Below the pieces are notes generated by a model, which did not search any database, was not told the origin of the DNA, and saw only the letters and a program-made list of their open reading frames with translations. From Desulfobulbaceae bacterium (GTDB taxonomy: Bacteria > Desulfobacterota > Desulfobulbia > Desulfobulbales > Desulfobulbaceae), in assembly GCA_012744275.1 (NCBI GenBank), contig JAAYIE010000004.1, positions 1 to 33,103 on the forward strand: a stretch of 33,103 bases of DNA, read 5' to 3'. Of the stretch, positions 1 through 33,103 are shown piece by piece. Made by a program: the position numbers and the translations under genes. Position 1 is the stretch's first letter. Every line of letters begins with the position of its first letter.

Positions 1-66
1 AAATCATTGTACCACCAAAGAGCTCTCCGAGCCTCCTTTCATTGATCTTTTATGAGACAGCACTGA
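1..66 (-). mobile_element. End of an IS4-type insertion sequence (left copy, body outside window)
   Basis: These 66 bases are the exact reverse complement of 32977-33042, and identity stops abruptly after base 66. That is the pattern expected when two copies of one insertion sequence end at these points. The right copy shows a transposase start inside the element, so the left copy should encode its transposase leftward, outside the window. The terminal bases read CTGTCTCATAAAAG from the element end inward. Only the end is visible, so family and length rest on the right copy. Confidence 0.8.
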
Positions 67-141
67 AATTGCATGACAGTTCTTGACGAATTATGCTTCT
101 ATTATTTCTCTGTTCATCTTTTACATAATGTCTGTTCTAAA

Positions 142-180
142 TAAAAAAACAAAAAAACCCTGCCTATCACTAGGCAGGGT
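142..180 (-). terminator. Rho-independent terminator of the tusA-dsrE operon
   Basis: A 9-bp perfect stem (157-165 with 172-180, ACCCTGCCT / AGGCAGGGT) has a 6-base loop. Read leftward it is followed by two runs of T (plus-strand A runs at 151-156 and 142-149). It lies 25 bases beyond the stop of the last gene of the leftward sulfur operon and fits a strong intrinsic terminator. Confidence 0.85.
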
Positions 181-204
181 TCGTCAAACAAAATAGCTAA
201 TCTA

Positions 205-378
205 TTACCACCAGCACACGGTCTTGTCGTTGGCGAAAATTTTCTGCAACAGGGCATCGTAGTCTGGTTTTTCTACATACAGCTTGAATTCGTCCGCATC
301 ACGGTCCCGGTTGAGGATGCTCACCAGCTTCTTCACATCGTCATTGGGCTCAGAACGGTATACCTGTAAAATTTTCAT
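205..378 (-). CDS. Small conserved protein (57 aa) ending Cys-Trp-Trp, in a DsrE/TusA operon
   Basis: This is the last gene of the leftward tusA operon, 11 bases after the preceding gene. I chose the ATG at 378 because AGGAG lies 8 bases upstream; the 8 codons before it have no such signal. The protein is small and soluble, has no signal or membrane segment, and ends VCWW with a single cysteine third from the end. I do not recognise a named family. Position and size recall the small TusB/DsrH partner of DsrEFH-type complexes, several of which also carry aromatic residues near the C-terminus, but the N-terminal part does not look like TusB. A sulfur-relay accessory role is inferred from context only. 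Confidence 0.7.
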   Translation of the reverse strand: MKILQVYRSEPNDDVKKLVSILNRDRDADEFKLYVEKPDYDALLQKIFANDKTVCWW

Positions 379-389
379 GTGCACTTCTC

Positions 390-737
390 CTATTCGCTGC
401 AAGCAGGTGGCGGCTCATGGGCTTGTTTGGGAAGGCCGTAGGGAATGATAAAATCAGCCTCCCGCATCCGTTCTCCCAATTCTTCCAGAGTAATATTGGT
501 GATGGTGGTGCCTTCGGGCAAATCTTCAGGCGCATCCGCGCCACAGCTGAAGACTTCGCCTTCCATGTCGGCTATCCAAGCGATGTTCTCCGTCATGTAT
601 TCGGTCATGCGGGGGAATTCGCCGTTCATGATTACTGGATAGGCATAGTGGTTTTCCACAGCCAAGCCAAGACCTGAACGGATGCCGTCATTATAGACCC
701 GATTGGCGATCAGTATATACACTTTCAAAGATTCCAT
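390..737 (-). CDS. DsrE/DsrF-like sulfur-relay protein (115 aa)
   Basis: The gene is third in the leftward sulfur operon, 11 bases after the previous one and 11 before the next. The ATG at 737 is preceded by GGAGA at good spacing; the longer reading frame adds 12 unrelated residues. The size and the start (MESLKVYILIANRVYNDGIR, a beta strand then a helix rich in small residues) fit the DsrE/DsrF fold of about 115 residues. Cys65 (FSCGADAP) sits in the middle, where the acceptor cysteine may lie, and Cys113 is near the C-terminus. DsrE-family proteins carry persulfide sulfur between TusA-like donors and acceptors. Family assignment is moderate; the exact subclass cannot be told. Confidence 0.65.
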   Translation of the reverse strand: MESLKVYILIANRVYNDGIRSGLGLAVENHYAYPVIMNGEFPRMTEYMTENIAWIADMEGEVFSCGADAPEDLPEGTTITNITLEELGERMREADFIIPYGLPKQAHEPPPACSE

Positions 738-748
738 ATCGTGGTCTC

Positions 749-1081
749 CTACATGACAATGTATTTGCCGCATTCATCCAGAATGGCGCCGTGAAAAGCC
801 TGGGTGCGCATCTGTTTGTCAGTCATGCCGCGGGGAATATCGTTGACGTTATCATACCCTTCGCAGATGTAGCTGTCGGCGCAGATGGCAAGATCTTCAG
901 CGTCGCAGATCTGGGACAGAGCATAAAACTCAGGGCTTTTGGTCAGATGAATGGATTTGAAGGTAAAGAAAACCTTTACCTTTTTGCCAGCGCGCTTGGC
1001 AGCTTCGGCAAGACCCAAGATATGACGCATATTCTGGGGGCAGGTGACGAAAATCCCCAGCTTGTTAGGATCGGCAGCCAT
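749..1081 (-). CDS. DsrE-family sulfurtransferase-like protein (110 aa)
   Basis: This is the second gene of the leftward operon, 37 bases after tusA, with AGGAG 7 bases upstream of its ATG. The protein starts with a beta strand (KLGIFVTCP), followed by an amphipathic helix and the AGKKVKVFFTF strand typical of DsrE-like alpha/beta proteins. Five cysteines are visible: Cys14, Cys59, Cys67, Cys73 and Cys103. Cys73 in SYICEGYD is near the position of the persulfide-carrying cysteine of DsrE (Cys78 in Allochromatium), so it is the best active-site candidate. It probably acts with TusA and the next DsrE-like protein as a cytoplasmic sulfur relay. Confidence 0.7.
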   Translation of the reverse strand: MAADPNKLGIFVTCPQNMRHILGLAEAAKRAGKKVKVFFTFKSIHLTKSPEFYALSQICDAEDLAICADSYICEGYDNVNDIPRGMTDKQMRTQAFHGAILDECGKYIVM

Positions 1082-1118
1082 AGAAAAAGCTCCTTGGTGT
1101 TAGAGGTACTGAAAAAAA

Positions 1119-1376
1119 TCAGCCTTTCTTGATGAAGAAGCTGATATAGCCGGACTCTTCTTTCTCACCAAGATAGTCATGGCCAGCACGCTCGCACCAG
1201 CCAGGAATGTCATTACGGGAGCCGGGATCGGTTCCCTGGACATGGAGAACCTGACCGCTCTGAATTTTGCCAATCTCTTTTTTGGTGCGCAGAAGCGGCA
1301 TGGGGCAGCTCAAACCTCTTGCATCGAGAACTGCATCAGCCGTTACACCATCAGGTGCTTTCTTTACATCACTCAT
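1119..1376 (-). CDS. tusA: TusA-family sulfur carrier protein (85 aa)
   Basis: First gene of the leftward operon. The hallmark TusA signature LDARGLSCPMPLLRTKK is present, with Cys24 of the CPMP motif as the persulfide carrier. The C-terminal part (VLHVQGTDPGS, DIPGWCERAGH) follows the family pattern, and the length is normal at about 80 residues. The ATG at 1376 has AAGGAG 6-7 bases upstream; the frame stays open 19 codons further without a ribosome site. A promoter is visible at 1436-1464. Association with DsrE-like genes and a YeeE transporter points to handling of thiosulfate or persulfide sulfur rather than tRNA thiolation alone; that is inference. Confidence 0.93.
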   Translation of the reverse strand: MSDVKKAPDGVTADAVLDARGLSCPMPLLRTKKEIGKIQSGQVLHVQGTDPGSRNDIPGWCERAGHDYLGEKEESGYISFFIKKG

Positions 1377-1435
1377 GATTTGCTCCTTAAGCACAGGTTG
1401 ATAAAACAAACAGATAAACATCGAAAAGTTCATTC

Positions 1436-1464
1436 AATCTAAAGAGAAAGCTTTTTCTTGTCAA
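1436..1464 (-). promoter_or_regulatory. Sigma70-type promoter of the tusA operon
   Basis: Read leftward: TTGACA (1464-1459), a 17-base spacer, and TAGATT (1441-1436). The -35 matches the consensus fully and the -10 at four of six bases. The expected start of transcription leaves a leader of about 50 bases before tusA. Confidence 0.6.
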
Positions 1465-1526
1465 GCAAAGAAAGGGCGTTGGATCTAAGCTACAGCCCAT
1501 CCACACCCAGGAAATAAGCCGAATAT

Positions 1527-1564
1527 ATCATCACATATTCCTTTTTATCCAATATGGTGATGAT
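1527..1564. promoter_or_regulatory. Imperfect inverted repeat, candidate operator of the divergent sulfur locus
   Basis: A 13-base left arm (1527-1539) is the reverse complement of 1551-1564 apart from one extra G in the right arm; the spacer is 11 bases. The core half-site is ATCATCAC / GTGATGAT. The repeat ends one base before the -35 box of the rightward transporter promoter, where a regulator would contact or exclude RNA polymerase. No known operator consensus was recognised. Confidence 0.45.
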
Positions 1565-1565
1565 G

Positions 1566-1594
1566 TTGACAAAAAATCAGGCAAACGGTATCGT
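1566..1594 (+). promoter_or_regulatory. Sigma70-type promoter of the YeeE-type transporter gene
   Basis: TTGACA at 1566-1571, a 17-base spacer and TATCGT at 1589-1594. The -35 is a full consensus and the -10 matches at four of six. The transporter ATG lies about 70 bases downstream of the predicted start point. Confidence 0.55.
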
Positions 1595-1669
1595 TTTCAA
1601 GTTTCTTTGCGGGCTTAATGTTCAAGGCGAAGGTGCTTTTTCATACAGAACAATAAGGAGGCTTTTGGG

Positions 1670-2938
1670 ATGGAAGACGTCAATATTCTGTGGCAGAAGT
1701 TCAAGGCGCTGTACAAAGGGTTTTGCCAGGAGGAGTGGAGCCCGATTTTCACTGGTATTCTGGTTGCATTCTTCACCATTCTTATTGCCACTTGGTGGCG
1801 GCCTTGGGGTGCGGTGGGCGCGATCCGTAACTGGGGCGATTGGATGCTGATCAAGATCGGCCTCTATGGCGAAGGTATGCAGGAGCTGATCGGCTTTCTT
1901 GATGATGATGGCGCGATCATGCTCACCAAGAGCGCCCTGTTCAACACCGGTTCTGTTATTGGTATTGGCCTGATTGCCGGCGCCTTCATTTCTGCCTGTC
2001 TGGGTGGCCAGTTCGCCTTCCGTTTTCCACCTGTGCGCGAGTATATCAAGGCCATGATCGCCGGTGTGCTCATGGGTATTGGTGCAGCCCTGGCTGGCGG
2101 TTGCAACGTTGGCGGTATGTACAATGCCATTGGCAACCTCTCGGCCAGCGGTTTTGCCATGTGGGTCGGTCTGATTCCCGGCGCTATCTTTGGCCTCTGG
2201 CTCCTCTACAAGGAAATGGAACACATTAGCTGGGGCGGCGGCGGTTCAAAGACTTTTGAAATTCCTGTGGTTGTGCAGATTATTATTGGTATTGCCGGGC
2301 TTGCCGGCCTTATCTGGCTTGCCAACTACTACGGCAACTTCATGGATGACGACTATGAAGAAGCCATCAACTCTCTGCCTGGTTTATTGCTCCTGGCAGC
2401 AGGTATCGGCTATGCCATGCAGCGTGGCCGTTGGTGCATGATCCAGGGTTTCCGCGAACCGCATATGACCGGTGATGCCAAGCTGGCAAAATCCGTGGCC
2501 CTGTCCATCGTCATTGTCGCCATTGGTATGGTTATCCTCAAATATGCTGTACCCACACGCTTGGGCGGTGATCCGGTACTTGATCCTATGTATTATGTCC
2601 GCGGCACCTTTGGCTGGGGTGGTCTGGTTGGTGGTTTTATTTTCGGAGTTGGCGCCATGTTTGCCGGTGGTTGCGGTTCCGGAACCCTGTGGCGTGTTGG
2701 TGAAGGCCAGATCAAACTGTGGCTGGTAGTGCCGTTCTTCTCTATCAGTAACTCGCTGATGATTGCCCTGTTCACTCGCTTTCAACTGGAAGAAAGGGGT
2801 TTTCTTGGTAAATATGTCTACATGCCGGATGTAATGGGGTATGGACCAACCTTGTGGCTTATTATCGGTTTTTCCTTCCTGTGGTACATGGTCGTTTCCT
2901 GGAATGAGGAGAGCAACAAGCTGATTCTCCCGATGTAA
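1670..2938 (+). CDS. yeeE: YeeE/YedE-family sulfur-compound transporter (422 aa)
   Basis: An integral membrane protein with many hydrophobic segments and two related halves, as in the YeeE/YedE (TsuA) family that imports thiosulfate and related sulfur species. The family signatures are present twice: AGGCNVGG around Cys145 and AGGCGSGTLWR around Cys335, plus GRWCMIQGFRE around Cys256. These pore cysteines are known in TsuA to hand thiosulfate through the membrane by S-H...S contacts. Other cysteines are Cys19 and Cys110. GGAGG sits upstream of the ATG. The gene is divergent from the tusA operon, so uptake and intracellular relay of a reduced sulfur compound is the natural reading. The exact substrate cannot be told. 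Confidence 0.9.
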   Translation: MEDVNILWQKFKALYKGFCQEEWSPIFTGILVAFFTILIATWWRPWGAVGAIRNWGDWMLIKIGLYGEGMQELIGFLDDDGAIMLTKSALFNTGSVIGIGLIAGAFISACLGGQFAFRFPPVREYIKAMIAGVLMGIGAALAGGCNVGGMYNAIGNLSASGFAMWVGLIPGAIFGLWLLYKEMEHISWGGGGSKTFEIPVVVQIIIGIAGLAGLIWLANYYGNFMDDDYEEAINSLPGLLLLAAGIGYAMQRGRWCMIQGFREPHMTGDAKLAKSVALSIVIVAIGMVILKYAVPTRLGGDPVLDPMYYVRGTFGWGGLVGGFIFGVGAMFAGGCGSGTLWRVGEGQIKLWLVVPFFSISNSLMIALFTRFQLEERGFLGKYVYMPDVMGYGPTLWLIIGFSFLWYMVVSWNEESNKLILPM

Positions 2939-2954
2939 CTTAAGTTACGGATTA

Positions 2955-2993
2955 AAAAAAGGCGGTTCTCTAACAAGGAGAACCGCCTTTTTT
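2955..2993 (+). terminator. Rho-independent terminator after the YeeE-type gene
   Basis: Perfect 10-bp stem (2961-2970 with 2978-2987, GGCGGTTCTC / GAGAACCGCC), 7-base loop, then six T. An A run before the stem would let it work leftward too. Confidence 0.92.
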
Positions 2994-3191
2994 CATACTG
3001 CATTGGCCTGTTCTTACGGTCTCAGAATAAAATGCTGTCAAGGCGACGGACAAATACGAGACAGGTGTACACTTTATACTGCAGGTTCTGCAGATATATC
3101 CCGAAGCCTTATTCTATAACTTTATTATGAAAGCGACATTACTTGCTCATGCCAAGTAACTAAATGGCTATTTTTTGACAGAGTTGAAAGC

Positions 3192-3809
3192 ATGGAAGAA
3201 TTGCTGCAGGAAAGGGAAGCATTGCGTCGTTCTCTACGCAGTTTGGCGCGCAAGCTTCGAGATGCTCTTTCCCAGGCTGAACGGAGCCTTGCCAGTGCCT
3301 GCATTTGCAAACGAATGTGCCAGCTTGAGGAGGTTGCCAAGGCACACATTATTCTGCTTTACAGTGCCTTTCGCAGCGAAGTAGAGACTGAACAGCTTTG
3401 CTGTAGCCTGATACAGATGGGCAAAAAGGTGTGTGCTCCTCTGATAAACACCGAGGAAAAGGGAATGCTGCCCATTGAGCTGGATAATAATGCAATTGAT
3501 CTGCGTCCGGGTTATTGTGGTATCCCTGAACCAGTGTGGCGTGCAGACAGGATATGTGCTCCGGAAAAACTCGATATTGTGGTACAGCCGGGCCTTCTTT
3601 TTGACAGAGCCGGCAACCGCCTTGGCTATGGTGGCGGTTATTATGATCGTTTTCTTGCGCTTAAAGCGCCGCAGGCCTTGCGCATTGGCCTTGCCTTTTC
3701 CTGCCAGGTTACAACTGGCATTCCGGCTCAGAAGCACGACATGCGCCTGGATATTCTGATTACGGAAAAAGAAATTCTGCGCTGGCCAAGGCCAGGTTTT
3801 TCGCAATAA
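3192..3809 (+). CDS. fau: 5-formyltetrahydrofolate cyclo-ligase (205 aa)
   Basis: Converts 5-formyl-THF to 5,10-methenyl-THF with ATP in the cytoplasm. The C-terminal signature RLGYGGGYYDRFL (about residues 143-155) binds the nucleotide phosphates. The DIVVQPGLLFDRAGN segment before it and the basic N-terminal helix (LRRSLRSLARKL) also follow the family, and length is normal. The start at 3192 has only a weak purine stretch upstream, so the exact start is less certain than the family. The gene is followed by gatC after 139 bases. No 6S RNA, which sits upstream of this gene in some Proteobacteria, could be recognised in 3001-3191, and no other gene lies there. Confidence 0.9.
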   Translation: MEELLQEREALRRSLRSLARKLRDALSQAERSLASACICKRMCQLEEVAKAHIILLYSAFRSEVETEQLCCSLIQMGKKVCAPLINTEEKGMLPIELDNNAIDLRPGYCGIPEPVWRADRICAPEKLDIVVQPGLLFDRAGNRLGYGGGYYDRFLALKAPQALRIGLAFSCQVTTGIPAQKHDMRLDILITEKEILRWPRPGFSQ

Positions 3810-3948
3810 GATCGTGTGTATATGTTAAGCAATACACCACCTGCCCAATGTATCTACCAGCGACCATGTGGCCGGAACTTGTTCTTTTCGGTGCTCCACG
3901 GTATAGAAAGCTGATTTGTTTTCCTTTTTTCCTTTCAGGTTTGGAATA

Positions 3949-4233
3949 ATGTTGAACCAAGAAGAACTTGCACATGTAGCCCAATTGGCCAGAATTGATT
4001 TGGATGATGCGGAACAACAACGCATGGCAGAGCAGCTGAGCACAATCCTTCGTTATGCCGCCAAGCTGGATGAGGTAGATATTACCGGTGTGGTCCCAAC
4101 AACCCATATCTTAGAAGAGGGCAATGTCCTGCGCGAAGATGAGGTACGGTCCTCATTACCGCAGAAACAAGCCCTTGACGGTGCGCCGAAGCATAATGCC
4201 GAGGCCTTTGTTGTCCCTAAGGTCATCTCCTGA
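3949..4233 (+). CDS. gatC: Asp-tRNA(Asn)/Glu-tRNA(Gln) amidotransferase subunit C (94 aa)
   Basis: GatC wraps around GatA and stabilises the GatCAB complex, which amidates Glu-tRNA(Gln) and Asp-tRNA(Asn). The protein shows the family start (LNQEELAHVAQLARIDL), the central helix (ILRYAAKLDEVD) and the extended VVPTTHILEEGNVLREDEV segment, at normal length. I chose the ATG at 3949 because homologues begin a few residues before the EEL..VA.LARI motif; the frame stays open for 11 upstream codons. The gene precedes gatA with an unusually wide 202-base gap; gatB lies elsewhere in the window on the other strand. Confidence 0.93.
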   Translation: MLNQEELAHVAQLARIDLDDAEQQRMAEQLSTILRYAAKLDEVDITGVVPTTHILEEGNVLREDEVRSSLPQKQALDGAPKHNAEAFVVPKVIS

Positions 4234-4435
4234 CTCTTGGTTTTGTTCCCGTTCCAGATCTATGCTGCCCAAAGCTGCTGTCAGGGATGCAAGGAGAATG
4301 CAGTCCAGAATTACTGCAGGTAGTTCTGACAGTATTTTTCGAAGACAGCAGACATTAAAGAACACTGTTGTGGATTTTGGAATTTTCTGCGCATAGCGCA
4401 TCTTCTGTTTTTTACGATCAAAACCCGAAAATACC

Positions 4436-5896
4436 ATGGAAGCATTACATACGCTGAGCCTGCATCAGGCTCTGGACCTGCTTGAGCAAGGTGCAATCAG
4501 TGCCCTTGAATTAACCCAAGCGCACCTGGAGCGCATTGCGGCGGTTGACGGCCGCATCAAGGCATATCTTTCCGTAGGAGCAGAACAGGCTCTGACCCAG
4601 GCTCGCAGCGCGGACAAGGAGCGCGCTCAGGGTCGAGCAGGTCTTTTGTGTGGTGCACCGCTTGGTCTAAAAGACCTGTTTTGCACTACCGATTTGCCTA
4701 CCACCTGCGGTTCCCGCATGTTGGAGCATTTTATCGCGCCTTACAATGCCACAGTGGTGGATAAGCTGCGTAAAGCTGGTGCAGTCATATTGGGTAAACA
4801 AGCCATGGATGAATTTGCCATGGGCTCCACTTCCGAGCACTGCGCCTTTCAGATACCAGAAAATCCCTGGAAGGCCGGACGGATCTGCGGCGGCTCCAGT
4901 GGTGGTTCAGCGGCAGCAGTAGCGGCCGACGAGTGTTTGGCTGCGCTGGGCACGGATACCGGCGGTTCTATCCGCCAACCGGCTTCTTTGTGCGGGGTAG
5001 TTGGCCTTAAGCCAACCTATGGCAGAGTGTCGCGTTATGGTGCGGTTGCCTTTGCCTCTTCTCTGGATCAAGTTGGACCAATCACCAAAAATGTTGCCGA
5101 CTGCGCCATCATGCTTGAGGCTATTGCCGGTTTTGATCAGTTTGATGCCACCTCGGTGCGCAAACCAGTTCCCCGTTACCGAGATGTTTTAGGTAAAGAC
5201 CTGAAGGGCATGACCGTTGGTGTGCCCAAAGAGTACTTTGATAAAGGTCTAGATATAGAAGTTGAGCAGGCGGTGCACAATGCTATTGCTGCCCTTGAAA
5301 ATGCCGGCGCTCGTACGGTGGAGGTCAGCCTGCCCCACACAGAATACTGTGTTGCCGTCTACTATCTGATTGCACCCGCCGAGGCGAGCTCGAATTTGGC
5401 CCGGTTCGACGGTATTCGTTACGGCTACAGCGACAAAGATGCAGGCGATCTTTTGGAGCAGTACTTCCGCACCCGTGCCGGTGGCTTTGGCGAAGAGGTC
5501 AAGCGGCGCATTCTGATTGGCACTTATGCCCTTTCTGCCGGGTACTACGATGCCTATTACAAAAAAGCCTCCCAGGTGCGCACCCTGATCCGGGAAGATT
5601 TCACCCGTGTCTTCAGTGAGTGCGATCTGATCGCCTCGCCGGTCTGTCCAGGCCCGGCCAAGAAAATTGGTGCACTGCACGATGACCCTCTTTCTATGTA
5701 TCTTGCTGATATTTTGACTATTTCAGCAAATCTCGCCGGTATACCCGCCATGTCGGTCCCTTGCGGCTTTACCGGTGATGGCCTGCCCATTGGTCTACAC
5801 CTGCAGGCAGCGCACTTTAATGAAGAAGCCCTTCTGCAGGCCGGACAGGCTCTGGAAAGCCAGCTTGGCATCAATTCGCTCAAACCTGTTTTGTGA
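4436..5896 (+). CDS. gatA: Asp-tRNA(Asn)/Glu-tRNA(Gln) amidotransferase subunit A (486 aa)
   Basis: Glutaminase subunit of GatCAB, an amidase-signature enzyme. The catalytic Ser-cisSer-Lys triad is visible at Lys79 (GLKDLF), Ser154 (CGGSSGGSAA) and Ser178 (DTGGSIRQPA), the same numbers as in characterised GatA enzymes. Length is standard. The ATG at 4436 fits the family start although no strong ribosome site precedes it. gatC lies upstream and hisC starts 6 bases after the stop, so gatA-hisC-cmk are probably co-transcribed. The 202 bases between gatC and gatA contain a small imperfect dyad but no gene. Confidence 0.96.
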   Translation: MEALHTLSLHQALDLLEQGAISALELTQAHLERIAAVDGRIKAYLSVGAEQALTQARSADKERAQGRAGLLCGAPLGLKDLFCTTDLPTTCGSRMLEHFIAPYNATVVDKLRKAGAVILGKQAMDEFAMGSTSEHCAFQIPENPWKAGRICGGSSGGSAAAVAADECLAALGTDTGGSIRQPASLCGVVGLKPTYGRVSRYGAVAFASSLDQVGPITKNVADCAIMLEAIAGFDQFDATSVRKPVPRYRDVLGKDLKGMTVGVPKEYFDKGLDIEVEQAVHNAIAALENAGARTVEVSLPHTEYCVAVYYLIAPAEASSNLARFDGIRYGYSDKDAGDLLEQYFRTRAGGFGEEVKRRILIGTYALSAGYYDAYYKKASQVRTLIREDFTRVFSECDLIASPVCPGPAKKIGALHDDPLSMYLADILTISANLAGIPAMSVPCGFTGDGLPIGLHLQAAHFNEEALLQAGQALESQLGINSLKPVL

Positions 5897-5902
5897 TATG
5901 CC

Positions 5903-7015
5903 ATGAAATTGCTTGTCCCTGCGTACGTGAAAAGTATCGTTCCTTATCCACCGGGTAAACCACTGGACGAATTGGAACGCCAGTACGGCATTACCAATGC
6001 CATTAAGCTTGCCTCAAACGAAAATCCCTGGGGACCCTCCCCCAAGGCACTAGCCGCTATTGCTGCAGCCCTGGATGATTTACACCGCTATCCTGATGGC
6101 TCCTCTTACGCACTCACCCAAGCTCTGGCCAAGCACCTCGGTTGTGATCCCAACATGCTGGTTTTGGGCAATGGGTCCAACGAGGTGATAGAGTTTCTGG
6201 TCAAGGCCTGTATAGAACCCGGTGATGAGGTAATTACCAGCCATCCCTCCTTTTTGATGTACCAGAAGTTTGTGCAGATACGTGGGGGTATAAACAAGGT
6301 GATACCGCTTGCCAACATGCGCCATGACTTTGATGCCATTGTTGATGCTCTTAGCGAGCGTACCCGTCTGATATTTATTGACAATCCCAATAACCCCACT
6401 GGTACGCTCTTCAGCAGCGAGGAACTGTTGCAGCTGTGTCATGTGCTGCCCGAATCGGTTGCGCTTGTGCTGGATGAGGCCTATGTGGACTTTGTTGACC
6501 AGGAACAGCAGCTGGATAGCGTCGGGTTGATACAACAGTCTAAAAATGGTCCGCAGATTGTGAGCTTGCGCACCTTTTCCAAGGCCTATGGCCTAGCCGG
6601 CTTACGCCTTGGCTTTGGCATTATGTCGGCTTCATTGGCAAACATGCTCCACAGGGTGCGTCAACCCTTTAATATCAACACTCTTGCTCAGGTTGGCGCA
6701 CTTGCCGCCCTTGATGACAGCGATCACTATTGGCGCACCATTGGCGGGACCCGTGCGGGTATGCGTTTTCTTCAGAAGGAGGTGGAGAAATTGGGCTGCT
6801 GCAGCTATCCATCCCAGGCGAATTTCTTTTTGATTGATGTCCGTGGCGATGCTAACCGTTTGTATGAGGCCATGCTCTACAAGGGGGTTATTGTACGTTC
6901 CATGCATGCCTATGGCTATCCCAGCTGTATTCGCATTACAGTTGGTACGGAAGCAGAAAATTATCGCTTTGTGGGAGCCTTGGCTGAGTGTTTGCGCGAG
7001 TTGCACTATGTCTGA
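5903..7015 (+). CDS. hisC: Histidinol-phosphate aminotransferase (370 aa)
   Basis: PLP-dependent transaminase of histidine biosynthesis (imidazole-acetol phosphate plus glutamate to histidinol phosphate). Diagnostic segments are ASNENPWGPSP near the N-terminus, NPNNPTG (161-167), the aspartate of LDEAYVDF (about 191-198) that contacts the pyridine ring, and the PLP lysine Lys227 in SLRTFSKAYGLAGLRLGFG. It starts 6 bases after gatA and overlaps cmk by 8 bases, so translation is likely coupled. No other his gene is in the window, which means the pathway is dispersed or this enzyme also serves aromatic amino acids. Confidence 0.95.
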   Translation: MKLLVPAYVKSIVPYPPGKPLDELERQYGITNAIKLASNENPWGPSPKALAAIAAALDDLHRYPDGSSYALTQALAKHLGCDPNMLVLGNGSNEVIEFLVKACIEPGDEVITSHPSFLMYQKFVQIRGGINKVIPLANMRHDFDAIVDALSERTRLIFIDNPNNPTGTLFSSEELLQLCHVLPESVALVLDEAYVDFVDQEQQLDSVGLIQQSKNGPQIVSLRTFSKAYGLAGLRLGFGIMSASLANMLHRVRQPFNINTLAQVGALAALDDSDHYWRTIGGTRAGMRFLQKEVEKLGCCSYPSQANFFLIDVRGDANRLYEAMLYKGVIVRSMHAYGYPSCIRITVGTEAENYRFVGALAECLRELHYV

Positions 7016-7721
7016 GCAGCGTTTGGCCATAGTCACCATTGATGGCCCAGCAGGAGTGGGCAAATCAACCATCTCCCGACTGATTGCCGATCAGTTAGCC
7101 TTTACATACCTTGATACCGGCTCCATGTACCGTGCCCTCGCCTACGAACTTGCAAAAACTCAGAAGGCAACAGGAAAATCGGTGCAAGAACTTGTTCAGG
7201 ATGACCATTTTGTTGAACAGGTACAAGCGCTTGAGCTTGAGTTGCTGCCACCTTTACAGGGCGAGGAATATGGCCGGGTGCGTATCGGTAAGCAAGTGCT
7301 GGGATCGGAGTTACGCGCCGAAGAGATGGGCCAGCTTGCATCAGAAATTTCTGCCTTGGCTCAGGTGCGCTCTGGACTAACTGCAATTCAGCAGCGCATG
7401 GGAGCTGCGGGTAAGGTAGTGGCTGAGGGGCGAGATACCGGAACTGTAGTGTTTCCGCTGGCGGCTTGGAAATTTTTCCTTGACGCTACCCCAGAGGAAC
7501 GTGCCCGTAGACGAATTCGGCAACTCCGTGCCGGTGGTGCAGAATGTATTGATGAGGCAGCTTTACTGGCGAATCTGCTTGCCCGTGACCGGGCAGATCG
7601 TAACCGAGTTCTTGCTCCTTTGCAACCCGCTGAAGATGCGTACCTGGTCGATACAAGCTTATTGAGTATCAATGAAGTTGTGAATGAAATTCTGCAGCAT
7701 ATTCGTAGCCATCCACTGTGA
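7008..7721 (+). CDS. cmk: Cytidylate kinase (237 aa)
   Basis: Phosphorylates CMP and dCMP with ATP. The P-loop GPAGVGKST is at residues 13-21, LDTGSMYRA at 35-43, and the RGRDTGTVVFP-like segment (EGRDTGTVVFPLA) and RRIRQLRAGG basic region follow the family. The reading frame is open for 58 further codons upstream, but those overlap hisC in another frame. The ATG at 7008 gives the normal N-terminus directly before AIVTIDGPAG. The 8-base overlap with hisC suggests coupling. The gene is closed by the palindromic terminator at 7751-7788. Confidence 0.95.
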   Translation: MSEQRLAIVTIDGPAGVGKSTISRLIADQLAFTYLDTGSMYRALAYELAKTQKATGKSVQELVQDDHFVEQVQALELELLPPLQGEEYGRVRIGKQVLGSELRAEEMGQLASEISALAQVRSGLTAIQQRMGAAGKVVAEGRDTGTVVFPLAAWKFFLDATPEERARRRIRQLRAGGAECIDEAALLANLLARDRADRNRVLAPLQPAEDAYLVDTSLLSINEVVNEILQHIRSHPL

Positions 7722-7750
7722 TTGCTGTTGGTACTTAAAAGTTCAAAGTA

Positions 7751-7788
7751 AAAAACGCGTCCTTACCCATGGGTAAGGACGCGTTTTT
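7751..7788. terminator. Bidirectional terminator, 38-bp perfect palindrome
   Basis: 7751-7768 and 7771-7788 are perfect reverse complements around a central AT, with five A at one edge and five T at the other. It separates the convergent cmk and fprA genes and should stop transcription from both sides. A separate function for so long a perfect palindrome is not needed to explain it. Confidence 0.85.
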
Positions 7789-7949
7789 GTTGGCAGGCGG
7801 GTATCTTCTCTGGTGGTTTTAATGCCACATTAAAGTCGCCCTTTGTCCGGTTGCGGAAAATACTCCGAAACGGGCCTTGCAGGAAAGTCTGACTTTATGC
7901 CGGTTTGTAACGAAGCCTGCCGCTCTCGCTTTAAAGGTGGAGAGGCGGG

Positions 7950-9170
7950 CTAAACGACGGAATCGACAGTTTCTCCTGCCAGAAAAGCCTGGGTGCTTTT
8001 TGCCACAGTACGCCCAAGTTCTACACACTCGCGCAGATGGCTATGATTTGGTACGTACTGCACCCTCACACCTGGATGGCAAATGGTTAACTTCAGGTCA
8101 TTCAGCATCTCGTTCATGTGCTTGACCGCCTCACCAGACCATCCGTAGGAGCCGAAGCACGCGACAATTTTCTTGGCAGGCCGTAGGCCTTTCATGTAGT
8201 AGAGGTAGTCGGCCATACGTGGCAGCATACCGTTATTCAGAGTAGGACAACCAAACACGAGCGCGCTGGCTTCAAGGGCGGCGGTCATGACATCGCTGCG
8301 ATGATTTACCGACAGATCGAACATGGTGTATTCTAGGCCCTCAGCGTGCAGTCCTTCGGCCACAGCCTTGGCCATCTTCTGAGTGGATTCCCACATGGTA
8401 TCGTAAATAACCAGCGCTCGGCCGTTGGTTTCATAGTTGCACCAGCGCTGGTAATCACGAGTAATCCTGGCCGGATCCTTACGCCAGATCACACCATGAT
8501 CCGGGGCGATCATCTTGATTGGCAGTTGCATCTCTTCCACCTGGGCCAGCAGTTTTTTGACCTGGGGTGAATACAGGGTAATGATGTTGGCGTAGTACTT
8601 GGTGGTTTCGTAGGTGAGAATACCAGGGTCTACCTCGTCATCAAAGCGCTCGCTGGTGGCCCAGTGCTCTCCGAAGGCATCGTTACTGAAGAGCAGAGCA
8701 TCTTCCTTGACGTAGCAGAACATGGAGTCTGGCCAGTGGAGCATGCGGGTCTCGATAAAACTGAGGGTTCGCTGGCCAATGCTCACCTCATCGCCAGTAC
8801 CGACCACGTGAAAGGGCCAATCTTCCTGGTGAAAGTGCTGCAGAAGAGCCTTGTGTCCCATTTTTGAGCAGATAAGTTTTTCCGGCTGTACCTCTGCGAC
8901 CACCCCGGGCAAACCGCCACTGTGGTCCAGTTCCACATGATTAACTACGATGTAGTCAATTTTTTTGGGGTCAATGATGTTGCGAATGCGGTGCATCATC
9001 TCGCTGCGGTAGGCTTCCTTGACTGTATCGATCAAGGTGATTTTTTCATCGATAATAAGGTAGGCGTTGTAGGTGGTGCCACGGTTGGTGGAATAGCCGT
9101 GGAAATCACGGGTAAGCCAGTCAATGGCGCCAACCCAGTATATACCTTTGGCCAGTTCTGTTTTCTTCAT
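7950..9170 (-). CDS. fprA: FprA-family A-type flavoprotein, rubredoxin:oxygen oxidoreductase (406 aa)
   Basis: Flavo-diiron protein reducing O2 to water (or NO to N2O) with electrons from rubredoxin. The metallo-beta-lactamase-like domain carries the di-iron ligands His78, Glu80 and Asp82 (HVELDHSG), His145 (MLHWPDS), Asp164 (FSNDAFGEHW) and His225 (IAPDHGVIW). The C-terminal flavodoxin domain starts near residue 252 with the FMN loop YDTMWESTQ and includes FGSYGWSGEA. Length is standard and no C-terminal rubredoxin domain is fused. AAGGAAG lies upstream of the start. It is the last gene of the block with rubredoxin and desulfoferrodoxin, its usual partners in sulfate reducers. Confidence 0.95.
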   Translation of the reverse strand: MKKTELAKGIYWVGAIDWLTRDFHGYSTNRGTTYNAYLIIDEKITLIDTVKEAYRSEMMHRIRNIIDPKKIDYIVVNHVELDHSGGLPGVVAEVQPEKLICSKMGHKALLQHFHQEDWPFHVVGTGDEVSIGQRTLSFIETRMLHWPDSMFCYVKEDALLFSNDAFGEHWATSERFDDEVDPGILTYETTKYYANIITLYSPQVKKLLAQVEEMQLPIKMIAPDHGVIWRKDPARITRDYQRWCNYETNGRALVIYDTMWESTQKMAKAVAEGLHAEGLEYTMFDLSVNHRSDVMTAALEASALVFGCPTLNNGMLPRMADYLYYMKGLRPAKKIVACFGSYGWSGEAVKHMNEMLNDLKLTICHPGVRVQYVPNHSHLRECVELGRTVAKSTQAFLAGETVDSVV

Positions 9171-9200
9171 GGACTTAAGCTTCCTTTTTTTTAGTAGGTG

Positions 9201-9548
9201 TTAAAAAGTGAGAATTGTATAGCCCTGTTGGATATAAGCTGCCATGGCTGGATGCCCGGCAAGTCCTTCAATCAGGGGAATCTGTTCCTGATCAATGGCA
9301 GTAAGCATCTGCAACTTTGTAGCACAGGCTTTGCATGCGCCCAGAATAAGCCCCGCATTCTTGGCCTTGGTATAGAGCGGATGCAGGAAATGGGTGGGAT
9401 CAGCCATGAGTGGAACGAGAGTAACTGATTCGCCTTCAAGGATGATTTTTCCCTCCATCCCTTGTTTGGCCATGTCAAGAGCATTGAGCAGTACATGTAT
9501 AAAACACAGGGGGTTATCTCGAAAGGTGAAAAAGATTATTTTTTTCAT
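9201..9548 (-). CDS. DsrE-like protein with a CxxC motif (115 aa), in the oxygen-defence block
   Basis: The protein begins with a strand (KKIIFFTFRDNP) and has the alpha/beta pattern and length of small DsrE-family proteins. The GACKACATK segment contains Cys72 and Cys75 as a CxxC pair, and another cysteine is at 15. Many DsrE-like proteins annotated as cytoplasmic proteins in anaerobes share the GxCxxCA segment. It lies 30 bases before fprA, so the two are very likely co-transcribed. The pair of cysteines suggests thiol/disulfide or persulfide chemistry linked to oxygen stress. The true function is unknown. No strong ribosome site is seen. Confidence 0.7.
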   Translation of the reverse strand: MKKIIFFTFRDNPLCFIHVLLNALDMAKQGMEGKIILEGESVTLVPLMADPTHFLHPLYTKAKNAGLILGACKACATKLQMLTAIDQEQIPLIEGLAGHPAMAAYIQQGYTILTF

Positions 9549-9576
9549 CTAATTTACCGGAGCAGTAAGCAGGGGA

Positions 9577-9619
9577 TTGCCGAGGCACAACACAGCACAT
9601 CGTGTTTTTGCCCCGGCAA
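9577..9619. other. Long imperfect hairpin between rubredoxin and the DsrE-like gene
   Basis: The arms 9577-9587 and 9609-9619 pair over 11 positions with one mismatch (TTGCCGaGGCA / TGCCcCGGCAA), and part of the interior can pair as well. It sits about 30 bases upstream of the DsrE-like gene in the transcript. It may be an mRNA processing or stability element, or part of a double terminator with the neighbouring 9634-9680 repeat. Confidence 0.4.
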
Positions 9620-9633
9620 CAACAGGTTGCAAA

Positions 9634-9680
9634 ACCAATAAAGCCCCGCCTCAAGCGAGTTGAAGCGAGGCTTTATTGGT
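9634..9680 (-). terminator. Stem-loop after rubredoxin, possible (partial) terminator
   Basis: Perfect 12-base arms (9634-9645 and 9669-9680, ACCAATAAAGCC / GGCTTTATTGGT) enclose a GC-rich interior that also pairs partly. Leftward the stem is followed by TTTTG only, so termination may be incomplete and allow some reading into the DsrE-like gene and fprA. Confidence 0.55.
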
Positions 9681-9697
9681 GTACTGCAGAAAAAGAA

Positions 9698-9856
9698 TCA
9701 GGCTTCTTCGAACTGATCCTTGCCGGCGCCGCAAAGCGGACAGGTCCAATCGTCCGGTACGTCGGCAAAGGAGGTCCCGGCTGCTACGCCGTTATCAGGA
9801 TCTCCCTCGGCGGGATCGTACACATAGCCGCAAACAATACACACGTATTTCTTCAT
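9698..9856 (-). CDS. rd: Rubredoxin (52 aa)
   Basis: Small mononuclear iron electron carrier. Translating this strand gives [20 protein letters not shown] at the start and [18 protein letters not shown] near the end, with the Fe(SCys)4 ligands in CxxCG (Cys6, Cys9) and CPLCG (Cys39, Cys42) and the conserved [10 protein letters not shown] and DDW. Length is exactly typical. GGAG lies 6 bases before the ATG. It stands between desulfoferrodoxin and fprA and should carry electrons from the reductase to FprA and possibly to desulfoferrodoxin. Confidence 0.97.
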
Positions 9857-9910
9857 TATTTCTCCATCAGATTTTGGTTATGGTGGGATTCGTTGAATAG
9901 GTACACTGCA

Positions 9911-10291
9911 TCAGGCTTCAGCCTTCCATACGCCGTGCAGATTGCACAACTCGCGTACCACAACCTTATCGGCCTTGATGTTGAAGGTGGCTTCAGGGGC
10001 GTCGCCGGGGTTTAAATCCTGACGATATACCTTGCCATCGGCAATGAGTTCAATCCATTCAATCCAGTGTTTTTCTTCCATGGGGTGAGCCGTGGAGCCG
10101 ACAACGACCTTGTAGCCGTCGGCCGTCTTGGTGATGACCGGGACATGTTTTTCCTTGGATGCATCCACGGTGTTTTCGTTCATGATCTCCATTGGCTTGC
10201 CACAGCAAACCAGTTCGCCTGCACCAACATGCAGTACTTCCACGATATTGCCGCAGGTCGGGCACTTGTAGATCTCGTTTTTCTTGGTCAT
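9911..10291 (-). CDS. dfx: Desulfoferrodoxin, superoxide reductase (126 aa)
   Basis: Reduces superoxide to hydrogen peroxide without making O2. The N-terminal desulforedoxin domain has the centre I ligands Cys10, Cys13, Cys29 and Cys30. The C-terminal neelaredoxin domain has the catalytic centre II ligands His49, His69, His75, Cys116 and His119, with the Glu47-Lys48 pair that guides superoxide. All are at the positions known for Desulfovibrio enzymes, so this is a complete 2Fe-type protein. GGAGG lies upstream of the ATG. It comes 165 bases after perR and 54 before rubredoxin on the same strand. Confidence 0.97.
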
Positions 10292-10456
10292 GATACCTCC
10301 TCAATCGTTGGATGGTTGGCTATTTGGTATTCTTCTTAAACAACAAGCAACAAATAGACGAATAAGCACAGGCTGCCTTTTGTACAGCCGTGATTCTTCT
10401 TTTTATTCCACTGCTTCTCCAATCAGCATATTCCAAAGTGTTTGATCAGCTTGGGG

Positions 10457-10675
10457 TTATGCCACAGCATCTTTTCCGGCAGTAGTGATGCTATACACAC
10501 AGCGTGCTGGGCTTTCAATCAGCCCCTTTTTCTTGAGGGCTGTCAACTGACAGCTGACCTGTTTGGCTTCAAGGCCTGTTTTCTGTGCTATATCCTTGCT
10601 GCCGCAGGCGCTCTCCATGCCGGTCATGGCCTGGAGAATAACCTGTTGAGTATCACTGAGTTTAATCTGACTCAT
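10457..10675 (-). CDS. Possible independent start inside perR: stand-alone winged-helix protein (72 aa)
   Basis: Within perR, in frame, ATG at 10675 is preceded by GAGGAG with 5 bases between, a better ribosome site than that of perR itself. Translation from here would give only the C-terminal winged-helix domain (MSQIKLSDTQ...). Similar domains occur alone as ArsR/MarR-like small regulators. Either the two parts are made as one fused protein plus a short form, or two once separate genes have fused. The sequence cannot decide; no stop separates them. Confidence 0.4.
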   Translation of the reverse strand: MSQIKLSDTQQVILQAMTGMESACGSKDIAQKTGLEAKQVSCQLTALKKKGLIESPARCVYSITTAGKDAVA

Positions 10676-11080
10676 GCAAGCTCCTCTTTTTTGTTGGCAA
10701 TCCGGGCAGATGCCATAGTATTCTACTCGCCATCCTGTCAGCTGATACCCGTGTTTTTCCACAGGAATATCGCAGAGTTGACCCGCACCCGATAAAGGGG
10801 GGATGATATCATCAATGCGCTGGCATTCTGTGCAGGTAACATGGTCGTGGGGTTCCTGGTTCCAGTCAAAACGTTTCTGACGACCGGTAATCTCAAGTTT
10901 GCTCACCAAGCCTGCACCAGACAGGGTTTCCAGGTTACGGTATACTGTGGCCAAGCTGATTCGTGGCAATCGTTTCTTGACGCTCGTGTACAGTTCATCT
11001 GCCGTGGGATGCGTTCTGGTTCTTTTGAGTTCATCCAGAATAACTTCCCGCTGATGCGTCATTCGTACCGGGTATTTCAT
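10457..11080 (-). CDS. perR: PerR-type Fur-family regulator fused to a second winged-helix domain (207 aa)
   Basis: Residues 1-130 are a Fur-family repressor: a winged helix (about 7-65, PTADELYTSV, ISLATVYRNLETL) and a metal-binding dimer domain. His24, Asp72, His78, His80 and Asp91 have exactly the spacing of the regulatory ligands of Bacillus subtilis PerR (His37, Asp85, His91, His93, Asp104). The Asp at the second place is diagnostic for peroxide sensing rather than iron. Cys83, Cys86, Cys125 and Cys128 form the structural zinc site. A further 72-residue helix-turn-helix domain follows (QQVILQAMTG, SKDIAQKTGLEAKQVSCQL, KKKGLIES), which ordinary Fur proteins lack. The gene precedes dfx on the same strand. 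Confidence 0.9.
   Translation of the reverse strand: MKYPVRMTHQREVILDELKRTRTHPTADELYTSVKKRLPRISLATVYRNLETLSGAGLVSKLEITGRQKRFDWNQEPHDHVTCTECQRIDDIIPPLSGAGQLCDIPVEKHGYQLTGWRVEYYGICPDCQQKRGACMSQIKLSDTQQVILQAMTGMESACGSKDIAQKTGLEAKQVSCQLTALKKKGLIESPARCVYSITTAGKDAVA
10676..10686 (-). promoter_or_regulatory. Internal Shine-Dalgarno site within perR
   Basis: GAGGAG (10686-10681, read leftward) followed by CTTGC and ATG. It coincides with the junction between the Fur part and the extra winged helix, which is where an independent start would be expected if the two domains were once separate genes. Confidence 0.5.
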
Positions 11081-11171
11081 GGTCTTGTTCGTTATACTCC
11101 CCTATGGGCTGACAGATCTAATCGGTACAACCGCTATACCTCGGTAGGCGGTAATGCCACTGAGTAGGACT

Positions 11172-11186
11172 GTATAATCATTATTA
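11172..11186. promoter_or_regulatory. PerR-box-like operator 1 upstream of perR
   Basis: GTATAATCATTATTA matches the PerR box TTATAATnATTATAA at 12 of 14 defined positions. It lies about 90 bases upstream of the perR start in a short stretch much richer in A and T than its surroundings. Autoregulation of the regulator, and perhaps of the whole oxygen-defence block, is inferred. Confidence 0.65.
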
Positions 11187-11207
11187 CACCTTTTGGCCAT
11201 GACAAAA

Positions 11208-11222
11208 TAATAATGATTGTTA
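11208..11222. promoter_or_regulatory. PerR-box-like operator 2 upstream of perR
   Basis: TAATAATGATTGTTA matches TTATAATnATTATAA at 11 of 14 defined positions. Its centre is 36 bases from that of the first box, and it lies just beyond the nadB stop. A TTGTCA that could serve as a leftward -35 element lies between the boxes. Confidence 0.55.
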
Positions 11223-11237
11223 CCTAGCAAGGTTGAT

Positions 11238-12890
11238 TTAACCTATTACCGGCCCTAAACTCTCTTCACCTTGGGGATTGTGGAGTATAGTGTCAACGAG
11301 AAAGTTGGTATCATCCTTTTCGGGATAGTCAAGGGTATAGTGCAGGCCACGGGATTCATGGCGCCAGGTAGCACTGTGCACAATAAGCTCGGCCACTACA
11401 GCAAGGTTACGCAACTCGACCAGGTCTGGTGTGAGCAGATAGTCATAGAAGTGGGTGTGTATTTCCTTGAGCAGCCAATCCAGCCGCTCCCTCATCAGCT
11501 GCAATCGTTTAGTCCTGCGGACAATGCCTACATAGTCCCACATGAGCCGGCGGATACCATCCCAATTGTGGTTAACCAGGATACCTTCTTCCAGGGTAGC
11601 AGCGCCTCCGCTTTTCCACGCCTGGATGGGGCCACACTTCGGCAACCTACGTAGTGCGGCAAGGGTTTCTGGCATTTTCTCCGCAGCCCTGTGCGCGTAC
11701 ACCACGGCTTCGAGCAGAGAATTGCTGGCCAAACGATTAGCCCCATGCAGACCGGTACACGATGTTTCCCCCAGAGCCATTAGCCCGATCAGGCTGCTTT
11801 GCCCCCAATAATCAACTAAAACACCACCGCACATGTAGTGGGCAGCTGGCACCACGGGGATTGGCTCCTGGGTGATATCTACACCATAGCGTTTGCATGT
11901 TTCATAAATATTAGGAAAGCGATTTTTTATAAATTTTGCAGGCTTGTGGCTTATATCCAAATAAACACAGTCTGAGCCGCTGGTTTTCATTTCAGCATCG
12001 ATTCCGCGGGCGACTGCGTCACGGGTGGCAAGGTCGCCCCGTGGATCATATTGTTTCATGAAAGGTTCGCCTGCCTGATTCAACAGAACAGCCCCTTCCC
12101 CGCGTACCGCCTCTGAAATCAGGAAGTTTTTGATGTGTGGATTGAAGAAACAAGTGGGATGAAACTGGATAAATTCCAGATTAGCTACCTTTGCCCCTGC
12201 ACGGTAGGCCATGGCCACTCCGTCACCTGTAGCAATATCCGGGTTTGTCGTGTACAGATATACTTTGCCGCAGCCACCGGTGCACAGCACGGTGACTAAA
12301 GCGCGCCGAATTTCCACCTGACCGGTTGTACGGTTGAGTACGTACGCGCCCAGACATCGATCTTTGACGCCTTCGCGTGAGCCCCTTGTGCCTGCTTTGG
12401 AGGCAATGAGTAAGTCAACTGCCAGGTGATTCTCCAAGATTTCGATGTTGGCATGGGCTGCAGTCTGCTCCAGCAAAACGCGTTCAATTTCCTTGCCCGT
12501 CAAATCCGAGGCGTGGGCAACCCGCCGGGCTGAATGCCCGCCTTCCATGCCTAACTCGAAGTCCTGTCCATTTGGGTGCATCTGAAAACGAACGCCAAAA
12601 TCCATCAGCTCCCGCACCCGAGCAGGGCCTTCTGTGGTAACAATACGTACCACTTCTGCGTTACACAGCCCGTCGCCGGATATGAGCGTGTCCTGTATGT
12701 GGTCTTCAACAGAGTCCTCTACGGAGAGCACGGCCGCAATCCCCCCCTGTGCCAAGTTGGTGGCCGTATCCACCTTGTTTTTTTTGGTGATCAGGGTCAC
12801 CTTTGCGTGTTGAGCAGCCTTTAAGGCCAGGGAGAGACCGGAGACCCCGCTGCCGATCACCAGGATGTCGCTGTGGTATTCTGTGCTCAA
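11238..12890 (-). CDS. nadB: L-aspartate oxidase (550 aa)
   Basis: FAD enzyme oxidising L-aspartate to iminoaspartate, the first step of NAD synthesis; fumarate can serve as the electron acceptor in anaerobes. Signatures are the FAD loop DILVIGSGVSGLSLAL (about 9-24), TNLAQGGIAAV (about 44-54), EGGHSARRVAH, EFIQFHPT and RGEGAVLLN. Length is normal. The start codon is TTG at 12890: no ATG lies near, the FAD strand begins at residue 9, and AGG lies upstream. No nadA or nadC is in the window. The gene is divergent from parA, with parS between. Confidence 0.95.
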   Translation of the reverse strand: MSTEYHSDILVIGSGVSGLSLALKAAQHAKVTLITKKNKVDTATNLAQGGIAAVLSVEDSVEDHIQDTLISGDGLCNAEVVRIVTTEGPARVRELMDFGVRFQMHPNGQDFELGMEGGHSARRVAHASDLTGKEIERVLLEQTAAHANIEILENHLAVDLLIASKAGTRGSREGVKDRCLGAYVLNRTTGQVEIRRALVTVLCTGGCGKVYLYTTNPDIATGDGVAMAYRAGAKVANLEFIQFHPTCFFNPHIKNFLISEAVRGEGAVLLNQAGEPFMKQYDPRGDLATRDAVARGIDAEMKTSGSDCVYLDISHKPAKFIKNRFPNIYETCKRYGVDITQEPIPVVPAAHYMCGGVLVDYWGQSSLIGLMALGETSCTGLHGANRLASNSLLEAVVYAHRAAEKMPETLAALRRLPKCGPIQAWKSGGAATLEEGILVNHNWDGIRRLMWDYVGIVRRTKRLQLMRERLDWLLKEIHTHFYDYLLTPDLVELRNLAVVAELIVHSATWRHESRGLHYTLDYPEKDDTNFLVDTILHNPQGEESLGPVIG

Positions 12891-12924
12891 GGATGTGCCT
12901 ATTCGTGTGGGTGATGGATGTCAA

Positions 12925-12940
12925 TGTTTCACGTGAAACA
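12925..12940. promoter_or_regulatory. parS: parS centromere site (perfect 16-bp palindrome)
   Basis: TGTTTCACGTGAAACA is identical to the consensus parS site bound by chromosomal ParB (Spo0J). It lies 35 bases upstream of the nadB start and 220 bases before parA. ParB loads here as a CTP-dependent clamp and spreads, so nadB and parA expression may be affected. Such sites usually mark the region near the replication origin. Confidence 0.95.
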
Positions 12941-12997
12941 GGTTCGACAAGAAAGAGATGTTCTCGCTGGATGAATAATGGTGTACAGTATGCTGTT

Positions 12998-13025
12998 GCC
13001 TTAGTGGCAGCAGGTGCTGCAAGGC
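12998..13025. other. Two-part hairpin in the nadB-parA intergenic region
   Basis: GCCTT (12998-13002) pairs with AAGGC (13021-13025), and inside it GCAGC (13007-13011) pairs with GCTGC (13016-13020) around AGGT. It lies in the 269-base gap that also holds parS and the parA leader. No function was recognised; no T run follows. Confidence 0.35.
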
Positions 13026-13159
13026 GGCGACACCTTCTGAGCCTGTGAAAAACGAACAAGGATACGTGCATTTGTGCATCCCCATATTGCCCTGGCGCGC
13101 AGAATTTCGTGTACACCAGAGGCTATACCACTGCTCTATCTTGAAGAAAAGGAAATTCA

Positions 13160-13948
13160 TTGGAAACGAAAATAGTGGCCTTGGCCAACCAGAAGGGTGG
13201 GGTCGGCAAAACCACAACGGCGCTTAATCTGGCTGCCGCAGTAGCACTTCGAAAAAAAAAGGTGCTGTTGGTGGATTCCGATCCTCAGGGGAATGCCACC
13301 AGTGGGGCTGGTGTTGTAGTGGATGCGCAACAAAATATCTATCACTGCTATCTGGGCACACAGGAGACAAAAAAATGTGTGGTACCGGGCAGGCTAGATG
13401 GGCTGTGGGTCTTACCAGCCTCCATTGACCTGGTCGGAGTCGAAATTGAACTGATCGCCATGGAGCAGCGGGAAAGAAGGCTGAAACAGGCGCTGCGCCC
13501 CCTTGCAGGGCGCTTTGACTACATTTTTATCGATTGTCCGCCTTCCTTGGGCATACTAACACTGAACAGTCTTACCGCAGCCGATTCAGTGCTCATACCT
13601 CTGCAGTGCGAATATTTTGCCTTGGAAGGCCTGGCACTTCTGGTACAGACTATCCGCAAGGTCAAGAAAAGTTTCAACCGGGATCTCTTCATCGAAGGCC
13701 TCTTGCTCACCATGTATGACCGGCGTAACCGTCTGACCTATTCGGTGGCCAAGGAGATTCAGCAACATTTTGGCGACCAGGTATACACGACGGTAATTCC
13801 GCGCAATGTGCGCCTCAGTGAAAGCCCGAGCCATGGTCAGACCATTCACGAATACGACCCTGCAAGTGCAGGTGCTGAAGCTTATGTGCGCTTGGCCAAG
13901 GAGTTTTTGAGAAGAAACGAAAAGCAGGCACAGGGAGGACGGATGTGA
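13160..13948 (+). CDS. parA: Chromosome partitioning ATPase ParA (Soj) (262 aa)
   Basis: Deviant Walker ATPase that drives origin segregation together with ParB-parS. The deviant Walker A motif QKGGVGKTTT is at 11-20 (signature Lys12, P-loop Lys17), Walker A' is around Asp41 (VDSDPQGNATSG), and Walker B is DYIFIDCPPSLG with Asp125. There is no N-terminal DNA-binding domain, so it is the short chromosomal type. The start is TTG at 13160, with AAGGA 8 bases upstream; any later start would cut into the first beta strand. It overlaps parB by four bases. Confidence 0.95.
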   Translation: METKIVALANQKGGVGKTTTALNLAAAVALRKKKVLLVDSDPQGNATSGAGVVVDAQQNIYHCYLGTQETKKCVVPGRLDGLWVLPASIDLVGVEIELIAMEQRERRLKQALRPLAGRFDYIFIDCPPSLGILTLNSLTAADSVLIPLQCEYFALEGLALLVQTIRKVKKSFNRDLFIEGLLLTMYDRRNRLTYSVAKEIQQHFGDQVYTTVIPRNVRLSESPSHGQTIHEYDPASAGAEAYVRLAKEFLRRNEKQAQGGRM

Positions 13949-14829
13949 GTTCGAAAACAGTATTGGGCCGCGGTGTTGGGGCTTTGTTACCTGATACCAG
14001 TGAAGAGGATTTGGAAAACAGGTATTTTTTTTGCGATATCGATAAGATACTGCCAAATCCCAATCAACCTCGCGTCTTTTTTGATACGGAAAAGCTTCAG
14101 GAGCTGGCGGATTCGATCCGCGAAAAGGGAGTTATCCAACCATTACTGGTCACAAAGGGTGCTGGCAATCGCTATACCTTGGTGGCCGGAGAGCGGCGGT
14201 TGCGAGCGGCAAAACTGGTACAACTTGAAGAAGTTCCAGTTCTTCTGTTGGATGAAGCCCGCCAGGACGAGAGCTTGGAGTTGGCCCTGATTGAAAATAT
14301 TCAGCGCCAGGATCTAAATCCGATTGAGGAGGCTCAGGCCTATGCTCGTCTTATGGACGAATTTCAATTCACCCAGGAGGAAGTGGGCCGTAAAGTGGGG
14401 AAGCAGCGTTCCACCATCACCAACACCCTGCGTCTTCTGGCCCTGCCTGTTGCTATTCAGCAGGATGTGGCCACGGGGGTATTGAGCGAGGGGCATGCCA
14501 GGGCGCTTCTGCGGATTAAAGATGATGCGGAACACTTGAAAAGTTTACGCAACAAAATCCTGGCTGAAGGGTTGTCAGTTCGGGAAACTGAGCGTCTGTG
14601 CGCCAGGACCCCTGTTCCACCACCCCCGGGAGATCTGCAAAACAAAACCAGTACCACTTCTCAGCAAGAGACTCTGTCGCCATCGTACTGCCAGGCATTG
14701 ACTACTCAGTTGGGCAACCATCTGCGTACCCGCGTTCGTATAGTGCAGCAGGGACAGCGTGGGCGTCTCGAAATTGAGTACTATTCCCCCGATGATCTTG
14801 ACCGTCTGGTAGGCATGTTTATGGAGTAA
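13945..14829 (+). CDS. parB: Chromosome partitioning protein ParB (Spo0J) (294 aa)
   Basis: ParB binds parS and forms a CTP-fuelled sliding clamp. The N-terminal LGRGVGALLPD segment, which contacts ParA, is at about 7-17. The CTP-binding boxes include GERRLRAAK (82-90) and ENIQRQDLNP (117-126), and the helix-turn-helix (FTQEEVGRKVGKQRSTITNTLRLL) is at about 142-165. The C-terminal dimer domain follows after residue 225. The start is GTG at 13945 with GGGAGG upstream, overlapping the parA stop by four bases. No gene is visible in 14830-15012 after it. Confidence 0.95.
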   Translation: MSSKTVLGRGVGALLPDTSEEDLENRYFFCDIDKILPNPNQPRVFFDTEKLQELADSIREKGVIQPLLVTKGAGNRYTLVAGERRLRAAKLVQLEEVPVLLLDEARQDESLELALIENIQRQDLNPIEEAQAYARLMDEFQFTQEEVGRKVGKQRSTITNTLRLLALPVAIQQDVATGVLSEGHARALLRIKDDAEHLKSLRNKILAEGLSVRETERLCARTPVPPPPGDLQNKTSTTSQQETLSPSYCQALTTQLGNHLRTRVRIVQQGQRGRLEIEYYSPDDLDRLVGMFME

Positions 14830-15012
14830 GGGAACAGGGAATGCGAGGGAATGCAAGCTAAGGCCCATGCCAATTCCTAGTTCGAACACAACCCTGGGTC
14901 CTTGTTAGCGGTAAAATCCCCATCATATGCGCTGTATTTGTCTCGCATCCACCGCTTTACTCTGAGATCTTGGAATCATGGCTCCGAAGCTTCGCCCCCA
15001 ACAGTGCCGAAT

Positions 15013-16053
15013 ATGTCTAAAAAGCTCTTGTATGTCCTCTTGTTCGCATCGTTTGTTTTTCAGGTGTCGTGCGAGCCAGTGTATTACCATGGTCCTGTGA
15101 GCGATCATTTTGACGGCCAGCGTTTTTTTAATCCCGGTCAAAAAAGCAGCAAAACCTTCAAGGACAGCCTGCTGTGGATGATACTGCGTGACCGACCAAA
15201 ATGGCCCAAATACCAGGAGTTACCAGTAACTGACCAACCTCCGGCACGGGTTAAAGGAGGAGATGTACGCCTGTCATATGTGGGGCACGTATCGATGTTG
15301 TTGCAAACACGGGGCATGAACATCCTCCTTGATCCGGTCTGGTCAGACAGGGCTAGTCCGTTAAGCTGGGCTGGACCCAAGCGGGCACATCCTCCAGGTA
15401 TCCGCTTTGAAGATTTACCGACAATCGATGTGGTGCTGATCACGCACAACCACTACGATCATCTGGATCTGTCATTTTTGCAGCAACTGTGGCAACGCGA
15501 CAAGCCACGTATCATTGCTCCGTTAGGAAATGATACAGTTATCAACAGGAAAATACCGCAATTACAAATAGAGACCTATGACTGGGCCGAGCAGGTCGGA
15601 ATTGGTGCAGACCTTGTGGTGCACTTAGTGCCAGCCCTGCACTGGTCGGCCCGGAGTATATATGATCGGGGGCGGGCGCTGTGGGCCTCTTTTGTGCTGG
15701 AAACGCCGGACGGTAATCTCTATTTGGTAGGCGATACCGCTTTTGGTGATGGTGATATTTTTCGGCAAGCAGCAGAGAAATACGGGCCATTCCGCTTGGC
15801 CCTCTTACCTATAGGTGCATATTTGCCGCGCTGGTTCATGAGTGAACACCACATGGACCCACAGGAGGCGGTTCAGGCCCACAAGCTCCTCGGTGCACAA
15901 TTCTCTGTGCCGGTGCATTATGGCGTGTTTCCGCTGGCCGATGACCCCTATGACGGCCCGTTGAAAGCTCTGCGTATCGCCTTGGAGGAACAGCAGACAC
16001 CGCCTGGGCAATTTCATATTATGCAGCCGGGCACCTATTGGTTGGTGCCCTAA
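15013..16053 (+). CDS. NAPE-PLD-like metallo-beta-lactamase-fold hydrolase, exported (346 aa)
   Basis: A zinc-dependent hydrolase. Metal ligands are in THNHYDH (His145, His147, Asp149, His150), with later ligands His210 (VPALHWSAR), Asp241 (LVGDTAFGDG) and His302 (VHYGVF). The segments HWSARS, PIGAYLPRWFM and HMDPQEAV closely recall mammalian N-acyl-phosphatidylethanolamine phospholipase D, so a phospholipid or related ester may be the substrate; this is inference. The ATG at 15013 starts a signal-like sequence (MSKKLLYVLLFASFVFQVSC) ending in a cysteine. The lipobox is imperfect (Gln at -3), so a lipoprotein is possible but not certain. The frame is open 37 codons upstream without a plausible start. 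Confidence 0.8.
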   Translation: MSKKLLYVLLFASFVFQVSCEPVYYHGPVSDHFDGQRFFNPGQKSSKTFKDSLLWMILRDRPKWPKYQELPVTDQPPARVKGGDVRLSYVGHVSMLLQTRGMNILLDPVWSDRASPLSWAGPKRAHPPGIRFEDLPTIDVVLITHNHYDHLDLSFLQQLWQRDKPRIIAPLGNDTVINRKIPQLQIETYDWAEQVGIGADLVVHLVPALHWSARSIYDRGRALWASFVLETPDGNLYLVGDTAFGDGDIFRQAAEKYGPFRLALLPIGAYLPRWFMSEHHMDPQEAVQAHKLLGAQFSVPVHYGVFPLADDPYDGPLKALRIALEEQQTPPGQFHIMQPGTYWLVP

Positions 16054-16080
16054 AGGCATGAATGGGAGGAATACAAGACA

Positions 16081-16120
16081 AGGGGCCCACAGGCCTGATC
16101 GCCTGTGGGCCCCTTTCTTT
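16081..16120. terminator. Bidirectional rho-independent terminator
   Basis: A perfect 14-bp stem (16081-16094 with 16101-16114) with a 6-base loop is followed by TTCTTT. It lies between the convergent NAPE-PLD-like and fumarase genes, 27 bases from each stop or slightly more. Confidence 0.88.
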
Positions 16121-16141
16121 ATAGTCAGATGGATGTTTTGT

Positions 16142-17761
16142 TTACATCAAATCCTTGAAGAAATCGTTGCCCTTGTCGTCGACCAGAATAAAGGCCGGGA
16201 AATCTTCCACTTCGATCTTCCATACGGCTTCCATACCCAGTTCGGGATAATCAATACATTCGACTTTCTTGATATTTTCCTCGGCCAGGCGCGCAGCGGG
16301 TCCGCCAATGGAACCGAGATAAAAGCCACCGTACTTCTTGCAGGCATCAGTCACCTGCTGCGAGCGGTTACCCTTGGCAATCATTACCATGGAGCCACCC
16401 TTGCTTTGCAGGAGATCCACGTAGGAGTCCATACGGCCGGCTGTGGTCGGGCCAAAGGAACCGGAGGGCTTGCCCTTAGGGGTTTTGGCTGGGCCTGCGT
16501 AGTAAACAGGGTGTTTTTTCAGATATTCGGGCAGGGGCTTGCCCGCATCCAACAGTTCCTTCCACTTGGCGTGCGCAATGTCACGACCAACAATGATGGT
16601 GCCGGTAAGCGACAGGGCTGTGGAAACCGGATGCTTGCGCAGTTCGGCCAAGATTTTATCCATGGGCTGGTTCAGATCAATTTTCACCACATTGGGATTG
16701 GCCTGATTGCGATAGCTTTCGGGGATGAGGCGTCCGGGCTGGGCGTCCATCTGTTCCAGCCAGATACCCTCCTTGTTGATCTTGGCCTTGATGTTGCGAT
16801 CCGCTGAACAGGACACTCCCATACCCACCGGACAGGACGCACCGTGGCGCGACATACGTATAACCCGGATGTCGTGGGCAAAGGCAACCCCGCCAAACTG
16901 AGCACCCAGGCCCAGCTTGCGGGCCTCTTCCAAGAGTTCCTTTTCCAGCTCAATGTCACGGAAGGAGCGGCCATGTTCATTGCCGCTGGTGGGCAGGCTG
17001 TCCAGATACTTGGCGCTGGCCAGTTTCACGGTTTTCAGGTTGGTTTCCGCACTCGTGCCACCAATAACAAAAGCAATGTGGTAGGGTGGGCAGGCCGCGG
17101 TGCCAAGGGTGCGCATTTTGTCCACCAAAAACTTTTTCAGGGTGCCGGGATTGAGCAGTGCCTTGGTTTCCTGAAACAGATAGGTCTTGTTGGCGCTGCC
17201 ACCACCCTTGGCTATGAAGAGGAATTTATACTCGTCGCCCGGGGTTGCATAGATGTCGATCTGTGCGGGCAGGTTGCACTTGGTGTTGACCTCGTCGTAC
17301 ATGTTCAGAGGCGCATTCTGCGAGTAACGCAGGTTTTCCTCGGTGTAGGTGGTGTAGATACCTTCTGAGAGACGTTCGGCGTCATCGGAGCCAGTCCACA
17401 CCTTCTGGCCCTTTTTGGCAACGATTGCGGCGGTGCCGGTGTCCTGGCAGAAGGGCAGGACAAAATCGGCAGAAACTTCAGCATTGCGCAGCATGGAAAA
17501 GGCCACCAGTTTGTCATTTTCAGAGGCCTGCGGATCATTGAAAATTGCTGCCACTTGTTCATTATGCTCAGGCCTCAGCAAAAAGGACACTTCGCGCATG
17601 GCTTCCTTGGCCAGCACCTTGAGTGCCTCGGGCGCCACCTTGAGCATTTCCTCGCCGCCAAACTGTTCCACGCTCACGTATTTTTCGGAGCCGTCCAGGC
17701 GACGGTATTTGGTGTTGTCCTGGCCAAGGGGAAAAGGGTCCTGATAAACAAAATTGCTCAT
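16142..17761 (-). CDS. fumA: Fumarate hydratase class I, iron-sulfur type (539 aa)
   Basis: Single-chain fumarase interconverting fumarate and malate, oxygen-sensitive because of its [4Fe-4S] cluster. The cluster ligands Cys105 ([10 protein letters not shown]), Cys224 (TAACPPYH) and Cys318 (MGVSCSADR) have the same numbering as reported for Escherichia coli FumA. The alpha part and the beta part ([35 protein letters not shown]) are fused in one polypeptide. AAGGAG lies before the ATG at 17761. The 170 bases between it and hemW hold only its leader. With malic enzyme and L-aspartate oxidase also present, C4-acid metabolism is well represented here. Confidence 0.95.
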
Positions 17762-17931
17762 GGGGTTGCTCCTTATGTTTGAGAAAACAAAGGGAACAGC
17801 GCTGCCGCGACTTTAGCGGAGATATGTTCCACACGGATCAAGGCACAATATCGACTATCGAAATAAAATACATAAATTTTTCTTTTACCCTGCCAGGTCG
17901 ATAAAAACAAGCATGGACAGAGCCTGAAATT

Positions 17932-19098
17932 TTAAACCAGCTCCGCCATTACCTGGTTGGCCAAAGGCAGCCCTTTTGGGCTCAGGGCCAGGTATTCTCC
18001 CTGCCAGTGCAGCAGTTCCTGGGCAAGCAGCTGGTCGAGCACAGGACCATAGTAGGTGGCTAGATTGATTTGGTAGCGGGCAAAAAGTTCTGCGGCGGAA
18101 ACGCCTTGCATCATGCGCAGACCCATGATCACTGTTTCACGGAAAGACTGCTCCACGTCAAGCATTTCCTCAGCCTGCCATGGGGGTATGTCGCTGGTCA
18201 CCAAATAGTAGTAGCGCCTCAGACCCTGAGGAATACGGTAACGACGGCCACCTATGGCCGATACAGCCCCGGGCCCCAGGCCCAGGTAAGAACCGTTATG
18301 CCAATAGTTGAGGTTGTGGCGACACTGGTAAGCTGGCTGCGCATAGTTGGATATTTCGTAGCGAGCAAGTCCGGTTCGGGTAAGAAGCGCTTTGGTGTAG
18401 TCCATCATGGCCAGCACTTCTTCTTCCGGGGGGAGCGCTAGAGTGCCATCTTTTGCCGCATCATAAAAGGGGCTTGGCGCCTCGGGTGTTAATTCATAGA
18501 GGGAAAGATGTTCCGGTGCCAGCACCAGCGCTTGTTCAAGGCTGGCCTGCCAATCCCGAAGCTGTTGGCCTGGCAGACCATACATGAGGTCCAGGCTGAT
18601 ATTGCTAAATCCTGCCTTTCGCGCCGTTGCCAGCGTCATTCTGGCCTCATCGGCCGAGTGGGTGCGACCCAGCAGCTTCAGTTCGTGGTCAAGAAAAGAC
18701 TGCACCCCTACAGATAATCGGTTGAAACCCGCCTGAAACAGCGCGTGCAGGCTGTCGCTGTTTGCAGCAATGGTGCCGGGGTTGACCTCAATGCTTATCT
18801 CTGTGCATCCTGAACAGTTAAGCGTAGCTTGGCATGCACGCAGAATTTGGACAAGCAGCGGGGTTGGCAGCACAGATGGAGTACCGCCACCAAAGAAAAT
18901 GGTGGTGAAACGCAGATTTTGCACTAGGGGATTGTGCACCAGTATAGCCAGATGTGCCAGCAGTGCCTCTGTGAAACATTCAAAATCGCCGCTCTGCGCG
19001 GGGCGGGAATAAAAGTTACAATAGGGGCATTTCTGCAGGCAAAAGGGCACATGCACATAGAGGCCGGCACAATGAGGCGGAGCTTGGAGCAGGCTCAT
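17932..19098 (-). CDS. hemW: HemW-type radical SAM protein, heme chaperone-like (388 aa)
   Basis: The radical SAM motif CLQKCPYC gives Cys20, Cys24 and Cys27, and GGGTPS is at 70-75. The CRHNLNYWHN segment contains the HNxxYW motif that distinguishes HemW (heme chaperone) from the coproporphyrinogen dehydrogenase HemN. Length is typical. I chose the ATG at 19098, which follows the radC stop by one base, indicating coupled translation; a TTG six codons earlier inside radC is the alternative. It is the last gene of the leftward group gatB-radC-hemW. Confidence 0.92.
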   Translation of the reverse strand: MSLLQAPPHCAGLYVHVPFCLQKCPYCNFYSRPAQSGDFECFTEALLAHLAILVHNPLVQNLRFTTIFFGGGTPSVLPTPLLVQILRACQATLNCSGCTEISIEVNPGTIAANSDSLHALFQAGFNRLSVGVQSFLDHELKLLGRTHSADEARMTLATARKAGFSNISLDLMYGLPGQQLRDWQASLEQALVLAPEHLSLYELTPEAPSPFYDAAKDGTLALPPEEEVLAMMDYTKALLTRTGLARYEISNYAQPAYQCRHNLNYWHNGSYLGLGPGAVSAIGGRRYRIPQGLRRYYYLVTSDIPPWQAEEMLDVEQSFRETVIMGLRMMQGVSAAELFARYQINLATYYGPVLDQLLAQELLHWQGEYLALSPKGLPLANQVMAELV

Positions 19099-19099
19099 C

Positions 19100-19849
19100 T
19101 CAGCCCAGGGAGTCAAGAATCGTGCTGCACTCGGAGCGGATCGAGGCCATCAGTCCTTCTTCAGCAAAACTGAACACAGTATCACCCGCGCCAACAATAA
19201 GGTGATCCAGCAGGGTGATGTGCAGAAAGGAGCCCAGCAGGTACAGGTTTTGCGTCAGCTTTTTGTCTTGTAGAGAAGGGGCCAAAGTGCCGGAAGGATG
19301 GTTGTGGGCCAGCACCAGGGCACTGGCATTGTGACGCAGAGCCGCTTTGATCAATTCCCGGGGATAGATGGTATTGACGTTAACCGTTCCTTCTGCCACC
19401 ACTTCAGTGGCAATGACTGCGTGGGCAGTGTCAAGAAAGATCACGGTCAGGATTTCGTGCGGCAGGCCACGCATGCTGTGGATTAAGTAGTCAGCCACCT
19501 CCCGCGCCGATCGCAGGTATTCCTTGCCGACAATGCGCTGCTTGAGGTAGCGGCGTGCCACTCCCTGAATAAAGCGCAGCGCGAAAATATTTTTAGGACC
19601 CAACCCCTTTATTTGCTGTAATTCTTTCGGTTGGGCATCCAGCACTGCGGGCAGACTTTGAAAGTGGGCGAGAGCTGCGCGGGCCGCACCCTTGCAGTCG
19701 GAACGCGGGGTGCCGAAGGTAAGAAGTAGTTCAACCACCTCGCTGTCGGTGAAGGCCTCTATGCCGTGCTCCAGAAATTTGTCCCGCAGTCGTTGGCGGT
19801 GCCCTTCGCCCTTGTGGGGAGGATGAGGAAGGCGTTCCTGTTTAGTCAC
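19100..19849 (-). CDS. radC: RadC-family JAB/MPN-domain protein (249 aa)
   Basis: The N-terminal part has a helix-hairpin-helix-like segment (LQQIKGLGPKNIFALRF, about 77-93). The C-terminal JAMM metalloprotease-like domain has HNHPSG with His182 and His184 and Asp195 in the usual HxH...D arrangement. The role of RadC proteins is not settled; the former DNA-repair assignment was withdrawn. Length is normal. The start is GTG at 19849 with GGAG 7 bases upstream. hemW begins one base after its stop. The 186 bases between radC and gatB hold no recognisable gene. Confidence 0.92.
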   Translation of the reverse strand: MTKQERLPHPPHKGEGHRQRLRDKFLEHGIEAFTDSEVVELLLTFGTPRSDCKGAARAALAHFQSLPAVLDAQPKELQQIKGLGPKNIFALRFIQGVARRYLKQRIVGKEYLRSAREVADYLIHSMRGLPHEILTVIFLDTAHAVIATEVVAEGTVNVNTIYPRELIKAALRHNASALVLAHNHPSGTLAPSLQDKKLTQNLYLLGSFLHITLLDHLIVGAGDTVFSFAEEGLMASIRSECSTILDSLG

Positions 19850-20035
19850 GAAACCGCTCCCGACTTAGGGCAATTCCATCTCCAAGCGTTCCTGCTCTTT
19901 GTATCGGTCTCGACGCATGCCCTTCGGAGTAGCATTACCATCACTTACCATAACGCGGCACTGCGTAGCACTGCACGCAGGTCTGCGCCGCATTTGCCTC
20001 GCCTCTTTGCAATCATCCTTAATCTGAAGCTGGGA

Positions 20036-21457
20036 TTAGCCCAGCTCCTGCCGGAACAGGTTGTTGGCCAGTTGCGGGTTGGCCTTGCCACCGGTTTTTT
20101 TCATGAGCTGACCCACAAAAAAGCCCAACACCTTCTCCTTGCCATCACGAAACTGTTGCGCCTGCTCTGGATTGGCGGCGATAATTTCCTGCACCAGAAC
20201 CACAAGTTCGTCTTCGTTACTCATCTGCACCAAGCCCTTCTGCTGGACAATGGCTTCAGGATCACCACCATCGCTCAGCATATCGGCAAAAACAGTTTTA
20301 GCAATTTTTCCGGAAATGGCTCCGCTTTCAATCAAGGCCACAAGTTTACCCAGGTCTTGCGGCCGGATGGTACATTTGTCCATCTCTTCAGCGGTAAAGG
20401 CACGCAGCAGTTCGGTACCGATGAAATTGGCCAGTTTTTTGGGTTGATTGCAAGTCTGATTGGCCATCTCGAAAAAATCGGCTAGGTCCCGGGATGCGGT
20501 CAACAGCTCGGCATCGTATTCGCCCAGGTCATACTCTTGCATGAAGCGGTCCCGACGTGCTGCCGGCAGTTCCGGCAGTTGATCGCGCAGGATGTTTATC
20601 ATGGTTTCATCCACACGCACTGGCACCAGGTCTGGGTCGGGAAAATAACGGTAGTCGTGGGCCTCCTCTTTGCCGCGCATGGGTTCGGTTCGGTTACTGT
20701 CCGGGTTCCACAAGAGGGTTTGCTGGGTGATTGTGCCGCCATCCAGTAAAATATCACGCTGCCGCCGCTCCTCATACTCAAGCGCCAGTTGTACATTGCG
20801 GAAAGAGTTCATGTTTTTCAATTCGGCACGGGTACCGAATTTTTCCTGCCCGCGTGGTCTGAGGGAAATGTTGGCGTCGCAGCGGAAGCTGCCCTCCTGC
20901 ATGTTGCCGTCGCAGATATCAAGATAACGTACGATGGCGTGCAGTTTTTTCAAGTAGGCGACTGCCTCTTCAGGGGACCGCATGTCTGGTTCGCTCACAA
21001 TTTCCAGCAGCGGGGTGCCGGCCCGGTTTAGGTCCACGTAGCTAACTGCCTCAACTTCATCGTGTACCAATTTGCCCGCATCCTCTTCCATGTGGATCCG
21101 GGTGATACCGATGTTTTTTTTGCCGCTACTCGTTTCTATTTCGAGCACCCCATGCTCGGCAATGGGCAGCTCGAACTGGGCTATCTGGTAGCCCTTGGGC
21201 AGGTCTGGATAAAAGTAATTTTTACGAGCAAACACGTTTGTAGGGTTGAGGGTGGACCCGGTGGCCAGGGCCAGTTTTACGGCCGATTCCACCACTTTGC
21301 AGTTCAAAACCGGCAGGGTACCGGGCATGGCCAGGCATATCGGGCAGGTTTGGGTATTGGGCGGTGCACCGAATTCGGTGGAGCAGCTGCAAAAGATTTT
21401 ACTCTTAGTTTTCATTTGGGCATGTACTTCCAGCCCGATCACGGTTTCAAATTCCAT
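20036..21457 (-). CDS. gatB: Asp-tRNA(Asn)/Glu-tRNA(Gln) amidotransferase subunit B (473 aa)
   Basis: Kinase/amidation subunit of GatCAB: it activates the side-chain carboxylate of mis-acylated tRNA and uses ammonia from GatA. The start [13 protein letters not shown], the zinc-binding cysteines Cys23, Cys25, Cys38 and Cys41, [16 protein letters not shown] and [17 protein letters not shown] are all diagnostic. The C-terminal YqeY-like tail domain is complete ([18 protein letters not shown]). gatC and gatA lie 14 kb away on the other strand. It begins 18 bases after the RdgC-C-like gene. Confidence 0.96.
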
Positions 21458-21475
21458 AAACTTAGCCGAAAAACA

Positions 21476-22027
21476 TTAGTGGGAAAGATGTTGCGAACCT
21501 TCCGTAATCCAGGCACGTACATTGGCCAGTTCCTGCGGCCATTGCTCCGAGGTGCGGATATCAACAAAAAGACCGAAAAGTTCCAGTACCAAGTTACTCA
21601 AAAGTTCAAACAGGCCGATGCGCTCCAGAAGTCGGGCTTCCAGGTGGTCGGGGCCATCACCTTCATCGGCCATGTCCACGGTTTTGGGCAGACGGATATT
21701 GCGGAATTCAAAGACCGCGGCGGTTAGCGTTACCCCGAACTCCCTGTCATTCCAACCCAGACGCAAGCGTGCCTGTTCTGGTTTTTTCGCCAGGGCTAAA
21801 CCGGCCCTGGCCTCCCGCAATTCGGTTTGCAGGCCACGGCAAATCACCTTTTCCTGCTCGTTGCCCTCGCCGTACTCTAGGAGCATGTGCTTTTCAAAAA
21901 TCACCAGCACATCGCCGCGACCCGGCAGGTTGATGCTACCGCCGCGCTCCTCGGATTTGTACCAGAGCCAAGTGAGAAATTCTTGACCGAGAAAGCGTTT
22001 TTCCGTTATCAGATCAACCAGATCCAT
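21476..22027 (-). CDS. RdgC C-terminal-like protein (183 aa)
   Basis: No named domain is certain. The segment order FLGQEFLTWLWYKSEERGG, a central strand-rich part with RLGWNDREFGVTL, and a C-terminal helical part (RLLERIGLFELLSNLVLELFGLF) resembles the C-terminal half of the DNA-binding ring protein RdgC. It lies downstream of a gene that resembles the N-terminal half (22880-23494), on the same strand, with a broken TPR gene between. The protein is soluble and acidic, with no signal or membrane segment. gatB follows after 18 bases. The link to RdgC is an inference from pattern and position. Confidence 0.55.
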   Translation of the reverse strand: MDLVDLITEKRFLGQEFLTWLWYKSEERGGSINLPGRGDVLVIFEKHMLLEYGEGNEQEKVICRGLQTELREARAGLALAKKPEQARLRLGWNDREFGVTLTAAVFEFRNIRLPKTVDMADEGDGPDHLEARLLERIGLFELLSNLVLELFGLFVDIRTSEQWPQELANVRAWITEGSQHLSH

Positions 22028-22106
22028 GTCGTATGCGTGTCGGTGGTTTGGGGTTGGTTAGTGTAATACGTTAATACCGCAAAGACGTACAGTGATGAAT
22101 GCCGCA

Positions 22107-22702
22107 TTATTTCAGTTCCAGAGGCAGCTCGTCATGAACATCAGATTTAGTGTGCTCTTGGTTGGGTTTAAGGTGAAGCGCCAAGATCGCTTCGGCCTCG
22201 TGCTGATAGCGCTTCGCCTCTTCAGTTTTACCCTGCTGCAGGCACAGTTCGCCCAACTCATTCAACAGGGCTGCCACGCAGGGGGCTCGTTCATACAGCG
22301 CTTCATTGATGTGCACGCTTTTCAGATAGCATTGTTCTGCCAGGGCGTATTCGCCACGTAACCAGCAGGCTTTGCATCCATGGATTCCAGCTTGAGCCGA
22401 TACGTGGCGCTCAGCGCTTGCAAACAGGCCGCAAAAACTTCCCGCAGGAGTGCCGTCGAAGCCCCGCTGTCCGCGGCTTCCAGCTCCGATCGTGGTATGG
22501 ATGCGCATGGCACAGGCTCTGTGAAAGGCTCGGCCTGGCCGGGTCTCGGCCTGAAGAACAGTTTCGGTTACCGACGCTGAAATTGTTGTATGGGCGATAT
22601 CCGGAGCAACCATTCTGTTCTTTTTTTCCTGGATCGCAAAGCAAAAGCGGTCAGCAACATGGCAGCCAAGGCGAGAAATATCAGCCAGCTCATACTGTTC
22701 AT
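22107..22702 (-). pseudogene. Decayed gene for a membrane-anchored TPR protein (stop plus frameshift)
   Basis: ATG at 22702 has AAGGA 7 bases upstream and starts a membrane anchor (MNSMSWLIFLALAAMLLTAF) followed by a basic stretch RSRKKR. The frame stops at TAA 22568-22570, then continues open with helical sequence (SGASTALLREVFAACLQAL). Somewhere near 22340-22390 a shift of frame is needed to reach a clear TPR unit (RGEYALAEQCYLKSVHINEA) and a second (LNELGELCLQQGKTEEAKRY). One stop and one frameshift therefore separate anchor and repeats. Read as one gene it would encode about 200 residues. The in-frame alternative, a 168-aa protein from 22613, has a low-complexity N-terminus unlike TPR proteins. 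A sequencing error is also possible. Confidence 0.6.
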
Positions 22703-22879
22703 AGTGTGTCCTTGGCTCTGCAAGGGCAAACCATTGGCTTATTCAATTTCCTCACATCCAATCTAAAAGCGGCCTTGTGCTATCCACCATCGGCGAGTAT
22801 CCGCAGGGCCGCCCCCTTTGTGCTCGCCAGTATCGTCTTCCCCTCGTTCCTTGATTTCACCCTTGGTCTGTAATCAGGA

Positions 22880-23494
22880 TTACAGAAAAACGGCTGGCTG
22901 CAGGCTATCGAAATGGCGTTGTTTATCCTGGTTATCCATTCCGAGCATGCGCTGGCCAGCAAGCCATGGTATTTGCAGAATCAGGGCAAGACCGAAGCTC
23001 TCCTTGAAGATGTCTTCCACCAGGGCGATGGCCTTTTTACTGGTGCTGAAAAAGAGCACGGTACTGTCGCCCAGGTTCCAGCACAGGTCGTAAGTGGCCG
23101 GGATGGGAGGTGATTTTCGTAGGAGCTCGGCGTGCAGCCGTTCACGTATCTCTACACGCGCAGCCCTGGCCAGGCGTGGAATTTGCTGTTCGCGTTTGAT
23201 GCGCTCTTCTTCCTTCTGACAGAATTTTTTCAGAACCGCAGGCGATACCCTGCGCTCATCCACTCGCAGGGTTAGCACCACATAGTCGCCCGCGGCATAC
23301 GAGCTGTAGGCAAAGGCTGTATCAAACATGTTGGCCACTGAAACCCAGCCAACGGAAAACTCATCCAAGGTGTCGTCAATGTCTCGGAAGCTGTGGCGGT
23401 TGATCTGTTCGGCTATAAAATCCCAAGGAGAGGCAGGCAGGTCACCTTCCACGGTAAAGCGGGTCAGCGAAGCTGCGCCGGTTAAAAGTCCCAT
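22880..23494 (-). CDS. RdgC N-terminal-like protein (204 aa)
   Basis: The order of segments follows the first two thirds of RdgC: a strand near the start (SLTRFTVEGDLP), FSVGWVSVANM, a strand pair with LTLRVDERRVSPAVLKKFCQKEEER, a long basic helix (RAARVEIRERLHAELL) and a strand-helix unit (STVLFFSTSKKAIALVEDIFKESFGL). RdgC forms a ring around DNA and restrains RecA. A one-piece RdgC has about 300 residues, so this gene and the one at 21476 together would correspond to a two-gene version. No good ribosome site precedes the ATG. Family call from pattern only. Confidence 0.6.
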   Translation of the reverse strand: MGLLTGAASLTRFTVEGDLPASPWDFIAEQINRHSFRDIDDTLDEFSVGWVSVANMFDTAFAYSSYAAGDYVVLTLRVDERRVSPAVLKKFCQKEEERIKREQQIPRLARAARVEIRERLHAELLRKSPPIPATYDLCWNLGDSTVLFFSTSKKAIALVEDIFKESFGLALILQIPWLAGQRMLGMDNQDKQRHFDSLQPAVFL

Positions 23495-23840
23495 AGTATG
23501 TGTACGGTCAAGAGCTGAATGAAAAATCTTGGGTAAAGTGCTTACGGAAGCAGGATGTCTTCCCTGTCAGATCCAGTGCAATGGGCGGGTATTGTGCCGC
23601 AAATACGGATTCTTTACCAGAGAAAACATGTGCGGTAAGCGAATGGCGTTAATGCTGCCGAGGCAGTATGTGCCGTGCCAGTTTTGTCTGGCTATTGAAA
23701 AAAAGCAATGCAAAGCCACAGGGTTGGGGTACAATTGGATTGCTTTCCAAGCAGCTTATACAACGATAACAGGTGCTTTTGTAAAGCACAAGACACATGC
23801 ACCGGGGTGCCAGCTTATTCCTTTTTCAGGGCCTATTTCT
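23495..23840. other. Intergenic stretch between the RdgC-N-like gene and malic enzyme
   Basis: This stretch of 346 bases carries the leaders of two divergent genes. The malic-enzyme reading frame stays open throughout most of it (from 23529), but the peptide it would encode is rich in Cys and has no similarity to malic enzymes. No promoter with good spacing and no hairpin with a T run was found. Confidence 0.5.
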
Positions 23841-25634
23841 ATGTTTTCAATCAGTGAAGAACATAATGATATTGTTATCCGTTACCGCAGGGATTCTTCC
23901 TTCAATGAGACCATGGCGATGGTTTTGGCGCAAATCCACCTGCAAAGGCAGGTGAAAGGCAGTAACGGGAGCACCGCCACTGACGCCATGCAGAAGGAAA
24001 GTCTGGTGCGGCATCTTCCTAGGGGGATTGCCCTCTTGCGCGATCCTGCCTTTAATAAAAGCACCGCCTTCAGTGAAGAAGAACGCAAGACTCTGGGGCT
24101 GAGTGGATTGCTGCCCCCGCGTGTGCACACCATTGAGGAGCAGGTACAGCGGGTTTTGGGTAACTTGGCTAAAAAATCCACCGACATGGAACGCTACGTC
24201 TTTCTCAACGGACTGCAAGACCGCAACAGCACCCTGTTTTACCGGGTGTTGCAGGAAAATATTGAGCAGCTGATGCCCATTATCTACACCCCAACCGTGG
24301 GGCAGGCCTGCTTGGAATACGGACATATTTTCCGGCGGCCGCGCGGGGTATATATATCCATCCACGACAAGGGCCATGTTGCCGAATTGCTGGCCAACTG
24401 GCCCATGAAGGATATTCGGGTTATTGTGGTAACCGATGGCGAGCGCATCCTCGGCCTGGGCGATCTTGGTGCGGACGGTATGGGAATTCCGGTGGGCAAA
24501 CTCGCCCTGTATACGGTTTGTGCAGGTATCCATCCAAACATGAGTCTGCCGGTTACGCTCGATGTTGGCACGGACAATACCCGACTGTTGAACGATCCGC
24601 TTTACATCGGCTTGCAAAGCCCGCGAGTGCGGGGAGAGGTCTACGATGAACTGGTGGATGAGTTTGTCTGGGCCGTGCAGAAAGTGTACCCTGGCGCGCT
24701 CATTCAGTTTGAAGATTTTGCCAACCGCAATGCCTTCCGCTTCTTGCAGAAATATCGGGATGCGGTCTGTTGCTTCAACGATGATATCCAGGGTACAGCC
24801 TCAGTGGCGGTAGCTGGATTTTTCTCAGCTCTTCGAAACATCGGTGGTAAACTGAGCGACCATCGTTTCCTCTTCCTCGGCGCCGGCGAAGCCGGTCTGG
24901 GTACGGGCAATCTGCTGGTTGAGGCCATGCAGGAAGAGGGCTTGACCGAGGCCGAGGCCCGCGAGCACTGCTGGTATTTCGACTCTACAGGGCTGGTGGT
25001 GCAGTCGCGGGATGATTTGAACGAGGAGAAGCGCCGCTTTGCCCATGCGCATCCCTTTGTCGATTCTTTCAAGACCGCGGTGGAGATGCTGCGACCCAGG
25101 GCCATTGTGGGTGTTTCCGGTCAGCCGCAGCAGTTCAGCCGCGAGGTACTGGAAGCCATGGCGCAAGTGAACGAGCAACCGATTGTTTTTGCCCTGTCCA
25201 ACCCAACCTCCAAATCGGAGTGCACCGCTGAAGAAGCCTACATGTGGACAGGCGGCCGTGCACTGTTTGCCAGTGGCAGCCCCTTTGCACCGGTACAGGT
25301 CAGGGGAGAAACCCGCTACCCAATGCAGGGAAATAACGTATACATTTTTCCTGGGGTCGGTATGGGAGTGCTGGCCTGCGGAGCCAAGCGCATTAGTGAC
25401 CGCATGTTTCTGGTGGCAGCCAAAGCGGTGGCTGCAGCGGTTTCAGCCGAGGATTTACGGCAGGGTCGGCTGTATCCGCCGGTGCCGAAGGTGCGGGAGG
25501 TTTCTCTGGATGTTGCGGTGGCTGTGGCAAAGGAAGCCTATGCCAGCGACTTGGCCTCGTGTCCGCAGCCGGACGACCTGCGCCAGTACATAGGCGAGTT
25601 GATGTACCAACCAGTGTACCGCAGCTACGTGTGA
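23841..25634 (+). CDS. maeA: NAD-type malic enzyme (597 aa)
   Basis: Oxidative decarboxylation of malate to pyruvate. Counted from the ATG at 23841, Tyr149 (IIYTPTVGQAC) and Lys220 (IPVGKLALY) are 71 residues apart, as are the catalytic Tyr112 and Lys183 of human mitochondrial NAD malic enzyme. The metal ligands are Glu291, Asp292 and Asp315 (FEDFANRNAF, NDDIQGTA). The dinucleotide loop is FLGAGEAGLG (346-355). The large-subunit type (about 560-600 residues) matches E. coli MaeA. About 60 residues before the core are an extra N-terminal segment. I preferred 23841 over the frame start at 23529 because the upstream part is unlike the family. Confidence 0.9.
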   Translation: MFSISEEHNDIVIRYRRDSSFNETMAMVLAQIHLQRQVKGSNGSTATDAMQKESLVRHLPRGIALLRDPAFNKSTAFSEEERKTLGLSGLLPPRVHTIEEQVQRVLGNLAKKSTDMERYVFLNGLQDRNSTLFYRVLQENIEQLMPIIYTPTVGQACLEYGHIFRRPRGVYISIHDKGHVAELLANWPMKDIRVIVVTDGERILGLGDLGADGMGIPVGKLALYTVCAGIHPNMSLPVTLDVGTDNTRLLNDPLYIGLQSPRVRGEVYDELVDEFVWAVQKVYPGALIQFEDFANRNAFRFLQKYRDAVCCFNDDIQGTASVAVAGFFSALRNIGGKLSDHRFLFLGAGEAGLGTGNLLVEAMQEEGLTEAEAREHCWYFDSTGLVVQSRDDLNEEKRRFAHAHPFVDSFKTAVEMLRPRAIVGVSGQPQQFSREVLEAMAQVNEQPIVFALSNPTSKSECTAEEAYMWTGGRALFASGSPFAPVQVRGETRYPMQGNNVYIFPGVGMGVLACGAKRISDRMFLVAAKAVAAAVSAEDLRQGRLYPPVPKVREVSLDVAVAVAKEAYASDLASCPQPDDLRQYIGELMYQPVYRSYV

Positions 25635-25758
25635 TTCCAGCTCCCTATTACGGCGCCCTCGGTGCTGGCATCTTGGTATCGGCGAATCCTCCGAAGCGCA
25701 CCATCGTACCACAGGATGCAACGCTGTGTATGTGCCGATACCTGTTTGGATTCTTTCT

Positions 25759-25786
25759 GGGCTCTAGAGCACATGCTCGAGAGCCC
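25759..25786. terminator. Hairpin between convergent malic enzyme and activase genes
   Basis: The arms 25759-25770 and 25775-25786 pair at 11 of 12 positions around ACAT. No T run follows on either strand, so it is not a classical intrinsic terminator. It may still mark the transcript ends of the two convergent genes. Confidence 0.4.
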
Positions 25787-25805
25787 GCTGACAGGCTGCC
25801 GCTTG

Positions 25806-26468
25806 TTAGGGATATTTCACTAGCTTCGCGCTCATCAGGTCCTGCAGTCCTTCCAGCAGGACAAAACGGCCCAGCAGGTGCACCTTGCAGGGCAGGCAGG
25901 CAACAAAGAGCGGGTTGGCGCAGAGACCACCGGACAAATACAGCTCTTCTGGAGCACCGGCAAAGCGGTGGGCATTGAGGGCTATGCCACGCACAAAGCG
26001 GGCCACCGCCTCTTCCTCTGAGCTGCCCTGCACCACCGCATCGAAAATGTGGCTCATGCCTAAGACGCCGCAGGTTATGGAAAAGCCGCTGGTGGGTACG
26101 GCCATGGTGCTATAGTCGAGCTCGTAGTAGGTGGCCAGAAGTTCTATGGTAAAACCCATCGAAGCTCCGCACTCCGCGTTCCAGCCCATATCCACCACCT
26201 TGCCTCCGGCAAAGCGTACAAACTTGAGGTCGCGACTGCCGCAGTCCAAAAGGACAAAATTTTTATCTGCGATGAGTCTGCAGCCGCCCCGAGCCAGGGC
26301 ACTTAGCTCGTTCATGGCTCGTTTACTCCGGCGTACGGCATTGTGGCCAGTGCCCAGATCTGCCAGGAAATCGGATGGCAGATCACGGCTGGCGATAATG
26401 TGCGGCTTTTCGTCGCGCTCGGTATCCAGCAGTTTACAGTAGGTGGTGCCAAAATCCGCCAATAACAT
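25806..26468 (-). CDS. BadF/HgdC-family activase of 2-hydroxyacyl-CoA dehydratase type (220 aa)
   Basis: An ASKHA-fold ATPase. Phosphate-1 loop ADFGTTYCKLLD (about 4-15), phosphate-2 segment LLDCGSRDLKFV (73-84) and the C-terminal adenosine motif YLSGGLCANP. Cys100 (NAECGASMG) and Cys133 (SITCGVLG) correspond to the two cysteines by which the HgdC dimer holds one [4Fe-4S] cluster (Cys127 and Cys166 in the Acidaminococcus enzyme). Such activases inject a low-potential electron into a dehydratase or reductase at the cost of ATP. No HgdA/HgdB-type dehydratase is present in the window; the upstream gene is an unknown partner. The protein is shorter than usual (about 260). Confidence 0.85.
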   Translation of the reverse strand: MLLADFGTTYCKLLDTERDEKPHIIASRDLPSDFLADLGTGHNAVRRSKRAMNELSALARGGCRLIADKNFVLLDCGSRDLKFVRFAGGKVVDMGWNAECGASMGFTIELLATYYELDYSTMAVPTSGFSITCGVLGMSHIFDAVVQGSSEEEAVARFVRGIALNAHRFAGAPEELYLSGGLCANPLFVACLPCKVHLLGRFVLLEGLQDLMSAKLVKYP

Positions 26469-26478
26469 CAGGAAGGCA

Positions 26479-27234
26479 TCAGGTGGCAGTGGTTACAGAG
26501 ATGGGGACACCGGACAATTCAAGAAAGGCCTCGATTTTTGCCCGGGCCGAATTGCTGGGGCTGACGTCACAGTCAATCACCAGGGCCTGGGGATGCTGGC
26601 GGCCAAGGTGCTGCGCCAAGGCTGCCTTGGCGCAGAAGGACTGGGTGAAAAAGACCGTGGGCAGATCTGGGTTGAACTGTTTTTCCAAATCCAGATTGGC
26701 CGGGGTCTTGTTTTCCATGCACCGGGTCCAGCCGAAGACATGGGTTTGTTCCGGAAAGGAGCGTAGCAGGGCAAAATCCCTCGGCGGCACGCCCCAAAAA
26801 CCGCAAAGAGGTGCGCAGGCCGGACGCACCTGATGGGGGCTTGCCCGCTGCACGCTCCTTGTGATCTGGGCAATTTTTTCCTCCAGGGGCATGGCGGTGG
26901 TGCACAGGGGAAAACCAAAGGCTGTTTGGTCTTCGTTGCGGGTGCGGTGGATGGGAATGGTGAGCATGCCCTCCAGCGCCTCTGCAATGTACAGGGCTGC
27001 ATCGCATTTTCCGGGACCCACGTCGATGAAGATCCGATCCAGTTGCAGATGCATGCAGTTAAGCACCACGGTACGCAGGATGGCGCAATACACCCGGGGC
27101 GCCCAGGTGGCGCTTTGATCAATCGGGGCGCGTACCTGCGGTTCATCCAGGTCGAATATAAGCGCCTCCTGCCGGTTGAGTTCGGCAATTGCTGACAGCG
27201 GGGGAACACCCACAATACCGACCCGCTCCTGCAT
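26479..27234 (-). CDS. Uncharacterised Cys-containing protein, partner of the activase (251 aa)
   Basis: I do not recognise this family. The N-terminus has an IVGVPPLSAIAELN start and a LDRIFIDVGPGKCDAALYIAEALEG segment with the look of an alpha/beta domain. Cys140 and Cys144 (PACAPLCGFWGVPP), Cys172 (GWTRCMENKTPAN) and Cys201 (FTQSFCAKAAL) could bind a metal or an Fe-S cluster, which would suit an electron acceptor of the adjacent activase. There is no signal peptide or membrane segment. Its ATG overlaps the lptG stop by one base (TGATG) and the activase starts 10 bases after its stop, so the three genes should be co-translated. Confidence 0.8.
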   Translation of the reverse strand: MQERVGIVGVPPLSAIAELNRQEALIFDLDEPQVRAPIDQSATWAPRVYCAILRTVVLNCMHLQLDRIFIDVGPGKCDAALYIAEALEGMLTIPIHRTRNEDQTAFGFPLCTTAMPLEEKIAQITRSVQRASPHQVRPACAPLCGFWGVPPRDFALLRSFPEQTHVFGWTRCMENKTPANLDLEKQFNPDLPTVFFTQSFCAKAALAQHLGRQHPQALVIDCDVSPSNSARAKIEAFLELSGVPISVTTAT

Positions 27235-28331
27235 CAGATATCCTCACGCAGCAAAAAAAACAGCCCGGCAACGCCCACCACCACATGCACGCTGACGGCA
27301 GCAACAAGCGGGTTGATATAATTAGCCTTGGCAAGAGATTGCAGGGTCGCCCAAAGACCCCAGCAGAGAAAGGCCATACCACAGCTCACGGGCACAGCCA
27401 GGGAAAGATCGCGCCCCCATTTCCGGTATACGATAAGCAGAAGCGGCAGACCCAAGAGCAAGAGGGGGAATCCCAGTGTGGTGTAGGAGATACGACCGAA
27501 AAACTCGGCCCAGGCCCTGTTGCTCTCTTCAGGTGAGTTCTGATTCTTTGTTTCCCGATACAACTCCACCAGCGATAGCTCCATGCTTCGGTAGGCCGGT
27601 ACAAAAAAACTATCCGGTGTTTCAGGAAATGCCAGCCATTTTCCCTGAAACACTTCAGTGCTGTATCTTTCAGGGCCGCTTTTGTTCTGCACCTGGCCCT
27701 GCACCAGTGCCCATTGCTTGTTTTGCCAGCCTGCTATCCGAGAGGAAATGATGGAGTCCAGCTCGTAGTTTTTATCCCAGGTACTGTAGGAAAAAAAATA
27801 GAAGAGGGATTCACGCGGGTTAGGCCTCATGAAAGAATAAAAGCCCTCTTTACCCCGATAGTAGTACCTGCCATTGCGGTAGATGCCCAAGGATACCCGG
27901 CCCTGTACCTCCTTGTTCCAGATCTCATTGGTGACCGACACTGTTCTGGGCAACACCCATTGGGACAGAGCCAGAAAAAAGAGGATGCACACCATACCTG
28001 CAGCCACAATCGGAGCGACTATTTTACGTAAAGGGATACCGCAGGATTTCAGTGCGATTAGTTCGTTGGTGTGATTGAGTACCCCTAGGGTAATGACGCC
28101 GGCAAGAAGCACACAGACCGGACTCATCTGCTCAACGATGAAGGGAATATTGAGGATGAAAAATTTCAAAATCAGTCCTGCGGATTTACCTTTTTCCAGA
28201 AAATTATCGATTTTTTCAAAAAAATCGATGAGCAGGTAGAGGGAAATAAGCGCGGCAAAAAGCATGCCTAGGTTGCGCAGGAAATGCTTAAGGATATAGC
28301 GATTCAGCAGCACGGTATATTCAGGGATCAA
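27234..28331 (-). CDS. lptG: LptG/LptF-family lipopolysaccharide export permease (365 aa)
   Basis: An inner-membrane component of the Lpt transporter that moves LPS from the inner membrane to the cell surface. Typical features are LNRYILKHFLRNLGMLF at the start, membrane segments at about 18-36, 70-85 and 100-125, the large periplasmic region (about 130-275) and three C-terminal membrane segments (285-365). NHTNELIALKSCGIPLRKI is the coupling helix that meets the LptB ATPase. Only one copy is present, while an LptF partner is not in the window. The start is probably TTG at 28331; a GTG six codons later is possible. An LPS outer membrane is thereby indicated. Confidence 0.88.
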   Translation of the reverse strand: MIPEYTVLLNRYILKHFLRNLGMLFAALISLYLLIDFFEKIDNFLEKGKSAGLILKFFILNIPFIVEQMSPVCVLLAGVITLGVLNHTNELIALKSCGIPLRKIVAPIVAAGMVCILFFLALSQWVLPRTVSVTNEIWNKEVQGRVSLGIYRNGRYYYRGKEGFYSFMRPNPRESLFYFFSYSTWDKNYELDSIISSRIAGWQNKQWALVQGQVQNKSGPERYSTEVFQGKWLAFPETPDSFFVPAYRSMELSLVELYRETKNQNSPEESNRAWAEFFGRISYTTLGFPLLLLGLPLLLIVYRKWGRDLSLAVPVSCGMAFLCWGLWATLQSLAKANYINPLVAAVSVHVVVGVAGLFFLLREDI

Positions 28332-28635
28332 CTAAGGATAAGATAATGGGGCCATTGCAACTATCAACAAGTGCGGGACAATACTTAGCAGCAGTTGCTG
28401 CGCCCGCGATCAGGCGTTGTATTTAAACCCTTGGCGATGAACCTTTCTACGGGTTCTTGTTTCGGGAGTCAAGCCAGATTAGCAAGGTGTTTCCAGGGAG
28501 AGGAAGCTTCTCAATTTACCGCTTCTATGGTAGCTTTACGTAAAGCCTTATGGATAGAAGAGGGAGTGCGTTCGCACGAAAAACACATCAACGCCCTGCA
28601 CTTCCTGACCCAATCGCGCATACTACTTCCTTTTT
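28332..28635. other. Intergenic stretch between lptG and the DHH gene
   Basis: These 304 bases separate divergent genes and must hold both promoters. No protein gene with a sound start, no RNA gene and no clear promoter was recognised. A purine-rich tract (GGGAGAGGAAGC) is at about 28496-28507. Confidence 0.5.
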
Positions 28636-29703
28636 ATGGCCCCTACCACACCGAAACGGCTGGAAAAGATAGCACACAACAATATTACTTGCAGCCCCAG
28701 CAAGAATTCGGCGCTGGCGCGCCTGCAGGGTTTATGGGCGTTGTTTGAACGCTCTGATGCGGTGCTCATTGTGATCAATGCCGATCCAGATGCCTTGGCT
28801 TCGGCCATGGCCCTGAAGAGACTCTTGAGCTACCGGGTACAGAGCGTCACTATCGGTTATCCGAACGAAATTCGCCGATTAAACAATATTACCATGGTAG
28901 AGCGCTTGAAAATACCCATTGAGCGCCTCCACACCTTGGCTGGCAGGGAGTTCAGTAAGCGCATTCTCGTTGACTCCCAACCCAACCATTTGCCTGTTTT
29001 TGCGAAGATGACCTTCACAGCCGTGATTGATCACCATCCGATCACCACTGGATGGAACGCGGATTTTATCGATATCCGGCCCGGATATGGAGCAGTATCC
29101 TCCATCATGGTGGAATATCTGCGCGCGGCCAATATTAAACCGTCAGTTGCGTTGGCTACAGCGCTCTACTACGGTATCAAGGTGGATACCCAGAATTTCC
29201 GTCGGCAGACCGTGCAGCCTGCCGACGGTATTAGTTTCCGCTACCTGTTCAATATTGCTAATATAAATTTGGTGCGCAAGTTTGAACTGACCGCACTGCG
29301 CCGCTCAGAACTGCGCTACTTTCGCATAGCACTCGCCGAGGTGAAAAGCAGCAAGGGTAAGGCTTTTGCTCATCTGGGCAAGGTAAGTACTCCCGATATC
29401 ATTGTGATTATAGCAGATTTTTTTAATCATGTGGAGGGGTTCGATTGGGTGCTTGTTTCCGGTCAGCATAACGACAAGCTGGTAGTTATATTTCGTTGCG
29501 ACGGGTATCGAAAAAATGCTGGCAAGTTGGCCAAAAAAATGTTTGCCCAGCTTGGCTCCGCCGGCGGGCACCGGGAAGCCGCCCGGGCGGAGGTGCCCTT
29601 GAAGAATCTGCTGTTGAAGGAAGGCGCCGAGTTCACTACCCAGACCCTCATTCGTCTGGCCTCCCAATTTGAGAAAAAACCGGCAACAGGCCAGGCAAAA
29701 TGA
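28636..29703 (+). CDS. DHH-family phosphoesterase, NrnA/RecJ-like (355 aa)
   Basis: DHH proteins hydrolyse nano-RNA, cyclic dinucleotide-derived pApA or related phosphodiesters with Mn2+. Motif I is NADPDALASA with Asp50 and Asp52, motif II VDSQP with Asp113, motif III IDHHP with Asp132-His133-His134, and the DHHA1 domain has SAGGHREAA with the GGH at 309-311. In motif I the usual first histidine is not present (Val46 at that place), so metal binding may differ from RecJ. The ATG at 28636 lacks a clear ribosome site. It is followed after 139 bases by glgC. Nuclease versus phosphatase activity cannot be told. Confidence 0.85.
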   Translation: MAPTTPKRLEKIAHNNITCSPSKNSALARLQGLWALFERSDAVLIVINADPDALASAMALKRLLSYRVQSVTIGYPNEIRRLNNITMVERLKIPIERLHTLAGREFSKRILVDSQPNHLPVFAKMTFTAVIDHHPITTGWNADFIDIRPGYGAVSSIMVEYLRAANIKPSVALATALYYGIKVDTQNFRRQTVQPADGISFRYLFNIANINLVRKFELTALRRSELRYFRIALAEVKSSKGKAFAHLGKVSTPDIIVIIADFFNHVEGFDWVLVSGQHNDKLVVIFRCDGYRKNAGKLAKKMFAQLGSAGGHREAARAEVPLKNLLLKEGAEFTTQTLIRLASQFEKKPATGQAK

Positions 29704-29726
29704 GATATACCCGTAGATTTTAGCTC

Positions 29727-29756
29727 TTGCAATGCGGGAAATGTAAAGATAATAAT
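29727..29756 (+). promoter_or_regulatory. Sigma70-type promoter before the glgC pair
   Basis: TTGCAA at 29727-29732, an 18-base spacer and AATAAT at 29751-29756 (four or five of six matches in each box). It lies 87 bases upstream of the first GlgC start, in the gap after the DHH gene. A transcript from the DHH gene could also read through. Confidence 0.4.
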
Positions 29757-29842
29757 GAAATACAATCATCCTGCAGCCGCGCTTTTTGAAGGGATATTCC
29801 ATTATCTGGCAGCGGTTGCCCCTATCTGTGAGGCGGTGCCGT

Positions 29843-31099
29843 ATGAATCGACCTTCTATTTTGGCGATGGTGCTGGCCGGAGGCCGTGTTGATGAACTTG
29901 GGGTGCTGACGCACTACCGGCCCAAATCCGCAGTTCCATTTGGTGGTTACGCCAGAGTTATTGACTTCGCTCTTTCCAACCTGCTCCATTCCGGCATAGA
30001 GCGGGTTGCCATCCTCAGCCAGTATCGATCTTATTCTCTAATCAACCATATAGGTACCGGCGCTGCCTGGGATATGACAGGCCGAAGCCGTGGCATTTCC
30101 ATCCTGCCGCCCTTCAAAGACTACAGCAATCCGCACTGGTATCGGGGTTCTGCTGACTCTGTGTTTCAGAATCTGGATTTCATCCGCCACTATAATCCTT
30201 CATTGGTGCTGATTCTCTCGGGTGATCATATCTACCAGATGGACTACAGCAGGATGATCCGATACCACTACGACCAAGATGCTGATCTGACCGCTGCATT
30301 TGTCAAAGTGCCTATTGGGTCAGCGTCCCGGTTCGGCGTGGCCGAGATTGCCGATGACAGCCCCTATGGCGGCAGAGTGCTTAGTTATGATGAAAAACCG
30401 GACAATCCGAAGCACACCAACGCCTCACTTACCCTGTTCTGTTTCAAGCCCTCTGTGTTGGTGGATGTGTTGAAGCAGAACCAGCACGCCGAATCCTATG
30501 AGTTCGGCCGCGACATCATCCCCTTGATGATGCAGCAGAACTACAAGGTATATGGTTACAATTTCAAGGGTTATTGGGGCTATACCAAAACCATTGATGA
30601 GTACTGGCAGACCTCTATGGATCTCCTCGGGCCGGAACCCAAAATCAATATGGAGGCCTGGGGCATTCGCACCAACCTGCACCACCGGGATATTGCCAAT
30701 CGACAACCGGTCAAGATCGGTTCCCGAGGCAAGTTGTCCAACTCCTTGGTTTACGACGGCAGTGTAATTGAGGGCACGGTGCGCAACTCCATTGTTTTTC
30801 CGGGTGTCCATGTACGTAGTGGTGCCGAAATAAACAATTCTATCATTTTTTTTGACAACATCGTACATGAAGGTGTCCGCATGAACCGGGTGGTCAGCGA
30901 TGTGGACACGGTTTACAACCGGGGTGTTGTGATTGGCACACCCGACGAAGATGGTGTAGGCAGTCCGGTCACAGTGATGGGATCGCGCAACATTGTTCCC
31001 GCCGGGATGGCTATAGGCAGTGGTTGCGTGATCGCACCGGGCCTACCCGCCGCTTCCTGGCCCGAGCAACACGTGCAAGACGGGGAGACACTGCAATGA
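29843..31099 (+). CDS. GlgC paralogue with altered nucleotide loop (418 aa)
   Basis: A member of the ADP-glucose pyrophosphorylase family: PFGGYARVIDFALSNLLHSGI, ILSGDHIYQMDY with the catalytic Asp, YDEKP with the glucose-1-phosphate lysine, and a left-handed beta-helix tail (SNSLVYDGSVIEGTVRNSIVF). The nucleotide loop is LAGGRVDELGVLTHYRPKSAVPF instead of the usual LAGGxGSRLxxLTxxRAKPAVPF: the Arg of the GGxGxRL motif is lost and KP becomes KS. The ASMGIY segment is replaced by ASLTLF. This points to a regulatory or differently specific subunit. The start is the ATG at 29843, with GAGGCGG upstream. The gene overlaps the next by four bases. Confidence 0.85.
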   Translation: MNRPSILAMVLAGGRVDELGVLTHYRPKSAVPFGGYARVIDFALSNLLHSGIERVAILSQYRSYSLINHIGTGAAWDMTGRSRGISILPPFKDYSNPHWYRGSADSVFQNLDFIRHYNPSLVLILSGDHIYQMDYSRMIRYHYDQDADLTAAFVKVPIGSASRFGVAEIADDSPYGGRVLSYDEKPDNPKHTNASLTLFCFKPSVLVDVLKQNQHAESYEFGRDIIPLMMQQNYKVYGYNFKGYWGYTKTIDEYWQTSMDLLGPEPKINMEAWGIRTNLHHRDIANRQPVKIGSRGKLSNSLVYDGSVIEGTVRNSIVFPGVHVRSGAEINNSIIFFDNIVHEGVRMNRVVSDVDTVYNRGVVIGTPDEDGVGSPVTVMGSRNIVPAGMAIGSGCVIAPGLPAASWPEQHVQDGETLQ

Positions 31100-32364
31100 G
31101 AGAAAGTGGCGATGCCTTGGTTCTTCTTCTGGCGGGCGGCATAGGCAGCCGTTTGAATCTTTTGGTTGGACACCGGGCCAAACCGGCTGTCCCTTTTGGT
31201 GGCCTGTATCGAATTATTGATTTTAGCCTTTCCAATGTCATGAATTCTGGCCTGAACCGGGTGGGCGTGCTGACCCAGTACAAACCGCTCTCCCTGATGG
31301 CCCACATCGGTAGCGGCGAGGCTTGGGATTTTACCGGTCGTACCCGCGGGGTCAAGATTTTGCCACCACGTACCGGCGAAAAAGATTCTGACTGGTACAA
31401 GGGGACTGCCGATGCCATTCGACAAAACATTGATTTTGTGGAGAATAATCCGGCGGACCAGGTAATAATCCTATCGGGTGATCATATCTACCGCATGGAC
31501 TTTGATGCCATGCTTGCCTATCATCAGCACAAAAAGGCGGATGTCACCATCGGTATGATGGTTGTACCGAGGCGGGATATCCACCAGTTTGGCGCTGGCA
31601 TTGTCGATGCGGAAAACCGCATTGTCGACTGGGAGGAAAAACCAGCCATTCCCAGGACTAATCTAGCCTCCATGGGAATTTATGTTTTCGAAACCAGCTA
31701 CCTGCTGCGCACCTTGGCCCAAGATAGAGAGGAGGTGGATTTTGGCATGCACATCATCCCCAGGGCTATTAATGAGGACCGGGTGTTTGCCTACCCCTTC
31801 TACGGATATTGGCGTGATGTCGGCACCATTCAGGCGTACTGGGAAGCTAATATGGACGTTTTGCGCTCCGGTTCGGGTATCTCGCCCGAGGAATGGGAGA
31901 TCCGCTCCAACCCCGAATATGGCGACCGGCCCATGGACAGGCAGGCAGCGCGTTTCGTAGCGGGATGCGATGTGCGTTCGTCCATGATTTCAGCAGGCTG
32001 TATTATTGAAGGCACGGTCACCAACTCAGTGTTGTCACCAGGCGTGTGGGTGCGAAAAGGGGCCAGGGTGCACAATTCGGTTGTTTTTCACGATTCGATT
32101 ATTGAAGAGAATGCCGTAGTTGATTTGGCCGTTTGCGACAAGCGGGTATACGTCAATGCTGGAGCGGTGGTAGGCCATGGCGAACAACTACATGTGGCTA
32201 ATAAACTTTTTCCTAAGCACTTGTACACAGGAATCACCCTAGTGGGAAAAGAAGCAAGGATTCCCCCCAATGCCCAGATTGGACGAAACTGCCGCATTAA
32301 TTTCGGCTTTAATGGGTGTGATTTCAACGGTAGCCGGGAACTCCCGGACGGAGAGTCCGCATAA
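31096..32364 (+). CDS. glgC: Glucose-1-phosphate adenylyltransferase (422 aa)
   Basis: Makes ADP-glucose from ATP and glucose 1-phosphate, the committed step of bacterial glycogen synthesis. The nucleotide loop LLAGGIGSRLNLLVGHRAKPAVPF is canonical, as are ILSGDHIYRMDF, WEEKP (glucose-1-phosphate lysine), NLASMGIYVF and GYWRDVGTI. The C-terminal beta-helix is complete. The ATG at 31096 overlaps the previous stop (ATGA), and GGGGAG lies upstream, so the two paralogues are made in a fixed ratio. This one has an intact active site and is the likely catalytic subunit. Confidence 0.93.
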   Translation: MRESGDALVLLLAGGIGSRLNLLVGHRAKPAVPFGGLYRIIDFSLSNVMNSGLNRVGVLTQYKPLSLMAHIGSGEAWDFTGRTRGVKILPPRTGEKDSDWYKGTADAIRQNIDFVENNPADQVIILSGDHIYRMDFDAMLAYHQHKKADVTIGMMVVPRRDIHQFGAGIVDAENRIVDWEEKPAIPRTNLASMGIYVFETSYLLRTLAQDREEVDFGMHIIPRAINEDRVFAYPFYGYWRDVGTIQAYWEANMDVLRSGSGISPEEWEIRSNPEYGDRPMDRQAARFVAGCDVRSSMISAGCIIEGTVTNSVLSPGVWVRKGARVHNSVVFHDSIIEENAVVDLAVCDKRVYVNAGAVVGHGEQLHVANKLFPKHLYTGITLVGKEARIPPNAQIGRNCRINFGFNGCDFNGSRELPDGESA

Positions 32365-32499
32365 ACGACTACGGGTAAGAAAGGAGGTTAGGGCAAGAGC
32401 GCACAGTGTGGGGTTGGTCACAGTTTCCCCGGCAAATATGCCTCGCACCTGATAGGATGAGATTTTGTTGCCCTGGATCGTTGATTATGGTTAATTCCT

Positions 32500-32536
32500 G
32501 CTTCCTTCGCTTACGGGGGAAGTTACCTTTTTGATC
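32500..32536 (+). terminator. Possible weak terminator between glgC and tRNA-Arg
   Basis: CTTCC and GGAAG can pair across about 12 bases, followed shortly by CCTTTTTG. The stem is short and the T run is displaced by a few bases. It lies about 140 bases after the glgC stop; no better terminator is visible. Confidence 0.3.
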
Positions 32537-32554
32537 TGGATCTCTCGCCATATT

Positions 32555-32630
32555 GCTCCAGTAGCTCAGGGGATAGAGCACAGGATTCCTAATCCTGGTG
32601 TCGCAGGTTCGATTCCTGCCTGGAGTACCA
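32555..32630 (+). tRNA. tRNA-Arg (anticodon CCT)
   Basis: A full cloverleaf is seen. Acceptor arms are 32555-32561 and 32620-32626 (with a G-T closing pair), the D stem is GCTC/GAGC, and the anticodon stem CAGGA/TCCTG carries loop TTCCTAA with anticodon CCT, reading AGG. The T stem is GCAGG/CCTGC with loop TTCGATT. The discriminator base is A and CCA is encoded. The gene has its own terminator 10 bases downstream. Confidence 0.97.
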
Positions 32631-32640
32631 AATAAATCAA

Positions 32641-32682
32641 GGGGTTGTCTAGATATTTTAGCTAGATAACCCCTTTTCTTTT
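32641..32682 (+). terminator. Rho-independent terminator of tRNA-Arg
   Basis: A 12-base stem (32641-32652 with 32662-32673, GGGGTTGTCTAG / CTAGATAACCCC) has one G-T pair, and the T-rich run TTTTCTTTTC follows. It starts 10 bases after the tRNA CCA end. Confidence 0.88.
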
Positions 32683-32683
32683 C

Positions 32684-32976
32684 TCTCTTCCTCCTTTGGT
32701 GGTTGATTTTTCTGCTTTCTGGGCCTGTTGCAAAATGAACTTGATGACGAAGGCGTGTAGATTGGGCGTAGATCATTGAGTTGAGTGTTATCCGGCCAAG
32801 CGCAGCAGTTGATCGGAAAACAAAGCGATGACACCGAAACTATTTCATACAAATTCTCAGCGCCCCGTATATCCTTATAAATAGGCCCGTTCGCCCACGC
32901 ACCAACCACAGCCTCTGTTGCTGCATTCCGGTCTATCAATCCTTTCCAGTCACACTGGTCTGGTCACTATCGACAC
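32684..32976. other. Non-coding stretch between the tRNA terminator and the right IS end
   Basis: No convincing gene, RNA or hairpin was found in these 293 bases. The reading frame running leftward (32939-32658) has no ribosome site and no similarity I recognise. The start of GGGCCTGTTGCAAAATG (about 32723) resembles the terminal sequence of some IS elements and might be a relic of one, but no second end or transposase remnant is visible. Confidence 0.4.
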
Positions 32977-33103
32977 TCAGTGCTGTCTCATAAAAGATCA
33001 ATGAAAGGAGGCTCGGAGAGCTCTTTGGTGGTACAATGATTTTGCAAAAAGATCATACAAACCAAGGAGATCCGAGCCATGGCCCATAGTAACACTGTCC
33101 TGA
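32977..33103 (+). mobile_element. Start of an IS4-type insertion sequence (right copy)
   Basis: The first 66 bases are the exact reverse complement of window bases 1-66. A ribosome site (AAGGAGAT) and a transposase start follow inside the element. The two copies are inverted, with transposase genes pointing outward. The target duplication cannot be seen because neither element is complete in the window. Confidence 0.8.
33079..33103 (+). CDS. Transposase start, IS4-type (partial, cut by the window edge)
   Basis: The ATG at 33079 is preceded by AAGGAGAT and encodes MAHSNTVL before the window ends. This N-terminus is characteristic of IS4-type DDE transposases with the short N-terminal DUF4372-type domain. 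Only eight codons are visible, so the assignment rests on that start, the ribosome site and the repeated element end. Confidence 0.65.

Follow-up and report, generated by a model that had tools for sequence, protein, structure and literature searches.

The gene at positions 10457 to 11080 of the window, the whole stretch of 33,103 nucleotides of Desulfobulbaceae DNA that was analysed, raises the question of how a PerR-like sensor of the Fur family comes to carry an additional winged helix with what looks like a ribosome-binding site at the domain junction. The initial annotation proposed two possibilities, a regulator with two fused domains or one gene that additionally yields a short winged-helix protein. 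The comparison with relatives favours both at once rather than one or the other, as the fusion is conserved (83 genes) and the inner start is found in 68 of these. It therefore appears probable from the sequences that the one gene has two products, a fusion of a PerR-like domain with a winged helix (wHTH) and a free 72-residue wHTH protein made from the internal start. To our knowledge, the control of oxygen-defence operons in strict anaerobes has been little studied beyond PerR itself.

A PerR-like domain followed by a winged helix

The open reading frame encodes 207 amino acids on the minus strand, for which no strand had been given before, and consists as initially described of a Fur part with a 72-residue helix-turn-helix domain following directly. 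Its parts are as follows.

10457..11080, minus strand: full open reading frame, PerR-like Fur domain plus winged helix, 207 aa; one of 83 fused genes
10682..11080, minus strand: Fur/PerR-like domain, residues 1-133; Pfam FUR E 5.4e-29, invariant columns, best solved relative 2fe3
10681..10686, minus strand: internal Shine-Dalgarno sequence GAGGAG, 5 nt 5' of the internal ATG; duplex energy -8.3, strong site in 68/83 fused genes
10457..10675, minus strand: nested in-frame open reading frame for a winged helix of 72 aa, with an ATG of its own; a homologue is encoded separately in relatives; model pLDDT 87.7

The Fur domain scores 101.2 bits against PF01475 (cut-off 23.1), and its closest solved structure by sequence is B. 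subtilis PerR (2fe3), which Foldseek matches with E 4.7e-11. The domain contains the regulatory ligands H24, D72, H78, H80 and D91, which we take to correspond to His37, Asp85, His91, His93 and Asp104 of B. subtilis PerR, and a Zn(Cys)4 structural site formed by C83/C86/C125/C128. It thereby resembles B. subtilis PerR and the Fur-family peroxide sensors in its fold, in the five ligands of the window copy and in its zinc site. Among 54 aligned fused proteins including that of the window, H24, D72, H78, H80 and the four zinc cysteines are invariant. All five PerR ligands that had been assigned are thus present in the window copy; the fifth (residue 91, window 10808-10810) is less fixed than was implied, since of 131 related PerR domains 29 have Asp at this position and the other 102, unlike PerR, have Asn. 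The Asn residue may alter the metal choice or the peroxide sensitivity of these domains. The window protein also falls short of the NCBIfam PerR equivalog cut-offs, with 105.7 of 180 for NF052545 and 91.2 of 200 for NF047406, two models whose names suggest that they represent other lineages. Owing to the missed cut-offs and the prevalence of Asn among the relatives, the Fur half is called PerR-like rather than PerR; full PerR identity was considered and not accepted on account of the NCBIfam scores. The single-domain form of PerR, of about 145 residues, is not matched by a protein of 207 residues that unlike PerR carries a second, C-terminal winged helix of about 70 residues with its own start.

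The 72-residue product modelled alone is a predicted winged helix with a mean pLDDT of 87.7, and within the modelled fusion the same domain reaches 92-96 in 10-residue blocks from residue 141 to 200. As the pTM of the fusion is low (0.54), the arrangement of its domains is not predicted. In Pfam the 72-residue protein gives weak matches to many winged-helix models, all under the cut-offs listed, the nearest being FaeA-like (20.4 of 20.7 bits), with MarR (PF01047) at 15.4 of 24.6. Structure comparison of the model points to a MarR-type wHTH fold, with Z scores of 11.1-13.5 among the 50 matches listed, and the MarR-family protein BpsR (6pcp) aligns over 71 residues with Z 13.5 and an rmsd of 2.5. 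Unlike members of the MarR family, the predicted protein has only 72 residues, comprising the winged helix plus a short helix at the C-terminus and lacking the N- and C-terminal dimerisation helices, and its identity to BpsR is 24%. As these helices are missing, it is conceivable that in the fusion the PerR dimer supplies dimerisation to the winged helix.

The most constant residues of the wHTH fall largely in an SPxRCxY motif, the cysteine of which is near-invariant. Separate wHTH proteins mostly start with M-G-C or M-A-C, and a start of Met, zero to two residues and Cys is found in 39/47 proteins encoded adjacent to perR, 13/16 at loci without perR and 59/67 of the fused genes with a good inner start. 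The window wHTH retains C24, C42 and C59 (numbering of the short protein) and has lost the N-terminal Cys motif. As a speculation, the cysteines of the domain may sense thiol state or a metal. The wHTH shows dN below dS in all seven pairs tried, four with the inner start and three without it, several of the dS values being above 1 and saturated.

A probable start site at the domain junction

The in-frame ATG of the window gene lies at 10675-10673 and is preceded by GAGGAG at 10686-10681 with a spacer of 5 nt. Its anti-Shine-Dalgarno energy is -8.3 kcal/mol, whereas the strongest of 11 further ATGs within the gene reaches -4.4 and the start of the gene itself +0.1. The site is thus present as first noted, and its conservation among relatives shows that it is more than chance. 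The first 57 fused genes include 44 with an ATG at the junction and one with a GTG. For the 44 genes with ATG, the energy averages -8.2 kcal/mol at the inner site; the perR start averages -3.1 and other ATGs -2.1. The perR start codons of relatives were set by rule, and any incorrect ones among them would shift the mean of -3.1; in one genome (G002) the ATG scored differs from the junction ATG. In 39/44 of these genes the inner site outperforms the perR start, and in 36/44 no other ATG of the gene has a stronger site. Across the whole fused set, 70/83 genes have ATG or GTG at the junction and 68 of these reach an energy of -5 or better; this cut-off was set once the values had been seen.

The free product would not be universal, since 13 of the 83 fused genes are without a junction ATG or GTG and two more have the ATG with a weak Shine-Dalgarno sequence (G002, G074; neither has a Gly codon upstream). 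The 13 comprise eight genes of genus g33, four of g9 and that of G258, where the junction offers only TTG with a strong Shine-Dalgarno sequence before it; the 12 genes of g33 and g9 probably make the fusion only, judging from their sequences. In the eight g33 genes (L110, L098, L109, L104, L101, L107, L103, L112), GGAG stands at the site in five, and the linker Cys residues are kept in all eight.

The junction linker varies in length and sequence, with an AAAGGAG-like stretch and the ATG recurring in it. When the six codons upstream were redrawn synonymously, a Shine-Dalgarno energy as strong as that observed arose in 30% of draws on average (median 27%). Because the encoded Lys-Gly-Glu by itself favours a Shine-Dalgarno sequence, the redraw is not decisive, and the choice of Gly codons was used instead. 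In the 68 fused genes with ATG or GTG and an energy of -5 or better, GGA accounts for 69/79 Gly codons within the six codons before the inner start, versus 299/1064 elsewhere in the same genes (Fisher p 5.6e-26, for rows that are related and not independent). RNA folding around the inner start is unremarkable (z 0.72).

Fused and separate forms among relatives

A total of 149 loci were collected, of which 83 are fused, 47 have the wHTH gene adjacent to perR, 16 have the wHTH without perR in the stretch covered (for some of them only about 1.1 kb upstream) and three are without the wHTH. Thirteen of the 47 adjacent pairs overlap by 4 nt. The domain initially proposed as a possible separate neighbour thus occurs in that form at 47 of 146 wHTH loci. 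In the window's family the wHTH is found in 58/73 genomes, within a long open frame in 56 and in a short frame in two (G021, G028); the fused genes number 56 in this family and 27 outside it. One of the species with the fusion is the cultured Desulfogranum mediterraneum DSM 13871, whose match (L084) covers residues 4-207. More widely, the domain was found in 159/257 genomes of the order and in 75/395 of the phylum, remote relatives included, and the collected loci are a part of all these matches. Among 20 phylum loci mapped, hand-picked and mostly from the better matches, the wHTH is beside perR on the same strand in 17 (fused in G177) and beside rubrerythrin in 18, and two remote relatives have neither gene beside it. 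In three genomes (G046, G040, G045) the wHTH stands before a gene for peroxiredoxin, and the 10 kb examined contain no match to perR.

Mapped on a tree of 131 PerR domains, the distribution of the two forms requires a minimum of 14 changes between fused and adjacent, versus 38.6 in shuffles, and the well-supported branches force only five changes; the tree is a quick one and weakly resolved, with 130 columns and 54/126 inner branches open. Two tree neighbours that differ in state, G044 (adjacent) and G497 (fused), have the same AAGGAGGAAGTACAATG at the junction. The nearest split relative of the window gene, G021 (L031/L082), has perR and the wHTH in different, overlapping frames with a weak Shine-Dalgarno sequence (-3.0), which may reflect either a genuine fission or a frameshift in an assembly of low coverage. 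At another locus (G018, L032), perR is followed directly by desulfoferrodoxin and the flavodiiron protein, and the winged helix was absent from this genome at the thresholds used.

Operon setting and upstream sites

The genes downstream of the window gene on the same strand encode desulfoferrodoxin, rubredoxin, a DsrE-like protein and a flavodiiron protein, and the upstream region contains two palindromes and a promoter-like pair.

7950..9170, minus strand: flavodiiron protein (rubredoxin:oxygen oxidoreductase type); PF19583 70.3 bits, cut-off 27.2; Flavodoxin_1 62.9, cut-off 25
9201..9548, minus strand: DsrE-like protein; 15.5 bits in Pfam, under its cut-off of 22.7; matched in 4/35 loci mapped
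9698..9856, minus strand: rubredoxin; NF045768, 105.9 bits, cut-off 90
9911..10291, minus strand: desulfoferrodoxin (superoxide reductase); TIGR00320, 213.8 bits, cut-off 146.9
11172..11186, minus strand: Per/Fur-box-like palindrome TAATAATGATTATAC upstream of the window gene; 2 mismatches to TAATAATNATTATTA
11177..11205, minus strand: weak promoter-like pair TTGTCA-17-AATGAT; 9/12 matches; overlaps the first box and adjoins the second
11208..11222, minus strand: second Per/Fur-box-like palindrome TAACAATCATTATTA; 1 mismatch to TAATAATNATTATTA

A common order in relatives is perR, wHTH, rubrerythrin, in some peroxiredoxin, then desulfoferrodoxin, rubredoxin and the flavodiiron protein; the window operon is without the rubrerythrin and peroxiredoxin genes present there in many relatives. 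The upstream neighbour of the window gene, read by eye, is nadB-like, and nadB-like copies occur at 4/35 loci mapped, upstream of perR in L031, L032 and L050 and as a weak 33% match in L158. A terminator-like hairpin lies between the window gene and desulfoferrodoxin (10371-10389, minus strand), at which the operon may be split or attenuated.

The window gene shares with Fur-family peroxide sensors its Per-box-like upstream sites and its neighbours that detoxify oxygen species. The two boxes are spaced 36 bp apart, and their fit is partly circular, as the consensus TAATAATNATTATTA was drawn partly from these two sites themselves. Single matches mean little, because the consensus has 11 sites genome-wide versus 8 for the reversed control. 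Over 57 upstream regions of fused genes including that of the window, the best fit averages 11.0 of 14, versus 8.9 in shuffles. Promoter-like pairs number five on both strands of 10280-11300, with 1.5 expected. Elsewhere in the window's genome, a Per-box-like site (L224, G000:C3:58816-58830) is found some 130 bp upstream of a gene interpreted by eye as encoding rubrerythrin.

In the available sections of their paper, Rodionov and colleagues (2004) describe perR-rbr-roo operons of delta-proteobacteria with predicted palindromic sites (PMC545781), an arrangement like that of the relatives, in which perR stands beside rubrerythrin and rubredoxin:oxygen oxidoreductase. Those sections report that B. 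subtilis-type Per boxes were not found before the peroxide genes of the delta-proteobacteria studied, which disfavours a plain Per box at the window gene, and give two predicted Desulfotalea sites that are AT-rich palindromes (PMC545781). Unlike the present account, the same sections do not discuss the small gene as "winged" or "HTH".

A model with two products and its alternatives

The domains, their fusion, the separate homologues, the conserved inner start and the codon bias upstream of it are established at the level of sequence. In the proposed mechanism, the window gene would make a fusion of a PerR-like sensor with a winged helix, and the internal ribosome-binding site and ATG would give a free 72-residue wHTH, the same protein as that of the relatives' separate gene. 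The free wHTH would be expected in excess, as the more abundant product, because the internal Shine-Dalgarno sequence is usually stronger than that of the perR start. The Fur domain would bind as a dimer to the predicted Per-like boxes before the gene and repress its own operon, with peroxide causing release. The winged helix, linked to PerR in the fusion, would provide a second contact with DNA or act as a partner module, and the free wHTH could compete or cooperate with the fusion. Together, the two proteins would control the superoxide and peroxide operon for desulfoferrodoxin, rubredoxin and the flavodiiron protein, which in many relatives would also include rubrerythrin and peroxiredoxin.

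A possible, if doubtful, extension of this model is a dual-output redox switch, in which the excess of free wHTH acts beside the fusion as a second sensor of thiols or metal, and the ratio or pairing of the two proteins sets the response of the operon. The sensor cysteines would then be the near-invariant Cys of SPxRCxY and that of the M-x-C start of most members sampled. The extension would further have lineages join or separate the genes repeatedly while protecting the inner start, and the wHTH found an undescribed regulator family of the oxidative-stress operons of anaerobes, to which PscE would be distantly related.

The two-product reading has to be weighed against the possibility that only the fusion matters, as a two-domain regulator contacting two DNA sites, and that the inner ATG and its Shine-Dalgarno sequence are leftovers of the separate gene. 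Such a regulator is consistent with the two Per-like boxes 36 bp apart, and the fused domain is kept in the genes that lack the inner ATG or GTG, namely 12/56 in the window's family (g33, g9) and, outside the family, 1/27 (G258, with TTG only). The dN values below dS in the three start-less pairs tried and the Cys-rich linker that persists in g33 without the start point the same way. A relic would be expected to decay, however, whereas the start and Shine-Dalgarno sequence stand in 68/83 genes of many genera with the GGA bias, despite a variable linker and repeated fusing and splitting, and we regard the fusion as the sole relevant product as unlikely. The converse proposal, that what matters is the short protein together with the sensor at a low level and that the fusion is a tolerated by-product of the loss of the perR stop, would have the wHTH act alone, as the three peroxiredoxin loci with no perR match within 10 kb and the stronger wHTH site in 39/44 genes would allow. 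Fusion is nevertheless the rule in the window's family, with the long open frame in 56 of the 58 genomes with a match, and 12 family genes without the inner ATG or GTG probably make nothing but the fusion, so this proposal is judged quite improbable.

An assembly or sequencing error, or an ATG present by chance, could be suspected given the many genomes that are multi-contig drafts and the reading of the nearest relative, G021, as two frames. Relatives stopping at about residue 133, which had initially been named as the sign of such an error, do occur in the form of the 47 adjacent pairs, but these indicate fission and fusion instead. The fused genes include examples from single-contig genomes (G001, G009, G014, G027, G081), and the inner site equals or exceeds every other ATG in 36/44 genes. 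An assembly error is rejected on the strength of 83 fused genes, and error or chance together are taken to be extremely improbable, leaving the two-product gene as the favoured reading.

Comparison with other small winged-helix proteins

A precedent for a protein encoded both ways is Cas11, which, according to the available part of one source, is a separate gene in some lineages and arises by in-frame internal initiation within cas8/cas10 (type I CRISPR) in others (PMC11899642). The wHTH resembles Cas11 as a small protein with a separate gene in some lineages that is nested in a larger gene elsewhere. Unlike the Cas11 case, the predicted products of the window gene would be transcription regulators, and the proteins are unrelated. 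As a candidate in-frame nested gene, the wHTH has a conserved internal start with a Shine-Dalgarno sequence (68/83) and an inner protein that appears independently in relatives, beside perR in 47 and without perR in 16.

The only solved chain clearly similar to the wHTH profile is PscE (7ueb_E), with E 1.9e-9, the next having 0.005, and the two have the SPxRC signature in common. According to the available part of its description, PscE belongs to the reaction centre of green sulfur bacteria, where this small helix-turn-helix protein is attached to the FMO complex and contacts PscC (PMC9529944); it is a photosystem subunit and not a regulator, unlike the reading given to the window wHTH. The common signature suggests, as far as sequence goes, that a photosystem has co-opted a regulator-like fold. 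An open-access literature search found no description of the PerR-wHTH fusion or of the small gene in titles or abstract openings, which is weak evidence.

Recurrent fusion of neighbouring genes is the usual evidence for the joint action of two proteins. In several families of the phylum, the present comparison places a small conserved protein between those encoded by perR and the rubrerythrin gene, and this protein has repeatedly fused with PerR. If the two-product reading is true, the fused and split genes would form a natural series of fusions and fissions in which the internal start has been kept, and from which it is absent in two genera.
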